From Geodermatophilus sp. DF01-2 (GTDB lineage: Bacteria; Actinomycetota; Actinomycetes; Mycobacteriales; Geodermatophilaceae), in NCBI RefSeq assembly GCF_004571065.1, contig NZ_SPQN01000002.1, positions 1 to 64,000 of the forward strand: a stretch of DNA of 64,000 nucleotides, in the 5' to 3' direction. Shown piece after piece: positions 1 through 64,000 of the stretch. The notes beneath the pieces were generated by a model, which was not told where the DNA came from, searched no databases, and was given only the letters and a program-made list of their open reading frames with translations. How positions within the stretch are numbered: position 1 is the first letter of the stretch; every line of letters begins with the position of its first letter. A program made the position numbers and the translations under genes.

Positions 1-818
1 GATCTCGGGCGGCCGGGCTCCGGGGGCGCGGCCTGCGGAGCCCGGTGGTGCGGGGACGGCGGGCCGGCCGGGCCGGGCGCGGGCGCCTGCGGGGCGGCCT
101 GGGGTGCGGCGTACTGCGGCCCGGCCGCCATCGCGGCGGGCGCGAGCAGCCCGGGCGTGCGCAGGACGTAGGGCGAGTACGGGAAGCCCTCGCCGTTGAG
201 CTGCTGGGTGGTCGGCGTCCGGCCGGCCAGGCCGAGTGCCTCCAGCGCGGCGCGCACGTCGGCCGTCGTCCAGAGGCGGGGGTTGTCGACGCCGGTGTAG
301 CGGGCCGAGCGCGCGATGCCGAGCAGCAGCGAGCGCGGCTCCAGCAGCGCGACCTGGTCGCCCTCCCCCAGGTCGCCGTCCACCGGCACCAGGCCGGTGA
401 GGTCGCCGACCAGCACGGTGAGGCGGGCGATCCGGCCGGGCTCCAGGCCGGATCGGCGCAGCCGCACCGCGGCGTCCATCCCGGCCCGCATCAGCCCGTC
501 GAGCGGCGTGGACCCGCCGCCGGCCAGCTGCAGCACGTCGCCCGGCCGGCCGGCCTCGGGGCCGACCGTCCAGGACCCCTCGGGCAGCGCGGTCACCACG
601 CCGCTCTGCCGGACCACCTCGGCCACCCGGACGACGGCGATCCCCTCGGGGACGAAGAGGACGGCGTCGGACAGCCGTCGGCCCATCGGCCCGTCGACGA
701 CCGGGAGGGAGGCGACGACCGCGCCCCGGACCGCCCCGCCGGTGTCCCAGCGGGCCAGTTCGGCGAAGAGCGCACGCTCCCCCGCCGTCTGCAGCGGCGT
801 GGGGGTGAGGGCCAGCAC
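1..818 (-). CDS. Hypothetical protein, C-terminus beyond left edge
   Basis: The gene reads off the left edge and about 272 residues are visible. The start is GTG at 818, chosen because GGAGGA lies four bases upstream; no other in-frame start nearby has a ribosome site. The first ~200 residues are a globular alpha/beta-like stretch beginning [20 protein letters not shown]. The visible C-terminal part becomes rich in Ala, Pro, Gln and Gly. There is a loose resemblance to NERD-type nuclease-related proteins ([10 protein letters not shown], then [15 protein letters not shown]), but I would not name a family. It lies downstream of the membrane protein at 951-2177 on the same strand. Confidence 0.6.
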
Positions 819-950
819 GTCGTCCTCCGGGGCGGTGTCGCAGGGTGGCGGTGGGGCGGCGGTCGGGCCGCGGATGGCGCCGAATCCGGACGCCTCACCG
901 GGAGGGGCTCTCGACCGACGTTACGTCATGTGACGGGCCGGTCCCGCTCT

Positions 951-2177
951 TCAGCGGGTCGGCGCGCCGCCGGTCGCCGAGAGGGCGGGCACCTCCTCGT
1001 CGGCCTCACGGCCGGGCTCCACCGGCGCCGGCCAGGTGGCCGGCCACCGCCTGCGGGCGGCCGCGTCGACCGCCGCCCAGAGGAGCGTGAACGCCCCGGC
1101 GGTCGCCAGGACGACCTCCGCCCGCCAGTCCCACGGCGGCAGGAAACCGATGGCGTCCAGCCCCGCGCCTGCCGCGTAGGTCGCCCCGGCGACCAGCGGT
1201 GCGGCCAGCCAGCCGGGCAGCCGGCGCGTGACGGCCAGGTCGACCACGACGGCACCGGCCAGCAGCGCGAGCGGCAGCACCGACGGCGGGAAGTCCAGCG
1301 CCACCAGGCCCAGCCACATCGCCGCCCGGTAGGCCAGGTAGGTGCCGGCGATCGCGGTGGCGGCCCAGCGCAGGTCGGTGACCCGCCGGGCGACGACGAG
1401 GGAGAGCAGCCCGGCGCAGAGCAGCCAGGCCGGGTGCACCCAGGCGGGGACCGGGAGCATGAACATCGCCGGCGTCTGGCCCTGGGCGGCGGCGAAGTCC
1501 AGCAGCTGGGGCTCGGCCGTCGTCCGGCCGGCCTGGTAGGCCTGCAGGGAGAGGACGCCGTACTCCTGGTGCTGGTTGGGGAAGAGGACGTTCTCCACGG
1601 CGAAGAGCCACAGGCCCAGCGCGACGACGTCCCGAACCCGGCCCGGCGCGGCGTACAGCCACCAGCCGCGGACGACCCCGACCAGCAGAAGCGCCGTCCC
1701 GAGGTAGAGCAGCGCGTGGCTGGGGCTCCAGCTGGTGATGTCCAGGCCGTTGATGCGGTGGTTGACGATGTCGACGGGGACGGCGACGAGGAAGGTCGCG
1801 GTGCCGGCCTGCATCAGCCGCAGGGCGCGCCGGTCGACGCCGTAGCCGGTGTAGCCGTGGAAGAGCACCAGGGCGACGACGACCGCGGTGCCGGCGGTGT
1901 TGAGCAGGTGCGGCGGGGCCAGGTCGTCGCGCAGCCACCTGAAGTGCCAGGAGACGTCCCACGACGAGCCGAGCATCTTGAGCAGGAACGCGCCGAGCCA
2001 GGCCGCGTAGATCCACCGCAGCTCCCGCTGGGTGGTCGGCCGGCCCGGCTGCCCCGGCGTCACGTAGGCGGGCCACAGCCACCGGAGGGTGTCGAACGGG
2101 TGCCGGAGCGCGGCGGCAGCGGACCCCGGGGCCGGCGGAACCGCTCCGGCGGTCACGGCGGGGGCGGCGTAGGGCAC
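951..2177 (-). CDS. Polytopic membrane protein, unknown function
   Basis: 408 residues from a GTG start at 2177, preceded by CAGGAG at good spacing. After a ~50-residue Ala/Pro-rich cytoplasmic start come about nine or ten hydrophobic segments, for example around [15 protein letters not shown] and [19 protein letters not shown]. Polar loops contain the motifs [11 protein letters not shown] and NQHQEYG. A ~25-residue charged tail follows. I do not recognise a named family. It is transcribed divergently from the oligoribonuclease gene, with a 141-bp shared upstream region. No regulator binding site stands out there. Confidence 0.75.
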
Positions 2178-2318
2178 GGTGGGACTCCTGGTCTCGGGGC
2201 CGTCCTGGCGGAGCCTAGCCCCGGGGCGACCCTCCTCCGGGCCTCCGAGTGGCCCCGGAGTGGCGGATGCGGTACGGGCGAGGGCAGCCGGGACGGGCGG
2301 GACGTAGGGTCGGCGCTC

Positions 2319-2996
2319 GTGGCGGACAGCGCAGGACACCTGGTCTGGATCGACTGCGAGATGACCGGGCTGGACCTGACCCGGGACAAGCTCGTCGAGG
2401 TCGCGGTGCTGGTCACCGACTCCGAGCTCAACGTCCTCGACCCCGGCCTGGACCTGGTCATCTCCGCCGACGACGCCGACCTCGACGGCATGGTCGACGT
2501 CGTCGCCGAGATGCACGCCAAGAGCGGGCTGACCGACGCCGTCCGCGCCTCGACGCTCACCGTCGCCGAGGCCGAGCAGCAGCTGCTCACCTACGTGAAG
2601 CGGTTCGTGCCCGAGCGGCGGACGGCGCCGCTGTGCGGGAACTCGATCGGTACCGACCGCGGCTTCCTCGCCCGGGACATGCCCGAGCTCGACGACCACC
2701 TGCACTACCGGATGATCGACGTCTCCTCGGTCAAGGAGCTGGCCCGCCGCTGGTTCCCCCGGGTGTACTTCGCCCAGCCGCAGAAGGGGCTGGCGCACCG
2801 CGCGCTGGCCGACATCATCGAGTCGGTGCGCGAGCTCGCCTACTACCGGCAGACGCTCTTCGTCGACGGCCCCGGCCCCTCGACGTCCCAGGCGCAGGCG
2901 GTCGCCTCCCGAGTCACCCGGTCGTTCGCGGACCTGTTCGCGGCCGAGGACGCCGGCTCCCCGGGCGAGGCCCCCCCGGCCGCGTCGGGCGCCTGA
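2319..2996 (+). CDS. orn: Oligoribonuclease
   Basis: 225 residues. This is a DEDDh-family 3'-5' exoribonuclease that degrades 2-5 nt RNA fragments and pGpG in the cytoplasm. All acidic motifs are visible: [10 protein letters not shown] near the N-terminus (Asp and Glu of motif I), [16 protein letters not shown] (motif II) and [19 protein letters not shown] (motif III His and Asp). The start is GTG at 2319, which gives the usual [14 protein letters not shown] opening. The reading frame stays open far upstream, but that part is antisense to the membrane-protein gene and is not family sequence. A ~25-residue Ala/Pro-rich tail is a small extension. tRNA-His follows 68 bp downstream. Confidence 0.95.
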
Positions 2997-3064
2997 GGGT
3001 CTCCGGTATCGTGGGCCCGTTCCCCGGACGACCCGCTCGCCGAAGCGGCCGTCCGGGAGACGTG

Positions 3065-3137
3065 GTGGGTGTAGCTCAGCTGGTAGAGCACCAGGTTGTG
3101 ATCCTGGGTGTCGCGGGTTCGAGCCCCGTCACTCACC
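3065..3137 (+). tRNA. tRNA-His (GTG)
   Basis: Full cloverleaf. The acceptor GTGGGTG pairs with CACTCAC (one G-U pair), and the D-arm, anticodon loop TTGTGAT with GTG, and T-arm GGTTCGAGCC are all present. Two identity marks specific to tRNA-His are visible: a G at position -1 (3064) and a C discriminator at 3137. CCA is not encoded. Confidence 0.96.
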
Positions 3138-3145
3138 CCGCGCGG

Positions 3146-3180
3146 AGAGGCCCTGGTCAGGCGACTGACCGGGGCCTCTT
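3146..3180 (+). terminator. Intrinsic terminator after tRNA-His
   Basis: A 15-bp stem (AGAGGCCCTGGTCAG against its complement, with one G-U) closes a GCGA tetraloop. It starts nine bases after the tRNA and is followed by a short T-rich run. Confidence 0.8.
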
Positions 3181-3257
3181 CCGTTTCCCGGCGCGAGCGC
3201 CGACGACGGCCTGGGCGTCACCGCGCCGCGCGGCCGGCACCTGACACGCTGCGGACC

Positions 3258-3593
3258 ATGACCGTCGCGCGCTCGATCCTGTTGTTCGTCCTGGCCGCGG
3301 TCGCCGAGATCGGCGGCGCCTGGCTCGTCTGGCAGGGCGTCCGCGAGCACCGGGGGTGGCTGTGGATCGGGTTGGGCGTGGTCGCGCTCGGCGCGTACGG
3401 GTTCGTCGCCACGTTGCAGCCCGACGCCAACTTCGGTCGGATCCTCGCCGCCTACGGCGGCGTCTTCGTCGCCGGCAGCCTCGCCTGGGGGATGGTCGTC
3501 GACGGCTTCCGACCCGACCGCTACGACGTGATCGGCGCGCTGACCTGCCTCGTCGGTGTCGCGGTGATCATGTATGCGCCGCGCCCGGCGTAG
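3258..3593 (+). CDS. UPF0060 (YnfA-type) small membrane protein
   Basis: 111 residues with four predicted membrane helices; it belongs to the UPF0060/YnfA group, related in fold to small multidrug transporters. Typical family features are [11 protein letters not shown] in helix 1, [19 protein letters not shown] in helix 3 and DRYDVIGA before the last helix. Length matches the family (~108-111). The start is ATG at 3258; there is no strong ribosome site and the messenger may have a short leader. Its physiological substrate is not established. It is followed on the other strand by the remnant of a cation-efflux gene. Confidence 0.88.
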
Positions 3594-3614
3594 CCCAGAC
3601 GCAGAACAGGCAGG

Positions 3615-3900
3615 TCAGTCGTCGTCGCCCTCGACGAGCTCTCCTTCCACGCCTCCCGCCGTTCGGGGACGGCGAAGGCCGCGATCACGAACCCCGCGAC
3701 AGGGTCCAGCCAGGCCTGCCCGGTGAGGGTGAACAAGCCGAGGCCGGCCAGGGGGCGCGCTCCGCGCACGCCCGGATGCTGAGGAGCACACAGACCCTGG
3801 TCTCAGCGGCGTCGGCGAGGACCAGCTGATCGCCGCCGAGGCCAGGCCGACGCGGCGCTCGGCGCGGGCCGGCGGAGGCATGACGACGATCGAGGCCTTC
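3615..3900 (-). pseudogene. Remnant of CDF-family cation efflux transporter
   Basis: Three minus-strand frames together spell the C-terminal third of a cation diffusion facilitator. The pieces are ASIVVMPPPARAERRVG, then LVLADAAETRVCVLLS, then LTGQAWLDPVAGFVIAAFAV followed by REAW and an acidic ending GELVEGDDD with a stop at 3615. The order and motifs match the intact CDF protein at 38506-39258 (SLVVMPVLSWAQRRTG, WADPVAGLLIAAVALREG). At least two frameshifts separate the pieces. Everything upstream of about 3900, the first three or four membrane helices, is gone. It cannot encode a working transporter. Confidence 0.75.
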
Positions 3901-4148
3901 CCCTGCCGAACAGTGACGAACGGCTCACCACCTGACCCTGACGTCAGGGACGAGTTCCCGGCAGACTGCCGTGGACACCGGCGACGCGATCACCGGCACC
4001 GATGACCCCGGTGGGCAGATGCCGACCGGCATCGCTGCTCCCGGCCGGCGCGTCGCCCCGCGGGTGCACCGATGCACTCCACCGATCCGGCACCGCACCC
4101 GGTGCTGCCCGCTCGCGCCGGTGACGGCGCACAGACCGAGACGGATCC

Positions 4149-5639
4149 ATGTCCTCAGTCCTGCCTGCCCCGCCCGAGCCGCGGCTGCGCCGCCCCGCCT
4201 GGCTCTCCCCGAAGGTCGTCCGCACCGAGGTCCTGGCCGGCCTCGTCGTGGCGCTGGCGCTCATCCCCGAGGCGATCAGCTTCTCCATCCTGGCCGGGGT
4301 CGACCCGCGGGTCGGGCTGTTTGCCTCGTTCACGATGGCCGTCGTCATCGCCTTCACCGGCGGTCGCCCGGCGATGATCAGTGCCGCGACGGGCGCGATC
4401 GCGCTCGTCGTCGCACCGCTCGCCCGCGACCACGGCCTGGAGTACCTGCTCGCCGCGGTCATCCTCGGCGGGGTGTTCCAGGTGCTGCTGGCCGCGGCCG
4501 GTGTCGCCCGGCTGATGCGGTTCATCCCGCTCAGCGTGATGGTCGGCTTCGTCAACGCGCTGGCCATCCTGATCTTCATGGCCCAGGTGCCGCACCTGGT
4601 CGACGTGCCGTGGCTCGTCTACCCGCTGGTCGCCGCCGGCCTGGCGATGATCTTCCTGATCCCCCGGCTGACCACCGTCGTCCCGGCTCCGCTGATCTCG
4701 ATCGTCGTCCTCACCGGGCTCACCGTGGCCGCCGGGCTCACGATCCCGGACGTGGGCGACCAGGGCGAACCGCCCGACAGCCTGCCCTTCTTCGCGCTGC
4801 CCGACGTCCCGCTGACCTACGCGACCCTGGCGATCATCACACCCTACGCCCTCGGCGTCGCCTTCGTGGGGCTGATGGAGTCGCTGATGACCGCCAAGCT
4901 GGTCGACGAGCTCACCGACACCGGGTCGGACAAGACCCGCGAGTCCTGGGGCCAGGGCGTGGCCAACATCGTCACCGGCTTCTTCGGTGGCATGGGCGGC
5001 TGCGCCATGATCGGCCAGACGATGATCAACGTGAGGTCCGGGGCCCGCACCCGGCTGTCCACGTTCCTGTCCGGCGTCTTCCTGCTGCTCCTGGTCGTCG
5101 TCCTGGGCGATGTCGTCGCGATCATCCCGATGGCCGCCCTCGTCGCGGTGATGGTCTTCGTCTCGATCGCCACCTTTGACTGGCACAGCCTGCGGACCAT
5201 CCACCGGATGCCCCGGAGCGAGACCGCGGTGATGCTCTCCACCGTCGCGCTCACCCTGTTCACCCACAACCTGGCCATCGGTGTCGGCGTCGGCGTCCTG
5301 GTCGCCTGCGTGCTCTTCGCCCGCCGGGTGGCCCACCTGGTGGAGGTCACCAGCGTCCTGGACCCGGAGGGCGGTACCCGCGTCTACTCGGTGCACGGCG
5401 CGATGTTCTTCGCCTCCAGCAACGACCTCATCTCCCAGTTCGGCTACAACGACGACCCGCGGAACGTGGTCATCGACCTGTCCGACGCCCACGTCTGGGA
5501 CGCCTCCACCGTCGCCGTCCTCGACGCGGTCACCCACAAGTACGGGACCCGGGGCAAGAAGGTGGAGATCGTCGGCCTGACCGGGCACTCGGCCGACCGG
5601 TACGAGCGGCACACCGGCCAGCTCGCCGGGGCCCACTGA
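4149..5639 (+). CDS. SulP-family anion transporter with STAS domain
   Basis: 496 residues. An inner-membrane SLC26/SulP permease for sulfate, bicarbonate or another anion; the substrate cannot be read from the sequence. Residues ~25-400 hold about ten to twelve membrane helices with the family hallmarks VVALALIPEAISFSILAGVDP and GGMGGCAMIGQTMINVRSGA. Residues ~405-490 form a STAS domain (VVIDLSDAHVWDASTVAVLD). It is slightly shorter than typical SulP proteins (~550). The stop codon overlaps the open frame leading into a MerR-type regulator, so the two genes are probably co-transcribed. Confidence 0.93.
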   Translation: MSSVLPAPPEPRLRRPAWLSPKVVRTEVLAGLVVALALIPEAISFSILAGVDPRVGLFASFTMAVVIAFTGGRPAMISAATGAIALVVAPLARDHGLEYLLAAVILGGVFQVLLAAAGVARLMRFIPLSVMVGFVNALAILIFMAQVPHLVDVPWLVYPLVAAGLAMIFLIPRLTTVVPAPLISIVVLTGLTVAAGLTIPDVGDQGEPPDSLPFFALPDVPLTYATLAIITPYALGVAFVGLMESLMTAKLVDELTDTGSDKTRESWGQGVANIVTGFFGGMGGCAMIGQTMINVRSGARTRLSTFLSGVFLLLLVVVLGDVVAIIPMAALVAVMVFVSIATFDWHSLRTIHRMPRSETAVMLSTVALTLFTHNLAIGVGVGVLVACVLFARRVAHLVEVTSVLDPEGGTRVYSVHGAMFFASSNDLISQFGYNDDPRNVVIDLSDAHVWDASTVAVLDAVTHKYGTRGKKVEIVGLTGHSADRYERHTGQLAGAH

Positions 5640-5686
5640 TGCGCGGCACGCCGGCGGCCGGGCACCAGGTTGCGTATGAAGGACGG

Positions 5687-6085
5687 ATGACCGGGACGCC
5701 GCGCAGCGAGCTGGTGCAGATCGGCCAGGTCGCCGAGCGCACCGGGCTGAGCCTGCGCACCATCCGCTGGTACGAGGAGGAGGGCCTCGTCGTCCCCACA
5801 GCGCGCACCGAGGGCGGCTTCCGGCTCTACAGCGAGGACGACGTCGCCCGCCTCGAGGTCATCAAGCGGATGAAGCCGCTGGGCTTCGCCCTGGAGGAGA
5901 TGCGCGAGCTGCTCACCCTCCTGGCCGACCTCGACGCCGGCACGGGCGGACGGGCGCAGCTGCTCGACCGGCTGCGGATGTTCCACGAGGCCGCCACGGC
6001 CCGCGTCACCGCGCTGCGCGAGCAGCTCGCCGTGGCCGAGGGCTTCGCCGACACCCTCGCCGGCCACCTCGACGCCCGGCGCTGA
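5687..6085 (+). CDS. MerR-family transcriptional regulator
   Basis: 132 residues. The winged-helix DNA-binding domain is at the N-terminus (QIGQVAERTGLSLRTIRWYE, then GGFRLYSEDDV). A helix resembling the dimerisation helix follows to the end (RLRMFHEAATARVTALREQL). There are no Cys residues for metal or redox sensing. I chose ATG 5687, with AAGGA just upstream, because it places the domain at the usual distance. An upstream in-frame ATG at 5639 overlaps the SulP stop (TGATG) but adds 16 residues unlike the family. It probably regulates its own operon with the SulP gene. Confidence 0.85.
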   Translation: MTGTPRSELVQIGQVAERTGLSLRTIRWYEEEGLVVPTARTEGGFRLYSEDDVARLEVIKRMKPLGFALEEMRELLTLLADLDAGTGGRAQLLDRLRMFHEAATARVTALREQLAVAEGFADTLAGHLDARR

Positions 6086-6113
6086 CGGCGTCCCGCCGGG
6101 CACGGCGACACGG

Positions 6114-6863
6114 TCACCTCCGCGTCCTGGCCTCCGGGGCGGCCGCCGACGTCCTGGTGCGCTGGTCGTCGTCGGCGGCGCTGTCGTCCCTCGACACCTC
6201 CCGTGCCACGTTCGGCGCCGGCGTCCGAGGGGGTGCCGTCGGAAGGGCCCCGGGGTCGGCCCGGCCCCACTCGGCCTCCACGTCGGCGAGCAGCGCCTCG
6301 AGGTAGGCGCGCAGCTGCGTCCGGCAGGCCTGCCCGAAGGCCCGCAGGTAGGCCACCTGTTCCTCGAGCTCCTCGGCGGTCCGCTCCCCGGCACCGGAAG
6401 CGTCCGCCGCGGGAGGACGCCCGCCGGAGGTCAGCCGCGCTGCCGCCTCCTGAGCCGCGGAGATGATGGCGCCGGCGTTCTCCCGCGCCTGGCGCAGCTG
6501 CTCCTCGTACTGCGCGCGCGCGTCGGCGGTCATCTGCCGGCTGAAGTCCTCGGCCTCGGCGACGTAGCTGTCCGCGGTCTGCTGCGCGGTCGCGAGGATG
6601 CGCACGGCCTGGTCGCTCGGCGGCTCCGGGGCGGCGGCCGCACCGGCCACCTGCTCCTGCAGCGCGCGCACCTCGTCGCGCAGCTCGGCCTTCTCCGCGT
6701 GCAGCCGGGCCAGCTCGTCGGCCAGCCGATCGAGGAAGCGGTCCGCCTCGACGTCGCTGTACCCGGGTCGCAGCATGGTGGCCCGGGGTAGGGACACGTT
6801 GCGGACGTCGGCGGGGCTCAGACGCCGCTCGGCGTGCCCCCGCCCGTGCTGGTCGACGGTCAC
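6114..6863 (-). CDS. DivIVA-domain coiled-coil protein
   Basis: 249 residues from GTG 6863. Residues ~25-60 carry the DivIVA/Wag31-type opening (SLPRATMLRPGYSDVEADRF), followed by a long heptad-rich segment (ELARLHAEKAELRDEVRALQ) with a second coiled coil around ARAQYEEQLRQARENAGAII. The C-terminal ~60 residues are charged and probably disordered. Such proteins act at cell poles or septa in actinobacteria. The start codon overlaps the stop of the upstream globin-reductase gene (GTGA), so translation is coupled. The link between nitric-oxide detoxification and a polar scaffold is unusual. Confidence 0.82.
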   Translation of the reverse strand: MTVDQHGRGHAERRLSPADVRNVSLPRATMLRPGYSDVEADRFLDRLADELARLHAEKAELRDEVRALQEQVAGAAAAPEPPSDQAVRILATAQQTADSYVAEAEDFSRQMTADARAQYEEQLRQARENAGAIISAAQEAAARLTSGGRPPAADASGAGERTAEELEEQVAYLRAFGQACRTQLRAYLEALLADVEAEWGRADPGALPTAPPRTPAPNVAREVSRDDSAADDDQRTRTSAAAPEARTRR

Positions 6864-7999
6864 TCGGTCACCTCTCCGTCCAGGCTGGGGCTCAGCCGGC
6901 TGGGTGCGAACACCTCGCTGCGGATGCGCTCGGGGCGGACACCGGCCTGCACCAGCCGCGCGGTGGTGTCCTCGACCATCGGGGCCGGCCCGGCGACGTA
7001 GACGTCGCGGCTGTTCCACGGACCGTGCCGCACGACGACCTCGCCGACGTCGCCGTGCTCCAGCGTCGACAGGTCGTCGTGGGAGACGGCGAAGGTCACC
7101 GTCAGCCAGCCGTGCTCTTCGTCCAGCCGCTCGAGGTCGGCCCGGTCGTAGATCCGCTCCTCGGTGCGCGAGCCGACGAACAGGTCGACCCGCCGGGGCG
7201 GACCGTGGCGCGCGACCTGGTCGACGACGGCCTTGAGCGGCGCGAGACCGGTGCCGCCGGCGACCAGCAGCAGGTCGCGGTCGGACTCGGCGTCGAAGGA
7301 GATGTGCCCGATCGGCGGCCCGAGGCGGAGGACGTCACCGGAGCCGACCCGGCGGACGAGGGCGGTGCTCACGGGGCCCCCGTCGTAGGCCCGGACGTGC
7401 AACTCGATCAGCCCGTCCTGGCGGGGGGCGCTGGCCGGCGAGTAGTAGCGCCACAGCTTGGGCCGGACGTCGGTCTCCAGGGACACCGACTGTCCGGCCC
7501 GGAAGGGGAACTCCGGCTCGGGCCGCAGCCACAGAACTGCGGTGTCCACGGTGCGACGTTCGTGGGTGACGACCTCGGCGTCCCACCACGGGGGCTGGTC
7601 GGCGGCCTCGGCGGCGGCCTCGATCATGACCTTCGCGACCAGCCCGTAGGCGTCGGACCAGTCCCGCTCGAGCTCGGGGCTCCACTCGTCGTCGAAGTGG
7701 CGCAGGGTCGCCAGCAGGCTCGCGCCGGCCGCCGGGTAGTGCTCGGGGACGACGCCGAACTTGCGGTGGTCGCGGCCGAGCGCCTGGAGCACCGGCACGA
7801 CCCGGTCGAGGTCGTCGACGTGCGCCACGACGTCGCCCAGGGCGTGGAAGAACCGGTCACGCTGGTGGGCCATCGAGACGGGGAACATCGTGCGCGTCTC
7901 CGGGTGGCTCAGGAACAGGTGCGCGTAGAAGTAGAGGGGAGCCTCGTCCCCCGTGGCGGCCGCCTTGGCGAAGCTCGCCCGCATCGCCGGGATGTCCAC
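6860..7999 (-). CDS. Globin-FAD/NAD reductase (flavohaemoprotein-like)
   Basis: 379 residues. An N-terminal single-domain globin (about 1-130, proximal-His segment RKFGVVPEHYPAAG) is fused to a ferredoxin-reductase-type module. The FAD site is WRYYSPAS and the NAD site is AGGTGLAPLKAVV, with a C-terminal YVAGPAPMVEDT. The start is GTG 7999 with GGAGG five bases upstream. The globin part lacks the MLS opening of true Hmp and the whole is ~30 residues shorter, so it may be a divergent paralogue working in O2/NO chemistry. It lies 46 bp downstream of hmp and is coupled to the DivIVA-like gene. Confidence 0.88.
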   Translation of the reverse strand: MDIPAMRASFAKAAATGDEAPLYFYAHLFLSHPETRTMFPVSMAHQRDRFFHALGDVVAHVDDLDRVVPVLQALGRDHRKFGVVPEHYPAAGASLLATLRHFDDEWSPELERDWSDAYGLVAKVMIEAAAEAADQPPWWDAEVVTHERRTVDTAVLWLRPEPEFPFRAGQSVSLETDVRPKLWRYYSPASAPRQDGLIELHVRAYDGGPVSTALVRRVGSGDVLRLGPPIGHISFDAESDRDLLLVAGGTGLAPLKAVVDQVARHGPPRRVDLFVGSRTEERIYDRADLERLDEEHGWLTVTFAVSHDDLSTLEHGDVGEVVVRHGPWNSRDVYVAGPAPMVEDTTARLVQAGVRPERIRSEVFAPSRLSPSLDGEVTE

Positions 8000-8045
8000 C
8001 AGCACCTCCGTCCCCGCGCCGTCCGACGTCCTCCTGTCTCGGTGG

Positions 8046-9284
8046 TCAGACGTCCGCGCCGCTCCCGGGTGCGGGCTCGGTGCGGAAGTCGGCCTGCCAC
8101 AGGTCGGGCCCGAACACCTCGTACTGGATGTCCTGGGGCCGGATGCCGCGCCCGACGAGGGCGCTACGCACCGCCTGCATGAACGGTAACGGACCGCACA
8201 GGTAGTAGGCCGCCCCGTCGGGGAGGTCGACCGCGCCGACGTCCATCGTTCCGGCGTGCACGCCGTCGACCGGCAGCGCGCTGTCGGCGCCGGACTCGTA
8301 CCAGACGTGCGCCCTCGCGTTCGGCAGCGCGCGGACGTCGTCGAGCACCTGCCCGCGCAGGGCGAAGGACGCCTCGTCGCTGTCGGCGTGCAGCAGCGTG
8401 ATCGGCAGCCCGGATCCGGCGTGCCGCAGGTGGGACAGCATGCCCGCCATCGGGGTGATTCCGATGCCCGCGCTGGCGAAGACCGCCGGCCGGGAGTCGT
8501 CGAGCACCACGTCACCGAAGGGCAGCGACAGGGTCAGGACGTCGCCGACCTGCACGGTGTCGCAGAGGTGGTTGGAGACCTCGCCGTCGGGCTCGTCCCC
8601 GCCGCGGACCCGCTTGACGCAGAACTGCCGGTGCTCGCCGTCGTCGGCGCGGGTCAGGCTGTACTGCCGCGGCTGGTGGACGCCGTCGGGCAGGCGGACC
8701 TTGACCGACACGTACTGGCCCGGCAGGGAGGTCTTGACCAGCCGGTCGTCGACCCGCCGGACCCGGAAGGTCACCACGTCGTCGGTCTCGGCGACCTTCT
8801 CCTCGACCTGCCAGTCCCGCCAGACGGTCTCCGGACGGACTCCGCGAGCGCTGTACAGGCCCCGCTCCTGGTGGATGAGGGCATAGGCCATCAGCCAGTA
8901 GACCTCGTCCCAGGCGGCGGCGACCTCGGGCGTGACCGCGTCGCCGAGCACGTCGGCGATCGCCCAGAACAGGTGCTCGTGCACGACCCGGTACTGGTCG
9001 GGGTGCAGCCCGAGCGAGGCGTGCTTGTGCGCGATCCGGTTCAGCAGTTGCTCCGGCAGCTGCTCCGGCGTCTTCACCAGGGCGCTGGCGAACGCGGCCA
9101 CCGACCCGGCCAGGGCCATCTGCTGGGTGCCCTCGGCCTGGTTACCCCGATTGAACAGCCCGTCCAGCAGCTCCGGCTGGGCCCCGAACATGTGCTCGTA
9201 GAACCGCCGGGCGATCTCGCCGATGTTCTCGGCCACCGGCGGCAGTGTCGCCTCCACCACCGGGCGCGCTCGATCGGACAGCAC
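8046..9284 (-). CDS. hmp: Flavohaemoprotein, nitric oxide dioxygenase
   Basis: 412 residues, the usual Hmp length. It oxidises NO to nitrate with O2 and NAD(P)H in the cytoplasm. The globin domain opens MLSDRARPVVEATLPPVAEN and has the proximal-His region HKHASLGLHPDQYRVVHEHL. The FAD site is PRQYSL, the NAD(P)H site is SAGIGITPMAGML and the C-terminal motif is YEVFGPDLW. The start is GTG 9284 after GGGGGAG. It heads a three-gene minus-strand operon with a second globin-reductase and a DivIVA-like protein. I see no clear NsrR-type palindrome in the 200 bp upstream. Confidence 0.95.
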   Translation of the reverse strand: MLSDRARPVVEATLPPVAENIGEIARRFYEHMFGAQPELLDGLFNRGNQAEGTQQMALAGSVAAFASALVKTPEQLPEQLLNRIAHKHASLGLHPDQYRVVHEHLFWAIADVLGDAVTPEVAAAWDEVYWLMAYALIHQERGLYSARGVRPETVWRDWQVEEKVAETDDVVTFRVRRVDDRLVKTSLPGQYVSVKVRLPDGVHQPRQYSLTRADDGEHRQFCVKRVRGGDEPDGEVSNHLCDTVQVGDVLTLSLPFGDVVLDDSRPAVFASAGIGITPMAGMLSHLRHAGSGLPITLLHADSDEASFALRGQVLDDVRALPNARAHVWYESGADSALPVDGVHAGTMDVGAVDLPDGAAYYLCGPLPFMQAVRSALVGRGIRPQDIQYEVFGPDLWQADFRTEPAPGSGADV

Positions 9285-9484
9285 GTGGAACTCCCCCTGT
9301 GTCGTCTCGTCGGGAACGGCCCGTTGCCCGGCCGCCCGCCGTCCATCCTGCGCCCGACCCCGCAGCCGCGCCCGACGAGATCGGCGAAGGTCCCGTGGGA
9401 CGGGCGCGACGGATGTGGCGGATGCACCGGACACGCTCGCCGGGGTGCTGGCCCGCCGCGGGCGCCGCTGGTGACCCTGGGGCC

Positions 9485-9730
9485 ATGACTCTCGCCTACT
9501 CCTACGGGACCGCGCACGCCGTCGTGATGGTCGGCTCGGTGGGCAGTGCGGAGGGCCTCATCCCCCGGCAGATCGGTCCGGCGCACGCGACGATCGGCAA
9601 GGTCAACGGCCGCAGCCGCAAGGCGCTGTGCGGCGCCTACGTCGCGGTGGACGAGCAGATCGTGTGGCCGCCGGAGGACTACGACAGCTCCCAGCTGTGC
9701 GCGGAGTGCACCGCGCTGGCCGCCCTGTAG
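9485..9730 (+). CDS. Small Cys-containing protein, unknown
   Basis: 81 residues from ATG 9485. The N-terminal half is weakly hydrophobic (YGTAHAVVMVGSVGSAEGL). The C-terminal half carries three Cys as LCGAYV and LCAEC, a possible small metal site. I do not recognise a family. Coding is supported by third-position G/C bias, by sensible amino-acid content and by the way the gene fits exactly between the hmp promoter region and the convergent MoaD gene, whose stop codon lies one base beyond its own. Confidence 0.6.
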   Translation: MTLAYSYGTAHAVVMVGSVGSAEGLIPRQIGPAHATIGKVNGRSRKALCGAYVAVDEQIVWPPEDYDSSQLCAECTALAAL

Positions 9731-9731
9731 C

Positions 9732-10013
9732 TCAGCCCCCGGCCACCGACGGCAGCACCTGGACGACGGCGCCGTCCGGCACGGCGGTGCCCAGCCCACC
9801 GGCGTACCGGACGTCGTCGCCGTCCACGTAGACGTTGACGAACCGCCGCAGCGCGCCGGCCTCGTCGCGGATCCGGCGGCCGAGCAGCGGGTGGACGGCG
9901 GCCAGCGTGTCCAGCAGCTCGGCGAGCGTCCCGCCGCCCGGGTCGACCTCCAGGTGCCTGGTCCCGCCGGCCAGGTCGGCCAGGACGCCGGGCAGCACCA
10001 CCTGCACGCCCAT
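9732..10013 (-). CDS. MoaD/ThiS-like ubiquitin-fold protein
   Basis: 93 residues with a beta-grasp ubiquitin-like fold and a C-terminal Gly-Gly (LPSVAGG), as in sulfur carriers MoaD and ThiS that are adenylated and thiocarboxylated at that end. Internal signs are GGTLAELLDTLAAVHPLLG and RRFVNVYVDGDDVRY. No moaE, moeB or thi genes are near. The start overlaps the stop of the upstream BNR-repeat gene (TGATG), so the pair is translationally coupled. Whether it is a true sulfur carrier or a protein modifier cannot be told from the sequence. Confidence 0.87.
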   Translation of the reverse strand: MGVQVVLPGVLADLAGGTRHLEVDPGGGTLAELLDTLAAVHPLLGRRIRDEAGALRRFVNVYVDGDDVRYAGGLGTAVPDGAVVQVLPSVAGG

Positions 10014-11095
10014 CAGTCGATCCGGGCGGCGCGCACGACGAGCACGTCGGGCAGGTGGTCGGCGACCAGGGCGAAGGTGTCGCCCTCGTCGGCGCTGGCG
10101 TAGACGCAGCCGTCCCGGGTGCCGACGTAGAGGCCGGTCGGGCGGGCCTCGTCGGCGCAGAACCCGTCCCGCATCACCGCCGCCCAGAAGTCGTCGGGGA
10201 GGCCGGTGCCGAGCGCGGTCCACGTCTCGCCGGCGTCGCGGGTGCGGTGCACCCGCAGCCGGCCCTCCGGGGGCACCCGCTGCATGTCGGCCACCAGCGG
10301 CACGACCCAGGCGGTGCCGGGGGTGGACGGCGAGGCGACGATCGGGAAGCCGAAGTCGGCCGGCAGACCCTCGGCGATCGACGTCCAGGCCCTCCCGGCG
10401 TCATCGGTGCGGAAGACGCCGAAGTGGTTCTGCGCGTACATCCGGTCCGGGCCGGCCGCGTCGACGGCGACCTTGTGCACGCACTGGCCGTACTCCGGCG
10501 GCGGTTCGGGCAGGAACACCGCGCTGATGCCGGAGTTGCGCGGCGTCCAGCCGGTGCGGCCGTCCTCGCTGACGTAGACCCCGCCGGTGCTCATGGCGAC
10601 CGTCACCCGGTCCGACGCGGTGTCCGGCAGCACGGTGTGCACCGCCCCTCCCCCTCCGCCGGGCTCCCAGGTCGGCCGGTGCGGGTGGTCCCACAGGCCG
10701 CGGACGAGGTCGAAGCTGCAGCCGCCGTCGGTGCTGCGCCACAGCGAGTGCGGCTCGCAGCCGGCCCAGACCACGTCGGGCCGGTCGGCGCTGTCGGGAC
10801 GCAGCTGCCAGACACGGGCCAGCGCGGCGCCGGTGTCCTCGGGGAAGCGGATGGCGCCGGAGTCGGTCTCCTGCCAGCTCGCGCCGAGGTCGTCGGACCA
10901 CATGACGGTCGGGCCCCAGTGCCCGTACTGGATGCCGGCGAGCACGCGCGGCGTGGGGCGACGGGTGTCGATGGAGACCGCCGCGACCTCCTGGGCGAGC
11001 AGGTGCGGCTCGTCCAGGCTCCAGGTGCGGCGGTCGTCGTCGCTGCGGGCCAGCCACAGGCCCTTGCGCGTGCCGATGGCGAGCAGGTCGGTCAT
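10013..11095 (-). CDS. BNR/sialidase-like beta-propeller protein
   Basis: 360 residues without a signal peptide, so probably cytoplasmic. Repeated Asp-box/BNR motifs (SDDLGASW, STDGGCSF, SEDGRTGW, TDDAGRAW, TRDAGETW, SADEGDTF) show a beta-propeller of the exo-alpha-sialidase/glycosyl-hydrolase 'WD40-like' type. Catalytic Arg/Glu/Tyr residues of true sialidases are not evident and enzyme activity should not be assumed. It is translationally coupled to a MoaD-like protein, an arrangement I recall in other actinobacteria. Confidence 0.85.
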   Translation of the reverse strand: MTDLLAIGTRKGLWLARSDDDRRTWSLDEPHLLAQEVAAVSIDTRRPTPRVLAGIQYGHWGPTVMWSDDLGASWQETDSGAIRFPEDTGAALARVWQLRPDSADRPDVVWAGCEPHSLWRSTDGGCSFDLVRGLWDHPHRPTWEPGGGGGAVHTVLPDTASDRVTVAMSTGGVYVSEDGRTGWTPRNSGISAVFLPEPPPEYGQCVHKVAVDAAGPDRMYAQNHFGVFRTDDAGRAWTSIAEGLPADFGFPIVASPSTPGTAWVVPLVADMQRVPPEGRLRVHRTRDAGETWTALGTGLPDDFWAAVMRDGFCADEARPTGLYVGTRDGCVYASADEGDTFALVADHLPDVLVVRAARID

Positions 11096-11167
11096 GGCGC
11101 CCCTCCGGTCGTCGGGCGGGGCGCCGGCGCGCCCCGCGGGAGATGAAACTCCCGGGGGGCGACAGAA

Positions 11168-11593
11168 TCAGCGGCGGGTGGCGCCGCCGGTGGGCTGGTC
11201 GGGGCCGGCGGCCTCCGCGGCGCGGCCGTCGGCATACCGGCCGTGCTCGTCGGCCAGGCCCGGCGCCAGCTTCTCGGCCTTGGCGCGCAGCTCCTCGGCA
11301 GCCGACGCGTGCTCCTGCGCCGTGGCGGCCCGCTGCACCGCCTCGTGCTCGGCCACCCGGATTCGTTCCTCGATCTCGGCCCGCTTCCGCCGGGCGCGGG
11401 CGGCCTGCTCCTCGGCCGCCGCCTGCTCCCTCTCGGCCTGCGCGGCGCGCAGCTCCGCCTCGCGCAGGTGGTCACGGGCCTGCTCCCGCTTGCGCGCACC
11501 GTTGATCCGGTTGCGCTTGGCCATCGCGAGGGCCAGCACCGCCAGCAACGCCACCGCGACCACGACGATCAGCACGATCACCCAGGTGTCCAC
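11168..11593 (-). CDS. Membrane-anchored coiled-coil protein
   Basis: 141 residues. A single N-terminal membrane helix (TWVIVLIVVVAVALLAVLAL) is followed by ~90 residues of Ala/Glu/Arg-rich heptads (REAELRAAQAEREQAAAEEQ) and a short Gly/Pro tail. The start is GTG 11593 with GGAGGA seven bases upstream. The topology predicts a short outside end and a cytoplasmic coiled coil. There is no recognisable family; proteins of this build are common beside envelope genes. It lies between the BNR gene and the L,D-transpeptidase, all on the minus strand. Confidence 0.72.
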   Translation of the reverse strand: MDTWVIVLIVVVAVALLAVLALAMAKRNRINGARKREQARDHLREAELRAAQAEREQAAAEEQAARARRKRAEIEERIRVAEHEAVQRAATAQEHASAAEELRAKAEKLAPGLADEHGRYADGRAAEAAGPDQPTGGATRR

Positions 11594-11664
11594 GGCACTC
11601 TCCTCCGCTCGGGGAACCGGGATGGTCGATTCCCCCGGCGTGGCCTGGGGAAACGGCCGTCAGC

Positions 11665-12840
11665 TCACTCGAGCGCGCTGCCGGCCTGCCACTGCTCCCA
11701 CGGGATCGTCCAGTCGTAGACGGGTGAGCGCAGCGTGCCGGCGCTGGAGTTGCGGATCTCCACGACGTCGCCCGGCTGCGAGAACTCGAAGAACCAGCGG
11801 GCGTTCTCGGTCGACATGTTGATGCAGCCGTGCGAGACGTTCTCCCGCCCCTGCTGTGCCACCGACCAGGGTGCGGCGTGCACGAACTCGCCGCTGTTGG
11901 ACAGCCGGACGGCGTACTCGACCGGCGTGCGGTACCCGTCCGGGCTGTCGACGGGCACGCCGTAGGTGCTCGAGTCCATGACCATGTGCCGGTTCATCTC
12001 GGTGACCACGTGCGGACCGTTGTAGCTCGGGTTCTCGGGGCTGCCGGCGCTGATCGGGAAGGTCTGCACCAGCCGGTCGCCGTCGTAGACCTGCATCTGG
12101 TGGGTGGCGGCGTCGGCGATCGAGACGTGCCGCTCGCCGATCCGGAAGTCGATCGTGCGGTCCTTCTCGCCCCACACGCCGTCGCCGAAGTCGACGCCGT
12201 AGAGGTCGGCCTCGAGCGTGACGTCGGTGTTCTCCGGCCAGTACTCCGACGGGCGGAAGTGCACCTCGGTGTCGCTGAACCAGTTCCAGACGCCGTCGGT
12301 CGGGGTGGAGCTGGTGACCCGGAGGTGGCTCTCGACGGCGGCCTTGTCGGCGACCGGGTCCTCGAACCAGACCCGGATGGGCATGCCGACGCCGACGGTC
12401 CGGCCGTCCAGCGGGCCGATGGACGGCGTGGAGAGCGTGTCCGGGGTGACCGTGGTGAACGTGGTGGTGGCCTCGGCCGGCTCGTCGTCCGCGCCCTCGG
12501 CGGTCGCGGTGAGCGTGTAGCTGGTGCCGTACTCCAGCGGTGCCTCCGGCGTCCAGACGTCGACGGCCGGGTCGCCGGGCGGGTCGGCCACCTCACCGGC
12601 CACCTTTGCGCCGGCGCCGTCGACGACGCTCACGTCGGTGAGCTCACCGTCCGTGACGGAGATCTCCAGCGGGACGATGGGCGAGACGTCGGTCGCCCCG
12701 TCGGCCGGCGACACCTCGACCGACGCCGGGGTCGCCTCCACGGTGGTCGGCGCAGCCGCCGTCCCGCCGTCGCCACCCCCCTGACACCCCGCCAGCAGGA
12801 CCAGTGCCCCCGCCGTGACCAGCGCCGACGTCCGTCGCAT
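11665..12840 (-). CDS. L,D-transpeptidase lipoprotein (LdtMt2-type)
   Basis: 391 residues. It makes 3-3 cross-links in peptidoglycan outside the cell. A lipobox ending LVLLAGC follows a short positively charged start. Two bacterial Ig-like domains come next (VEVSPADGATDVSPIVPLEI; then TPSIGPLDGRTVGVGMPIRV), then a YkuD catalytic domain with NGPHVVTEMN and the catalytic SHGCINMS. Length and order match mycobacterial LdtMt2. I chose ATG 12840, six bases after GAGAGG; another ATG at 12846 sits directly on that site. No neighbouring cell-wall gene suggests an operon. Confidence 0.93.
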   Translation of the reverse strand: MRRTSALVTAGALVLLAGCQGGGDGGTAAAPTTVEATPASVEVSPADGATDVSPIVPLEISVTDGELTDVSVVDGAGAKVAGEVADPPGDPAVDVWTPEAPLEYGTSYTLTATAEGADDEPAEATTTFTTVTPDTLSTPSIGPLDGRTVGVGMPIRVWFEDPVADKAAVESHLRVTSSTPTDGVWNWFSDTEVHFRPSEYWPENTDVTLEADLYGVDFGDGVWGEKDRTIDFRIGERHVSIADAATHQMQVYDGDRLVQTFPISAGSPENPSYNGPHVVTEMNRHMVMDSSTYGVPVDSPDGYRTPVEYAVRLSNSGEFVHAAPWSVAQQGRENVSHGCINMSTENARWFFEFSQPGDVVEIRNSSAGTLRSPVYDWTIPWEQWQAGSALE

Positions 12841-13018
12841 CGCCATCCTCTCCGCGTCGTGGGTCGGCGTCCCCCCTGACGGCCGACCTGCACCGACCCA
12901 CCAGTGTCCACCGGGAGGTGCCGAACGGGAGCGGCCGTCAGGTCTCGGGACCACCCACCGGCGGGCCGGACGGCGCTGGTATCGTTCTCCCCCGTCGCCC
13001 GGCGCGCCCGGCCGGCAC

Positions 13019-13092
<74 letters not shown>

Positions 13093-13361
13093 CCACACAG
13101 CACGCGGCTGACCTGCGGGTTCATCCCTCACCGCCAAGATCGACGAGGCGCCGGACCGCCCAGCTGTCCGCAAACGGTCCGCAGAAGTCCGCGGTCGGCA
13201 CTTCTACGACGCCTGGCCGAGCCCACGGCACGCCTGACGGTTGGCCAGCGCAACCCTGCTCACCAGGCGGTCCTGAGGCCGTCGCCTCACGAGCGTCGCC
13301 GACCCGTCATGGAGGTGTCGTCAGAGTCCGGGGTCGCGCACCGACTGCCGCTACGGTCCGA
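13093..13361. other. Intergenic, possible integrase arm sites
   Basis: No credible gene. Three copies of GTCCGC lie at 13165-13192 within a stretch that begins CAGCTGTCCGCA. The same opening plus two more GTCCGCA copies occurs near the right end at 18620-18645. These could be arm-type integrase sites. Confidence 0.4.
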
Positions 13362-14192
13362 TCAAGCGAACGATCGAGGAGGTCGAAGGCGCGCGTGGAT
13401 GTGGACCTGAGCGCGGACACCGCTCTGACCACTGAGGTTTGCGTCGACGCAGGCGCGGCGGCGTTCGGTGCAGCGGCGGAGTCTGCCGAAGTCGTTGAGC
13501 CAGGAGTGGGTCCGCTCGACCACCCATCGCTTGCCGACCTGGATGGGGGCGGGTTCGCCGCGATGAGCGATCTGGCCGCGCAGGCCGCGCTCGTCGAGTG
13601 CCTCTCGGCAGGGCCGGTAGTCATAGCCGGCGTCCAGATGCACCGTCGCATCGGCCGGTAGCGGTGCAAAGTCCTTGAGCGCGTCCAGGGCCTGGCCCAG
13701 CAGGGCGTGGTCGACGGTGTTGGCCGGCGCGGACACCGTGGCCATCGGGATGCCGCCTCCGTCGGACAGCTGCGAGCGCTTCAGCCCGCCCTTGCCGCGG
13801 TCGACCGGGCTGCGGCCGGCGCAGTCGCCGCCGCACGGGGCTTTGGTGATGCAGCCGTCGACGGCCACGTCGCCCAGGTCCAGGCCGATCATCTTGTCGT
13901 AGGCGTCCAGGCAGGCCAGTCGCAGCCGGTCGAGCACACCCAGGGCGATCCACTCGTCGCGGCGTCGGCGCATGGTGGTCGCCGAACAGCTGCCGTCGGC
14001 GATCCGCTCATATCCGGCGCCGAAGACCAGCGCCTCGACGAGCTTGTCGAACACCACCGCGTCGTCGATCCGGGGTCGGTGACAGCCCAGCGGGTGCTCA
14101 TCGACACGCACAGGCAATAGGGCGAGGAACTCCTCGCGCAGCGGGTCAAGGATGCACGATGGGACGGCAGGCACGAGCGGTCCACATCTCAC
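13362..14192 (-). CDS. IS5-family transposase
   Basis: 276 residues. The N-terminal helix-turn-helix part (about 15-95) includes ALVFGAGYERIADGSCSATT. The DDE catalytic domain shows DVAVDGCITKAPCGGDC (first Asp), HLDAGYDYRPCREAL (second Asp) and RWVVERTHSWLNDFGRLRR (Glu). The last ~30 residues, after RRRACVDA, do not look like the family. The next frame (TSVVRAVSALRSTS) resembles the usual end better, so a late frameshift is possible. The start is GTG 14192. I could not find convincing terminal inverted repeats, so the IS boundaries are not given. Confidence 0.85.
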   Translation of the reverse strand: MRCGPLVPAVPSCILDPLREEFLALLPVRVDEHPLGCHRPRIDDAVVFDKLVEALVFGAGYERIADGSCSATTMRRRRDEWIALGVLDRLRLACLDAYDKMIGLDLGDVAVDGCITKAPCGGDCAGRSPVDRGKGGLKRSQLSDGGGIPMATVSAPANTVDHALLGQALDALKDFAPLPADATVHLDAGYDYRPCREALDERGLRGQIAHRGEPAPIQVGKRWVVERTHSWLNDFGRLRRCTERRRACVDANLSGQSGVRAQVHIHARLRPPRSFA

Positions 14193-14342
14193 GGAGCGTT
14201 AGCACCTTCGCGAGCGTGGCCCTCGTGCCTGCCCTCAACGATCAGCCACGCCGAACAGCGCGACCACGCCGACTGGCGAGGGCTCCTAACGGCTACGAGA
14301 TCCTTGGGTGGCCCGAGCCCGCGCCGATCCGAGGTCGGGTAT

Positions 14343-14906
14343 TCACCGCCTGGTCTCGTACCTGGTCAGGAGCACGCCATCGGGAAACGTCCGGGTCTCC
14401 ACCAGGTTCAGGTTCACCCAGTTGTCCAGGGCCGTGAAGAACGGCGTGCCGCCGCCCACCAGGACCGGGTGGGTGACGATCGCGTACTCGTCGATCAGCC
14501 CGGCCCGCATGGCCGCCGCGGCGAGGGTGGCGCCGCCGACGTCCATGGGACCGCCATCCTCGGTCTTGAGCCGGGTGATCTCGGTGACCGCGTCGCCGGT
14601 GGCCAGGCGGGCGTTCCAGTCGACCGCGCTGGGCGTCGAGGAGAACACCACCTTCGGCATGTCCCGCCAGCGGCGGGCGAACTCGATCTGCGCCGGTGTG
14701 GCGCCAGGCTGCTGATCGGCGGTCGGCCAGTGGGAGCTCATCGTCTCCCACAGTTTGCGCCCGTACAGCGCCAGGCCCGTCGCCCCCACCCGGTCGGACC
14801 ACCACTGGAACAGCTCGTCGCTCGGCACGCTCCAGCCGAGGTCGTCGCCGGGCGCGGCGATGTAGCCGTCCAGGCTCAGGTTCATGCCAAAGGTCAGTTT
14901 CCGCAT
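14343..14906 (-). CDS. Dihydrofolate reductase/RibD C-terminal family protein
   Basis: 187 residues. An NADPH-dependent reductase fold of the RibD C-terminal/DHFR group: KLTFGMNLSLDGYIA at the start, LYGRKLWETM, then DVGGATLAAAAMRAGLIDEY and HPVLVGGGTPFF. The family includes pyrimidine and antibiotic-type reductases, but most members found alone have no known substrate. The start is ATG 14906. It lies inside the tRNA-Lys element, between the transposase and the broken nucleotidyltransferase, with ~300 bp of gene-free sequence upstream, and may be passenger DNA. Confidence 0.9.
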   Translation of the reverse strand: MRKLTFGMNLSLDGYIAAPGDDLGWSVPSDELFQWWSDRVGATGLALYGRKLWETMSSHWPTADQQPGATPAQIEFARRWRDMPKVVFSSTPSAVDWNARLATGDAVTEITRLKTEDGGPMDVGGATLAAAAMRAGLIDEYAIVTHPVLVGGGTPFFTALDNWVNLNLVETRTFPDGVLLTRYETRR

Positions 14907-15207
14907 GGCGTAGCCTCCCGCGAGGCGGTACTCGGCGTAGAGACCAACACGGCGCGGAAGATTGATCGGTCAGACCACACCGAGGGCCGGTTGACCACCG
15001 CGCCAAGCGGATGCTGCGTACGGAAGGGAACCTCAATCGGGAACATCGCCGGACGGGGTACGTATCCCCCGGACGCCGTCCCGTAAGACCCGCCCGGTGA
15101 CCGGTCCCGTGGGGGTGCTTCAACCGGGACACGCTGCGGCTGATGCCGACCTGCAGACAGGGGCGAGATCTTCGGGTCTTGTCACACCGGCCGAATCGCG
15201 ACCGGCG
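14907..15207. other. Gene-free stretch in the island
   Basis: Neither strand shows a convincing reading frame here, and no repeat or hairpin stands out. It separates the RibD/DHFR-like gene from the disrupted nucleotidyltransferase. Confidence 0.5.
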
Positions 15208-15990
15208 TCAGGAGCGCACGGCGACGAGCGCTGAACGGAGACCGATGGTCTCCTCGTCCACCCCTGCCCTTCGGGCACGCGTAGTGAACTCGGCGGCTGC
15301 CTGGTGCACGTCGGCGGGCGATGACGTCGGAGTCGAAGGCGCCCATCGGTCGCGCTCGACACCCGGTTCGCCGTCGATGTCCTGGCGGCGCTGCGCTTGG
15401 GCGCGGGCCGCGGCGATGCGCTCGGCGGCGGTCGGCCTGCTCGAGGGCGTGGCGGCGGCCTTCTGGGCCGGCGCCGGAAGGCTGGCCGGAGCCGGGTTGC
15501 CGGCCAGCCGGTAGAGCTCGGGCAGCGCCTGGAGGTCCTTGAGGCGCGCCGCGGTCTCCTTGGACTTGATGACGTCATCGAGTGCAGCGATCCGCACCTG
15601 CAACCGGGGCCGACGATGTGCATCGTCGACCGGTCGATCAGGTCGTCGTAGCCGTTCTCGAAGGCCGCCGGCCGGATGGCCAGGTCCAGGTCACCGTGGT
15701 CGGTCTGCAGATTGCAGCATCCGGACACCGGCCAGCGACTCACCGGAGACGTCGAAGCGGAAGCCGTCCGGGTGGGCGTCCGAGCGGATGCGCGCGCCCA
15801 GCTCGCGGAGTGCGGACGCCAACCGGTCGAGGTTGTCTCGGGTGGTGCGCGGCGTGACGTCGACGTCGCTGGTGGGTCGGGCCGCCCCGTGCAGCCGGGC
15901 GGCGTAGCCGCCGACGACGACGAACTCGACGTTGTGCCGCTCGAGCACGGCCAGCACCGGCTCGGCGTCGAACGGTTGTCCCGCGACCAT
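15208..15990 (-). pseudogene. Nucleotidyltransferase (MNT/AbiEii-like), two frameshifts
   Basis: Joining three frames rebuilds a ~260-residue protein. It starts MVAGQPFDAEPVLAVLERHN and has the nucleotidyltransferase core FVVVGGYAARLHGAARPTSD (GG plus D-x-D in SDVDV). It continues NLQTDHGDLDLAIRPAAFEN, then VRIAALDDVIKSKETAARLK and LQALPELYRLAG. The first break, near 15715, looks like one extra C. The second, near 15602, looks like one missing T. The gene starts 11 bp after the stop of an XRE regulator, like toxin-antitoxin pairs in which the nucleotidyltransferase is the toxin. As written it makes only a 99-residue fragment. Confidence 0.82.
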
Positions 15991-16001
15991 GACCGGCGAG
16001 G

Positions 16002-16367
16002 CTAGACAGGCCGGGCGTCGGTGAATGCCTCCACCATGGCGTCATGCTGAGCGTCGAGGCGAGCGCGTTGCTCGGGACCGACGGCGGCGTAGCGAGCGTC
16101 GAGGACGTCGTCGTGGTCGTCGTAGGGCTCCAGCCGCGCGCGCATCTCCAGGTCGACGGCGGCGAGTAGCCGGTCGAGCAGGGGAAAGCTCGGTTGTCGC
16201 TGGCCGTTCTCGATCTTCGAGACCGTGGACGCGGGCACGCCGGCCCGGCGGGCCAGCTCGGCCTGGCTCACGCCGGTCTTGGTCCGGGCGAGCTTGAGTA
16301 GGTTCCCGGCGAACGCCTGCGCATCCCGAGTCCGCTTCGGTCCCCTGACGGCCACGAACGTGACCAT
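16002..16367 (-). CDS. XRE-family HTH regulator, probable antitoxin
   Basis: 121 residues. A Cro/CI-type helix-turn-helix lies at about 20-75 (GVSQAELARRAGVPASTVSK, then IENGQRQPSFPLLDRLL), followed by an acidic, Asp-rich tail. It is immediately upstream of the broken nucleotidyltransferase gene on the same strand, so it is likely the regulator or antitoxin of that pair. The start is ATG 16367; the perfect palindrome TACCTTATCAGGTA overlaps it, suggesting autorepression. This member of the pair appears intact. Confidence 0.88.
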   Translation of the reverse strand: MVTFVAVRGPKRTRDAQAFAGNLLKLARTKTGVSQAELARRAGVPASTVSKIENGQRQPSFPLLDRLLAAVDLEMRARLEPYDDHDDVLDARYAAVGPEQRARLDAQHDAMVEAFTDARPV

Positions 16368-16380
16368 ACCTTATCAGGTA
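16367..16380. promoter_or_regulatory. Palindrome over XRE gene start, candidate operator
   Basis: TACCT-TATC-AGGTA, a perfect 5-4-5 palindrome whose last base on the minus strand is the A of the XRE start codon. Its position fits autorepression by the encoded HTH protein and a leaderless or very short-leader transcript. Confidence 0.5.
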
Positions 16381-16407
16381 CGAACCATGAGGAGTCCGAG
16401 CCATCGA

Positions 16408-16872
16408 TTAAGACAGCGGGATCACCGCGGCGCCGACGATGCGTGTCCGGGCGTCGGTGGCGTGCCCGTCGCAAAGGTCGAGCCGATCGCCGTCGGCGTC
16501 GATGACGGGTTGGGTGACCGGTTCGGCGCACGGCTCGCCGAGTCGGTCGTGGAACCACCGGCGGAGGCAGCCGGGGGTGGTGCACCAGCAGCGCCCTGCG
16601 GTGGACCGCAGGGTCGCGCCGTGCTCGGGGCAGGCGCCCCACGGCACGGAACAGGCGTCGGTCCGCCGGGCGGCCAGTCGGATGAGCTCGTCGGCGGTGT
16701 CCAGCAGCTCCTCGGCGGCGCTGTGCAGACCTCCGGCGGCGACGTCCAACCGCCAGCCGGCGCGCCACCGAGCCGTGTCGGGGTCGGCGTCGCGTGCCAG
16801 ATCGGCCTCACGGAGCTGGTGGTACAGGTTGCCGGCCGCGGCGGCCAGTTCCCGAGCCCGCGCCGGGGTCAT
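16408..16872 (-). CDS. Cys/His-rich hypothetical protein
   Basis: 154 residues from ATG 16872. The helical N-terminal half (ARELAAAAGNLYHQLREADL; HSAAEELLDTADELIRLAAR) is followed by a Cys/His-rich half (ACPEHG, CWCTTPGCLRRWF, CDGH) that looks like one or two zinc sites. The family is unknown. The start is uncertain. A 17-codon frame at 16922-16869 opens after GAGAGGA and ends in an ATGA overlap with this start. It may be a coupling leader, or the true N-terminus cut off by a one-base frameshift. It sits in the tRNA-Lys element upstream of the XRE gene. Confidence 0.6.
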   Translation of the reverse strand: MTPARARELAAAAGNLYHQLREADLARDADPDTARWRAGWRLDVAAGGLHSAAEELLDTADELIRLAARRTDACSVPWGACPEHGATLRSTAGRCWCTTPGCLRRWFHDRLGEPCAEPVTQPVIDADGDRLDLCDGHATDARTRIVGAAVIPLS

Positions 16873-16922
16873 CCAGGGGCCGCGCGGAGTCCGTCCTGCG
16901 AGCTGTTGTTGGCGTCGTTCAT
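16869..16922 (-). other. 17-codon leader frame with strong RBS
   Basis: It encodes MNDANNSSQDGLRAAPG and ends TGA, overlapping the ATG of the Cys/His-rich gene. The GAGAGGA site six bases upstream is better than any other in this part of the element, so ribosomes probably enter here. Confidence 0.4.
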
Positions 16923-17407
16923 CGGGTGTCCTCTCGGGTCTGACGGACGCCACGGCCTTCGAAATCGGCGCCGGTCCCCTGGCGAGGACAGTGGGCGACC
17001 GCGGTGCCGCCCGCGCGCTTCATCCCGGTAGTTGTGGATGGCTCGTTCGTCGTCCACAGCCCTCCTGGACGACGGAGGTCGCCGTTCGCTTCAGCGTGCG
17101 CGACCGGCTCGAGCAGGCCCCGCGGCAGGACCGTCCTCGCGGCCCCCGGGTGGCGTCCCGCACTCCTGGCCGCATCCCACAACCCGTCTCCCGCCGGCTG
17201 GCGCAGGTCGGGGGAAGGATGGGCCGAAGGCCCATCGCGCAGCGACGCGACAGCGCCCTTCCGGCGACCAAGGCAGCCGGCATCCTGCTCGGGGGGTGGA
17301 AAGCGGCCGGTCCACGCCGACGACCGAACGCGCTGCCCGAGACGCCTCCTGCGCGGCGTCGGCCTGAGGCCGCAATCGCCGGGAACCGCGACGCCCGCAG
17401 GTGGGCG
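16923..17407. other. Gene-free stretch upstream of Cys-rich gene
   Basis: No frame on either strand has recognisable protein character. It lies downstream of the integrase remnant and presumably holds the promoter for the minus-strand genes of the element. Confidence 0.45.
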
Positions 17408-18540
17408 TCATGCGACCGGGCCGCCGACCGAGCGACCGGTGGGCAGCGCCGCCACGGTCCCGGCCGGCCGACGCGCCGCCGCCTCGGCGGCGCGCGCGGC
17501 GTCCATCGCGTCGGCAACTTCGTCGAGCTGGTCGTTCAGCAGATGGCCGTACAGGTCCAGAGTCATGGTCGCCGACTGGTGGCCGAGCATGGTCTGCACC
17601 ACCTTGACGTTCGCTCCGCTGGCGATGGCCAGCGAGGCGGCGGTGTGCCGCAGCCCGTGCGGGGTGAGCCCGTCCAGGCCGGCGGCGCGGACGGCGGGGT
17701 CGAAGCTCTCGCGGCGGAAGTTGCGCAGGTGCAGCACGCCGCCCTTCTCCGCGGCGAACACGAAGTCGCCGGGCTGCTTGCCGGCGACGTGGGCGGCGAG
17801 CTCCTCGGCCAGGAATCGCGGAACCGGCACCTGGCGGCGCTGGTGGTTCTTCGGCGTGCCGAAGACCGCGTGGCCGTTGACGTCGGCAACCGCCTCGGCG
17901 ATCAGCGCGCGGCGGCGCAGCAGGTTGAGGTTGCGCACCCGCAGTGCGGCCATCTCGCCGTAGCGCACGCCGGTGTAGGCCAGGAACAGGATGGCCAGCC
18001 GGTCCCGGCCGGCGGCCGCGGCCAGGTCGTCGACCTGCGCGTGGGTGAGGAAGATCTGCTCGCCGCCCACCTTCCGCGGCAGCGGCACGCCGACCGCGGG
18101 GTTGCGGGCCAGCCGGCCGTCGCGCACTGCCAGGCCCAGGATCAGCGACAGCACCCGGTGGGCGTGGCGCACGGTGGAGGCGCTCTTGTCCGACCCGGAC
18201 AGCCGGGCCACCCAGGCGGCGACGCCCTGGTGGGTGATGTCGCCGAGCCGCACCGGGCCCCAGGTCGGGAGGATGTCCACCCGCAGCGAGGTCTCGTAGC
18301 AGCGCCGCGTCGTCGGCTTGAGGTCGACCTTGCTCTCCAGCCACTGACCGGCCCACTCGGCGACGGTGACCCGGGTCCGCTTGGGGTCGACGTAGGCGCC
18401 GGTGAGCACCGAGGTGGTGACCGAGTCTAGCCACGCCTGCGCGTCGCCTTCTTCTCGAAGTGCCGGGCGTGCTCCTTGCCCGCCGCGTCGCGGTAGCGCG
18501 GCCGCCAGCGCCCGTTGGGCCGCCGCGCGATGCTGGCCAC
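17408..18540 (-). pseudogene. Tyrosine integrase with one-base frameshift
   Basis: Rebuilt, it is a ~377-residue site-specific recombinase. The first frame, from GTG 18540, gives MASIARRPNGRWRPRYRDAA and ends in HFEKK. One G appears missing near 18447, after which the second frame continues GDAQAWLDSVTTSVLTGAYV. Catalytic residues of the Arg-His-x-x-Arg-Tyr set are present: YTGVRYGEMAAL, LTPHGLRHTAASLA, MLGHQSATMTLDLYGHL. It lies against the right repeat, as expected for the element's integrase. With the shift no full-length protein is made. An assembly indel in an AAGAAGG run is the alternative. Confidence 0.88.
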
Positions 18541-18786
18541 CGTCAGGCCCGCACGACGCTGCCGCCGGCGCCTGCCGCCGGCGCCTGTCGATCGCGGCCA
18601 CCAGTGGAACGAACAATTGCAGCTGTCCGCAGGGAGTCCGCAGCAGAGCCGTCTCCAGCCATTTCCAGCCGACGCCAGCCAATCATCACCAACATTCCCG
18701 CCACCGCAGGTCAGCGACGCGGGACAGCCCCTTCAGCAGCAGCGACGTGCCGCCCGGAATGGGCGCAGAATGGCACGGAATACCGG

Positions 18787-18829
18787 CTCTTAATCAGCGG
18801 GTTCGAGGTTCGAGTCCCTGATGGCGCAC
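18787..18829 (+). repeat. attR: 43-bp copy of tRNA-Lys 3' half
   Basis: 42 of 43 bases match 13050-13092. There is no acceptor 5' strand or D-arm upstream, so this is not a tRNA gene but the right junction of the integrated element. Confidence 0.93.
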
Positions 18830-19006
18830 TCCCTCACAGATTTCAGGTTTCTGACCTGCGGGGTGGCCCGGCGGCCTCTCTCCGCGATGGTTGCCGTCCG
18901 GGCGAGGTCATCGAAAACTCCCGCGTGTGGCGCTCGAGGGACCAGGGACAGGACCGCCCCTTGGCGCTGCGCACCCACAGGTGCTTGCTGATCGAGGCGC
19001 TTCGAG

Positions 19007-19414
19007 CTACCAGATCGTCTCCACGAACCCCAGTTCGGTGATGCGCCGGTCGCGCGTGACCAGAGGCAGGCCGAGGGCCATCGCGGCCGCGGTGATGAAG
19101 CGGTCCCACGGATCGCCGAGCCTGTCCCGGGGAATCTCCTGGAACGCCGCAGCGACCTCAAGGGTGATCGGCTCCACCTCGAGCGGGGACTCGGGGTCGC
19201 GAAGCAGCCCTACGACCTGGCCCAGCTGATCGTCGGTGAACGTTCCGCGCGTGCGGACCACGTACCAGAGGTCGACCACGGAGGCGACGGAGACAGAGAT
19301 GCCGTCGGTCGACTCCGCGTCCTCCAGCGCGACGAGCGCAGCCGGGGAGAGCCTGCGATCCGGGTCGTCGAGCAGATACCAGACCAGCGCGTGGGTGTCG
19401 GCGACGACCCTCAC
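19007..19414 (-). CDS. PIN-domain toxin (VapC-like)
   Basis: 135 residues. A PIN ribonuclease fold with the acidic residues VVADTHALVWYLLDD (first Asp), SVVDLWYV, and DPWDRFITAAAMALGLPLVT (Asp pair) then RDRRI. VapC-type proteins cleave tRNA or rRNA when free of antitoxin. The GTG start (19414) overlaps the stop of the upstream antitoxin-like gene by GTGA. The pair lies 180 bp outside the right repeat of the tRNA-Lys element. Confidence 0.9.
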   Translation of the reverse strand: MRVVADTHALVWYLLDDPDRRLSPAALVALEDAESTDGISVSVASVVDLWYVVRTRGTFTDDQLGQVVGLLRDPESPLEVEPITLEVAAAFQEIPRDRLGDPWDRFITAAAMALGLPLVTRDRRITELGFVETIW

Positions 19415-19707
19415 CGGGTCGCCGTGTCCCAGGCACCGCCGTCCCGGTAGCGATCGGCCGAGTCCCGGGCAGCGGCGGAACTAGCGGCCTCGAAGTCGTC
19501 CGGGCTCGGGGCTGGCCCCGAGCCGGCCAGGGCTCCGCGCACAGGGCGGCGGCGCTCCGCCGCCCGAGTCCGTCCGACGGGCACGACGCTCAGGTGAGTA
19601 CCTGGCTCGACGCCCAAACGAGCGAGTTGAGTCGCGTCGATGACGCCGGAGCCGTCAGCGCCGATCACGAGGTCCAGGACCTCGGGCTGCTGCTCGGCGG
19701 AAGACAT
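19411..19707 (-). CDS. VapB-like antitoxin
   Basis: 98 residues from ATG 19707. The N-terminal half (EVLDLVIGADGSGVIDATQL, then ARLGVEPGTHLSVVPVG) looks like an AbrB/SpoVT swapped-hairpin DNA-binding domain. The C-terminal part is Asp/Ala-rich and likely wraps the toxin. Translation is coupled to the PIN-domain gene. Family assignment rests on this opening and on the neighbour, so it is less certain than the toxin. Confidence 0.75.
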   Translation of the reverse strand: MSSAEQQPEVLDLVIGADGSGVIDATQLARLGVEPGTHLSVVPVGRTRAAERRRPVRGALAGSGPAPSPDDFEAASSAAARDSADRYRDGGAWDTATR

Positions 19708-20047
19708 GCTCGGAGAGTAGCCCCGCCGACGCGCGCATCGGGACAACGACCGAAGCCCTTGGCTTGCGGCCACTGGGCCCGCCACAGCCGGATCGGACGG
19801 TTCCCACCTCCCCATCAGCGTGCCAGGAGCCCATCAGCGTGCCAGGAGTGTGGAGCCTGGGCGCAGAGTCCACCACGCCGCCCCTGGTCCCGGTGGGGAT
19901 CCCTCACCGAGTCAGAGGCCGGTTGTCTCGTCCCTCGCCGTACGGGACGGACAGGCCCGTCCGGTGGGCTGCAAGAGGAACCAGAAGACACGCACTGGAC
20001 ACTCGCATCACCATCCCGACCGACACGTCACGGCAGGGACACCCCCA
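19708..20047. other. Intergenic with 19-bp tandem duplication
   Basis: No credible gene. It holds the two direct 19-bp repeats at 19811-19848 and the presumed promoter of the VapBC-like pair. The rest shows nothing distinctive. Confidence 0.5.
19811..19848. repeat. Tandem 19-bp direct repeat
   Basis: CCCATCAGCGTGCCAGGAG occurs twice with no gap and no mismatch. Confidence 0.9.
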
Positions 20048-20560
20048 TCAGTCAGTGGGCGAAGCACCTGCGGCGAGCTGGAACCCGTGCCGCTGGGCGA
20101 TCCGCGCGGCGACCTCCCCGAGCGTCACACCCAGGCGGTCCGCGGCCGCCCGGCTGTAGATGGTGACGGCGTAGAGGGCGTAGGTCCACAGCGGCGTCTG
20201 CCACCAGCCGGCGTCGCTCGAGAGGTCGGGTTCCAGACCGCCGCGCATGGAGGCGGCGACGTAAAGGGCGTACTGATTGTTCCGGTGCTCGACCCGGCCA
20301 CGGAACCGGACCTCCGGCAGGTACCGCTCGCGCAGGCCCTCGTAGGCGAGCGGCTCGACACCAGGCGGGCAGGCGAGCCCGAGCGCCGTGCCGGCCAGCT
20401 CCAGCATCGCTACGTCCGGGGTGAAGTGTCCGCGGACGTCGTTCGCGGACACCGCCACCATGAGGTCGGGCACGTCGTCGCCGCGGGCCAGGCCGGCGAG
20501 CGCCGCCAGTTGAGCACGGCGGTGCAGGACGTCCGGGTCGATGCGATCCCGCTCCACCAT
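20048..20560 (-). CDS. Hypothetical protein, 170 residues
   Basis: I do not recognise a family. The protein is mixed alpha/beta (VPDLMVAVSANDVRGHFTPD; EHRNNQYALYVAASMRGGL) and ends with a helical section containing RLGVTLGEVAARIAQRHG. It has no membrane helix or signal. The start is ATG 20560; a GTG nine bases upstream directly follows GGGGAG and is an alternative. It is divergent from the PspC-TspO pair with ~120 bp between. Confidence 0.6.
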   Translation of the reverse strand: MVERDRIDPDVLHRRAQLAALAGLARGDDVPDLMVAVSANDVRGHFTPDVAMLELAGTALGLACPPGVEPLAYEGLRERYLPEVRFRGRVEHRNNQYALYVAASMRGGLEPDLSSDAGWWQTPLWTYALYAVTIYSRAAADRLGVTLGEVAARIAQRHGFQLAAGASPTD

Positions 20561-20682
20561 GACGCCCACTACTCCCCTCGACGCGGTCGTCCCTCCGCGG
20601 CACCTCGACCCGTGGCGCGCCGGCGGGCACATCCCAGCACATCGTTACGTTGCCCCGACGTCGGAGCGGGTAGGAGGGCCGC

Positions 20683-20865
20683 ATGGCATCCCGACTGGTC
20701 AGGCCCCGTTCGCAACGCGTCATCGCCGGTGTCTGCGCCGCGCTGGCGAATCGGTTCGGCGTCTCGCGACTGCTGGTGCGCATCGCGTTCGTCCTGTTCG
20801 GACTCTTCGGCGTCGGCGAGATCGCCTACATCGTGCTCTGGATCCTCATCCCCAAGGCCCCGTGA
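20683..20865 (+). CDS. PspC-domain membrane protein
   Basis: 60 residues, essentially one PspC domain: RSQRVIAGVCAALANRFGVS, then a membrane helix around RIAFVLFGLFGVGEIAYIVL ending in WILIPKAP. PspC domains belong to envelope-stress responses. Small stand-alone members are common in actinobacteria. The start is ATG 20683 after a moderate GGAGGG site. The stop overlaps the start of the TspO gene, so the two are coupled. Confidence 0.88.
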   Translation: MASRLVRPRSQRVIAGVCAALANRFGVSRLLVRIAFVLFGLFGVGEIAYIVLWILIPKAP

Positions 20866-21359
20866 ACCGCGCGCCGACGACCCGGTCCAGGTCGCCCTTC
20901 GCACTGACCTCGGCTGCGGTCGGCCTGGCCGCCGTCGCCGGAACGGTCGGCACCGACGTGACCTCCCGGTGGTACCGGCACCTGGACAAGCCGCCGTGGC
21001 AGCCGCCCGGCTGGGCCTTCGGCGCGGCCTGGACGACGCTGTACGCGATGCTGGCCTGGGCGGGCGGACGTGCCCTCGTCCGGTCACCGGACCGCCGGGG
21101 GCGACGGCGCTACTTGCGCGCCTATGCGGCCAACCTGGTGCTCAACTCCGCGTGGACCTGGGTCTTCTTCCGCGCCGAGCGGCCCCGGCTGGCCGCGGTG
21201 GAGTCGGCCGTGCTGACCGCCTCCACGGTCGACCTGACCCGGCGCACGTGGCGACTGGACCCGGCCGGCGGCGCCGCCCTCCTGCCCTACGGCGCATGGG
21301 TGCTCTTCGCCACGGCCCTCACCGGGAAGATCGCCCGCCGCAACCCCCGATCGGACTGA
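20862..21359 (+). CDS. TspO/MBR family membrane protein
   Basis: 165 residues with five predicted membrane helices. Family landmarks are WYRHLDKPPWQPPGWAFG, then AWTTLYAMLAWAGGRAL, NLVLNSAWTWVFF and LLPYGAWVLFATALTGKIAR. TspO proteins bind tetrapyrroles and are linked to porphyrin and stress handling. The start is GTG 20862, overlapping the PspC stop. A phytochrome and haem oxygenase are encoded 14 kb away, but no direct link is shown. Confidence 0.9.
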   Translation: MNRAPTTRSRSPFALTSAAVGLAAVAGTVGTDVTSRWYRHLDKPPWQPPGWAFGAAWTTLYAMLAWAGGRALVRSPDRRGRRRYLRAYAANLVLNSAWTWVFFRAERPRLAAVESAVLTASTVDLTRRTWRLDPAGGAALLPYGAWVLFATALTGKIARRNPRSD

Positions 21360-21444
21360 GCGTCCTCCCGCCGCTCGGCGGACGACGGCAGGATGGCCGC
21401 ACCACCGGCGAGCGAGCGATGGGAGGACCGGCCCCCTGTCCCTC

Positions 21445-22263
21445 GTGCGCCACGCACCCCCGGCGCCGTTGCGGCCGTTCGTCGCGGCGGCGCACGGCTA
21501 CCGCTCCCCGGCCAACCCGACCGGCGTCCACCGCGGGCTGCCGTCGCGCTACCTCACCCTCGTCGTCGAGCTGGCCGCGCCGCTGCGGGTCAGCGGCCCC
21601 GGCTCCGCGGTCGCCGCGCACGCGGTCGTCGGCGGCCTGCACACGCAGGCGGCGCTCATCGACGCCACCCGTCCGCAGGACGGCGTGCAGTACGCCCTCA
21701 CCCCGCCGGCGGCGAGCGCGCTCCTCGGAGTGCCCGCCGCCGAGCTCGCCGAGCGCACCCTCGACCTGGCCGACGTCCTCGGCCCGGCAGCCGACCGGCT
21801 CGTCGACGACCTGGGGACCGCGACCGGTTGGACCCAGCGGTTCGCCGTGCTCGACGCGGCGCTGGCCGAGCGGCTCTCCGAACGCGTCACCCCGATGCCA
21901 CCCGAGGTACGCGAGGCCTGGCGCCTGGTGCACGGCAGCTCCGGCCGCTGCCGGGTCGGGGACCTCGCGGCGCACGTCGGTTGGAGCCGGCGGCACCTGA
22001 CCGAGCGGTTCCGGCTGGCGACCGGGCTCACCCCCAAGCAGGCCGCGCGGATCGCCCGGTTCGAGGCCGCCCGCCGGCTGCTGGTCGACCGGCGTCGTCC
22101 GCCGCTGGCCGAGGTCGCGGCCCGCTGCGGCTACGCCGACCAGCCGCACCTGGCCCGGGAGTGGCGGGCCCTCGCCGGCTGCAGCGTGGGCACCTGGCTG
22201 CGCGAGGAGCTCCCATTCGTCCAAGACGCCGACGCCCTCGCCGGGGGAGGCTCCGGGGCATGA
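21445..22263 (+). CDS. AraC-family transcriptional regulator
   Basis: 272 residues. The N-terminal ~165 residues are a sensor part of unknown ligand (YLTLVVELAAPLRVSGPGSA; QYALTPPAASALLGVPAAEL). The C-terminal AraC domain has two helix-turn-helix units: CRVGDLAAHVGWSRRHLTER and EVAARCGYADQPHLAREWRA. The start is GTG 21445 with a weak ribosome site. It is coupled by ATGA overlap to a VOC protein, so it may control or respond to that protein's substrate. Confidence 0.88.
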   Translation: MRHAPPAPLRPFVAAAHGYRSPANPTGVHRGLPSRYLTLVVELAAPLRVSGPGSAVAAHAVVGGLHTQAALIDATRPQDGVQYALTPPAASALLGVPAAELAERTLDLADVLGPAADRLVDDLGTATGWTQRFAVLDAALAERLSERVTPMPPEVREAWRLVHGSSGRCRVGDLAAHVGWSRRHLTERFRLATGLTPKQAARIARFEAARRLLVDRRRPPLAEVAARCGYADQPHLAREWRALAGCSVGTWLREELPFVQDADALAGGGSGA

Positions 22264-22664
22264 CGACTCCTCCCCCCGCACCCACCGTCTGGCCCAGCGT
22301 CGGCTTCACCGACGTCGACGCCGGCATCCGGTTCCTCACCGACGGCCTCGGCTTCGCCGTCACCGCCTGCTACCGGGGCGACGACGGGACCGTCGAGCAC
22401 GCCGAGGCGCGCTGGCCGGACGGCGGTGGCGTCATGTTCGGCAGCCGCGGCAAGCCCGGCGCCTGGGGCGCGCTCGGACCGCAGGGCGTCTACGTCGTCG
22501 CCGCCGAGCCGGCCACCGTCGACGCCGCCTGGGAGCGCGTCCGCGGCCTGACCGGCGTCGAGGTGCTGCGCGAGCCGCACGACACCGCCTACGGCTCCCA
22601 CCAGTTCGACGTCCGCGACGCCGACGGCAACCTCTGGACGGTGGGCACCTACCGCGGCGCCTGA
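22260..22664 (+). CDS. VOC/glyoxalase-fold protein
   Basis: 134 residues of the vicinal-oxygen-chelate fold: VGFTDVDAGIRFLTDGLGF opening, EHAEARWPDGGGVMFG, and SHQFDVRDADGNLWTVGTY at the end (Glu/His positions typical of metal-binding glyoxalase/bleomycin-resistance relatives). The substrate is unknown. It is translationally coupled to the AraC regulator. The end overlaps the convergent membrane-protein gene by 16 bases. Confidence 0.87.
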   Translation: MTTPPPAPTVWPSVGFTDVDAGIRFLTDGLGFAVTACYRGDDGTVEHAEARWPDGGGVMFGSRGKPGAWGALGPQGVYVVAAEPATVDAAWERVRGLTGVEVLREPHDTAYGSHQFDVRDADGNLWTVGTYRGA

Positions 22665-23365
22665 CCCGGGGGCGGGGCGGCCCGGAACACCAACCAGGCC
22701 AGGGCCACCTGCCAGAGGACGAAGCAGGCGAGGAGGCCGAGCCACTGCGCCAGGCCGATCCCGTGGAGCACGGGCCGCGGGACCACCGCCACCGAGCACA
22801 GGGTCAGGACGCCGCCGAGCCACACGACCAGGGCGGTCCAGCGGTAGCGCACGGCCGTGCTGGGCCGGACGGCGATCCCCAGCGCGGACAGGTCCTCGGG
22901 TGGGTGCCGGCGCAGCATGCGCCGCCGGGACCGGTAGACGAGTGCCTCCGGATACCGCTCCGCCAGCACCTGCTCGCACCGGCGACGACGGCGCGGGGAC
23001 AGCCGGGTGCGGCGCGGGAGGCTGACGGCCTGGACGCGCGCCGCGGCGGCCCGGAAGCCGGAGTCACCGAGGACGATGCGCCCACGAGCCGCGACCACCG
23101 CCGTCACGTCCCCCCAACCGGTCCCCAGGCCGGTGTGGCTGGGGTGGTACCAGCCGTAGAGGCCACATCCGCACCCCCGCGCGGGCGGCGCGTGCCCGTC
23201 GTCCACCGCGCACCGGGCGTGCTCGATCGGCCAGCTCCAGGGGCCGGCGCCGACGTGCACCGGCGGGCGGAGCCCGTCCTCGGCCAGGCGGAAGCGCCGG
23301 TAGCCCCGCAGCTCCCCGGCGACCAGCGCAGGCGGGTCGCCGGGCGGGTCGGGCGGTGCGGTCAC
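22649..23365 (-). CDS. Membrane protein with Cys-rich N-domain
   Basis: 238 residues from GTG 23365, which overlaps the stop of the preceding 58-codon gene (GTGA) and so is well supported. The N-terminal ~140 residues are soluble and contain HARCAVDDGHAPPARGCGCG then LYGWYHP, a possible metal or haem site. Basic stretches follow (RRRRRCEQ). Two membrane helices lie near the C-terminus (TALVVWLGGVLTLCSVAVV; WLGLLACFVLWQVALAWLVF). The family is unknown to me. Confidence 0.7.
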   Translation of the reverse strand: MTAPPDPPGDPPALVAGELRGYRRFRLAEDGLRPPVHVGAGPWSWPIEHARCAVDDGHAPPARGCGCGLYGWYHPSHTGLGTGWGDVTAVVAARGRIVLGDSGFRAAAARVQAVSLPRRTRLSPRRRRRCEQVLAERYPEALVYRSRRRMLRRHPPEDLSALGIAVRPSTAVRYRWTALVVWLGGVLTLCSVAVVPRPVLHGIGLAQWLGLLACFVLWQVALAWLVFRAAPPPGQAPR

Positions 23366-23538
23366 GCCGGCGCAGGCGCTGCCGGTGCCGGCGCCGGCGC
23401 CGGGCTCGGCGCGACCGGAGCCGGGTCGGCCACCGGTTCGCACTCGATCTCCCGGCGCTCGGGGCCGATGTCACCGGCCACGCACGGCCACGGGGACCGC
23501 TCGGCGACGGTCGTCAGCGATGCGCTCAGCGTGTCCAT
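23362..23538 (-). CDS. Small 58-residue protein with Pro-Ala tail
   Basis: ATG 23538 follows GAGGAG by six bases. The first 40 residues contain two Cys (SPWPCVAGDIG; REIECEPVAD). The last ~18 are a Pro-Ala repeat (APSPAPAPAPAAPAPA). It is translationally coupled to the Cys-rich membrane protein. It is too short for family assignment. The strong ribosome site and the exact GTGA overlap are the main evidence that it is real. Confidence 0.6.
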   Translation of the reverse strand: MDTLSASLTTVAERSPWPCVAGDIGPERREIECEPVADPAPVAPSPAPAPAPAAPAPA

Positions 23539-23642
23539 CTGCGGCTCCTCGCGGTGCGGCTCCAGCTCGGGCCCGTCGTTCCGGCCGCGCCGAGGACCCG
23601 GCCGGCGAGTCGGCCCCGCCGGCTTCCAGTGAAGCACCGGCC

Positions 23643-23659
23643 GGCCTCCCGGGGAGGCC
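23643..23659 (-). terminator. Hairpin after K+ channel gene
   Basis: GGCCTCC-CGG-style stem with GGAGGCC, located seven bases past the channel gene's stop on the minus strand. Seven base pairs, all but one G-C, without a T-run. Confidence 0.45.
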
Positions 23660-23665
23660 TTCGCG

Positions 23666-25498
23666 TCACCGTCGGGACGGCGTGGGCGCGGTCGGCACCG
23701 TCTCCTCGGGAGCGGCGGCCGGGCGGCTGAGCCTGCGCCAGATCCAGCTCGACGGCACTCGACGGCCGGTCACCACGTACTCGCGGACGGCGTCGACCAC
23801 GAGCGTCGTGTCCAGCGCGCGGCGTGCCGCGGACCACCCGGCCAGCAGCAGCTCGTCACCGGGACGCAGGACCAGGTCGTCGTCCGGCGCGAGCAGCGCC
23901 TCGTCGCCGCGCAGGACGACCAGCACCACCGCGTGCAGGGGCTCCGCGCGGTCCTCCGGGTTGCGCAGCAGGTCGCCGAGGCGCGCGGCGCCGGAGGCCA
24001 GCCAGCCGGTGAGCGCGGGCGCCTCCACGGCGGTCAGCCGCACCTTCCACAGCGCCTGCAGCTGCCGGCCGCACAGCCCGGTGAGGCGGTCCACCAGGGC
24101 GGCGGCCCACGCGTCGCCCCGGCCCGGCAGCTCGCGCAGGAACCGCCACAGCAGCGGCGTGGACAGCTGCGCGTAGACCTCGTGCGCGATCACCTCGGTC
24201 GGTACGAGTAGCGCGTCGACCTCCATCGCGGCGAACAGCGGCGCGTTCTCCGGCCGGTTCTGCCGGGCGGCGACGAACAGCGACGGGTTCGCCCGCCGCG
24301 CCGCGGCCACCAGCGACAGGTTCGTGGTGTCGTTGTCGGTGCCGGCGACGAAGCCGACCGCGTCCTCCGCGCCCACCTCTGCCGGCGCGCCGGCCACGGC
24401 CCCGTCCACGGGCTGCACGCCGGCGTCCCCCGAGGGCTCGACGATGGTGACCGGGATGCCCTCGGCGCCCAGGTCCGCGGTCAGCTCGCGGCCCAGCCGG
24501 CCGTACCCGCAGACCACCCAGCGACCGTCCCGCGGCGGTGTGGCGCGGGACGGCAGGTCGGCCCCCGGCCCGCTCTCCAGCCAGGTCAGCAGCTGGTAGG
24601 ACGCCGGCGCTCGCAGCGCCAGCCGCAGGTGGTCCCCGAAGCGGTCGAAGGGATCGACCACGCTCGGCGACCCGAAGGCCCGCATCCGCTCGACCATCCC
24701 GCGGGAGGTCGCCCGGGCGATGACGGGCAGGTCGGGGCGCAGCAGCCCCGCTGCCATGACGACGGCGAGGTTGGCCTCCTCGTCGGCGGCCAGCGCCACG
24801 ACCGCCTCGCAGCACGGGTGGTTCAGCCCGGCGACGGCCAGGTGCCCGGGATCACGGGCGTCGGCGGCCAGGCCCGGGACGTCGGCGTGGAAGGAGCCGA
24901 CCTCCAGGGCGTCGATCCGCTCGTCGTCGAGGTCCAGGACGACGAACCGGCGGCCCAGCGCATCGAGCCCGGCCCCCAGCAGCTCCCCCGCCCGCCCGTA
25001 GCCGGCCACGAGGACGAAGGGCTCGCGCAGCCGGGCGACCTTGCGGGTGAAGTGCTGCAGGGCGAGGGCGGAGCGGAACGCACGGTCCTGCAGCAGTGCC
25101 AGCAGCGACCCAATGGCGTAGGCCCACCCGATCACCGTCAGGTAGATCGAGATGGTCACCCACATCCGCTGGTTGTAGGTGAACGGGTACGGGATCTCGC
25201 CGAAGCCGATCGTCGTGGCGGTGTAGCTCATGACGTAGAAGGCGTCGAAGAAGCCCATCTGCCACGGCCGGCCCTCGGGGTCCTCGCCGGGGATCAGGGT
25301 CAGCCCCAGCACGCTGACGGCGAAGATGCCGATCAGCACGATCAGCGGCGCCCGCATCCGCCGCATCACCAGGAAGACCGTCTCCGAGGCCTGCGCCGCC
25401 GAGGCCGCGGCCGCGCGCAGGGCGACCCGGCGCGCCCGCCGCTCGTCGTCCTCCCGGCCGAAGGCGTCGTGCCAGAAGGTGAGCAGGGGGTTGCCCAC
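23666..25498 (-). CDS. Potassium channel with tandem TrkA/RCK domains
   Basis: 610 residues in the membrane. A helix (LIVLIGIFAVSVLGLTLIPG), a pore loop with the selectivity-filter-like sequence SYTATTIGFGEIPY and a second helix make a 2-TM channel. Two TrkA-N nucleotide-binding domains follow (VLVAGYGRAGELLGAGLDAL and VVCGYGRLGRELTADLGAEG), then a TrkA-C-like end (DLVLRPGDELLLAGW). The filter reads TIGFGE rather than TVGYGD, so ion selectivity may differ. The start is GTG 25498 with GGAGG upstream. It lies 13 bp after a small membrane-protein gene and both are probably one unit. Confidence 0.9.
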   Translation of the reverse strand: MGNPLLTFWHDAFGREDDERRARRVALRAAAASAAQASETVFLVMRRMRAPLIVLIGIFAVSVLGLTLIPGEDPEGRPWQMGFFDAFYVMSYTATTIGFGEIPYPFTYNQRMWVTISIYLTVIGWAYAIGSLLALLQDRAFRSALALQHFTRKVARLREPFVLVAGYGRAGELLGAGLDALGRRFVVLDLDDERIDALEVGSFHADVPGLAADARDPGHLAVAGLNHPCCEAVVALAADEEANLAVVMAAGLLRPDLPVIARATSRGMVERMRAFGSPSVVDPFDRFGDHLRLALRAPASYQLLTWLESGPGADLPSRATPPRDGRWVVCGYGRLGRELTADLGAEGIPVTIVEPSGDAGVQPVDGAVAGAPAEVGAEDAVGFVAGTDNDTTNLSLVAAARRANPSLFVAARQNRPENAPLFAAMEVDALLVPTEVIAHEVYAQLSTPLLWRFLRELPGRGDAWAAALVDRLTGLCGRQLQALWKVRLTAVEAPALTGWLASGAARLGDLLRNPEDRAEPLHAVVLVVLRGDEALLAPDDDLVLRPGDELLLAGWSAARRALDTTLVVDAVREYVVTGRRVPSSWIWRRLSRPAAAPEETVPTAPTPSRR

Positions 25499-25511
25499 GA
25501 CCTGCCTCCGA

Positions 25512-25898
25512 TCAGCCGCGGTGGAACGACACCGTCTCGATGACGAGCAGGACGACGGAGACGATGTTGGCCAGCAGCGCGCCACCGGACAGCGACACGA
25601 TGCTCGCCGTCCAGCCGGGCGTCATGCCGACCGTGGAGACGTACTCCGCGTAGCCGTACATCAGCGCGGCGCCGATGAGCTGGAGGTCGGCCACCAGGCT
25701 CGTCGACAGGTGCACCGCGCCGATCTGGGTGCGGTCGCCGAACTTCAGCACGGTGGCGATGAGGTTGACGACCACCGCCGCGAACAGCTCGTAGCGGTTG
25801 TGGTGGGCCGGATCGTCGATGTCGCCGATGAAGAACCCGAAGTTGAGGGTGGCGGCGAGCAGGACGAAGAACCCGAAGACCACCTTCTCCAGGTTCAC
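25512..25898 (-). CDS. Small membrane protein (DUF6394-like), channel partner
   Basis: 128 residues from GTG 25898 after GGGGGAGG. Four hydrophobic segments: VVFGFFVLLAATLNFGFFIG, LFAAVVVNLIATVLK, SLVADLQLIGAALMYGYAEY and LLANIVSVVLLVIETVSF. The first half, with GDIDDPAHHNRYELFAA and FGDRTQIGAVHL, matches what I recall of DUF6394 proteins, which are often beside TrkA-type channels; no search was run. The spacing to the channel gene is 13 bp. It may be an accessory subunit (inference). Confidence 0.82.
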   Translation of the reverse strand: MNLEKVVFGFFVLLAATLNFGFFIGDIDDPAHHNRYELFAAVVVNLIATVLKFGDRTQIGAVHLSTSLVADLQLIGAALMYGYAEYVSTVGMTPGWTASIVSLSGGALLANIVSVVLLVIETVSFHRG

Positions 25899-25963
25899 CC
25901 CGGACCTCCCCCCGCCCCGACGAGGAGCTGAGCATCCCCGTCCCGGGCCTCCGGCGCCACCGG

Positions 25964-26258
25964 CTACGGCCGCCGTAGCAGCGGCAGCACCACCCGGTCG
26001 ACCAGCTCGGTGACCACGGCGTCGTCCAGCGGGCGGCCGGTGACCAGCCAGCGCAGGGCGAGCACCGCCGGGCCGACCTCGGCGGCCACGGACGAGGCCG
26101 CCTCCGCGGCGATCTCCCCGCGATCGACCGCGCGGGCGAGGACGGCGGCCCACGCCTCGTCCCAGTCGGCCAGCGGCAGCCGGCGGACACCCTGCAGCGC
26201 CGGGCAGGATGGAGAACCGGCGCCCGCCCGCAGCACGCTGCGCAACGAGACCTGCACG
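25964..26258 (-). pseudogene. C-terminal relic of a TetR-type regulator
   Basis: About 97 residues resembling only the ligand-binding C-terminal half of TetR regulators: ADWDEAWAAVLARAVDRGEI, then EVGPAVLALRWLVTGRPLDD and a terminal VVTELVDRVVLPLLRR. No helix-turn-helix precedes it, and its apparent upstream part overlaps the promoter of an intact TetR gene on the other strand. Most likely the 5' half was lost, possibly during arrival of the neighbouring TetR gene. Confidence 0.6.
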
Positions 26259-26325
26259 TTCCGGCACCCATCTCCTACCGTGCGGGAACCCGTGGACGGC
26301 GGGCGGCACAGCTGCGAGGAGGACG

Positions 26326-26892
26326 ATGGAACGACGCTTCGACTGGGGGTCGCCGAGCTCTCGGCTGGTCCTGTCGGCGGCCCTGGACGCCCTGAGCGAG
26401 GTCGGCTACGAGGGGCTGACGCTCGAGGAGGTCCGCGCCCGCGCCGGCGCCGCCGGGGCCCTCGTCGAGGAGGCCGACCTCGTCGAGGTCGTCGCCACCG
26501 CCCTCGAGGCGGTGCAGGTGGTCCCCGCGCTCCGTCCCACCGGGGACCTGTGCGCCGACCTCGCGGCCCTGCTCCGGCCATGGCTGGCCCGGGGCGGCCG
26601 GGACGAGCGTGCGGTCGCCGCCGTGCTCAGCGCCGCGGAGTGGGAACCGCGGATCAAGCGCGCCGTCGTCCAGGCGTTCGACCGTCCCCTGGCCCAGGCC
26701 GTGGGGGCGCTGCTGGCCGGGGCCGTGGCCGACGGGCAGGTGCCGGCGTCGCGGGTGCACACGCTCAACTGGATCCTCCGCAGCCTGGCCCTCGACCGGC
26801 TGCGGGCGGCCAACCCGCGCTGCCCCGTCGACCTCGACGAGCTCGTCGACCACCTGGTCGCGGGCCTGCGGCGGGAGCGCCGGAGCGCCTGA
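26326..26892 (+). CDS. TetR-type transcriptional regulator
   Basis: 188 residues. The N-terminal helix-turn-helix (VLSAALDALSEVGYEGLTLE, EVRARAGA) has a shortened recognition region compared with typical TetR proteins. The C-terminal part has the usual helical dimer region (WILRSLALDRLRAAN; LVDHLVAGLRRE). The start is ATG 26326 after GAGGAGG. It faces away from the channel pair across ~60 bp and the TetR relic. Control of the channel genes is possible but not shown. Confidence 0.8.
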   Translation: MERRFDWGSPSSRLVLSAALDALSEVGYEGLTLEEVRARAGAAGALVEEADLVEVVATALEAVQVVPALRPTGDLCADLAALLRPWLARGGRDERAVAAVLSAAEWEPRIKRAVVQAFDRPLAQAVGALLAGAVADGQVPASRVHTLNWILRSLALDRLRAANPRCPVDLDELVDHLVAGLRRERRSA

Positions 26893-26902
26893 GGGACGCG
26901 GC

Positions 26903-26934
26903 GGGGCCGACCGCGATCCTCCGCGGCCGGCCCC
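26903..26934. terminator. GC-rich hairpin after TetR gene
   Basis: A 13-bp stem, GGGGCCGACCGCG against CGCGGCCGGCCCC, with one mismatch and a 6-base loop. It is 10 bases past the TetR stop. Confidence 0.65.
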
Positions 26935-27018
26935 GTACTTCCCCCTCGACCGGCTCCGCCGTCCCCCTCGGCGTTCCGGCCCGGCCGGTGCACCGTCCCC
27001 CACGGTGTCCCGGTCGTC

Positions 27019-27055
27019 CGCCCGGCGGCGCCGTCCCCCACGACGCCGCCGGGCG
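27019..27055. terminator. Second hairpin between convergent genes
   Basis: CGCCCGGCGGCG and its exact complement CGCCGCCGGGCG flank a 13-base loop. It lies 61 bases past the minus-strand secreted-protein gene and could end transcription from both sides. Short CCGTCCCCC motifs recur four times around it. Confidence 0.5.
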
Positions 27056-27116
27056 AACCGGCCGGCGGCTCCGTCCCCCCGTGCGATGGAGACGCCGGCT
27101 GTCCGTCAGGCCCTGC

Positions 27117-27737
27117 TCACCGCGGTGCACCGTCGCGCTGCACGCCGCGGAAGACGAAGTCCAGCGAGCTGGTGGCGCCCTCGACCAGTTCCGCGCTCGT
27201 CGTCGACGGCAGTCCGGCGGTGAGGAGCAGATGGTCCACGCCGCCCGGCGCCAGGGACGCGGCTCCGGTCAGCGGCACGTCGGTGACGATCGGGCCCGAG
27301 TAGTGGCGCGTCGTCGTCCCGCCGCAGGTCCAGCCCCCGTCGACCGGGGTCCAGGCCTCGGAGCAGGAGTCGACCGCGAGCTGCAGGCCGTGGACCGGGT
27401 CGGCGTCGAGCACGCTGGACGCCGTCGCCACCGACCCGAGCCGCAGCTCCGCCAGCGGCGCCGTGCCGTCGTTCACCAGGTCGATCGGTGAGCTCTCCGC
27501 GTCGCCGGCCAGGAACACGCCCCGGTCGAACAGCGACAGCGTGGCGGTGTCGGCGGCCTCGGTGAGCGCGATGGACAGCACGCCGGAGTCGAGCCGGCTG
27601 ACCACCGGGGTGGTGCTGTCGGTGAAGGTCCCGAAGGTGCCGAGTCCGGCGACGGAGGCGGCGGCCCCCAGGACGACGACCGACGCGGCGATCCTCGCCC
27701 GCGTGCGGCGGGACTGTCCTGCGTTCTGGGCGGTCAC
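27117..27737 (-). CDS. TasA/camelysin-like secreted protein
   Basis: 206 residues. The N-terminal signal (RIAASVVVLGAAASVAGLGT) is followed by the SipW-type context FGTFTDSTTPVVSRLDSGVL, as in CalY/TasA proteins processed by a dedicated signal peptidase. The rest is beta-rich with two Cys (DSCSEAW, WTCGG) that could form a disulfide. No sipW gene is in the window. The start is GTG 27737 after GAGGAGA. TasA-like proteins form fibres or act as surface proteins in Bacillus. The function here is inferred only from the signal type. Confidence 0.75.
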   Translation of the reverse strand: MTAQNAGQSRRTRARIAASVVVLGAAASVAGLGTFGTFTDSTTPVVSRLDSGVLSIALTEAADTATLSLFDRGVFLAGDAESSPIDLVNDGTAPLAELRLGSVATASSVLDADPVHGLQLAVDSCSEAWTPVDGGWTCGGTTTRHYSGPIVTDVPLTGAASLAPGGVDHLLLTAGLPSTTSAELVEGATSSLDFVFRGVQRDGAPR

Positions 27738-27985
27738 GGTGTCTCTCCTCGATGCTGGTCCGTCCTGGCGACGGGGAGAACTCTGCGGGCCCATCCGCAG
27801 GCGGCCCGCCAGGCAACCGCAAGGAACGCGCAAGATGCGGACGCCGGAAGCCCGCCGCCCGCGAGCTGCGCCCGATCGGCCTGACCACGGCGCATTGCCG
27901 GCGTTCCCCGTGAACTGCGGGTCCTGTGCAGCACCGGCAGAGCACGAGGAACACCGGCAATCCGGCAGGACGACAATGTCTTCCC

Positions 27986-28333
27986 GTGACTGCACCCGAC
28001 CCGCAGGCCGCCGGACGGCGGACCGCCGACGAGCTGGTCCGCCGGCTCGCCGAGGACGACACCGCAGGAGCCGAGGAGCTGCTCGCCGGGATTCCCGAGA
28101 TCCGCGATCTGGTCTTCGTCGGCGCCGGCCTGACCTCGATCGCCCGGACCGAGGGCCGCCGGCTGCCGCCCGCGCAGCGCGCCCAGGCCAGCACCCGTCA
28201 GCTGCGCCTCGGGTCCGCCCGCGACGCCAACCGCGACGACCCCGAGGGCCTGCGGGCCTGGCTGCTCCGCGCTGCCGAGGAGGTCCTGCTCATCCGCCGG
28301 CAGCGGGCGGTCGCCGACCGGTTCGCCGGCTGA
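27986..28333 (+). CDS. Small helical protein, unknown
   Basis: 115 residues from GTG 27986. Amphipathic helices (TADELVRRLAEDDTAGAEEL; RAWLLRAAEEVLLIRRQRAV) with a middle part containing DLVFVGAGLTSIARTEGRRL. No Cys, no signal. I do not recognise a family. The gene ends directly against the convergent MFS gene: the two stop codons form TGATCA, centred in the short inverted repeat CCGGC-TGATCA-CCGG. Confidence 0.6.
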   Translation: MTAPDPQAAGRRTADELVRRLAEDDTAGAEELLAGIPEIRDLVFVGAGLTSIARTEGRRLPPAQRAQASTRQLRLGSARDANRDDPEGLRAWLLRAAEEVLLIRRQRAVADRFAG

Positions 28334-29488
28334 TCACCGGCGCGTGGCCGCCCGCGCCACCGGCAGGGTGAGCACCAGCGCGCCGGCCACGAGGACGTAG
28401 GTCCACGGCAGGCCGACGTCGGCCGCCACCAGCCCGAGCGCCAGCGCGCCGACGGCGGTGCCGGCGTCGAAGGAGGCGTTCCACATCGCGCTGGCGGCGG
28501 TCGCCCCACCCTCGCCGGCCCGGGCGAAGGCGGTCAGCAGCGTCAGGTTCTGCACCGTTCCGTACCCCGCGCCGAAGAGGCCGGCACCGGCGAGCACCCA
28601 GCCGGCACCGACGCCCAGGCCGAGCGCGACGGCGGCCAGGCCTGCCGCGCCGACGACCAGGGCCAGCGGCAGCAGCAGCCGGGCGCCCACCCGGTCGGCG
28701 AGCACGCCCGCCCGCCATCGGGTGAGCGCACCCGTGACGCCGAAGACCAGCAGCGCTGCCGTCGCCAGGGCGCCGTCGGGCCGCTCGATCGGCAGGAAGG
28801 TCACCAGCCCGCCGCCGGCCAGGGTGACCACCAGGAGCACCACCGACGGGGCGAGGGCGGCGCGCACCGCGGCCCGCGACGACGTCGTCCCGGTCCGGGG
28901 CTCCCCGCGGGCCCCGTGGACCAGGCCGGGGACCAGCGGCAGCGCGAGCACCGGCGAGGCGGCCAGCCAGGCCAGCCAGGTGGCGTGCCCGTCGAGCACC
29001 AGCGCCACCCCGGCGGGGACGGCGACCAGGTTGGGCACCGCGATCGCCAGCCCGTACAGCCCGATGGACTCCCCGCGCCGCTCCGGCGGGGCGATCCGCG
29101 CGGCCAGCGTCGCCCCCAGCACGGTGAGCACCGCGAACCCGGCACCGCGCACCGCCGAGACCGCCGAGAGCCAGAGCAGCCCGTCGTCGATCGCGTAGAG
29201 CGGCGAGGGGGCGCCCAGCGCGACCAGGCCCACGGCGAGCACCGGGCCGGGGCCGTAGCGCGCGGTCAGCGCCGGCACCACCGACTGGACGGCGATGGTG
29301 ACGGTGAGGAGGACCGCGGTGACCAGCCCCGCGGTGTCGGCGGCGGCGCCACCGGCGACCGCGTAGGCCGGCAGCGAGGCCAGCGTCAGGCAGTAGCTGG
29401 CGAAGCCGAGCGCCGTGGCGCCGACCAGCGCCCGCATCGCCGGCAGCCGCCACAGCGAGCCCCGCACCTCCGTCGTCCCCTGCGCCAC
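28334..29488 (-). CDS. MFS transporter
   Basis: 384 residues, 12 predicted membrane helices. An MFS-type loop is visible (ERRGESIGLYGLAIAVPNLV), with a central cytoplasmic loop around GARGEPRTGTTSSRAAVRAA and ADRVGARLLLPLAL near the second-half motif A. The substrate is unknown; drug-efflux-like members share this build. The start is GTG 29488 with GGGGAG upstream. A dispersed repeat (29505-29560) begins 17 bases upstream of the start and occupies the promoter region. Confidence 0.88.
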   Translation of the reverse strand: MAQGTTEVRGSLWRLPAMRALVGATALGFASYCLTLASLPAYAVAGGAAADTAGLVTAVLLTVTIAVQSVVPALTARYGPGPVLAVGLVALGAPSPLYAIDDGLLWLSAVSAVRGAGFAVLTVLGATLAARIAPPERRGESIGLYGLAIAVPNLVAVPAGVALVLDGHATWLAWLAASPVLALPLVPGLVHGARGEPRTGTTSSRAAVRAALAPSVVLLVVTLAGGGLVTFLPIERPDGALATAALLVFGVTGALTRWRAGVLADRVGARLLLPLALVVGAAGLAAVALGLGVGAGWVLAGAGLFGAGYGTVQNLTLLTAFARAGEGGATAASAMWNASFDAGTAVGALALGLVAADVGLPWTYVLVAGALVLTLPVARAATRR

Positions 29489-29504
29489 ACCGCTCCCCTC
29501 GTGA

Positions 29505-29560
29505 AAGGACCCCGTCCTCCTCACCGCTCGCAGGCTCGCGGCGAGCCTCTGGACGGGGCC
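29505..29560. repeat. Dispersed hairpin repeat 'GGACCCCGTC', copy 1
   Basis: It begins AAGGACCCCGTCCTCC and ends GGACGGGGCC, so the two ends are near-complementary. In the middle is CTCGCAGGCTCGCGGCGAG. The same arrangement occurs at 35598-35651 inside the haem oxygenase gene. It lies between the divergent MFS and DUF488 genes. Confidence 0.75.
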
Positions 29561-29617
29561 GGGCCGACCAGCATGACCGGCGCGGCGTGCCGGTCCGGAG
29601 CCGGGTAGGCAGGTCCC

Positions 29618-30145
29618 GTGCCGCTGTTCACCGTGGGCCACGGGCCCGACGACCGCACCCGCCTCGGCGCCCGGCTGACCGCGGCCGGGGTCGGGCTGCT
29701 CGTCGACGTCCGCCGCTTCCCCGGCAGCCGCAGCAACCCCGACGTCCGGCGCGAGGCGCTCGAGGAGTGGCTGCCGCCCGCGGGGATCGGCTACCGGTGG
29801 GAGGCGCGGCTCGGCGGCCGTCGCCGGCTGCCCGCGGACGCCCCGGTCGCCGACGGCTGGTGGACCGTCGCCCAGTTCGCCGCCTACGCCGCACACACCC
29901 GGACGCCGGAGTTCGCGGCGGCGCTCGACGAGGTCCTGGCCGAGGCGGCGACGGCGACCGTGGCGGTGATGTGCAGCGAGTACGTCTGGTGGCGCTGTCA
30001 CCGGCGGCTGGTCGCCGACGTCGCCGTCCTCGGCCGCGGGGTGCCGGTGACCCACCTGATGCCCGACGGCCGGCTCAGCCCGCACACCCCGTCGGCCGGC
30101 GCGGTGCTCGGCGTCGACGGCCTCGTCCACTGGCCCGCCCGCTGA
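29618..30145 (+). CDS. DUF488 family protein
   Basis: 175 residues. DUF488 signature: LFTVGHGPDD, LLVDVRRFPGSRSNPD, YRWEARLGGRRRLP, and the Cys-containing VMCSEYVWWRCHRRLVADV. The biochemical role of the family is unsettled. The start is GTG 29618 with no strong ribosome site, possibly leaderless. The stop codon lies inside the left arm of a 20-bp perfect hairpin shared with the convergent pruA gene. Confidence 0.9.
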   Translation: MPLFTVGHGPDDRTRLGARLTAAGVGLLVDVRRFPGSRSNPDVRREALEEWLPPAGIGYRWEARLGGRRRLPADAPVADGWWTVAQFAAYAAHTRTPEFAAALDEVLAEAATATVAVMCSEYVWWRCHRRLVADVAVLGRGVPVTHLMPDGRLSPHTPSAGAVLGVDGLVHWPAR

Positions 30146-30196
30146 TGCGGAGTCGCTGGGTGACGGTTTCCATCATCCAGCGACTCCGCATCAGCG
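30140..30196. repeat. REP-like hairpin, copy 1 (also terminator)
   Basis: A perfect 20-bp stem (CGCTGATGCGGAGTCGCTGG) with a 17-base loop GTGACGGTTTCCATCAT. It contains the stop codons of both DUF488 and pruA in its arms. A second copy with the same stem core and loop start lies at 50890-50932. Confidence 0.9.
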
Positions 30197-31816
30197 CATG
30201 TGGGGGTGGCGGTGGTCGGTCGGCGGGACGAACGTCTCCTTGATCGACCGGGTCGACGTCCAGCGCAGCAGGTTCTGCGCGGCGCCGGCCTTGTCGTTGG
30301 TGCCCGAGGCCCGCCCGCCGCCGAACGGCTGCTGGCCGACGACGGCACCGGTCGGCTTGTCGTTGACGTAGAAGTTGCCCGCGGCGAAGCGCAGGAAGTG
30401 CTGGGCGTGCGCGATGGCAGCGCGGTCCTGCGCGATGACCGCCCCGGTCAGCGCGTAGGGCGCCGCCGACTCCATCTGGGTCAGCACCGTGTCGTAGTCG
30501 GCGTCGTCGTACACGTGCACCGCCAGCACCGGACCGAAGTACTCGGTGGTGAAGACCTCGTGCTCCGGGTCGGTCCCCTCGATGATCGTGGGCCGCACGA
30601 AGAAGCCCTCCGAGTCGTCGGCGGTGCCACCGGCCACGATGGACAGCGCGGGGTCGTCGTCCACCCGGTCGAGCACCCCGGACAGCTTCGAGAACGAGCG
30701 GCGGTCGATCACCGCACCCATGAAGTTCGACAGGTCGGTGACGTCGCCCATCGGCAGCGACTCGGTGACGCCGACCAGGTCGTCGCGCAGCCGCGCCCAC
30801 ACCGACCGCGGCACGTACGCGCGGGACGCCGCCGAGCACTTCTGCCCCTGGTACTCGAACGCGCCGCGGACCAGCGCGGTGCGCAGCACGTCGACGTCGG
30901 CCGAGGGGTGGGCGACGACGAAGTCCTTGCCACCGGTCTCGCCGACGATGCGGGGGTAGCCGCGATACCGCCCGATGTTCTCCCCCACCGTCCGCCACAG
31001 GTGCTGGAACACCGCCGTCGACCCGGTGAAGTGGATGCCGGCGAGGTCGCGGTCGGCCAGGACGACGTCGGAGACGGCGACCCCGTCGCCGGTGACCATG
31101 GTGACGACGCCCGGCGGGAGCCCCGCCTCCTCCAGCAGCCGCATCAGGAAGTGGGCGGCGAACTGCTGGGTGGGTGCGGGCTTCCAGACGACGGTGTTGC
31201 CCATGAGCGCCGGCGCGGTCGGCAGGTTGCCGGCGATCGCGGTGAAGTTGAACGGGGTGACCGCGTAGACGAACCCCTCCAGCGGCCGGTGGTCGACCCG
31301 GTTCCACACCCCGGGCGAGGACACCGGCTGCTCCTCGAGCACCTGCCGCGCGAAGTGCACGTTGTAGCGCCAGAAGTCGATCAGCTCGCAGGCCGCGTCG
31401 ATCTCGGCCTGGTACGCGGTCTTGGACTGCCCCAGCATCGTGGCCGCGTTGAGGGTCTGCCGCTCCGGCCCGGCCAGCAGCTCCGCCGCGCGCAGGAACA
31501 CCGCGGCCCGGTCGTCGAACGACAGGTCACGCCACGCGGGGGCGGCCGCCTTCGCGCAGGCCACCGCCTCCTCGGCGTCGGCGTGCGTGGCGTGCGCGGC
31601 GGTGCCGAGGACGGCGGCGTGCCGGTGCGGCTGGACGACGTCGAACCGATCGCCGCCGCCGAGGCGCTGCTCCTCGCCGAGGGTCATGGTCAGCTCGAGC
31701 GGCTCGCCGGCCAGCTCGGGAAGCCGCTGCTGCAGGGCCGCGCGCTCCGGGGAGCCGGGGGCGTAGGTGAGCACCGGCTCGTTGCGCGGCGGCGGTACCC
31801 GGGTGATGGCGTCCAT
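30191..31816 (-). CDS. pruA: 1-pyrroline-5-carboxylate dehydrogenase
   Basis: 541 residues, the length of type-1 P5C dehydrogenases. It oxidises glutamate semialdehyde/P5C to glutamate with NAD+. Aldehyde dehydrogenase landmarks: YAVTPFNFTAIAGNLPTAPA, HFTGSTAVFQHLWRTVG, RIVGETGGKDFVVAHPSAD (catalytic Glu), GQKCSAASRAYVP (catalytic Cys) and FYVNDKPTGAVVGQQPFGGG. The start is ATG 31816 after GAGGAGGG. It follows rocD on the same strand, so both reactions, ornithine to P5C to glutamate, are encoded together, with proline dehydrogenase nearby. Confidence 0.96.
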   Translation of the reverse strand: MDAITRVPPPRNEPVLTYAPGSPERAALQQRLPELAGEPLELTMTLGEEQRLGGGDRFDVVQPHRHAAVLGTAAHATHADAEEAVACAKAAAPAWRDLSFDDRAAVFLRAAELLAGPERQTLNAATMLGQSKTAYQAEIDAACELIDFWRYNVHFARQVLEEQPVSSPGVWNRVDHRPLEGFVYAVTPFNFTAIAGNLPTAPALMGNTVVWKPAPTQQFAAHFLMRLLEEAGLPPGVVTMVTGDGVAVSDVVLADRDLAGIHFTGSTAVFQHLWRTVGENIGRYRGYPRIVGETGGKDFVVAHPSADVDVLRTALVRGAFEYQGQKCSAASRAYVPRSVWARLRDDLVGVTESLPMGDVTDLSNFMGAVIDRRSFSKLSGVLDRVDDDPALSIVAGGTADDSEGFFVRPTIIEGTDPEHEVFTTEYFGPVLAVHVYDDADYDTVLTQMESAAPYALTGAVIAQDRAAIAHAQHFLRFAAGNFYVNDKPTGAVVGQQPFGGGRASGTNDKAGAAQNLLRWTSTRSIKETFVPPTDHRHPHMR

Positions 31817-31847
31817 TGCCTGCCCTCCTCGGAGCCTCGGGAGTCGG

Positions 31848-33125
31848 TCAGGACCGGTGGCCGGAGTGCGCGGCGAGGCGCGCCAGCACGTCGGCCAGCT
31901 GGTCGACCGCCCAGTCCAGTTCGGCCGGCTCGACCACCAGCGGTGGGGCCAGCCGGATCGTCGACCCGTGCGTGTCCTTGACCAGGATGCCCCGCTCGGC
32001 AAGGGCCAGGCACACCTCCCGGCCGGTGCCGAGCCCGGGGTCGACGTCCACCCCGGCCCACAGGCCGAGGCTGCGCACCGCCGTGACACCCGCGCCGACC
32101 AGCTCGCGCAACCGGCCGTCGAGGTGCTCCCCCAGCCGCCGGGCCCGCTCCTGCCACTCCCCGCCGGCCAGCATGCCGACGACCGCCCGCCCCACCGCGC
32201 AGGCGAGCGGGTTGCCGCCGAAGGTCGACCCGTGCTGGCCCGGCCGCAGGACGCCCAGGACATCCGCGTCGGCGACGACGGCGGACACGGGCACCACGCC
32301 GCCGCCGAGCGCCTTGCCGAGCAGGTAGACGTCGGCGACCACGCCGCTGTGCTGGACGGCCAGCGTCCGGCCGGTACGGGCCAGTCCGGACTGGACTTCG
32401 TCGGCGATCATCAGCACCCCCTCGCGGGTGCAGATCTCACGGACCTCGGGGAGGAACCGGGCGGGCGGGACGATCACGCCGGCCTCGCCCTGCACCGGTT
32501 CCAGCAGCACCGCGACAGTGTCCTCGTCGACCGCGGCCGCCACGGCGGCGCCGTCCCCGTACGGCACGGTCCGGAAGCCCGGGGTGAAGGGGCCGTAGCC
32601 GCCCCGGGCCTCCGGGTCGTCGGAGAAGCCGACGATGGTCGTCGTCCGGCCGTGGAAGTTGCCGGCCATCACGACGATGTTGGCGCGGCCCGGAGCGACG
32701 CCCTTGACCTCGTAGCCCCACTTGCGGGCCACCTTGACGCCGGACTCCACGGCCTCGGCGCCGGTGTTCATCGGCAGGACCATCTCCTTGCCGACCAGGT
32801 CGCCGAGGCCGGCCACGAACGGCCCGAGCTGGTCGTGGCCGAAGGCACGGCTGACCAGGGTGAGCCGGTCCAGCTGCGCCCGGGCGGCGGCGAGGACGGT
32901 GGGGTTGGCGTGCCCGAAGTTGACCGCCGAGTAGGCGGCCAGGCAGTCGAGGTAGCGCCGTCCCTCGACGTCGGTGACCCAGGCGCCCTCACCGGAGGCC
33001 GCGACCACCGGCAGGGGCGCGTAGTTGTGCGCGGCCCGCTGGTCGACCAGCGCCGCGTGGGCCGCGGGCGAGGCCGCCCGACCGCCGCTCTCCGGACTCG
33101 TCCGCGGTGCTCCGACGTGCAGCAC
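31848..33125 (-). CDS. rocD: Ornithine aminotransferase
   Basis: 425 residues. A PLP-dependent class III aminotransferase converting ornithine plus 2-oxoglutarate to glutamate semialdehyde. Motifs: YLDCLAAYSAVNFGHANPTV, MNTGAEAVESGVKVARKWGY, NFHGRTTTIVGFSDD, LMIADEVQSGLARTG (Asp contacting PLP) and LLGKALGGGVVPVSAV (Schiff-base Lys). The start is GTG 33125 after GGGAG. It lies 31 bp upstream of pruA and is divergent from the Lrp-type regulator, which probably controls it. Confidence 0.95.
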   Translation of the reverse strand: MLHVGAPRTSPESGGRAASPAAHAALVDQRAAHNYAPLPVVAASGEGAWVTDVEGRRYLDCLAAYSAVNFGHANPTVLAAARAQLDRLTLVSRAFGHDQLGPFVAGLGDLVGKEMVLPMNTGAEAVESGVKVARKWGYEVKGVAPGRANIVVMAGNFHGRTTTIVGFSDDPEARGGYGPFTPGFRTVPYGDGAAVAAAVDEDTVAVLLEPVQGEAGVIVPPARFLPEVREICTREGVLMIADEVQSGLARTGRTLAVQHSGVVADVYLLGKALGGGVVPVSAVVADADVLGVLRPGQHGSTFGGNPLACAVGRAVVGMLAGGEWQERARRLGEHLDGRLRELVGAGVTAVRSLGLWAGVDVDPGLGTGREVCLALAERGILVKDTHGSTIRLAPPLVVEPAELDWAVDQLADVLARLAAHSGHRS

Positions 33126-33302
33126 GTCACGCTCCCCCCTGCCTCGGGCAGTTCGGAGAGGTCGACCAGACCGGCCGGTGGCCGCGCTGCCGCAGCTGTC
33201 CGGGCAGCCCGGTCGCCTCCACGGATCGGCATGGCCGCCGGGGAGCTGCGCCGGCGGACTCCCCGAACGCTAGGCATCCCCTCCGACCCGCGACAAGCGC
33301 CG

Positions 33303-33332
33303 TCCGTTGCACGCCGGGCCGCGATCCGTTGC
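33303..33332. promoter_or_regulatory. Candidate Lrp-type site, paired TCCGTTGC
   Basis: TCCGTTGC occurs at 33303 and again at 33325, 22 bp apart, about two helical turns. It lies between rocD and the Lrp-family gene. Position and spacing suit an Lrp/AsnC protein; the motif itself is not a known consensus. Confidence 0.35.
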
Positions 33333-33377
33333 GTCATCATGAGCACGATGTCGGATTCGTTGCAGACGAGGAGCGGC

Positions 33378-33815
33378 ATGGACGACCTGGACCGCGGCAT
33401 CGTGGCCTGCCTGCTGCGGGACGCCCGCGCGACCTACGCCGAAATCGGCGCGGAGGTCAGCCTGTCGGCCCCCGCTGTCAAGCGACGGGTCGACCGGCTG
33501 GTGGACTCCGGAGCCATCCGCGGGTTCACGGCGCTGGTCGACCCGGCGGTGTTCGGATGGCAGACGGAGGCCTACGTTGAGATCTACTGCAAGGGCACGG
33601 TCTCTCCCGGAGAGCTGCGCCGGAGCCTGGCCGACGTCCCGGAGGTCGTGGGCGCCTGCACCGTCTCCGGCTCGGCCGACGCCCTGGTGCACGTCCTCGC
33701 CTCCGACGTCCGGCACCTGGAGCAGGCGATGGAGCGCATCCGCGACGAGCCCAACGTCGACCACACCGAGAGCGTCATCGTGCTGTCCCGGCTGATCGAC
33801 CGCCCGCGCTCGTGA
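33378..33815 (+). CDS. Lrp/AsnC family regulator
   Basis: 145 residues. The N-terminal HTH (MDDLDRGIVACLLRDARATY; EVSLSAPAVKRRVDRLVDSG) is followed by the RAM ligand domain (YVEIYCKGTVSPGELRRSLA, EVVGACTVSGSADALVHVLA). The start is ATG 33378 behind GAGGAG; an ATG at 33339 is in frame but less well placed. It sits between rocD-pruA (divergent) and proline dehydrogenase (convergent), so it is most likely the proline/ornithine-responsive regulator of this catabolic cluster. Confidence 0.92.
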   Translation: MDDLDRGIVACLLRDARATYAEIGAEVSLSAPAVKRRVDRLVDSGAIRGFTALVDPAVFGWQTEAYVEIYCKGTVSPGELRRSLADVPEVVGACTVSGSADALVHVLASDVRHLEQAMERIRDEPNVDHTESVIVLSRLIDRPRS

Positions 33816-33824
33816 CGCGCGCGG

Positions 33825-33826
<2 letters not shown>
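33798..33826. terminator. Hairpin between lrp-type and proline dehydrogenase genes
   Basis: GACCGCCCGCG and CGCGCGCGGTC pair with one mismatch around a 7-base loop holding the Lrp stop codon. It can serve both convergent genes. Confidence 0.65.
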
Positions 33827-34760
<934 letters not shown>

Positions 34761-34974
34761 GCGCACCTCCGACACCGGGACCCGACCCCTCGACGCTAGG
34801 CAGCCGGGGGCGCCGCCACCAGCGGCGGAGCGACGACACCCCCGGCGCTGCGTCGCCAGGGCCCTGGACGGCGGGTCGCGGCCGGGACCGGCGGCACCCC
34901 CTCGTCCTCAGCGCGCGCCGCGGCAGGCCGCGTCACCTAGTCTCGGCATCGGTATGGCTGTGGGAGGAGAGGCG

Positions 34975-35679
34975 TTGCCTCGACACGCGGGGGCCGCCGA
35001 CGTCCTCACCGAACTGCGCACGGCCACGGCCGGCGAGCACGAGCAGGTGGAGACGGCCCTCGGCCTGATGGACCCGCTGCTCGGCCGCGAACGGTTGGTC
35101 GCCGTCCTCACCCGGCTGCATGCCTTCTGGACGGCGGCCGAGGCCGGCCTGGACGCCTGGGCGCGCCGCTGCCCCACCGACGCCGAGACCGTCGCGTGGC
35201 TGCAGCGCCGCCGTGCCCACCTCTTCGCCGCGGACCTGCGGGCGCTGCACGCCGCACCGGACACCTCGTCGGTGCAGCCCGAGCTGCCCGCCGTCGAAGA
35301 CACCGATCAGGCCCTCGGCCGGCTCTACGTGCTCGAGGGCGCCACGCTGGGTGGCACGTTCATCTCCCGGCACCTGGCCACGCTGCCGACCCTGGGCCCC
35401 GGCGTACGGCTGGGCGCCTTCTCCCCCTACGGAGCCGAGACCGGCGCCATGTGGCACGCCTACCGCCGGGTGACCCGCGAGCGGGTGGCCGCCGGCGGCG
35501 ACGCCGACCGGCTGGTCGGGGCCGCGCGTGACACCTTCGCGGCGCTGGCCGCCTGGTGCGTGCCGCGGAAGAACCCCGTCCTCCTCGCGCCTCGGAGAAG
35601 GACCCCGTCTCCCCACCCCTCGCAAGCTCGGGGCGGTGCCCGGACGGGGCCGAGCCTCGGGACGGGGCCTGCGGCATGA
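34975..35679 (+). CDS. bphO: Biliverdin-producing haem oxygenase
   Basis: 234 residues. It opens haem to biliverdin, the chromophore of the phytochrome encoded next. The haem-ligand His region is LRTATAGEHEQVETALG; YVLEGATLGGTFISRHLA is the family helix with the conserved Gly-rich segment. The start is TTG 34975, five bases from GGAGGAGAGG; ATG 34954 is in frame but lacks a ribosome site. After CVPRKN (~residue 200) the protein runs ~35 residues through a dispersed repeat (35598-35651), an unusual tail. The stop overlaps bphP by ATGA. Confidence 0.9.
   Translation: MPRHAGAADVLTELRTATAGEHEQVETALGLMDPLLGRERLVAVLTRLHAFWTAAEAGLDAWARRCPTDAETVAWLQRRRAHLFAADLRALHAAPDTSSVQPELPAVEDTDQALGRLYVLEGATLGGTFISRHLATLPTLGPGVRLGAFSPYGAETGAMWHAYRRVTRERVAAGGDADRLVGAARDTFAALAAWCVPRKNPVLLAPRRRTPSPHPSQARGGARTGPSLGTGPAA
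35598..35651. repeat. Dispersed repeat 'GGACCCCGTC', copy 2, inside bphO
   Basis: AAGGACCCCGTCTCC to GGACGGGGCC with CCCTCGCAAGCTCGGGGCGG in the middle, paralleling 29505-29560. A partial copy (AAGAACCCCGTCCTCCTCGC) lies just before it at 35572. It is translated as the C-terminal tail of BphO. Confidence 0.75.
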
Positions 35680-37985
35680 CCGGGCCCGACGTGGAGCTGC
35701 TGCCGCCGGGGACGCCGATCGACCTGGGCAACTGCGAGCGCGAACCGATCCACGTGCCGGGCAGCATCCAGCCGCACGGCGTGCTGCTCGCGGTGACCGA
35801 GCCCGACCTCGTCGTCGTGCAGGTCTCGGAGAACCTGGCCGACCTGGTCGGCGTGGCCGCCGACGACGCGCTGGGCCGGCAGCTGCCCGAGGTCCTCGGG
35901 GTGGTCGCCGCCGAGGCGGTGGCCCGGTCGGCGAGCGCCTTCGGCGACCTGCGCGAGCGCAACCCGGTCGAGATGACGCTCGACGTCGAGGGCAGCCCGG
36001 TGCCGGTCGACGCGCTGCTGCACCGCGTCGCCGTGGGCCCCGCCGAGGAGGGCAGCCCGCCGACGGCGCTGCTGGTCGTCGAGCTGGAGCCGGCGTACGG
36101 GCCTCGCCCGTTCTCGTTCCCGAACACCTACCAGGCGGTCCGCGGCACCCTCGGCGAGCTCAACCGCGCCACCTCGCTGCAGGAGCTCTACGACATCACC
36201 GCGCAGGCGGTCCGGGAGCTCACCGGCTTCGACCGCGTGATGGTCTACCGCTACGACGCCGATCACAACGGCGAGGTGGTCGCGGAGGCCAAGGCGCCCG
36301 GGCTCAACTCCTTCCTCGGTCTGCACTACCCGGCCAGCGACATCCCGGCACAGGCCCGAGCGCTGTACGAGAAGAACTGGATCCGGCTGATCTCCGACGT
36401 CGACTACCGGCCGGTGCCGCTGCGCCCGGTGCTGCTCCCGCTGACCGGGCAGCCCCTGGACCTCACCCTCTCGGCGCTGCGCAGCGTCTCGCCGATCCAC
36501 GTCGAGTACCTGCAGAACATGGGCGTGCGCGCCTCGATGTCGATCTCGCTGCTGCGCGCGGAGCGGCTGTGGGGGCTCATCGCCTGCCACCACTACTCCG
36601 GTCCGCACGCGCCGCCCTACGCGACGCGGGCGGCCGCCGAGTTCCTCGGCTCCACGCTGTCGCTGCGCCTGGTCGACCGGGCCGAGGAGGACGAGGTGCA
36701 CCGCGCGCTGCGGGTGCGCTCGACCCTCGCCTGGCTCACCGCGGCCACCCTCGACGAGGACCGCCCGCTGGCCGACACCCTGCTGGGCGCCCCCAGCCTG
36801 CTGGACCTGCTGCCCGCGGACGGCGTCGTCGTCCACCTGCAGGGCCACCGCGGCAGCCGCGGCGTCCCGCTGCCCGACGGCGCCGCGGAGGCGATCGCCG
36901 CGTGGGCCGCCGGCCGGCGAGAGGACGTCGTCGCCACCGACTCGCTGCCGCGGTCCGCCCCGGAGCTGCGGGTGCCGGTCGGTCCGGCGTGCGGGGTGCT
37001 CGTGCTGCCGCTGCCGGAGAGCCAGTACGTGCTGTGGCACCGGGCCGAGGCGGTGCGCACGGTCGACTGGGGCGGCGACCCGCACAACAAGGCGATCGCC
37101 GCGCGCGAGGGCGACCGGGTGCGGCTGAGTCCGCGCAAGAGCTTCGCGCGGTGGCGGGAGACCGTCCGCGACCGCTCCGAGCCGTGGACGGCGCAGGAGC
37201 TGGCCGAGGTCGGCGAGCTGCGCACCCACCTGCTGGAGGCCCTCTACGCGCGCTCGCGCAGCATCGTGCGCGCCGCGGAGACGCTGCAGCGCAGCATGCT
37301 CACCGACCCGCCGGAGTCCCCGCGGCTGCAGGTCGCCGTCCGCTACGTCCCGGCCGCGCGCGAGGCCCAGGTCGGCGGCGACTGGTACGACGTCTTCGGA
37401 CAGCCCGACGGCTCGACGGTGGTCGTCATCGGCGACGTGGTCGGGCACGACACCGAGGCCGCCGCCGACATGGCCCAGCTGCGCGGGCTGCTGCGCGGCA
37501 TCGCCTACGCCAGCGCCGACGGGCCGGCCGCCGTCCTGCGCCGGCTCGACGGCGCCGTGGCGGGGCTCGGGCTGCGCACGCTGGCGACCGTCCTCCTCGC
37601 CCGACTGATCCCCGACCCGGCGGGCGGCGCGCTGCTGCGCTGGTCCAGCGCCGGGCACCTGCCGCCGCTGGTCGCCCAGCCCCGCGAGGGCGTGCGGACG
37701 CTCACCACGGCGCGCGCCGAGCTGCTGCTCGGCGTCGACCCGGCGGTGCGGCGGACCGAGTCGGAGGCGCTGCTCGAGCCCGGCTCGACGCTGCTGCTCT
37801 ACACCGACGGGCTCGTCGAGCGGCGCGACCAGGTCTTCGACGTCGGTGTGCAGCGGCTGGCCGGCGAGCTGGCCGCCCTCCGTGCGCGGCCGGTCGAGGA
37901 CCTCTGCGACGACGTCCTCGACCGGATGCTCCCGCAGGGCGCGGAGGACGACGTCGCGCTCGTCGCCGTCCGGCTGCGCGGGTAG
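35676..37985 (+). CDS. bphP: Bacteriophytochrome with PP2C/SpoIIE phosphatase output
   Basis: 769 residues. A red/far-red photoreceptor. The PAS domain holds the biliverdin-binding Cys20 (NCEREPIHVPGSIQPHGV). The GAF domain has LHYPASDIPAQARALY near residue 219 and IACHHYSGPHAPPYATR. The PHY domain has VDWGGDPHNKAI and the tongue motif LSPRKSFARWRETV. From ~residue 520 a PP2C (SpoIIE/RsbU) domain replaces the usual histidine kinase: VGGDWYDVFGQPDGSTVVVI, GDVVGHDTEAAADMAQLRG, LLLYTDGLVERRDQVFD, EDDVALVAVRL. Output is therefore probably dephosphorylation of an anti-anti-sigma factor. It is coupled to bphO by ATGA. Confidence 0.95.
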   Translation: MTGPDVELLPPGTPIDLGNCEREPIHVPGSIQPHGVLLAVTEPDLVVVQVSENLADLVGVAADDALGRQLPEVLGVVAAEAVARSASAFGDLRERNPVEMTLDVEGSPVPVDALLHRVAVGPAEEGSPPTALLVVELEPAYGPRPFSFPNTYQAVRGTLGELNRATSLQELYDITAQAVRELTGFDRVMVYRYDADHNGEVVAEAKAPGLNSFLGLHYPASDIPAQARALYEKNWIRLISDVDYRPVPLRPVLLPLTGQPLDLTLSALRSVSPIHVEYLQNMGVRASMSISLLRAERLWGLIACHHYSGPHAPPYATRAAAEFLGSTLSLRLVDRAEEDEVHRALRVRSTLAWLTAATLDEDRPLADTLLGAPSLLDLLPADGVVVHLQGHRGSRGVPLPDGAAEAIAAWAAGRREDVVATDSLPRSAPELRVPVGPACGVLVLPLPESQYVLWHRAEAVRTVDWGGDPHNKAIAAREGDRVRLSPRKSFARWRETVRDRSEPWTAQELAEVGELRTHLLEALYARSRSIVRAAETLQRSMLTDPPESPRLQVAVRYVPAAREAQVGGDWYDVFGQPDGSTVVVIGDVVGHDTEAAADMAQLRGLLRGIAYASADGPAAVLRRLDGAVAGLGLRTLATVLLARLIPDPAGGALLRWSSAGHLPPLVAQPREGVRTLTTARAELLLGVDPAVRRTESEALLEPGSTLLLYTDGLVERRDQVFDVGVQRLAGELAALRARPVEDLCDDVLDRMLPQGAEDDVALVAVRLRG

Positions 37986-38128
37986 GTGTCCCTCCGCCTC
38001 ACGCCGCGGTAGCCGTCCGGCCTTCTCGTGAGGAACCGGTGAAGGCGCGTGTCATCCCTGTGGGTCCTCGTGTGGGACAGGGGGATCACCCGTGTGGCTG
38101 TGTACCACTGCTCGGCTGGCGGGGATAT

Positions 38129-38146
38129 CATCGGCCTATGCCGATG
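38129..38146. promoter_or_regulatory. Palindrome over cmtR-like start, candidate operator
   Basis: CATCGGC-CTAT-GCCGATG, a perfect 7-4-7 inverted repeat with the start codon ATG 38138 inside its spacer. The position suits autorepression by the encoded metal sensor. Confidence 0.55.
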
Positions 38147-38509
38147 GATCAGCGGGTCGCGGTTCCCGGGCATTCCCGAAGGCTGGACGACCCGACGGCG
38201 GCGGTGTGCCTGTTCCGGTCCCTGGCGGACCCGGCTCGCCTGGCGATTCTGCAGCACCTTGCCCTCGGTGAGCACCGAGTGGTCGAGCTGACCGGGCACC
38301 TGGGCCTGGCGCAGTCCACGGTGTCGGGGCATCTGGCCTGCTTGCGCGACTGTGGCCTGGTCGCTTCACGACCCCAGGGCCGGGCCTCGGTGTATTCCCT
38401 GGCCCGCCCCGAACTGCTGGACCTGCTCGCGGCGGCCGAGAAGGTGCTGGCCGCGACCGGCTCGGCGGTCGCTCTGTGCCCCACCTACGGTGAGCAGGCG
38501 ACGCGGTGA
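38138..38509 (+). CDS. CmtR-like ArsR-family metal sensor
   Basis: 123 residues. A winged-helix ArsR/SmtB repressor (LFRSLADPARLAILQHLALG; LGLAQSTVSGHLACLRDCGL). Cys68 and Cys72 (ACLRDC) plus Cys114 (ALCPTY) occupy the places of the Cd/Pb-binding Cys57, Cys61 and Cys102 of mycobacterial CmtR. It therefore probably releases DNA on Cd(II) or Pb(II). The stop overlaps the CDF exporter by GTGA, so repressor and exporter form one unit. A palindrome covers its start codon. Confidence 0.9.
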   Translation: MPMDQRVAVPGHSRRLDDPTAAVCLFRSLADPARLAILQHLALGEHRVVELTGHLGLAQSTVSGHLACLRDCGLVASRPQGRASVYSLARPELLDLLAAAEKVLAATGSAVALCPTYGEQATR

Positions 38510-39258
38510 GCGCACTGGCGATCGGACGTGGCCCGCTGGACGCCGCCGAGCGGTCCCGCCTGGGCCGTCGTGCTCAATTGCTGGCCGGGGCCAGCGTGAC
38601 CTACAACCTCCTCGAGGCCGCGATCGCGGTGAGCGCCGGCGTTGTGGCCGGCTCGGTGGCGCTGGTCGGCTTCGGCCTGGACTCCGTGGTCGAGGTCTCC
38701 AGCGGCCTGGTCGTCCTGTGGCAGTTCCGCCACGCGATGCCGCAGTCCCGCGAGCAGCGAGCGCTGCGGTTGATCGCGTTGTCCTTCTTCGCCCTGGCTG
38801 CGTACGTGACGGTGGAGTCGCTGCGCGCCTTGGCCAGTGACGCCGAGCCGGAGTCCTCCGCGGTCGGGATCGGCGTGGCGATCGCCTCGCTGGTGGTGAT
38901 GCCGGTCCTGTCCTGGGCGCAGCGGCGCACCGGGCGCCGTCTCGGCTCGAACGCCGTGGTGGCCGACGGCACCCAGACCCTGCTGTGCACCTACCTGTCC
39001 GCGGTGCTGCTGGTCGGTCTGGTCCTCAACGGCGCGTTCGGCTGGTCGTGGGCCGACCCGGTCGCCGGGCTGCTCATCGCCGCGGTCGCGCTGCGCGAAG
39101 GTGTCCAGGCCTGGCGTGGGGAAGGGTGCTGTGCGCCTGGCGCCGGTCACGACACCGCCGGCCGTGGTGATGGCGCCTGTGGTTGCGCGGCAGGCTGCAC
39201 CGACGCCTGCTGCGCTCCCAGCGCTCCGGGTGGCTCGAGCGCCTCGAGCGCGTCGTGA
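38506..39258 (+). CDS. CDF cation exporter with Cys-rich tail
   Basis: 250 residues. A proton-coupled divalent metal exporter with six predicted helices: ASVTYNLLEAAIAVSAGVVA, ALVGFGLDSVVEVSSGLVVL (metal site with Asp and Glu), AVVADGTQTLLCTYLSAVLL and WADPVAGLLIAAVALREGVQ. The usual cytoplasmic domain is missing; instead ~40 residues carry eight Cys (EGCCAPG, CGCAAGCTDACCAPS), a likely soft-metal site. It is co-translated with the CmtR-like sensor. A decayed relative lies at 3615-3900. Confidence 0.9.
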   Translation: MSALAIGRGPLDAAERSRLGRRAQLLAGASVTYNLLEAAIAVSAGVVAGSVALVGFGLDSVVEVSSGLVVLWQFRHAMPQSREQRALRLIALSFFALAAYVTVESLRALASDAEPESSAVGIGVAIASLVVMPVLSWAQRRTGRRLGSNAVVADGTQTLLCTYLSAVLLVGLVLNGAFGWSWADPVAGLLIAAVALREGVQAWRGEGCCAPGAGHDTAGRGDGACGCAAGCTDACCAPSAPGGSSASSAS

Positions 39259-39782
39259 TCGCCGTCGCGTCCCTGCTCCACCTGGCTGGGCTGGGCGTGG
39301 TCTTCGGGGTGTGCACCTGGCTGCAGATCCGCCGCACGGGTGGTTCGGGGTTCAACGGCATCTCCGGCCCGGTCGGTTCGCTGTCCTGGTGGGCCGGCGT
39401 GCTGTTCGTCCTCGCGCTGCTCCTCGGCCTCGCTGGTCCGGCGGTGGTCCTCGCCGGCGTCATGGGCGTCCCCGACGGTCCTACGGGCACGGCCGCCGCT
39501 GTCCTGGGCCTGGTGCTGCTGGTTCCCGGCGTCGCCGCGGTTCTGATCGCCCAGACCGGCATGGGCACCTCCTGGCGCATCGGCGTCGACGACACCGAGC
39601 GCACCGACGTGGCGCTGGCCTGCCTGATCCTCGCCATCGAGCTGCAGGTGCGGGTGATCGAGGAGCTCTACCTGCGTCGGGTCCACGGGGCCGACTACGT
39701 CGCCTACGCCGCCCGCACCGGCCGCTTCCTCCCCGGATTCGGGCGCCTGCACCCTCGGGCCCGGCCGGTCACCGCGCGGTAG
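39255..39782 (+). CDS. Isoprenylcysteine methyltransferase-like protein, core deleted
   Basis: 175 residues from GTG 39255, overlapping the exporter stop. Helices 1-3 (ASLLHLAGLGVVFGVCTWLQ; WWAGVLFVLALLLGLAGPAV) and the end (ELQVRVIEELYLRRVHGADY, VAYAARTGRFLPGFGRL) match membrane ICMT/PEMT-type methyltransferases. Between SWRIGVDDTERTD and VALACLILAIELQV about 45 residues normally holding the RNPxY-type SAM/substrate motif are absent, without a frameshift. It is probably catalytically dead, or has a changed function. It is third in the metal-response operon. Confidence 0.75.
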   Translation: MIAVASLLHLAGLGVVFGVCTWLQIRRTGGSGFNGISGPVGSLSWWAGVLFVLALLLGLAGPAVVLAGVMGVPDGPTGTAAAVLGLVLLVPGVAAVLIAQTGMGTSWRIGVDDTERTDVALACLILAIELQVRVIEELYLRRVHGADYVAYAARTGRFLPGFGRLHPRARPVTAR

Positions 39783-39877
39783 CCCACCGAGCATCGCCGA
39801 GCGCAGCTCCTCAGCAGCATCCCCGCGGCCACGCGGATGCGCTTCTCACCTCGACTCGCGCCAACCAGAACGGGACC

Positions 39878-40825
39878 ATGACCGCCTCACCCGCCCACCA
39901 GTTCACCCGCCGTCCCTCGCTGCTCCTGTCCGCCGCCCTGCCTGCTGCTCTGGCCGCCGGCCTCGCCCTGGCCGGTTGCGCCGCGTCCGAAGAGACCCCG
40001 GCCGCGTCGGCTCCGGCTGCCGGCGCGGCCGTGGAGCAGCCCGCCGAGCACCCCGACGGCGCCGGCCACGGGACGGCCGGTCTGCCCAGCGCCCACGTGC
40101 ACGGCGTCGCGGTCGACCCCGCCGACGGCCGGGTCCACCTGGCCACCCATGACGGGCTGTTCCGCTACGACGAGACCGGTCCGGTGCGGGTGGGGCCGGT
40201 GATCGACCTGATGGGCTTCACCGTCGCCGGTCCGGACCACTTCTACGCCTCCGGCCACCCCGGCCCGGGCACCGACCTGCCCGAACCGGTCGGGCTGATC
40301 GAGTCCACCGACGGCGGGGCGACCTGGACCCCGCTCTCCCGCCAGGGGCAGTCCGACTTCCACGCCCTGACCGCCTCGGCCGCCGGCGTCGTCGGCTTCG
40401 ACGGCACCGCCCTGAGCGCAACCAGTGACGGGGTCACCTGGCGGCAGCTGGACCCGCCCGTCGCGCCGTACGCGCTGACCGCCTCCCCCGACGGGGCGGT
40501 GCTGCTGGCCACGGCCGAGTCGGGGCCGGTCCGCTCCACCGACGCCGGCGCCAGCTGGTCGGTGATCGAGGGTGCCCCGCTGCTGCAGGTGGTGGACTGG
40601 GCCGGCGGCCAGAGCGTGGTCGGGGTCACCCCTGACGGCACCGTCGCGGTCAGCGACGACGCCGGAGCCACCTGGAGCGTGCGCGGCTCCGTCGCCGGGC
40701 CGCCCCAGGCCGTGGGCGCTTCGACGACCGCCGAGGGGACGCTGCGGATCCTGGTGGTCACCGCCGACGGCATCCTCGACTCGCTCGACGGTGGGGTCAG
40801 CTTGGCGCCGCTGCAGGTCGGGTGA
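39878..40825 (+). CDS. BNR-repeat lipoprotein (F510_1955-like)
   Basis: 315 residues. The N-terminal lipobox is LALAGC, followed by an Ala/Pro/Glu-rich linker and a His-rich start of the mature domain (EHPDGAGHGTAGLPSAHVHG). The remainder is a beta-propeller with Asp-box motifs (ESTDGGATW, TSDGVTWR, STDAGASW, SDDAGATW). It resembles what I recall as the F510_1955 'glycosylhydrolase' family, found in metal-resistance clusters; activity is unproven. The start is ATG 39878. The stop overlaps the next gene (GTGA). Outer-face metal sensing or scavenging is an inference. Confidence 0.82.
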   Translation: MTASPAHQFTRRPSLLLSAALPAALAAGLALAGCAASEETPAASAPAAGAAVEQPAEHPDGAGHGTAGLPSAHVHGVAVDPADGRVHLATHDGLFRYDETGPVRVGPVIDLMGFTVAGPDHFYASGHPGPGTDLPEPVGLIESTDGGATWTPLSRQGQSDFHALTASAAGVVGFDGTALSATSDGVTWRQLDPPVAPYALTASPDGAVLLATAESGPVRSTDAGASWSVIEGAPLLQVVDWAGGQSVVGVTPDGTVAVSDDAGATWSVRGSVAGPPQAVGASTTAEGTLRILVVTADGILDSLDGGVSLAPLQVG

Positions 40826-41292
40826 GCAGGCTCGGCCGCCACGTCGGCGAGCACGGCGGCCTTCCCGCAGGCAGGGCCGCAGGTCTCGCGGCGGTGGGTT
40901 CGGTCCTGCTGGCCGGGACACCCCTGCTGCTGGGGAACATGCGCGCCGACCTGGTCGAGCACGGTCGGCTGCGGACGGCGACCGCAGCGCGGATGTGGAC
41001 GTCCTACGCCGCCTACGCCGGGCTGACCGCCGGTGCCCTGGCCACAGCACGAGTCGTCGAGTTGGCGGTACAACAGCCGAAATCGCCGGGGCCGCTGGCC
41101 GGCGACGTCCGACTTGACGCGGGCGATGCCGGTCAGGTCACCGCTGAGGTTGCGGGCGCCGACGTCCTTGCGGTCACACGCCCGTGCGCGAGGCCGTCGA
41201 TGACCGCGGCAGTAGCCGCTACGACGTCCCGCCCGTGGACGGCCAGGGCGGCGATGCCCACAGCTACCTCGGCAAGGGCAGTGACGGCGTAG
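40822..41292 (+). CDS. Truncated/chimeric membrane protein
   Basis: 156 residues from GTG 40822, coupled to the lipoprotein gene. The first ~85 residues look like a real protein with a hydrophobic segment (GLAAVGSVLLAGTPLLLGNM) and a second one (YAAYAGLTAGALATARVV), similar in style to the opening of ICMT-like membrane methyltransferases. From about QQPKSPGPLAGD on, the composition no longer looks coding. Probably the 3' part was replaced by a deletion or rearrangement and the frame now runs into foreign sequence. Confidence 0.45.
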   Translation: MSRLGRHVGEHGGLPAGRAAGLAAVGSVLLAGTPLLLGNMRADLVEHGRLRTATAARMWTSYAAYAGLTAGALATARVVELAVQQPKSPGPLAGDVRLDAGDAGQVTAEVAGADVLAVTRPCARPSMTAAVAATTSRPWTARAAMPTATSARAVTA

Positions 41293-41444
41293 CGCGGCCG
41301 GGCGCCTCGCGGGGATTCCCGTGCGGTGATAGGCGCGCTGGTCGACGAGCCCGGTCACCTTCGCGCTTCCGCCCCGAGCGACTGTCGACCGCCATGCCTG
41401 CGCCGCCGCGGGACGGCGCTCCGGCCGAGACGCCCATCCCAGCG

Positions 41445-41488
41445 CGAGGTCCGGACGGCGTCCGACGCCGAACGCCGTCCGGACCTCG
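41445..41488. terminator. Terminator hairpin downstream of Cys-rich protein gene
   Basis: A perfect 17-bp stem (CGAGGTCCGGACGGCGT) with a 10-base loop, 14 bases past the stop of the minus-strand gene. It may also end transcription from the metal operon on the plus strand. Confidence 0.75.
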
Positions 41489-41502
41489 TGTCACCCGGCG
41501 TC

Positions 41503-41910
41503 TCAGCCGAGGGAGGCGATGAGCTCCCGGCAGGCGGTCTCGCAGCGCCGGCACGCCTCGGCGCAGACCCGGCAGTGCTCGTGCATGTCGGCGTGGCCGG
41601 CGCACTCGTCGCCGCACGCCTTGCACGCCGCGGCGCACGCCTCGAGCACGGCGCGGGTCAGGTTGGCGTCGTAGCCGGTGTGCCGGGAGAGCACCCGCCC
41701 GGTGGTGTCGCAGATGTCGGCGCAGTCGAGGTTGCTGCGGATGCACTTCCGGAGCTGGTCGACCATCTCCTCGCTCAGGCACGCGTCGGCGCAGGCGGTG
41801 CACGCCTGGGCGCACTCGAAACAGGCCTCGATGCAGGCGGTGAGCTTCTGCTTGTCGACGCCCCCGAGGTCGGCCGGGTACGTGTCGAGCATCTGGCTGG
41901 CAACGGTCAC
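41503..41910 (-). CDS. Four-helix-bundle copper storage protein (Csp/DUF326-like)
   Basis: 135 residues with about 18 Cys arranged in CxxxC and CxxC steps along helices (TACIEACFECAQACTACADA; CDTTGRVLSRHTGY; EACAAACKACGDECAGH; CRVCAEACRRCETACREL). This is the pattern of Csp3-type cytosolic four-helix proteins that store many Cu(I) ions. No signal peptide. The start is GTG 41910 after AAGGA. Divergent from an ArsR-type regulator, it fits with the metal-response genes upstream. Confidence 0.9.
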   Translation of the reverse strand: MTVASQMLDTYPADLGGVDKQKLTACIEACFECAQACTACADACLSEEMVDQLRKCIRSNLDCADICDTTGRVLSRHTGYDANLTRAVLEACAAACKACGDECAGHADMHEHCRVCAEACRRCETACRELIASLG

Positions 41911-41961
41911 TGATTGGTCCTTCCATCGGCCCCACGTCGCCATGGGGCAGGCTCGTGGCTG

Positions 41962-41990
41962 GCGGTCGCGGCCCGACCGCCCGCGACCGC
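41962..41990. promoter_or_regulatory. Inverted repeat in csp-arsR intergenic region
   Basis: GCGGTCGCGG and CCGCGACCGC, 10-bp arms with a 9-base spacer, midway between the two divergent starts. A candidate operator for the ArsR-type protein. Confidence 0.4.
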
Positions 41991-42034
41991 ATACCCGGAC
42001 GGTCGTACGGACAACGGAGCCACGGCGACACACC

Positions 42035-42427
42035 ATGAACGATGACCGAACGCAATCGCACCAGCACCCGATCGACCCCGAGCGGGTGGCCCGCGCGCAG
42101 GAGCGACTGCCCAGCCGGGAGGACGCCGCCGCGCTGGCGAGCATCCTCACGCTGATCTCCGACCCGACCCGGTCGCGGGTGCTCTACGCCCTCGACGTCG
42201 CCGAGGAGCTGTGCGTCGGCGACCTGGCCCTCGCACTGGAGGTGAACGAGGACGCCGTGGGCTATGCGCTGCGGGTGCTGCGCACCGCCGGGCTGGTCAC
42301 CAACCGCCGCGAGGGCCGCGTCGTCTACTACCGCCTGGCCGTGGACTTCCCCGAGCCGCTGCTCGACTCCTGCCTGTGGCGGCTGGTCGACCTCAGCCGG
42401 TCACCCGGCACGGACGACGCGTCCTGA
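42035..42427 (+). CDS. ArsR-family metalloregulator
   Basis: 130 residues. The winged helix is ALASILTLISDPTRSRVLYA, then LCVGDLALALEVNEDAVGYA and REGRVVYYRLAVD. ELCVGDL resembles the alpha-3 metal site ELCVCDL of ArsR/CadC but with only one Cys. Another Cys lies in LLDSCLWRLVDL and His residues at the N-terminus (SHQHP). The start is ATG 42035. It is divergent from the copper-storage-type gene, which it probably represses. Confidence 0.88.
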   Translation: MNDDRTQSHQHPIDPERVARAQERLPSREDAAALASILTLISDPTRSRVLYALDVAEELCVGDLALALEVNEDAVGYALRVLRTAGLVTNRREGRVVYYRLAVDFPEPLLDSCLWRLVDLSRSPGTDDAS

Positions 42428-42461
42428 CGCGGGCTCGCCGGCACCGGCCGGGGAGCCCGCG
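42428..42461. terminator. Hairpin after arsR-type gene
   Basis: CGCGGGCTC and GAGCCCGCG with an inner GCCGG/CCGGC stem, directly after the stop codon. It faces a convergent gene. Confidence 0.65.
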
Positions 42462-42473
42462 CCGCGCGGACGG

Positions 42474-42752
42474 TCAGCCCGCGTCCTCCCCCGGCGGTGA
42501 GCTGAAGCGGGCATCGAGCCCGTCGCCCTGGTCGCCGCCCTCCCCGGGCAGCGGCGCCTCGTCCTCCGCCGCGCGCACCACGGCGTCGTCGGAGAGGTCG
42601 TCGTCCCGCCCACCCGTCGGGGCGCCGCGTTCGAGTTCCTCGAGCATCCGACGCTCGTCGGGGCTCAGGTCGCCGGTGCCGAGGTGTTCCCCGGGCTCAC
42701 CGGCGTCGGACCCGCTGGCCATGGCCGAGTCGGGGTCGTCCGGGCTGGTCAT
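42474..42752 (-). CDS. Small acidic protein, unknown
   Basis: 92 residues, strongly acidic and Gly/Asp-rich (DDPDSAMASGSDAGEPGEHL; GGRDDDLSDDAVVRAAEDEA), with one short helix (LSPDERRMLEELERG). Likely disordered. The start is ATG 42752 with GAGGAGG five bases upstream. It follows an SDR gene by 26 bp on the same strand. No family recognised. Confidence 0.62.
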   Translation of the reverse strand: MTSPDDPDSAMASGSDAGEPGEHLGTGDLSPDERRMLEELERGAPTGGRDDDLSDDAVVRAAEDEAPLPGEGGDQGDGLDARFSSPPGEDAG

Positions 42753-42778
42753 CGTCGCCTCCTCGGAGGGCCGCCGCG

Positions 42779-43558
42779 TCAGCGCGGGAAGTTCGGTTCG
42801 AGACGCGGGACGATCTGCATCTCCGGCACGAAGGCGGCCGGGTGCAGCGTCACCAGGTAGCGCACCATCTCCGCGACCGCCGACGGCGGCATCATCAGGT
42901 GGGCCGGGATGCCCCACTGCTCCATCATCGGCGTGTCCATCGCCGCCGGGATGACCGCCTGCACCCGGCACGGGAACGGCCGCTCGCTGCCGTCGCCGGC
43001 CGTGACGGCCTTCTCGCGCAGCTCGCGCTGGATGCACCGCGTCGCGTTGAGGAAGCCGGCCTTGGAGCCGTTGTAGGCGATCGCGCCGCTGCCCGAGGTG
43101 ATCGCCGACAGCGAGACGACGTGCACCACGTCGGCGGTGCGGCCCTCCGGCAGGTGCTGCACCCGCTTCATGAACTCGCTGGTCAGGAAGATCGGCCCCT
43201 CGCAGTTGACCGCCTGCACCCGCTGGTAGTCGGCGAGGTCGATGTCGGTGATGTAGCCGGGCCGGTCGATGCCGGCGACGTTGGCCAGGACGTCGAAGGC
43301 GTCGCCGTGGGCGCCTGCGAGCTGCTGCACCACCGAGCGGCGGCTGGCGTCGTCGGTCACGTCGAGCGCGACGACCTCGGCCGACCCACCGGCCTCGGCC
43401 ACCAGCTCGGAGGTGCTCTTCGAGCCGGCTTCGTCGATGTCGGCGATCGCCACGTGGGCGCCGGCCTCGGCCAGCGCCACGCAGGTGGCCCGGCCCAGCC
43501 CGCTCGCACCGCCGGTGACCAGGGCCACCCGCCCCTGCAACGTCCTGCTGTCGGCCAT
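42779..43558 (-). CDS. Short-chain dehydrogenase/reductase
   Basis: 259 residues. A Rossmann-fold oxidoreductase: VALVTGGASGLGRATCVALA (nucleotide site with TGGxxGxG), ANVAG, the catalytic Ser region VVSLSAITSGSG and YNGSK (YxxxK). Asp in IADIDEAG after strand 2 suggests NAD+ preference. The substrate is unknown. The start is ATG 43558 after GGAGGAGCGG. It is probably co-transcribed with the small acidic gene downstream. Confidence 0.92.
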   Translation of the reverse strand: MADSRTLQGRVALVTGGASGLGRATCVALAEAGAHVAIADIDEAGSKSTSELVAEAGGSAEVVALDVTDDASRRSVVQQLAGAHGDAFDVLANVAGIDRPGYITDIDLADYQRVQAVNCEGPIFLTSEFMKRVQHLPEGRTADVVHVVSLSAITSGSGAIAYNGSKAGFLNATRCIQRELREKAVTAGDGSERPFPCRVQAVIPAAMDTPMMEQWGIPAHLMMPPSAVAEMVRYLVTLHPAAFVPEMQIVPRLEPNFPR

Positions 43559-43633
43559 CCGCTCCTCCGTCTGTCGACCGTGGTGTCGGCAACCAGCCTG
43601 GTGGATGCGGCCGCCCGTCGCAGGTCGGGACGA

Positions 43634-44446
43634 TCACGCGACGGGAGCACTCCCCGACGTCGTCCGCACGCCGCCCAGGCCGGTTCCCCAGACGTCGGCC
43701 AAGGTGACCGTCTGCAGCCCCCGTTCGCCGAGCAGCCCGAGCAGCTGGTCGTAGACGGTCGTGACCGTCGGCTGGTTGGCGTGGCCCACGACCACCGCCT
43801 GCGCGGCGAACCACCGCCGGGCGGCGTCCATCAGCTGGTCGGGAGTGAGCAGCCGGTTGTCCTCGAGGGTGCCGTTCCACATGACGACCGTCGGGTGCCC
43901 GGCCTCGGCCCCGATCCGGTCCACCCGCTCGTCGTGGGACCCGAAGGGCGGCCGCAGGAACGGCGTCCGGACGCCGAAGGTGCTCTCGATCCAGTCCCGG
44001 TTGCGGCCGATCTCCTCGGCGACCTCGTCGTCGGAGAGCGTGGTCAGGTCGGGATGGGACCAGGTGTGGTTCCCCATCGCGACCTGGCCGGAGTCGACGA
44101 GCGGCTGGAGCCGGTCGCCGTTCTCCTCCCAGGAGGAGTAGCGGCCGTTCGGGAAGAAGGTCAGCCGGACACCGGTGTCCTCGGCGAACCGGCAGAACGC
44201 CCGGACCACCGCCGAGCTGGTGCCGTCGTCGATGGTCAGCGCGAGCGAGTTGCCGTCGCCGGGCAGACGGTCGACGACGCCGGTGGGCGCGGGCAGTACC
44301 CCGGCCCCCGGCAGGCTCACCGGCTCGGCCGCCGTGGCCGTGCTCACCGGCGCCCGCTCGGGGTCGACTAGGCCCGCGGTGCCGCGGCCCACGGCCGTCC
44401 CGGCCAGGCCCGCGGCGAGGAAGAGGAGGAAGCGACGGCGCTCCAC
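43634..44446 (-). CDS. Secreted polysaccharide deacetylase
   Basis: 270 residues. The N-terminal signal is ERRRFLLFLAAGLAGTAVG, followed by a linker and a NodB-type domain. Motif 1 is ALTIDDG (normally TFDDG, so Phe to Ile), motif 2 is NHTWSHPDL (zinc His pair), motif 3 is FLRPPFG, and a later VVMWNG/VVVGHANQP stands in for motifs 4-5. Likely acts on peptidoglycan or other N-acetylated glycans outside the cell. The start is GTG 44446. Confidence 0.9.
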   Translation of the reverse strand: MERRRFLLFLAAGLAGTAVGRGTAGLVDPERAPVSTATAAEPVSLPGAGVLPAPTGVVDRLPGDGNSLALTIDDGTSSAVVRAFCRFAEDTGVRLTFFPNGRYSSWEENGDRLQPLVDSGQVAMGNHTWSHPDLTTLSDDEVAEEIGRNRDWIESTFGVRTPFLRPPFGSHDERVDRIGAEAGHPTVVMWNGTLEDNRLLTPDQLMDAARRWFAAQAVVVGHANQPTVTTVYDQLLGLLGERGLQTVTLADVWGTGLGGVRTTSGSAPVA

Positions 44447-44658
44447 GCAGCGTGACGCTAGGGAACATCGGAGGCCCGCCCGCGCACCGACACGGGGCGC
44501 CCGAGCGGCCGGCACCATCCGTGTCGCGCCGGCGACCCATCGTCATCCCGTCGCCCGACGGTGGACTCGTGGTGCGCGCCACACCCACCGTCCGTAGCCT
44601 GTCGCCACCGCGCGTGCCGGACCGCCTCCGGCACGCCATGGGTCCGTGAGGAGCTGCC

Positions 44659-45684
44659 GTGCGTGCAGGTCGGGTCAGGGTCGTCGTCGCCGCGGTCGCG
44701 GCGCTGGTGCTCGTCGGTGGAGCGCCGGCCTCGGCCGCACCGCCGTCCGTGCCCGGTGCCCCTTCGGCACCGGCGCGGTCCGGGCCCGAGCTGAGCGAGC
44801 CGAAGGGGGACCTGGCCGCGTCGCTGTCGTGCAACGGCCCCCTCCGCGGCGCCGCCCGGGACCCGATCCTGCTCGTCCCGGGCACCACGCTCACGCCGGA
44901 GGTCAACTTCGGCTGGAACTACCAGCGCGCCTTCGACGCCCTCGGGTGGCGCTGGTGCGCCGTCACGCTGCCGTTCGACGCCACCGGGGACATCCAGGTC
45001 GCCGGCGAGTACGTCGTGCACGCCGTGCGCACGATGGCGAAGGAGTCCCGGCGGGACGTCGACGTCGTCGGCTACAGCCAGGGCGGCATGGTGCCGCGGT
45101 GGGCGCTGCGCTGGTGGCCCGACACCCGCGCGCTGGTCGACGACGTCGTCGGCCTGAGCCCGTCCAACCACGGCACCGTGGTCGCCGACGCCGCCTGCGC
45201 CGCCGCCGACTGCACCCCGGCCAACCACCAGCAGGCCTCGCAGTCACGCTTCCTCGCCGCGCTCAACAGCGGCGCCGAGACCTTCGCCGGCATCGACTAC
45301 ACCGTCGCCTACACGGTCGCCGACGAGATCGTCGTGCCGAACACTCCGCCGGCGCCGAGCTCGGCGCTGTACACCGGCGAGGGCACCATCGCCAACATCG
45401 CGCTGCAGGAGGTCTGCCCGGCCAACGCCGCCGACCACTTCGCCATCGGCAGCTACGACCCGGTCGGCTACGCGATCGTGGTCGACGCGCTGGAGCACGA
45501 CGGGCCGGCCGAGCGCAGCCGCATCTCGCCGCTGACCTGCGCGCGCCTCTTCCAGCCCGGGGTGGACCCGGCGACCTTCGCCGCCGACTACACGGCGATG
45601 GTCCGCTACGCCGGGAACAGCGAGGGCGACGCAGCGGAGGTCCCCGACGAGCCACCGCTGGCGCCGTACGTGCGCGAGCGCTGA
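44659..45684 (+). CDS. Secreted lipase/esterase (CalB-like)
   Basis: 341 residues. Sec signal peptide (VVVAAVAALVLVGGAPASA), then an alpha/beta-hydrolase: LLVPGTTLTPEVNFGWNYQR (oxyanion region), VDVVGYSQGGMVPRWALRWW (nucleophile Ser in GYSQGG), Asp in VADEIVVP and His in AADHFAIG. It resembles actinobacterial triacylglycerol lipases related to Candida antarctica lipase B. The start is GTG 44659 after GAGGAG. Confidence 0.9.
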   Translation: MRAGRVRVVVAAVAALVLVGGAPASAAPPSVPGAPSAPARSGPELSEPKGDLAASLSCNGPLRGAARDPILLVPGTTLTPEVNFGWNYQRAFDALGWRWCAVTLPFDATGDIQVAGEYVVHAVRTMAKESRRDVDVVGYSQGGMVPRWALRWWPDTRALVDDVVGLSPSNHGTVVADAACAAADCTPANHQQASQSRFLAALNSGAETFAGIDYTVAYTVADEIVVPNTPPAPSSALYTGEGTIANIALQEVCPANAADHFAIGSYDPVGYAIVVDALEHDGPAERSRISPLTCARLFQPGVDPATFAADYTAMVRYAGNSEGDAAEVPDEPPLAPYVRER

Positions 45685-45706
45685 CCGGGCGGCTCCCGGC
45701 CGGTCA
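45682..45706. terminator. Hairpin holding both stop codons, lipase/idi
   Basis: TGACCGG and CCGGTCA form the arms. The first three bases are the lipase stop and the last three the idi stop read from the other strand. Confidence 0.6.
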
Positions 45707-46258
45707 GCCGACGGGGACCAGGCCCGCCTCCTCGATGAGCCGGGCCTGCTCCCGGCACCAGGGCGACCAGGCGTCACCGGCGTCGGTCTCCTGGCGCCGG
45801 CGGAAGTCGGCCCAGTCGAGCAGCGCCCAGTCGCCCACCTCGCCGGGATCCGGCGCCGGGGTGCCGCCGAAGCGGCCGAGGTAGACGGGGCAGACCTCGT
45901 TCTCCACGACGCCGCGGAACTCGGCGCGGTACCGGTAGCCCGGCAGCGCCGCGCGCAGGTCGTCCACCTGCAGGCCCAGCTCGAAGGCGGCGCGGCGGGC
46001 GATCGCGGCGCCGTCGTCCTCACCCGGGCCGGGGTGGCCGCAGACGGTGTTGGTCCACATGCCCGGGAAGGTCTGCTTGACCTCGGCACGGCGGGTGACC
46101 AGCAGCCGGCCGGCGTCGTCGAACAGGTAGGCGGAGAAGGCCCGGTGCAGCGGCGTCTCGCCGTGGTGCACCAGCGGCTTGGGCATCGTGCCGATCGCCG
46201 TCCCGTCGTCGTCGAGCAGGACGATGAGCTCATCGGAGGTGGCCGTCACTCTGTCCAT
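45704..46258 (-). CDS. idi: Isopentenyl-diphosphate delta-isomerase (type 1)
   Basis: 184 residues. A Nudix-fold enzyme interconverting IPP and DMAPP. Motifs: ELIVLLDDDGTAIGTMPK, HRAFSAYLFDDAGRLLVTRR, WTNTVCGHPGPGED (catalytic Cys) and AEFRGVVENEVCPVYLGR (catalytic Glu). The start is ATG 46258. Its ribosome site, AGGA in GGTAGGACGACA, lies inside a 16-mer that also heads an unrelated minisatellite at 53625. The whole upstream region is an 85-bp repeat array, so expression control is unusual. Confidence 0.95.
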   Translation of the reverse strand: MDRVTATSDELIVLLDDDGTAIGTMPKPLVHHGETPLHRAFSAYLFDDAGRLLVTRRAEVKQTFPGMWTNTVCGHPGPGEDDGAAIARRAAFELGLQVDDLRAALPGYRYRAEFRGVVENEVCPVYLGRFGGTPAPDPGEVGDWALLDWADFRRRQETDAGDAWSPWCREQARLIEEAGLVPVG

Positions 46259-46274
46259 TGTCGTCCTACCGGAC
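46259..46274. repeat. 16-mer TGTCGTCCTACCGGAC, copy 1
   Basis: Identical to 53625-53640. It directly abuts the idi start codon and supplies its ribosome-binding site on the minus strand. Confidence 0.9.
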
Positions 46275-46280
46275 TCCACC

Positions 46281-46557
46281 CGCGGCCCGGAGCCGTTCCC
46301 GGCCGCCGCTGAGCCGGTCCGCGGCCTCCTCGGGGAACCTCCGGCCCCACCTCGTCGACCGCAACCACGGCCCGGAGCCGTTCCCGGCCGCCGCTGAGCC
46401 GGTCCGCGGCCTCCTCGGGGAACCTCCGGCCCCACCTCCTCGACCGCAACCGCGGCCCGGAGCCGTTCCCGGCCGCCGCTGAGCCGGTCCGCGGCCTCCT
46501 CGGGGAACCTCCGGCCCCACCTCCTCGACCGCAACCACGGCCCGGAGCCGTTCCCGG
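46281..46557. repeat. Minisatellite, 85-bp unit, ~3.2 copies
   Basis: CGGCCCGGAGCCG recurs at 46283, 46368, 46453 and 46538, exactly 85 bp apart, with only scattered base changes (for example CTCGTCGACC against CTCCTCGACC). It fills the whole gap between idi and the divergent alpha/beta hydrolase gene, so it also lies upstream of both. No gene is present; long open frames through it arise from the repeat. Confidence 0.93.
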
Positions 46558-46616
46558 GTTCGAGCGCGAGGACGGAGACCCGGCGGTGCGGTCGGCGATC
46601 ACGACCAGCGGCGGGC

Positions 46617-47483
46617 ATGACCGCCGTGCTCCCCGGGCACCGTCCCGGGGTGGACAGCTTCCGACGCGACGGCATGGTCTTCGACGTCCGGGACGGCGGC
46701 CCGGCCGACGGCGAGCCGGTGGTGCTCCTGCACGGCTTCCCGCAGGATTCCGCCGCCTGGACCGCGGTGGCCGGCGAGCTGCACGAAGCGGGGCTGCGCA
46801 CGCTGGCACCGGACCAGCGGGGCTACTCCCCCAGCGCCCGGCCGTCGGGCCGCTCGGCCTACCGGCTGCGCGAGCTGACCGCCGACGTCCTGACGTTGCT
46901 CGACGAGGCCGAGCTCGGCAGCGCGCACGTCGTCGGACACGACTGGGGCGGCATCGTCGGGTGGGCGCTGGCGGCCTGGCACCCGGAACGGGTGCGCACC
47001 CTCACCGCGCTCTCGGTGCCGCACCCGGCGGCGATGGCCAAGGCGTTCGTCTCCAGCGACCAGGCGCTGCGCTCCTACTACATGGCGCTGTTCCAGGTGC
47101 CGGTGCTGCCCGAGCGGCTGCTGCTGGCGGTCGGTGGTGAGCCGCTGCGCCGCATGCTCCTGCGCAGCGACCTGCCACCCGACGTGGCCGAGCACTACGT
47201 GCAGCGGATGCGCGAGCCCGGTGCGCTCTCGGCCGCGATCGCCTGGTACCGGGCGCTGCCGCTCGGCGCCCGGAACCCGGTCGGCCGGGTGCGCGTGCCG
47301 ACCCTGCACCTGTGGAGCACCGGCGACGCGTTCCTCGGCCGCACCGCCACCGAGCAGACCCGGCAGTTCGTCGACGCGCCCTACCGGCTGGAGGTCCTCG
47401 AGGGCGTGACCCACTGGATCCCCGAGCTGGCACCCGAGCGGGTCGCCGAGCTGGTCACCGAGCACGTCCGCGCACACCCCTGA
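46617..47483 (+). CDS. Alpha/beta hydrolase (epoxide-hydrolase-like)
   Basis: 288 residues. Motifs: VVLLHGFPQDSAAWTAVAGE (HGxP oxyanion), LAPDQRGYSPSARP, HVVGHDWGGIVGWALAAWHP (nucleophile Asp in GHDWGG, as in soluble epoxide hydrolases and haloalkane dehalogenases), and a C-terminal GVTHWIPELAPERVAEL with the catalytic His. A cap domain lies between. The start is ATG 46617. The promoter must lie within or just after the 85-bp repeat array. Confidence 0.92.
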   Translation: MTAVLPGHRPGVDSFRRDGMVFDVRDGGPADGEPVVLLHGFPQDSAAWTAVAGELHEAGLRTLAPDQRGYSPSARPSGRSAYRLRELTADVLTLLDEAELGSAHVVGHDWGGIVGWALAAWHPERVRTLTALSVPHPAAMAKAFVSSDQALRSYYMALFQVPVLPERLLLAVGGEPLRRMLLRSDLPPDVAEHYVQRMREPGALSAAIAWYRALPLGARNPVGRVRVPTLHLWSTGDAFLGRTATEQTRQFVDAPYRLEVLEGVTHWIPELAPERVAELVTEHVRAHP

Positions 47484-47506
47484 CGCCCGACGCCCGAAGG
47501 TCAGGG
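47478..47506. terminator. Hairpin holding both stop codons, hydrolase/paaR
   Basis: CCCTGAC and GTCAGGG form the arms of a stem that includes the stop codons of the two convergent genes. Confidence 0.55.
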
Positions 47507-48109
47507 TCGGGCGCGCAAGCCCTGGAAGGTCGTGGCGACCAGCGCGTCGGCGAGGTCGTCCGCCGAGAGGCCACCGTCCGTGCGGTACCACTCGATGAGC
47601 GAGTTGACGGTGCCGAACAGCAGTCGGCTGGTGACGGCGGGGTCGATGTCGGGACGCACGTCGCCCTGCTCCTCGGCGGCGCGCACCAGGTCGGTGACGA
47701 TCCGGTCGAAGGTGCGCCGGCGGTCGAGGGCGGCGCGCTCGACCTCGGAGTTCCCCCGCACCCGGAGCAGCAGGGTCACGGAGGGCAGCTCCGCGGCGAG
47801 CACCCGGACCGAGCCGCGGACGACGTGCTCCAGCCGGTCGATCGCCCGGCCGGTGGTGGCGCCCGGCTCCTCGGTCACGGCGAAGAGCGCGTCGAGGGCG
47901 CGGTCCAGGGCGAGCCGGAGCAGGTCGACCTTGCTGGGGACGTGGTGGTAGATGGCCGACTTGGTGACCCCCAGCCGCGCGGCCAGCTCGTCCATGCTGG
48001 TCGCCTCGTAGCCGCGCTCGTTGAACACGGCGACGGCGACGTCCAGCAGGGACCCCAGCGAGTGCCCGGGCCGGCCGCGCCGTCCGGTCGTCGTCCCGGA
48101 CAGGCTCAC
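47501..48109 (-). CDS. paaR: TetR-family regulator of phenylacetate genes
   Basis: 202 residues. HTH: LLDVAVAVFNERGYEATSMD, ELAARLGVTKSAIYHHVPSK. The C-terminal domain is TetR-like (VVRGSVRVLAAELPSVTLLL; SRLLFGTVNSLIEWYR). The start GTG 48109 overlaps the paaK stop (GTGA), so it is the second gene of a paaK-paaR unit. A CTGACC-aggc-GGTCAG palindrome in the paaK/paaA promoter is its likely operator, and phenylacetyl-CoA its likely ligand by analogy with PaaR of corynebacteria. Confidence 0.88.
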   Translation of the reverse strand: MSLSGTTTGRRGRPGHSLGSLLDVAVAVFNERGYEATSMDELAARLGVTKSAIYHHVPSKVDLLRLALDRALDALFAVTEEPGATTGRAIDRLEHVVRGSVRVLAAELPSVTLLLRVRGNSEVERAALDRRRTFDRIVTDLVRAAEEQGDVRPDIDPAVTSRLLFGTVNSLIEWYRTDGGLSADDLADALVATTFQGLRARP

Positions 48110-49443
48110 GCCCCTGTCCGCTCACGCCGGTCGCTGATCCGCTGGAGCTTGCCGACCGACCGCGGCAGGCTCTCCGGCGCCACCACGACCACCTCCACGC
48201 TGGTGCCCACGGTGTCCTTGACCGCGCGCTCGACCTCCCGGGCCGCGGGGTCGCGACGCTCGGACGGGCAGTCCGGGCGGGCCTCGACCTCGACGGCGAG
48301 GTGGTCCAGCCGGCCGCGGGTGGTGAGCACCAGTCGGAAGTGCGGGGACAGGCCCGGCGTGCGGAGGACGACCTCCTCGACCTGCGTGGGGAAGAGGTTG
48401 ACCCCGCGCAGGATGATCATGTCGTCGGTCCGGCCGGTGACCTTCTCCATCCGGCGCATCCCCGGCCGCGCGGTGCCTGGCAGCAGGCGGGTGAGGTCGC
48501 GGGTGCGGTAACGGACGACGGGCATGGCCTCCTTGGTGAGGGAGGTGAAGACCAGCTCGCCGAGCTCGCCGTCCGGCAGCACCTCGCCGGTGAGCGGGTC
48601 GATGACCTCGGGGTAGAAGTGGTCCTCCCAGACGTGCAGACCGTCCTTGGTCTCCACGCACTCCTGGGAGACACCGGGGCCCATGACCTCGGACAGGCCG
48701 TAGATGTCGACGGCCTCGATGTCGAGGCGGTCCTCCACCTCGCGGCGCATCTGCTCGGTCCACGGCTCGGCGCCGAAGATGCCGATCTCCAGGGAGCTGG
48801 CCCGCGGGTCCAGGCCCTGCTTCTCGAACTCGTCGATGACGGTGAGCATGTAGCTCGGCGTCACCATGATGATCCGCGGGCGGAAGTCGGCGATCAGCTG
48901 CACCTGCCGCGGCGTCATCCCGCCGGACACGGGGATGACCGTGCACCCCAGCTTCTCGGCGCCGTAGTGCGCGCCCAGCCCGCCGGTGAACAGCCCGTAG
49001 CCGTAGGCGTTGTGCAGCCGGTCCCCCGTGCGGCCGCCGGCCGCGCGGATCGACCGGGCCATCACCGTGGCCCAGGTGTCGATGTCCTTCTCCGTGTAGC
49101 CGACGACCGTGGGCTTGCCCGTGGTGCCGGAGGAGGCGTGCACCCGGCGCACCTGCTCCTGGGGGACGGCGAACATCCCGAACGGGTAGTTGTCGCGCAG
49201 GTCGGCCTTGCCGGTCGTCGGGAACCGCGCCAGGTCGGCCAGCTCGCGGCAGTCGTCGGGGTGCACCCCGGCGGCGTCGAAGGCCCGGCGGTGGTGCGGC
49301 ACGTTCTCGTAGGCGTGACGCAGCGTCCACCGCAGCCGCTCGAGCTGCAGGACCCGCAGCTCGTCGACCCCCATCCGCTCCTCGGGGTCGAGCGTGTCCG
49401 GCTCGGGGGCGGCGCCCACGCGCCGGTCCGCGGTCGTCGTCAT
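48106..49443 (-). CDS. paaK: Phenylacetate-CoA ligase
   Basis: 445 residues. ATP-dependent activation of phenylacetate to phenylacetyl-CoA, the first pathway step. Adenylate-forming motifs: RVHASSGTTGKPTVVGYTEK (P-loop-like), YGYGLFTGGLGAHYGAEKLG, GIFGAEPWTEQMR, DIYGLSEVMGPGVSQEC, YRTRDLTRLLPG and a C-terminal VGKLQRISDRR with the catalytic Lys. The start is ATG 49443. It is divergent from paaABCDE with a shared 112-bp promoter region. Confidence 0.96.
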   Translation of the reverse strand: MTTTADRRVGAAPEPDTLDPEERMGVDELRVLQLERLRWTLRHAYENVPHHRRAFDAAGVHPDDCRELADLARFPTTGKADLRDNYPFGMFAVPQEQVRRVHASSGTTGKPTVVGYTEKDIDTWATVMARSIRAAGGRTGDRLHNAYGYGLFTGGLGAHYGAEKLGCTVIPVSGGMTPRQVQLIADFRPRIIMVTPSYMLTVIDEFEKQGLDPRASSLEIGIFGAEPWTEQMRREVEDRLDIEAVDIYGLSEVMGPGVSQECVETKDGLHVWEDHFYPEVIDPLTGEVLPDGELGELVFTSLTKEAMPVVRYRTRDLTRLLPGTARPGMRRMEKVTGRTDDMIILRGVNLFPTQVEEVVLRTPGLSPHFRLVLTTRGRLDHLAVEVEARPDCPSERRDPAAREVERAVKDTVGTSVEVVVVAPESLPRSVGKLQRISDRRERTGA

Positions 49444-49519
49444 GGCCCGCCGTCCCCCGTCCTTCCGGCGCCCACCTCTGGGGCGCTTGTGTCCCGCCGT
49501 GTCCTGGGCCACACTATTC

Positions 49520-49535
49520 CTGACCAGGCGGTCAG
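49520..49535. promoter_or_regulatory. TetR/PaaR-type operator in paaK-paaA promoter
   Basis: CTGACC-AGGC-GGTCAG, a perfect 6-4-6 palindrome 20 bp upstream of paaA. It resembles the actinobacterial PaaR motif with ACTGACCG/CGGTCAGT half-sites. It can control both directions. Confidence 0.8.
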
Positions 49536-49555
49536 TAAATACCTGAGGAGGGGCG

Positions 49556-50524
49556 ATGTCCACGCCGACTGTGGAGCACTCGCTGGACGAGGCGGCGTTC
49601 CATGAGCACTTCGACGCCACCATCGCCGCCGATCGGCGGATCGAGCCGCGTGACTGGATGCCGGAGGGCTACCGCAGGACGCTCATCCGCCAGATCGCGC
49701 AGCACGCGCACTCGGAGATCATCGGCATGCAACCGGAGGGTGACTGGCTGCTGGCCGCACCCAGCCTGCGGCGCAAGGCGATCCTGCTGGCCAAGGTCCA
49801 GGACGAGGCCGGGCACGGCATGTACCTCTACTCGGCCGCCGAGACCCTCGGCGCCGACCGCGCCGACCTCACCGACAAGCTCATCGAGCGCAAGCAGAAG
49901 TACAGCTCGATCTTCAACTACGCGACGCTCACCTACGCCGACGTCGGCGTCATCGGCTGGCTGGTCGACGGCGCGGCGATCTGCAACCAGGTGCCGCTGT
50001 GCCGCTCCTCGTACGGGCCCTACGCGCGGGCGATGATCCGCATCTGCAAGGAGGAGTCGTTCCACCAGCGGCAGGGCTACGAGCTGCTGATGACGATGAT
50101 GCGCGGCACGCCCGCGCAGCGGGCGATGGTGCAGGACGCCGTCGACCGGTGGTGGTGGCCCTCGTTGATGATGTTCGGCCCGCCGGACGACGACAGCCCC
50201 AACTCGGCGCAGTCGATGGCGTGGGGCATCAAGCGGCACAGCAACGACGAGCTGCGCCAGCGGTTCGTCGACATGACCGTGCCGCAGGCCGAGTTCCTCG
50301 GCGTCACCCTGCCCGACCCGGAGCTGCGCCTGGACCCGGAGACCGGCCACCACCGGTTCGGCGCCATCGACTGGGACGAGTTCAAGCGGGTCATCAGCGG
50401 CGACGGCCCGGCCAACGCCGAGCGGATCGCGCGCCGCCGGGCCGCCCGCGACGACAACGCGTGGGTCACCGAGGCCGCGACCGCCTACGCCACCAAGCAC
50501 GCCGCACGGAAGCACTCGGCATGA
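49556..50524 (+). CDS. paaA: Phenylacetyl-CoA epoxidase subunit A
   Basis: 322 residues. Catalytic di-iron subunit of the multicomponent oxygenase that epoxidises phenylacetyl-CoA. Iron-ligand helices: [20 protein letters not shown] (ExxH) and [20 protein letters not shown] (ExxH). Other family blocks: [18 protein letters not shown] and [19 protein letters not shown]. The start is ATG 49556 after GAGGAGG. It overlaps paaB by ATGA. First gene of the paaABCDE operon. Confidence 0.97.
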
Positions 50525-50889
50525 GCACCGACGTCACCGCCGAGGGCGGGCACGGCGCCGTCCCCACCGGCCCCGAGGTGCCGGTCGAGGCCACACCGGC
50601 GGCCAGCCGGCGGGACTGGCCGCTCTACGAGGTGTTCGTGCGCGGCAAGCGCGGCATCAACCACGTGCACGTCGGCTCGCTCCACGCCGCGGACGACGAG
50701 ATGGCCGTGCACGCCGCCCGCGACCTGTACACCCGGCGCAACGAGGGCGTGAGCATCTGGGTGGTCCAGGCCGCCGACATCACCGCGTCGAGCCCCGACG
50801 AGAAGGACCCGATGTTCGCCCCGAGCGGCGACAAGGTCTACCGCCACCCGACGTTCTACGAGATTCCAGAGAACGTCCCCCACATGTGA
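50521..50889 (+). CDS. paaB: Phenylacetyl-CoA epoxidase subunit B
   Basis: 122 residues. Small structural subunit bridging the PaaAC heterodimers. Signature [51 protein letters not shown] and [16 protein letters not shown] at the end. The N-terminal ~30 residues are an unrelated Ala/Gly/Pro extension. The start overlaps the paaA stop. A REP-like hairpin (50890-50932) begins at the base after its stop. Confidence 0.96.
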
Positions 50890-50932
50890 GCGGAGTCGCT
50901 CGGTGACGGTTTCCGCACTCGAGCGACTCCGC
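50890..50932. repeat. REP-like hairpin, copy 2, between paaB and paaC
   Basis: A perfect 13-bp stem (GCGGAGTCGCTCG) with a 17-base loop beginning GTGACGGTTTCC, the same loop start as at 30140-30196. It interrupts an otherwise overlapping operon and could process or partly terminate the transcript. Confidence 0.88.
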
Positions 50933-50947
50933 ACGAGGAGCACACGC

Positions 50948-51859
50948 ATGGCGCACGAAGAGACCGTGTACGAGGCGCTCGACCACGCCTCCGGCGGCGA
51001 CGGACACTGGGCCTTCGGCACCGGCTTCGACGAGCCGCTGGCCGGCGTCGACACCACGGTCCCCGAGGGCATCGACCCGGCCGACCTCGGCGAGTACTGC
51101 CTGATGCTCGGCGACGACGCCCTGGTCCTGGCGCAGCAGCTCACCCGGTGGGTCACCGCGGCGCCGGAGCTGGAGGAGGAGGTCGCCGTCGCGAACGTCG
51201 CCCTCGACCTGCTCGGCCAGGCCCGTCTCCTGCTGGCCCGCGCCGGCTCGGTCGGCGTCCTCGGCCGGGCCCGGGAGCAGGCCACCGAGTCGATCCCCGA
51301 CGAGGACGCGCTCGCCTACTTCCGCGACCCCGACGAGTACCGCAACACCGGCCTGGTCGAGGCACCCAACGGCGACTTCGCCCGGACGATGGTCCGGCTG
51401 CTGGCGGCCGCGACCGTGCGGCTGGCCGTCTTCGCCCGGCTCCGCGACTCCCGCGACCCGGTGCTCGCCGCGATCGCCGCCAAGGGCGTCAACGAGCTGG
51501 CCTACCACCGCGACCACGCCGCCCGCTGGGTGCTGCGCCTCGGGGACGGCACCGAGGAGTCGCACCGGCGCGCACAGGCCGGCGTCGACACGGTCTGGCC
51601 GCTCCTGGACGACGTCTGCACCGCCACCGACCTCGAGGTGCGGCTCACCGCGGCCGGCGTCGCGGTCGACCCGGCCGATGTGCGGGACGAGGTCAGCGAC
51701 GTGCTCACCCAGGTGCTCGAGCGGGCGACCCTCACGGCACCCGACTGGCCGGCCGCCGCACCACCCCGCGGCCGGCGCGGCGAGCACACCCCGGAGCTGG
51801 CCGAGCTGCTCACGGACCTGCAGGGGCTGGCGCGGCAGCACCCGGCGGCGACCTGGTGA
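50948..51859 (+). CDS. paaC: Phenylacetyl-CoA epoxidase subunit C
   Basis: 303 residues. Non-catalytic ferritin-like partner of PaaA: YCLMLGDDALVLAQQLTRWV, EEEVAVANVALDLLGQARLL, DALAYFRDPDEYRNTGLVEA, PNGDFARTMVRLL, AAIAAKGVNELAYHRDHAAR and WVLRLGDGTEESHRR. The start is ATG 50948 behind GAGGAG. The stop overlaps paaD by GTGA. The hairpin immediately upstream is the only spacer in paaA-D. Confidence 0.96.
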   Translation: MAHEETVYEALDHASGGDGHWAFGTGFDEPLAGVDTTVPEGIDPADLGEYCLMLGDDALVLAQQLTRWVTAAPELEEEVAVANVALDLLGQARLLLARAGSVGVLGRAREQATESIPDEDALAYFRDPDEYRNTGLVEAPNGDFARTMVRLLAAATVRLAVFARLRDSRDPVLAAIAAKGVNELAYHRDHAARWVLRLGDGTEESHRRAQAGVDTVWPLLDDVCTATDLEVRLTAAGVAVDPADVRDEVSDVLTQVLERATLTAPDWPAAAPPRGRRGEHTPELAELLTDLQGLARQHPAATW

Positions 51860-52383
51860 CCGCGGTGAGCAGCCGATATCGCGACATCGACACCGTCGAT
51901 CCCCGGACGATCGCCGAGACGGTCACCGACCCCGAGCTGCCGCAGCTGACCCTCGCCGACCTCGGGGTCCTGCGCGACGTCCGCGTCGTGGAGGGCATCG
52001 TCGTCGTGGAGATCACCCCGACCTACACGGGCTGTCCGGCGATGGGCACGATGCGCGCCGATCTGATGCACGCACTCCACGCGGCCGGCTTCCCCGACGT
52101 CGACGTCCGCACCGTGCTCGCCCCCGCGTGGAGCACCGACTGGATCTCCGCAGCCGGCCGGCGCAAGCTCGCCGAGGCCGGCATCGCGCCGCCGGGCAGT
52201 GCGCCGGTCCGCGCCGACGGCCCGGTGCCGCTCCAGCTCGGGCCTCCGCGCCGGACGGCGTCCTGCCCCCTGTGCGGCTCGCCCGACACCGAGGAGCTGA
52301 GCGAGTTCGGCGCGACCGCCTGCAAGGCACTGCGCCGCTGCCTCAGCTGCCGGGAGCCCTTCGAGCACGTGAAGGAGATCTAG
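51856..52383 (+). CDS. paaD: Phenylacetate pathway maturation protein PaaD
   Basis: 175 residues. The N-terminal MIP18/DUF59 domain (TVTDPELPQLTLADLGVLRD; EITPTYTGCPAMGTM) is followed by a C-terminal four-Cys zinc motif (CPLCGSPDTEELSEFGATAC; RRCLSCREPFEHVKEI). It is thought to help insert the Fe-S cluster or di-iron site of the epoxidase. The start is GTG 51856 overlapping paaC; GTG 51865 is an alternative. A 160-bp repeat-like spacer separates it from paaE. Confidence 0.94.
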   Translation: MTAVSSRYRDIDTVDPRTIAETVTDPELPQLTLADLGVLRDVRVVEGIVVVEITPTYTGCPAMGTMRADLMHALHAAGFPDVDVRTVLAPAWSTDWISAAGRRKLAEAGIAPPGSAPVRADGPVPLQLGPPRRTASCPLCGSPDTEELSEFGATACKALRRCLSCREPFEHVKEI

Positions 52384-52391
52384 GTGCCACG

Positions 52392-52533
52392 ACAGCGAGC
52401 GAGCATCGCAGCGAGATACCAGGAGCCGGCAGCGAGTGAGCATCGCAGCGAGCGCCAGCGAGCGAGGAGCGGAGCGAGCGCGGAGGCGACCCATGCGGTC
52501 GAGCGAGGAGCGGAACGGGCGCGGAGTGGCACG
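52392..52533. repeat. GCGAGC-rich imperfect repeats between paaD and paaE
   Basis: CAGCGAGCGAGCATCGCAGC and CAGCGAGTGAGCATCGCAGC occur about 39 bp apart, followed by two copies of a CGAGCGAGGAGCGGA-type block. The stretch is low in complexity and has no gene, yet lies inside the operon. Confidence 0.75.
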
Positions 52534-52544
52534 GGAGGAACGGC

Positions 52545-53621
52545 GTGACCGCGAGCACCCGGCGCCGGCCGCAGTTCCACCCGCTGAAGGTGGCCCGCGT
52601 CGAGCAGCTGACCGACGACGCGGTCGCGATCACCTTCGACGTCCCGTCGGAGCTGGTCGAGGACTACGCGTTCAAGCCCGGCCAGGCGCTGACCCTGCGC
52701 CGCGTCGACGGCGACCGGGACGAGCGGCGCTCCTACTCCATCTGCGCCCCGGTGGGTGCCGCTCCGCGCGTGGGCGTCCGCGAGGTGCCCGGGGGCTTCT
52801 TCTCCTCCTACCTGGTGCACGAGGTCGCGGTCGGTGACGAGATCGAGGTGCTGCCGCCGTCGGGCACCTTCACGGCCGACCTCGCCGTTCCGGCCGACCA
52901 CGTCTTCGTCGTCGCCGGTTCCGGCATCACCCCGGCCCTCTCGCTGGCCGCAAGCGTGCTGCGCGACGGGGAGTCGACGGTGACCGTCCTCTACGGCAAC
53001 CGACGTACGAACACGGTGATGTTCGCCGACGAGCTGGCCGACCTGAAGGACCGCTACGGCACCCGGCTGCAGCTCGTGCACGTCCTGTCCCGCGAGCCAC
53101 GGGACGCCGAGCTGACCAGCGGCCGGCTCGACGGCGCCCGGCTGCGCACGCTCGTCGACAACCTCGTCGACGCCGAGCACGTCGACCACTGGTGGCTGTG
53201 CGGTCCGCACGGGATGGTCAGCGACGCCCGCGAGCTCCTGGCCCGGCTCGGCGTCCCGGCCGAGAAGGTCCACCAGGAGCTGTTCTACGTCGACGACGTC
53301 CCGCCCGAGCCGGTCCGCGGCGACGAGGAGACGGTGTCGGGGCCCAGCAGCGAGGTCACCGTCGTCCTCGACGGCCGGACGACGACCATGGCCCTTCCCC
53401 GTGACGTCCCGGTGCTCGACTCGGCCCAGCGGGTGCGCGGGGACCTCCCCTTCGCCTGCAAGGGCGGCGTCTGCGGCACCTGCCGGGCTCGGGTCACCGA
53501 CGGCGAGGTCGCGATGCGGCGCAACTACGCCCTCGAGCCGGAGGAGGTCGAGGGCGGCTACGTGCTCACCTGCCAGACGCTGCCGCTGTCGGAGGCCGTG
53601 ACCGTGGACTTCGACCAATAG
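52545..53621 (+). CDS. paaE: Phenylacetyl-CoA epoxidase reductase subunit
   Basis: 358 residues. It passes electrons from NADPH to PaaA. FAD domain (FKPGQALTLRR, RRSYSIC), NAD domain (VFVVAGSGITPALSLAASVL; WWLCGPHGMVSDARELL) and a C-terminal plant-type [2Fe-2S] domain with four Cys (PFACKGGVCGTCRARV, then LTCQTLP). The start is GTG 52545 after GGGAGGAAC. The 86-bp repeat array begins 28 bases after its stop. Confidence 0.96.
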   Translation: MTASTRRRPQFHPLKVARVEQLTDDAVAITFDVPSELVEDYAFKPGQALTLRRVDGDRDERRSYSICAPVGAAPRVGVREVPGGFFSSYLVHEVAVGDEIEVLPPSGTFTADLAVPADHVFVVAGSGITPALSLAASVLRDGESTVTVLYGNRRTNTVMFADELADLKDRYGTRLQLVHVLSREPRDAELTSGRLDGARLRTLVDNLVDAEHVDHWWLCGPHGMVSDARELLARLGVPAEKVHQELFYVDDVPPEPVRGDEETVSGPSSEVTVVLDGRTTTMALPRDVPVLDSAQRVRGDLPFACKGGVCGTCRARVTDGEVAMRRNYALEPEEVEGGYVLTCQTLPLSEAVTVDFDQ

Positions 53622-53624
53622 CAC

Positions 53625-53640
53625 TGTCGTCCTACCGGAC
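53625..53640. repeat. 16-mer TGTCGTCCTACCGGAC, copy 2
   Basis: Identical to 46259-46274. Here it extends to a perfect GTCGTCC-TACC-GGACGAC hairpin, three bases after the paaE stop. Confidence 0.9.
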
Positions 53641-53648
53641 GACACCGC

Positions 53649-54026
53649 GGCCAGGCGCCGTCCCCCACCAGCGCGGAGCCGCTGCCCATGTCCCGGCCGG
53701 GAGATCCTCCGGACCCCCACGACCGGGCCACCCCGGCCAAGCGCCGTCCCCCACCAGCGCGGAGCCGCTGCCCATGTCCCGGCCGGGAGATCCTCCCGAC
53801 CCCCACGACCGGGCCACCCCGGCCAAGCGCCGTCCCCCACCAGCGCGGAGCCGCTGCCCATGTCCCGGCCGGGAGATCCTCCCGACCCCCACGACCGGGC
53901 CACCCCGGCCAGGCGCCGTCCCCCACCAGCGCGGAGCCGCTGCCCATGTCCCGGCCGGGAGATCCTCCCGACCCCCACGACCGGGCCACCCCGGCCAAGC
54001 GCCGTCCCCCACCAGCGCGGAGCCGC
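53649..54026. repeat. Minisatellite, 86-bp unit, ~4.4 copies
   Basis: GCCGTCCCCCACCAGCGCGG recurs at 53657, 53743, 53829, 53915 and 54001, exactly 86 bp apart, nearly identical. The unit differs from the 46.3-kb array but has parallel blocks (GGAGCCG, CCTCC, CCCCAC, GACCG). It lies between paaE and the convergent EthD-like gene; no gene is present. Confidence 0.95.
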
Positions 54027-54041
54027 CCCACCACCAGGAGG

Positions 54042-54362
54042 TCAGTCGCCCTCGGGCCGGTGCGGTTCGGCGGAGAACATGGTGACCAGGTCCGTCCCGC
54101 CCCACGAACCCAGGTCCTTTCCGGCCGCGGCCCACTCCGGGGAGCGGAACGCCTCCTTCATCGCCTCGGGCGACTCGAAGACGAGCTCGGCGAGCAGGTG
54201 GTAGCCGGGCTCGCCGACGAACTGGCGGGTCACCCGGTGCACCCGGTTGGCCACGAGGCCGGGTGTCTTCTCGACCAGCGGCACGTGGCTGCCGAAGTAG
54301 TGCTGCTCGAAGTCGGCCGGGTCGTCCGGCGTCCGGTAGAGGGCGAAGTAGCTGACGGTCAT
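54042..54362 (-). CDS. EthD-family protein
   Basis: 106 residues of the EthD dimeric alpha/beta-barrel type: SYFALYRTPDDPADFEQHYF, SHVPLVEKTPGLV and VFESPEAMKEAFRSPEW. Such proteins occur beside degradative oxidations; the exact activity is unknown. The start is ATG 54362. It converges on the paa operon, with the 86-bp array as the spacer. Confidence 0.88.
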   Translation of the reverse strand: MTVSYFALYRTPDDPADFEQHYFGSHVPLVEKTPGLVANRVHRVTRQFVGEPGYHLLAELVFESPEAMKEAFRSPEWAAAGKDLGSWGGTDLVTMFSAEPHRPEGD

Positions 54363-54650
54363 GGCCTCGTTCTACCGCCTCCCGACCGCACCGCCCAGCC
54401 GCTGCCGCACGGAGCGCGGCCCTCGCGGCGGTTCCCGTCCTGACCGGCGACCCGGGAGCACCCCGCGTCGACCGCCACTGGCGGCTGGTCACCGCCGGCA
54501 TCGCGCTCGCCGCCACTCCTTTCACCACCACCACCGCCGCGTACGGCTCCGACGCCGTGGACGACGGCTGACCCACCCGTCCGGTCGCGCGGCCGGTGGG
54601 CGTTCCGCCGGTCGCGTGGCCGCTGCCCCGCCGGGGTACGGCGACAGCCG
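54363..54650. other. Intergenic between EthD-like and MFS genes
   Basis: No gene with a start codon. One plus-strand frame (54440-54572) ends in a protein-like stretch, HWRLVTAGIALAATPFTTTT, but has no start, so it may be a relic or chance. Confidence 0.35.
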
Positions 54651-55988
54651 ATGAGCACCGACGCGACCGCGACCTCGGCGACCCGCGCCCAGCGGCTCGA
54701 CCGGTTGCCGTTCACGCGTGAGCACGGCCGGCTCGTGGTCGGCTCGGGTCTGGGCTGGGCCTTGGACGCGATGGACGTCGGACTCATCTCGTTCGTCATG
54801 GCCGCGCTCGCCGTCCAGTGGGCGCTGACCCCGACCGAGCTGTCCTGGATCGGCTCGATCGGCTTCGTCGGGATGGCGCTGGGCGCCACGCTCGGCGGGC
54901 TGCTGGCCGACCGGGTCGGCCGGCGGCAGGTCTTCGCGCTGACCCTGCTGGTGTTCGGGGTGGCCACCGGCGCCGCCGCCCTGGCCTGGTCGGTGGCCTC
55001 GCTGCTGGTGTTCCGCTTCCTCATCGGGTTGGGCCTGGGCGCCGAGCTGCCGGTTGCCTCCACCCTGGTCAGCGAGTACGCGCCGGCCCGGGTGCGCGGC
55101 CGGGTGGTCGTGGCGCTGGAGGCGTTCTGGGCGGTCGGCTGGCTGCTCGCGGCGCTGATCGGCTACCTCGTCGTCCCCCGCAGCGACGACGGCTGGCGGT
55201 GGGCGCTGGCGCTGGGCGCGGTCCCGGCCCTGTACGCGGTGGTCGTCCGCCGCGGGCTGCCGGAGTCGGTGCGCTTCCTGGAACTGCGCGGCCGGACCGA
55301 CGAGGCCGAGGCCGCGGTGCGCCGCTTCGAGTCGGCGGCCGGTGTCGCCCCGGTGCCGTCGACCCCTGCGCGGCCGACCCCCGCGCCCGGTGCGCGCGCG
55401 CTGTGGGCGGCGGGTTCCCGCCGGCGGACGGCGGCGTTGTGGGCGGTGTGGTTCGGCATCAACTTCGCCTACTACGGCGCCTTCATCTGGCTGCCCACGC
55501 TGCTCGTGGCCTCGGGCTTCTCGCTGGTGCAGTCGTTCGGGTACACCCTGCTGATCACTCTGGCCCAGTTGCCCGGATACGCCGTCGCCGCGGTGCTCGT
55601 CGAGCGCTGGGGACGGCGACCGACGCTGGTGGTCTTCCTCCTGGGGTCCGCGGCCGGCGCCGGGCTGTTCGCGCTCGCCGACGGCGACACCGCCGTCCTG
55701 GTCACCGGCATGGTGCTGTCCTTCTTCAACCTCGGCGCCTGGGGCGCGGTCTACGCGGTGACGCCGGAGGTCTACCCGACCGCGCTGCGCGCCACCGGCG
55801 CCGGCGCGGCCGCCGGATTCGGCCGGATCGCCTCGATCGCCGCGCCGCTGTGCGTGCCACCGCTGCTCGCCGCCGGCGGCAACGGCCTGGTCTTCGCCAC
55901 CTTCGCCGCCTTCTTCGTGGTCGCCGCGCTGGCGGCCGTCGCGCTGCCCGAGCGCCGCGGCGAGTCGCTGGAGGCCGCCGCCGACTGA
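54651..55988 (+). CDS. MFS transporter, aromatic-acid/niacin type
   Basis: 445 residues, 12 helices. LGWALDAMDVGLISFVMAAL in helix 1, motif A GGLLADRVGRRQ, GLGLGAELPVASTLVSEYAP in helix 4 and AVTPEVYPTALRATGAGAAA in helix 11 are typical of the sugar-porter-like/NiaP and aromatic-acid MFS groups. A cytoplasmic Pro/Ala loop separates the halves. Phenylacetate import is an attractive guess from position, but the operon is 1 kb away. The start is ATG 54651. Confidence 0.9.
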   Translation: MSTDATATSATRAQRLDRLPFTREHGRLVVGSGLGWALDAMDVGLISFVMAALAVQWALTPTELSWIGSIGFVGMALGATLGGLLADRVGRRQVFALTLLVFGVATGAAALAWSVASLLVFRFLIGLGLGAELPVASTLVSEYAPARVRGRVVVALEAFWAVGWLLAALIGYLVVPRSDDGWRWALALGAVPALYAVVVRRGLPESVRFLELRGRTDEAEAAVRRFESAAGVAPVPSTPARPTPAPGARALWAAGSRRRTAALWAVWFGINFAYYGAFIWLPTLLVASGFSLVQSFGYTLLITLAQLPGYAVAAVLVERWGRRPTLVVFLLGSAAGAGLFALADGDTAVLVTGMVLSFFNLGAWGAVYAVTPEVYPTALRATGAGAAAGFGRIASIAAPLCVPPLLAAGGNGLVFATFAAFFVVAALAAVALPERRGESLEAAAD

Positions 55989-55989
55989 T

Positions 55990-56019
55990 GCAGAGCCTCC
56001 TTTGCAAAGGAGTCTCTGC
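55990..56019. promoter_or_regulatory. 30-bp palindrome, operator of HTH-MFS operon
   Basis: GCAGAGCCTCCTTTG is mirrored by CAAAGGAGTCTCTGC with one mismatch pair. The palindrome ends 17 bp before the regulator gene start. TTTGCAAAGG-type cores are known to me beside ArsR-type/MFS pairs in actinobacteria. Confidence 0.75.
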
Positions 56020-56036
56020 GGTTTACGGTCGGAGGT

Positions 56037-56606
56037 GTGCCCGATGAGCCGTCCATCGACGTCCACGACCCGCGGGTGCTGCGCGCCCTGGCGCACCCCT
56101 TGCGCAACGCCTTGCTCGGCCTGCTGCGCAGCGAGGGCCCGTCGACGGCCTCCAAGCTGGGCCAGCGACTCGGCGAGAGCAGCGGCAGCACCAGCTACCA
56201 CCTGCGGCAACTGGCGGCGCTCGGGTTCGTCGAGGAGGTGCCTGGAGGCTCCGCGCGCGAGCGCTGGTGGCAGGCGCGGCACCGCAGCACCCGCTGGCAG
56301 ACCGACGAGGTCATCGAGCGGCCCGGCGGGCGAGAGGTGGTCGAGGAGTTCACCCACCTGTCCCTGTCGATGCAGCGCCGGATGCTGGCGGCGCACGCCG
56401 AGCAGCGGGAGGACCTCGATCCCGAGTGGCGCGACGCGACGTCGCTCAACGACTGGGGGTTGCACCTCTCCCCCGCCGCCGCCCGGGAGCTGGCCGAGGA
56501 GCTCAACGGGGTGCTGCGCCGGTGGCGCGCCGAGCGGGAGGAGCGGGCGCAGCCCCTGGTGAGCGTGCTGGTCGACGTCTTCCGGCTCGGCGAGTACCCC
56601 TCGTGA
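56037..56606 (+). CDS. ArsR-type winged-helix regulator
   Basis: 189 residues from GTG 56037. HTH: VLRALAHPLRNALLGLLRSE, ASKLGQRLGESSGSTSYHLR, then a wing GGSARERWWQARHRSTRWQT. The longer helical C-terminal part is unlike metal-sensing ArsR proteins and has no Cys. GGAGG lies one base before the start, so the transcript is short-leadered. It is coupled to the MFS gene (GTGA), and the 30-bp palindrome upstream suggests autorepression of both. Confidence 0.88.
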   Translation: MPDEPSIDVHDPRVLRALAHPLRNALLGLLRSEGPSTASKLGQRLGESSGSTSYHLRQLAALGFVEEVPGGSARERWWQARHRSTRWQTDEVIERPGGREVVEEFTHLSLSMQRRMLAAHAEQREDLDPEWRDATSLNDWGLHLSPAAARELAEELNGVLRRWRAEREERAQPLVSVLVDVFRLGEYPS

Positions 56607-57883
56607 GCGCAGCCGGCCTGAGCCCGGGGCAGGCGCGGCGCCGCTTCGTCGGCCTCACCGCGCTGCGCTGGCTGCCCCTCGGCATCAGCGTCCCGGTGAC
56701 CGTGCTCCTGGCGTCGGCGCGCGGCCTCTCCCCCGCCGACATCGGCGTCGTCCTGGCCGTGTACTCGACGGTCACCCTGCTGCTGGAGCTGCCGACCGGG
56801 GGGCTGGCCGACGCCATCGGCCACCGCCCGGTGCTGGTCCTGTCCGGACTGCTCACCACGGCAGGGCTGCTCACCATGGCGGTGGCCGAGGGCATGGCCG
56901 TGTTCGGCCTGGCGTGGGGACTGCTGGGAGCCGGCCGAGCGCTGGACTCGGGCCCGCTCGAGGCCTGGTACGTCGACGCCGTCCACGCCGGCGACCCGGC
57001 GGCCGACGTGACCCCGGGGCTGTCCCGGGCGGCGGCCGCCGACGGCCTCGGCCTCGCGCTCGGTGCGGTGCTGGGTGGGCTCATCCCGCTGCTGGCCGAG
57101 TCGTCCGGCGGCGCGGCCCTCGCCCTGCCGCTGCTGCTCGCGGCCGCGCTGACCGGCGCCTCCGTCCTCGCCGTCGCGCTGCTGGTGGTGCCGCTGCGCC
57201 CGCCGTCCGAATCCGGTGTCGCCGCCCTCGCGGCCGGAGTCCGGGAGGTCCCGCGGGTGATCCGGGACACCGGCCGACTGTTGCACCGGGACCGGTTGCT
57301 GCGGCTGCTCCTGCTGATCTCCTTCGCGACCGGCGTCGCGCTCACGTCGCTCGAACTGCTCGGTCCGCTGCACGTCGCCGACCTCGTCGGCAGCCCGGCC
57401 GGGGGCGCGGCGGTGTTTGGCGTGGTCATGGCGGTCTCGTTCGGCGCCGCGGGCACGGGCTCGCTGCTGGCTCCGGCCGCCCGCCGGTCCGCCGGCGGGT
57501 CGGTGGCACGGGCCAGTGCGGTCAGCTCGGTGGTGGCGGCTCTTACCGTCGCCGCGGTGGCGCTCTCCGCGGAGGTGGCGCTGGTGGCCGCCGCCTTTGT
57601 GCTGTTCTACCTGTTCAACGCGGTCGGCTGGCCGCTGCGCCAGCAGCTGCTGCACGAGCGGACGACGAGTTCCCAGCGGTCGACGACCGTCTCGGCGAAG
57701 TCGCTGGCCCTCATGCTCGGTGGTCTGCTCGGCAACCTGCTGCTGCCCCGTCTGGCCGAGGCGGCCGGGACGCCGGCTGGTCTGCTGGCCGGTGCGGCGG
57801 CGATGCTGCTCGTCGCGGTGCTCTCCGTCGGGCTGCGCCCGGGTACGCCGGGCGCGTCGCGGGTAGCGGCGCTGCATGGCTGA
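56603..57883 (+). CDS. MFS transporter (drug-efflux-like)
   Basis: 426 residues, 12 helices: LRWLPLGISVPVTVLLASAR, motif A PTGGLADAIGHRPVL, RALDSGPLEAWYVDAVHAGD (after helix 4), and a central loop around RPPSESGVAALAAGVREVPR. It is co-translated with the ArsR-type regulator. Export of a toxic compound sensed by that regulator is the usual arrangement, an inference here. The 3' end overlaps the next gene by 8 bases. Confidence 0.9.
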   Translation: MSAAGLSPGQARRRFVGLTALRWLPLGISVPVTVLLASARGLSPADIGVVLAVYSTVTLLLELPTGGLADAIGHRPVLVLSGLLTTAGLLTMAVAEGMAVFGLAWGLLGAGRALDSGPLEAWYVDAVHAGDPAADVTPGLSRAAAADGLGLALGAVLGGLIPLLAESSGGAALALPLLLAAALTGASVLAVALLVVPLRPPSESGVAALAAGVREVPRVIRDTGRLLHRDRLLRLLLLISFATGVALTSLELLGPLHVADLVGSPAGGAAVFGVVMAVSFGAAGTGSLLAPAARRSAGGSVARASAVSSVVAALTVAAVALSAEVALVAAAFVLFYLFNAVGWPLRQQLLHERTTSSQRSTTVSAKSLALMLGGLLGNLLLPRLAEAAGTPAGLLAGAAAMLLVAVLSVGLRPGTPGASRVAALHG

Positions 57884-58994
57884 ACCGACCCGCGACCGCC
57901 TGCAGGGCCTGAAGGTCGCCGTCACCGGCGCGAGCGGCAACGTGGGGACGGCGCTGCTGCGGCGGCTCACCGCACCGGACAGCGGCGTGGCCGAGGTGCG
58001 GGGGCTGGTCCGGCGCAACCCGGCCGCCGGCGCTCCCTACGACGACGTCCGGTGGCACCTCGCCGACCTGGGCGAGACCCGCAGCGAGGACGTGCTCGCC
58101 CGCTTCCTGGACGGCGTCGACGCCGTCGTCCACCTGGCCTGGGCGCTGCAGCCGGGCCGGCAGCCGGAGCGGCTGCACCGGGTCAACGTCGACGGCACCC
58201 GGCGGCTGGCCCGCGCCGCGGCGGCCGCCGGGGTGAGCCACTTCGTGCACATGTCCTCCCTCGGCGCCTACGCGGCCGGCGCGGGCGGGCGGAAGGTGGC
58301 CGAGGACTGGCCGACCACCGGCATCCCCAGCGCGCAGTACAGCCGGGACAAGTCGCAGGCCGAACTGGTCGTCCGGGAGGTCTTCGGCTCCCGGGAGGGG
58401 ACGACGCTCACCGTCGTCCGCCCGACGCTGGTGCTGCAGCCGGAGGCCGGTAGCGAGATCGGCCGCTACTTCCTCGGCCCGCTGCTGTTCGGCGCCGCGC
58501 GGCTGCTCCCCGGCTCGGTGGCGCGGCTGTTGCCGCTGACACTGCCGTCGGTGCACGTGCAGTTCGTCCACGCCGACGACGTCGCCGACGCGCTGGAACG
58601 GATGCTCGACCGGCACGCCGCGGGCCCGTTCAACCTGGCCGCCGAGCCGGTGCTGGACGCCGACGCCATCGCGCGGACCTTCGGCACCGTGCGGGTGCCG
58701 GTGCCGGCGTTCGCGCTGCGGACGGCGCTGTCGGTGGCCTTCCACGCCCACCTGGTGCCGACCGAGCCCGGCTGGCTCGACATCGGGACCCAGGCGCCGG
58801 CGCTGGACACCTCCCGTGCCCGCCGGCTGCTGGACTGGGCGCCGTCCCACAAGGGCGACGACGTGCTGGAGCAGTTCGTCGCCGCCCTGGGCCGCGGGGA
58901 GGGCGCGCCCGGCCCGCTGCTGCACCCGGCCGGCGGGCCCGAACGCGACCCGGGCGGCGACCCGGCCAACACCCCTGGCCCGCGGGCCAACTGA
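57876..58994 (+). CDS. NAD-dependent epimerase/dehydratase
   Basis: 372 residues. Extended SDR: VAVTGASGNVGTALLRRLTA (nucleotide site), VVHLAWAL, HFVHMSSLGAYAAGAGG (Ser) and AQYSRDKSQAELVVRE (YxxxK). The C-terminal part LDTSRARRLLDWAPSHKGDD is typical of the family, followed by a Gly/Pro tail. The substrate is unknown. The start is ATG 57876, overlapping the MFS gene, so it is the third gene of the regulator-transporter operon. Confidence 0.9.
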   Translation: MAEPTRDRLQGLKVAVTGASGNVGTALLRRLTAPDSGVAEVRGLVRRNPAAGAPYDDVRWHLADLGETRSEDVLARFLDGVDAVVHLAWALQPGRQPERLHRVNVDGTRRLARAAAAAGVSHFVHMSSLGAYAAGAGGRKVAEDWPTTGIPSAQYSRDKSQAELVVREVFGSREGTTLTVVRPTLVLQPEAGSEIGRYFLGPLLFGAARLLPGSVARLLPLTLPSVHVQFVHADDVADALERMLDRHAAGPFNLAAEPVLDADAIARTFGTVRVPVPAFALRTALSVAFHAHLVPTEPGWLDIGTQAPALDTSRARRLLDWAPSHKGDDVLEQFVAALGRGEGAPGPLLHPAGGPERDPGGDPANTPGPRAN

Positions 58995-59175
58995 CAGGCG
59001 CCTCCCAGGCGCTGGCCTTGCGGCCCGGCCCTGTTGACGAAGCGCAGACCGAGGGTGGAGCCGACCGCACCCCACGCGACCCTTGTCATTCAGTCGTCGT
59101 GCTCCTGCACCCATCCGGTCCTGTGGGTCCACAGACGGCATCTTTCCTGGTGAGGCCGCCCGCCAACTGATACAT

Positions 59176-59191
59176 TCGAACATGTGTTCGA
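59176..59191. promoter_or_regulatory. LexA SOS box over HNH gene start
   Basis: TCGAACATGTGTTCGA, a perfect 16-bp palindrome matching the actinobacterial SOS consensus TCGAAC-N4-GTTCGA. The GTG start (59184) is inside it. TACATT at 59171 can serve as -10 for a leaderless message. Confidence 0.88.
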
Positions 59192-61292
59192 CGACACGGC
59201 GCCGCTCGGATCCCCGGGTGCATCGTCGGCCGAATGCGCCCTGACCGCGGTACTCGAGCGTCCGGACGCCGTTCCGGTGACGCTGGGGGCCGGGAAGCTG
59301 TTCATCGTTGACGTGCTGCACCCGGAGTTGCGCGGTGGCTGGGCGTGGGCGCTCGATACCGCGGCGCCTCGGCACCGGGTGAGCGCTACGGCACTCGGGT
59401 CCGTCGCTGGCGCCGACGCCGAGTTCCCGGACGCCGAGGGGCTGGCCGCGGGTGCCGCCGAGCTGGACCGGCTGCTGGCCGCGGGTGCGGAGCCGTTGGC
59501 GCGGGCCGCGGCGGCGTCGCGGGAGATCGCCCGCCTGTCGGCGGTGGTCGCGGTGTCGCTGGCGGAGTTCGCCCGGTGTCGGCCGGCGGCGCTGTTCGAT
59601 CGACAGCCCGGCGAGCGCGGGGCGATGTCGGCGGCGACCCGGGCGGCGCGGCCGGCGGCGCTGACCGAGGTCAGTGAGTGGGCGGTGGACGAGGTGGCGC
59701 CGACGCTGCGGATCAGCGGTGCGGCGGCCGGCGCGCAGCTGGCCGAGGCGCTGGTACTGGTCGAGCGGCTGCCGCGCACGCTGGAACTGTTCGGCCGGGG
59801 GGAGCTGAGCCCGGCGCATGCCCGGCAGATGGTGACCGTCGTGGGTCCGGTGGCCGATGACGGGCTGCGGGCCGACATCGAGGCGCACGTGCTGGGCCTG
59901 CTCGAGGACAAGACGCCGCCCCAGCTCGGGGACTGTGCCCGGCGGATCGTGCTGCGCCGTGATGCCGAGGCCGCCGCGCGCAAGCTGGTGGCCGCGGTCC
60001 GGGAGCGGGGGGTGCGGCTGCACGACCGCCGTGACGGCACCGCCACCGTGGCGATCGATCTGCCGCTGCCGGCCGCCGCGGCGATCTACCGGACCCTGGA
60101 GGCCCACGCCGAGCAGGCCCGGGTCGACGGTGACGAGCGGACCAAGCAGCAGCGGATGGCCGACGTCGTGCAGGACCTGATCTTGCGGCCCGGCGAACAC
60201 GGCATGCCGCCGGTCACCATCGCGCTCACTCTGGTGGCCACCCTGGAGACGATGCTCGGCGGCGCCGAACCCGGGCAGGTCGAGGGGCACCTGGTGCCGG
60301 CGGCGCTGGTCCGTGAGCTCGGCTACGCCTTCAGCCTGATGCCCCGCCCCGCCCCCCACCTCGACGATCTTCCGGACGGCGGGACGGGGTACGAACCGGC
60401 GACAACTCGTGCCCAGCCGGTTGCGGCCGGGCACGACGCCGACCACGTCGAGTCGGACACCGCCGCCGGCCATCCGGCGCCGCGCGTGCCGTCGACGAAG
60501 CCACCCGCGGGTCAGCAGCAGCCGGCGTCGCCTGCTGAGGTGCCGCTTCCCTCGCCGGGTGCTCGGCCCGAGTCGTCGACAGAACTGGAACCCGGACCGG
60601 TACTGGGACCTGAGCCCGACCCCGCACCTGAGCCCGGCCCCGGACCTGAGCCGGGACCGGGACCAGCACCCGGACCCGTACCCGTGCGGGACCGTTCACT
60701 CTCGGAATGGCTCTCGTGGGCCGCGGCACGCCACGAGGCCGCCATCCGGGAGGGGCTGGCCGGTGCCGCGCAGGCGATCCGCGATGGCGTGTGGACCGAT
60801 GGCGAGCTGCGCGCGGTCCTCGACCTGGGCGCGCTGATGGGGGTGCGCGACCTCGCCGGCACCGGTCTGGCGCATCGGCCGCACATCGCCATCGTCGACC
60901 AGCTGCGCGGCAGCCTGGTCGCCCTCACCGACGCCACCGGCATCCGCCGCGGTGCTGCCCTCGGCCCGCCCGGCGCGACCGACGGCTACACCCCGGGGGC
61001 CGAACTCGACCGGTTCGTCCGGCTACGTGATCGTCGCTGCCGTTTCGTGGGCTGCCGCGCCCGCGCTCGGAAGTGCGACCTCGACCACCGCCGAGAGTGG
61101 CCCGACGGGCCCACGTCTCATGACAACCTGTGTTGCACCTGCGAGCACCACCACCGGCTCAAGCACCAGGCACCGGGGTGGCATTTCGATGCGGCTGACG
61201 ACGGCGGCCTGGCGATCACCATGCCCAACGGCGAGGTGAGGGTCAGCCACCCACCCAGGTTTGGCACCGACCTCGACATCCCGCCCTATTGA
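59184..61292 (+). CDS. DUF222/HNH endonuclease-like (13E12 family), SOS-regulated
   Basis: 702 residues. The N-terminal DUF222 domain (~60-400) includes AEALVLVERLPRTLELFGRG, ELSPAHARQMVTVVGPV and KQQRMADVVQDLILRPGEHG. A ~90-residue low-complexity linker rich in Glu-Pro-Gly (GPEPGPGPAPGP) follows. The HNH domain is at the end (RCRFVGCRARARKCDLDHRR, EWPDGPTSHDNLCCTCEHHH, RLKHQ) with zinc Cys and catalytic His. Such genes are the mycobacterial 13E12 repeat family, several of which are LexA targets; the SOS box here fits. Possibly a selfish or DNA-repair nuclease. Confidence 0.92.
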   Translation: MFDDTAPLGSPGASSAECALTAVLERPDAVPVTLGAGKLFIVDVLHPELRGGWAWALDTAAPRHRVSATALGSVAGADAEFPDAEGLAAGAAELDRLLAAGAEPLARAAAASREIARLSAVVAVSLAEFARCRPAALFDRQPGERGAMSAATRAARPAALTEVSEWAVDEVAPTLRISGAAAGAQLAEALVLVERLPRTLELFGRGELSPAHARQMVTVVGPVADDGLRADIEAHVLGLLEDKTPPQLGDCARRIVLRRDAEAAARKLVAAVRERGVRLHDRRDGTATVAIDLPLPAAAAIYRTLEAHAEQARVDGDERTKQQRMADVVQDLILRPGEHGMPPVTIALTLVATLETMLGGAEPGQVEGHLVPAALVRELGYAFSLMPRPAPHLDDLPDGGTGYEPATTRAQPVAAGHDADHVESDTAAGHPAPRVPSTKPPAGQQQPASPAEVPLPSPGARPESSTELEPGPVLGPEPDPAPEPGPGPEPGPGPAPGPVPVRDRSLSEWLSWAAARHEAAIREGLAGAAQAIRDGVWTDGELRAVLDLGALMGVRDLAGTGLAHRPHIAIVDQLRGSLVALTDATGIRRGAALGPPGATDGYTPGAELDRFVRLRDRRCRFVGCRARARKCDLDHRREWPDGPTSHDNLCCTCEHHHRLKHQAPGWHFDAADDGGLAITMPNGEVRVSHPPRFGTDLDIPPY

Positions 61293-61331
61293 CGAAGGCG
61301 TGGGGACAGCCGCGGGACGAGACTGAACGCC

Positions 61332-62108
61332 GTGCCGATCGACTTCTCCGCGCCCGCCAACCGCAAGACCTACGCCGGCCGAGAGGTGGACGCCTCCTGG
61401 CGGGACGCAGTGCGGTCGCTGCTGGACCCGGCGGGGCTCGACGTCGCCGACGTCGGCTCCGGCGCCGGGATCTACGCCCGCGCCTGGGCCGAGCTGGGCG
61501 CCGCCAGCGTGGTGGGCGTGGACTCGAGCCCGGTGATGCTCTCCACTGCCGAGGAGGAGGCACGCGGCGACGACCGGCTCCGGTTCGTCCTCGGGGACGC
61601 CGCGGCCACCACCCTGCCCGACGCCTCCGCCGACGTCGTCTTCGAGCGGGCGCTGGTGCACCACGTGCCAGACCTGGACGCCGTCGTCACCGAGGCACGG
61701 CGGCTGCTGCGCCCCGGTGGCCACTGCCTCGTCCAGGACCGGACGGCCGACGACGTGCGTCAGGCCGCCAGCGCCCGGCATCCCCGCGGGTACCTGTTCG
61801 AGGTGTTCCCCCGCCTGCTCGACGTGGAGTTGGCGCGGCGTCCCGACGCCGAGGCCCTCGCCCGGCTGATGCGCGAGGCCGGCCTCGACGTCACGACGCA
61901 CGTCCTGTGGGAGGTGCGGGCCGTGCACCCGCACCGGGACACGTACCTGGAGGAGATCCGGCGGCGGAAGGGACGCTCGATCCTGCACGAGCTGGACGAC
62001 CGCGAGGTCGCCCGGCTCGTCGACGTCCTCGCCGCCCGCCTGCCGGTCGGCGAGCCGGTGGTGGAGACCGACCGCTGGACCCTCTGGACCGGCGTCCTGC
62101 CGTCGTGA
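61332..62108 (+). CDS. Class I SAM-dependent methyltransferase
   Basis: 258 residues. Rossmann-type methyltransferase: VADVGSGAGIYARAWAELGA (motif I), VVGVDSSPVMLSTAEEEA (Asp binding ribose), LRFVLGDAAATTLPDASADV, ALVHHVPDLDAVVTEARRLL and RPGGHCLVQDR. The substrate is unknown; the UbiE/Methyltransf_11 group is closest. The start is GTG 61332, moderately supported. Its stop overlaps an acetyltransferase-like gene (GTGA), so the two work in one operon. Confidence 0.92.
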   Translation: MPIDFSAPANRKTYAGREVDASWRDAVRSLLDPAGLDVADVGSGAGIYARAWAELGAASVVGVDSSPVMLSTAEEEARGDDRLRFVLGDAAATTLPDASADVVFERALVHHVPDLDAVVTEARRLLRPGGHCLVQDRTADDVRQAASARHPRGYLFEVFPRLLDVELARRPDAEALARLMREAGLDVTTHVLWEVRAVHPHRDTYLEEIRRRKGRSILHELDDREVARLVDVLAARLPVGEPVVETDRWTLWTGVLPS

Positions 62109-62809
62109 CCGCGGGCCATCCGTTGGCGGCCCTGCTCACCGAGGCGGCGGAGGGCCGCTTCCCGCCGGCGGACGGCGCCTGGCGGCGGGTGCCCCCGTGG
62201 CGGCCGGGGCTCGAGGCCGTCGTCGCGTTCACCGGGCACGCGGTGCTGGCGGTCGCGGACGACGTGACCGACGCCCGGCTGCACGAGCTCGGGGTGCACG
62301 GCCTCGGCGGCGCGCAGGACCCGCGCGTGGTCACCGCGCTCGCCGGCCCGGACGGGTGGATCGACAGCCTCGATGCGCTCCTCGTCGCCCGCGGCCGGGG
62401 CGGCGCGAGCCCGCTGGTGGAACGGCCCGACCTGCACGGCCACCCGCGAGCGTCCTTCGCGGCCGCCGTCCGCGGGAACCTGCGGGTCCTCGGCTTCCCC
62501 GACCCGGCCCGCTCGGCGGTGGCCGTCCTCGGCACCGGCGTCGGCGGGCTCACCGAGCTGAGCGTCGAGCTGGAGCCCGAGCGGCGGAGCCGCGGCGCGG
62601 GCGCGGCCCTCGTGCGGGCCGCGCTGGAGCAGGTGCCCGCCGGCGAGCCGGTCGTCGCCGCGGTCGCGCCGGGCAATGCGGCGAGCCTGCGAGCCGTGCT
62701 GGCGGCCGGCTTCGTGCCGGTCGGCTCGTCGCAGCTGTTCCGCCGGGCCGGCTCCGGAGTCCGGGGGCCGGCCGTTCCCGCGGGAACGTCGTCGAGCCCT
62801 CATCCTTGA
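62105..62809 (+). CDS. GNAT-family acetyltransferase-like protein
   Basis: 234 residues. The C-terminal GNAT fold has the acetyl-CoA signature ERRSRGAGAALVRAAL preceded by ELSVELEP, and NAASLRAVLAAGFVPVGSSQ near the end. The N-terminal ~120 residues are less typical (AVLAVADDVTDARLHELGVH, RVVTALAGPDGWIDSL). The substrate is unknown. Coupled to the methyltransferase by GTGA. Confidence 0.85.
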   Translation: MTAGHPLAALLTEAAEGRFPPADGAWRRVPPWRPGLEAVVAFTGHAVLAVADDVTDARLHELGVHGLGGAQDPRVVTALAGPDGWIDSLDALLVARGRGGASPLVERPDLHGHPRASFAAAVRGNLRVLGFPDPARSAVAVLGTGVGGLTELSVELEPERRSRGAGAALVRAALEQVPAGEPVVAAVAPGNAASLRAVLAAGFVPVGSSQLFRRAGSGVRGPAVPAGTSSSPHP

Positions 62810-62888
62810 CCACGTCTTCGCGGGAACGTCCGTCGGCGAGCCACCGGGCGCTCCGGATACGCGGACCGCACGGACGGTCGACGCAGGG

Positions 62889-63235
62889 TCAGCCCCAGGA
62901 CAACGCGGTCGGATCGTCGTCGATCTCGTGAAGCAGGCCGCGGACGTCCCGCGCGAAGGGAAGTTCGGGGTGTTCGTGCCAGCGCTCGTCGCGGTCACGC
63001 CAGTACAGCCGCCAGACGCCCCGTGACCTCAGGTACCGGAGACGCGCCACCGGGAAGCGGGTCCACTCCGGCCCGTCGTCCGGGCACCACGGCGCCCAGC
63101 GCTCCACGATCGTGACGTCGCGGCCGGAGACCTCCGCCTCGATCCGCACCTGGTGGAGAGCTCGTCCGGGCACACGACTGCGGCCCATCGCTGGACCGCC
63201 GCCAGCTCGAGCTCGGGAACGGCCGTCTGCGTCAT
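62889..63235 (-). pseudogene. DUF3024 protein, frameshifted
   Basis: From ATG 63235 the frame reads MTQTAVPELELAAVQRWAAV then VCPDELS. A shift near 63158 then moves to the frame HQVRIEAEVSGRDVTIVERW, WTRFPVARLRYLRSRGVWRL, YWRDRDERWHEH and LLHEIDDDPTALSWG, stopping at 62889. The two parts together are one DUF3024 protein of ~115 residues. The break is one missing or two extra bases in a CTCTCCACC run. No strong ribosome site is visible. Confidence 0.8.
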
Positions 63236-63364
63236 GCAGGTGGTCGCCGTGCTCGATCGCCGCTCGCGGGTCATGGACGTGGCCACCCTCGCCGAGGGAA
63301 CGCCGGCGCACGCCGCGGTCCCGACCGCCGAGGCGCTGGGCGCAGTGCCGACCCGCCGCGGACA

Positions 63365-63599
63365 GGCATCGCGCTGGCGCACGACCTGGCCTCGACCACC
63401 ACGAGCGGGAGCCCCGGCTCCAGCTCGAGTACGTGGTCGGCCCGCCGCTTGCGCTACCCCTCCGGCGGCCGGTGCCCGCGGGACAGCTCGGCCTGCACCG
63501 GGTACTGCTCGGGCATCCGCTCATCGGACCATCCGGCGCGCGAGCTGGTGGTACGTGGTCCCGGCAGGTGCCGGCTTCGTCGGGCCCGCGGACGGTCAC
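63365..63599 (-). pseudogene. Relic of type I restriction/DEAD-helicase R subunit
   Basis: Two frames and one read-through stop give about 75 residues typical of the N-terminus of type I restriction HsdR-like (EcoEI group) proteins: VTVRGPDEAGTCRDHV, then RAGWSDERMPEQYPVQAELS and GHRPPEG, a TAG at 63454-63456, then RKRRADHVLELEPGLPLVVV and EAR. The ending corresponds to the conserved (R/K)ADYVL...LAVVEAK nuclease segment. Everything downstream (helicase part) is missing, so this is a leftover of a lost restriction system. Confidence 0.62.
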
Positions 63600-63625
63600 G
63601 GAGAGAAGCTGCGGCGTTACGGGAC

Positions 63626-64000
63626 TCAGTCGTCTCCACCGTGCGCCGTCCAGGCGCCGACCGGCCGGTCCATCGACGCGAACACCTGGGCCGACCGCTC
63701 CGGGTGCAGCGCGACGAACAGCCCGTCGGCCTCGGCGAGCACGGTGTCGGGGTCGTCCTCGGCGACCAGCCGCGCGGTGGCGGTGGTGCGCGGGCCCTCG
63801 GTCTGTCCCATCTCCGCGGCGACCAGCAAGGGGACGCCGAGAGGCACCGGCCGGCGGTAGCGCACCGTGAGCGTGGCGGTCAGCCCGCCGCGCCCGGCCG
63901 TCCGCACGGCGCGAGCCAGCACGTGGTCGAGCAGGGTGGCCACCACCCCGCCGTGCACCAGCCCCGGCGGGCCCTCGTGCGGCTTGCCCACGGTGACCCG
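63626..64000 (-). CDS. PaaI-type hotdog thioesterase, N-terminus beyond edge
   Basis: At least 124 residues are visible and the frame runs off the right edge. HGKP-like opening HEGPPGLVHGGVVATLLDHV (catalytic HGG motif of the PaaI group), then ATLTVRYRRPVPLGVPLLVA and ATARLVAEDD. Thioesterases of this group release acids from CoA. The gene is 10 kb from the paa operon, so a link with phenylacetate is speculative. GTG 63991 is a possible internal start, but family members normally extend further upstream. Confidence 0.88.
   Translation of the reverse strand, partial: RVTVGKPHEGPPGLVHGGVVATLLDHVLARAVRTAGRGGLTATLTVRYRRPVPLGVPLLVAAEMGQTEGPRTTATARLVAEDDPDTVLAEADGLFVALHPERSAQVFASMDRPVGAWTAHGGDD

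Follow-up and report, generated by a model that had tools for sequence, protein, structure and literature searches.

Why do two tandem arrays of different sequence lie beside the same 16-mer in one actinobacterial genome, and are they related? The question was raised by the window, i.e., the whole stretch of 64,000 nucleotides analysed from Geodermatophilus sp. DF01-2, for which a sequence-only reading had proposed one family of a spreading element with variable cargo. The arrays are very probably two members of a dispersed non-coding hairpin repeat of Geodermatophilaceae, which consists of a head and an amplifiable body and would spread as a non-autonomous element moved in trans.

Two tandem arrays and their flanking genes

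45704-46258, minus strand: open reading frame, presumably idi for isopentenyl-diphosphate isomerase; called start ATG 46258-46256
46253-46557, plus strand: element copy 1 (head and array), between the divergent idi and alpha/beta-hydrolase genes; by TRF, covariance model and profile
46259-46274, plus strand: 16-mer at copy 1, a degenerate head hairpin GTCC-TACC-GGAC with TCC in place of GAC as the continuation of its right arm
46283-46557, plus strand: 3.2 units of 85 bp (copy 1), by TRF
46617-47483, plus strand: open reading frame, taken to be an alpha/beta-hydrolase gene; divergent neighbour of copy 1
52545-53621, plus strand: presumably a paaE-like gene; stop TAG 53619-53621, 4 nt ahead of hairpin A
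53619-54026, plus strand: element copy 2 (head and array), between convergent genes; by TRF, covariance model and profile
53626-53643, plus strand: hairpin A of copy 2, GTCGTCC TACC GGACGAC; by sequence and covariation in 64 copies
53643-54026, plus strand: 4.5 units of 86 bp (copy 2), the last unit partial and stopping at GAGCCG
54042-54362, minus strand: open reading frame, assumed to be an EthD-like gene; convergent neighbour of copy 2

TRF recovered both arrays nearly as they had been read: the first, placed at 46281-46557, was found at 46283-46557 (period 85, 3.2 copies, 98 % matches, score 536), and the second, placed at 53649-54026 with about 4.4 units, at 53643-54026 (period 86, 4.5 copies, 98 %, score 740). 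Unit-to-unit identity inside each array was 97.6-100 %. The covariance model, built from 52 rows with the window copies among them, matched across copy 1 at 46253-46364, 46347-46449 and 46433-46534. The identical 16-mer TGTCGTCCTACCGGAC stood exactly beside both arrays (46259-46274 and 53625-53640), and its three other matches in the window had 2 or 3 mismatches each. Matching blocks in like order had been noticed in the two units. They are invisible in a plain alignment of the units, since its identity of 0.62 lies inside the range of 500 shuffles (mean 0.562, maximum 0.649). A profile from 41 copies of other species, without any sequence of the own genome, confirmed them with E values of 1.3e-19 for array 2 and 6.2e-15 for array 1, and further units were matched too; the best match in the reversed window, used as control, had an E value of 5.9.

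The placement of both arrays exactly at gene ends holds for array 2, which follows directly 3' of the paaE stop codon (53619-53621) and extends to the 3' side of the convergent EthD-like gene, but not for array 1, which lies between divergent genes and against the start of idi on the minus strand. For idi, a start at GTG 46249-46247 would fit the upstream sequences of relatives better than the called ATG. The 16-mer of copy 1 overlaps the putative idi promoter; the element-free relatives G009 and G015 have GTCGTCCTGCCGGCC and GTCGTCCTGCCGGGC at this site.

Architecture of the element and its hairpins

The element is about 110 bp long and ordered as TGACAYC, hairpin A, ACACCGCGGCCAGGTGCCGTCCCC, a variable stretch, GCTGAGCC and hairpin C. 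TGACAYC and the 7-bp hairpin, with a loop of usually TACC or TCC, form the head; the body comprises the conserved box, GAGCC and a second hairpin with a TCC loop, and can be duplicated in tandem. The arrays are in-place duplications of this body. What had been read as variable cargo turned out to be a homologous segment that differs in sequence between copies. The element is non-coding, and coding for a repeat protein was rejected because no more than 4 of 15 arrays had a unit length divisible by three. Retrieved loci, which are not whole genomes, yielded 145 distinct elements, 75 from the own genome and 70 from other genomes. Arrays of about 85 bp recur, with units mostly of 84-94 bp and one of 118. 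Two or more adjacent matches were present in 25 of the 75 own elements; in L043 and L136 it is the head that is doubled and not the body. Some arrays run into a contig end (C1, C37, C122, C127, C137, C161 and C175), thus the unit numbers in this draft assembly may be too low. In single-contig genomes, grouped by hand, arrays occurred at 3 of 36 loci in G013 (5, 3 and 2 units), at 3 of 29 in G024 (7, 2 and 2 units) and at 0 of 17 in G027.

The 16-mer is the commonest spelling of the 7-bp hairpin heading the element; other copies spell the same hairpin in other letters. The own genome contains the 16-mer four times and the 15-mer, lacking the leading T, 17 times. Arrays neither require the 16-mer nor follow from its presence. 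Most heads lack an array: one was flagged at 16 of 81 distinct 15-mer copies, including L024, counted as 1.0 copy, in a tally that skipped 4 of 108 occurrences in loci as too close to the locus end. Conversely, nine multi-unit elements of the own genome (L116, L117, L120, L135, L138, L196, L203, L206 and L209) carry a differently spelled head. Both findings are those that the sequence-only reading had named as refuting its tie between 16-mer and array, and the family is therefore defined by hairpin and body, not by the letters of the 16-mer.

Removal of 11 headless matches (10 from the own genome) and of two heads with more than one hairpin mismatch, the idi copy and L230, reduced the 145 elements to a set of 132 heads. 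For the covariation of hairpin A, studied on 64 of 65 own heads, the idi copy was restored and L230 left out. Of 447 cells, 95.5 % were paired, 42 were changed on both sides versus 11.2 in shuffles (0 of 500 reached this value), and pairing fell to 13.6-55.3 % when the partner was slid out of register. Hairpin A is kept by compensatory change, for which palindrome correction at the DNA level could be another source. RNAalifold detected no pair with both sides changed in alignment A1, which had been chosen for the exact 15-mer and is poorly aligned in its second half; the covariation given above is that of copies not so chosen. In hairpin C, pair 3 was CG in 35, GC in 21 and TA in 12 of 75 copies. 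Hand-checked plus-strand foldings of other element types had z values of -3.8, -0.3, -1.5 and -1.9 against shuffles, only one of the four being clearly better.

Range, sites and placement

The proposal of one family of spreading element was borne out, as copies of the 15-mer belong to a repeat dispersed in Geodermatophilaceae. The covariance model detected the element in all 26 genus members and in 8 of the 11 further genomes of the family, against 0 of 24 from the rest of the order. The 34 element-bearing genomes had from 4 to at least 62 matches each, counts that are lower bounds and come in several cases from genomes that also supplied model rows. Scoring stopped at 62 candidates per genome here, and at 150 in the scan that matched the window copies. 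All 61 exact 21-mer matches among 84,980 library species belonged to Geodermatophilaceae. This is one homologous family, seen only in Geodermatophilaceae. Carriage by phages or plasmids was rejected on 0 exact 21-mer matches in viral contigs and no match of array 2 in plasmids and phages. A known Rfam RNA was likewise rejected, since no curated model matched the element: in the window nothing but two tRNAs reached the gathering score, and seven element loci, searched at E values up to 1, gave one sub-threshold Ref55 match outside the element. No earlier description of such a repeat was found in the open-licence literature. Palindromic repeats appear solely as CRISPR in the accessible part of PMC9686282, and the available text of PMC2625358 presents BOX-A1R PCR fingerprints of Geodermatophilaceae isolates and describes no such element. 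The repeat family of these soil and stone actinobacteria appears to be undescribed so far.

Presence and unit number vary between species at the same site. None of 20 relatives inspected by profile and by eye had the element at either window site. At the paaE site the same next gene was seen in one of the 20, G017, which has a different native hairpin in the paaE-EthD gap where the window has the array. Of 25 genomes compared at the site of a CheX-like gene, 5 had the complete element, 18 lacked it and 2 retained a remnant, recognized by profile in G017 and by eye in G019; the unit numbers in the five species with the complete element were 1, 1, 2, 2 and at least 2. Both flanks were alike in 48 locus pairs, thus many copies are old and copies across species do not represent independent counts. 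Neither a target-site duplication nor terminal inverted repeats nor an exact right end were definable, as none of the empty-site pairs was clean and the flanks were too diverged.

A co-oriented gene end lay up to about 60 nt upstream, the limit for counting, in 79 of the 132 heads. The stem started 3-5 nt past the stop codon in 47 of these 79 and exactly 4 nt past it in 33, with frames chosen by codon score and rough start sites. Elements without a called gene on one side (19 of 145) were dropped for a comparison with 285 other gaps; these came from 61 named loci plus the window, and not throughout from the loci of the elements. Between convergent genes were 49 of 126 elements versus 42 of 285 gaps (odds ratio 3.7, p 1.6e-7), between divergent genes 9 versus 68 (odds ratio 0.25); co-directional gaps, 68 versus 175, were neither favoured nor avoided (p 0.16). 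The co-directional copies of the own genome occurred in both orientations (19 ++, 16 --), which lends no support to a strand-specific role as RNA. A U-tract was not seen behind the hairpins. Copy 1, between divergent genes, runs against the placement trend.

Origin of the element and comparison with known repeats

The element is most likely a non-autonomous, BOX/MIRU-like mobile repeat, albeit a putative one. It would be moved in trans by a putative enzyme targeting the head to a TGA(C), which is often that of a stop codon. Gains and losses of units in arrays would result from slippage or from unequal crossing-over of bodies, so that units are alike within an array and different between arrays. 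In the transcript, the two hairpins behind the stop codon may form a 3'-UTR structure acting on termination, stability or ribosome release; insertion there would thus be cheap, and between convergent genes perhaps useful.

It is possible, if unlikely, that the element is instead a native regulatory or terminator motif of Geodermatophilaceae, kept by selection for termination and not mobile, with arrays as a by-product. The position directly behind stop codons, the excess between convergent genes, the compensatory changes in hairpin A, the different native hairpin of G017 and the many sites common to several species agree with such a motif. However, the conserved box of about 24 letters and GCTGAGCC lie outside the hairpins and would not recur through hairpin selection, and neither the patchy occupancy of the CheX-like site nor the elements between divergent genes are in line with it. 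Doubtful is an action of the hairpin on the terminating ribosome, by which it might tune the upstream gene with a strength set by the unit number. The 4-nt spacing from the stop codon is consistent with it, and REPs of E. coli located no more than 15 nt from a stop codon reportedly stall ribosomes (PMC12306157, in part), but it could apply only to heads behind co-oriented genes, and arrays occur elsewhere too, as at idi. Rather doubtful, too, is a new class of mobile element, whose enzyme would read the TGAC-plus-hairpin head and insert precisely at stop codons, permitting spread without gene damage, while the body would serve as a variable-length 3'-UTR module tuning the preceding gene.

A REP/BIME mobilised by the IS200/IS605-like tyrosine transposase of the RAYT system is very unlikely. 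Such repeats share with the element a short palindrome after a fixed flank on one side, an intergenic position, in part near stop codons (accessible parts of PMC2817692 and PMC12306157), and a palindrome kept by complementary change. REP/RAYT identity was rejected as the Y1/RAYT transposase PF01797 was absent from 25 of 25 genus members, the own genome included, whereas the control was positive in E. coli and in four more of 14 named genomes. Moreover, the palindrome is preceded by TGACAYC (base frequencies of 132 heads) and not by GT(A/G)G, the homologous conserved body is much longer, and the array units are direct repeats. The IS91-type PF04986 was found in 0 of 41 genomes, yet its control was equally silent. 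Two unrelated minisatellites with a 16-mer common by chance or via the idi promoter are scarcely tenable and were rejected, as the profile without own-genome sequence recognized both arrays, although plain unit identity is at shuffle level and the idi 16-mer partly matches native promoter sequence of relatives.

The preferred non-autonomous mobile repeat resembles MITEs in being short, non-coding, present in many copies and patchy in its sites; unlike for MITEs, no parent transposon was found here in a search for two transposase families. The tandem numbers of the MIRUs of mycobacteria are variable, and the present element is likewise a dispersed intergenic unit of variable tandem number, here between species. 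Both are mobile-looking intergenic actinobacterial units at a fixed spacing to a codon, but MIRUs insert at start codons and carry an open reading frame coupled at -4 nt (PMC12548453, in part), whereas here the head is phased to stop codons and the unit length is in most arrays not divisible by three. The element breaks draft assemblies and could serve as a typing marker. With no REP-type transposase in 25 genus members, it raises the question of the mobilising enzyme. Compared by description, BOX of Streptococcus pneumoniae, with 125 elements in one genome, is likewise intergenic, small and built of modules, with an inner one that is single or repeated; as RNA it forms hairpins, and its range is largely one lineage (available text of PMC3049150). 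A separate closing third module as in BOX was not seen here, only a partial body, and stop-codon phasing is a difference as well. In the element of Geodermatophilaceae, phasing to stop codons is combined with a head whose hairpin covaries and with a body that can be amplified.

Two arrays of one element

The sequence-only reading had placed two minisatellite arrays in the window, each led by the same 16-mer. Both placements were borne out by TRF, and exact copies of the 16-mer stand at 46259 and 53625; the rest of the window holds no third exact copy. Array 1 lies between the divergent genes idi and an alpha/beta-hydrolase gene, array 2 between the convergent genes paaE and an EthD-like gene.

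Repeats of the window and layout of the element
46283-46557: array 1, 85-bp unit x 3.2, 98% matching (TRF)
53643-54026: array 2, 86-bp unit x 4.5, 98% matching (TRF)
35568-35680: degenerate copy of a second dispersed repeat, GC-rich, core CCCACCCCTCGCACGCTCGG, also seen at the fetched loci L037, L205 and L213
52390-52515: gap before paaE, filled with degenerate short repeats, CAGCGAGCGAGCATCG and similar
60606-60682: 18-bp repeat x 4.3, GGACCTGAGCCCGGACCC (TRF), by eye unrelated to the element
Element: TGACAYC, 7-bp stem with TACC loop (hairpin A), ACACCGCGGCCAGGTGCCGTCCCC, variable stretch, GCTGAGCC, second hairpin around TCC (hairpin C)

Units are near-identical within each array and differ between the arrays. 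The kinship of the two units is unproven by plain alignment (identity 0.62; 500 shuffles, mean 0.562, maximum 0.649) and proven by a profile built from 41 copies of other species, which matched array 2 with an E value of 1.3e-19 and array 1 with 6.2e-15. Further array units were matched separately by this profile; the best match in the reversed window had an E value of 5.9.

Conserved hairpins and gene context

The conserved element is longer than the 15-mer (the 16-mer without its leading T) and extends around the 15-mer copies. Covariation in hairpin A was studied on 64 own-genome heads, i.e., 63 and the idi copy, with the head of locus L230 left out; most were recovered by the whole profile, those of L035-L047 entered via the 15-mer. 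Paired were 95.5% of the stem cells, and both sides had changed in 42 cells versus 11.2 in shuffles. One pair was represented by UA 36, GC 21, CG 4 and AU 1; the third pair of hairpin C in 75 copies by CG 35, GC 21 and TA 12. The stem pairing and the compensatory changes thus identify the letters of the 16-mer as one spelling of a conserved hairpin. The right arm is degenerate in the idi copy and likewise in three others (L200, L206, L209). Some elements have two consecutive heads spaced about 31-35 bp (L043:2848-2990, L039, L136), so that duplication of the head does not require duplication of the body. In several copies of other species (L010, L011, L028, L060), hairpin C is followed on its 3' side by a third, short hairpin-like stretch, CGCCTCGCAGGGCGGCTCACC or near it.

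A co-oriented gene end was located within about 60 nt upstream of 79 of the 132 usable heads; the stop codon preceded the stem by 3-5 nt in 47 of these 79 and by exactly 4 nt in 33. TGAC is also enriched where the stop codon is elsewhere (two gene-context groups of 32 heads each: T at -7, 69% and 47%; C at -4, 88% and 81%), therefore it is part of the element itself; the enrichment was weaker in the 21 unclassified heads (43% and 71%). Gaps between convergent genes were favoured (49/126 elements versus 42/285 comparison gaps) and divergent gaps avoided (9/126 versus 68/285), while co-directional gaps were no different (68/126 versus 175/285).

Distribution and site occupancy

The 15-mer GTCGTCCTACCGGAC has 17 copies in the own genome (reversed control, none) and is present in 20 of 61 genomes: 18/26 of the genus, 2/11 of other genera of the family and 0/24 from other families of the order. 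With the 15-mer reversed, five matches were obtained, in four of the other genomes. A covariance model built from 52 copies, two of them from the window, matched at least 113 times in the own genome, array units counted, and in 26/26 genus members, 8/11 other family members and 0/24 others, some searched genomes having also supplied rows to the model. A 21-mer scan of 84,980 species, one genome each, returned 61 stretches, every one labelled Geodermatophilus, Blastococcus or Modestobacter, which are genera of Geodermatophilaceae. Several genus members are linked by shared 60-mers to named Geodermatophilus species (G016 to G. chilensis, G010 to G. aquaeductus, G022 to G. sabuli), which makes it very probable that the window belongs to Geodermatophilus. 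The second, GC-rich repeat, with 12 exact CCCACCCCTCGCACGCTCGG copies in the own genome (reversed control, none), occurred at least once in 19/19 genus members searched and in none of 12 genomes from the rest of the order; at times it adjoins the first element (contig positions C119:75690-75808, C33:19107-19250).

The element was absent at the paaE site in 20/20 other genus genomes with a PaaE match and at the idi site in 20/20 with an Idi match. A profile search of these 40 loci gave no match at E up to 1; both own loci were matched. In the relative G017, paaE and the EthD-like gene are likewise convergent, the gap being filled by a short native hairpin, TGACCCCGGGTGGCCGGGGTCA. Where the window has the 15-mer at idi, the relatives G009 and G015 have GTCGTCCTGCCGGCC and GTCGTCCTGCCGGGC, respectively, thus part of the array-1 leader may be native promoter sequence. 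The idi message is probably leaderless, starting at GTG 46249-46247 with GACAAT as -10 box.

One array site is shared, at a CheX-like gene: the unit numbers are 1, 1, 2, 2 and 2 or more in five species, remnants were recognised in G017 (by profile) and in G019 (by eye), and eighteen genomes have nothing there. In the own genome, this array terminates contig C37, and the start of C1 carries that unit together with the distal flank. The own-draft contigs C1, C37, C122, C127, C137, C161 and C175 end inside, or a few dozen bases from, element arrays; arrays therefore appear to interrupt the assembly and are possibly collapsed in it. With matches grouped into loci by hand, arrays were a minority of loci in the single-contig genomes G013 (3/36), G024 (3/29) and G027 (0/17).

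Probable mobility and known repeat systems

That the element is a mobile, non-autonomous repeat is indicated by its patchy occupancy of sites, its tens of related copies and its remnants. Slippage or unequal crossing-over is the most plausible explanation for the tandem growth of the arrays. Judging by its position and structure, the element could plausibly act on transcript ends. The Y1/RAYT transposase family PF01797 was not found in 25 genus genomes. On this test, REP/RAYT membership of the element was rejected. The cited part of a Geodermatophilaceae genome paper mentions palindromic repeats for CRISPR only (PMC9686282). According to the cited parts of the literature, the element works in like manner to BOX elements (PMC3049150) and MIRUs (PMC12548453), but the start-codon feature of MIRUs is not shared by it; like the element, some REPs are located near stop codons (PMC12306157).
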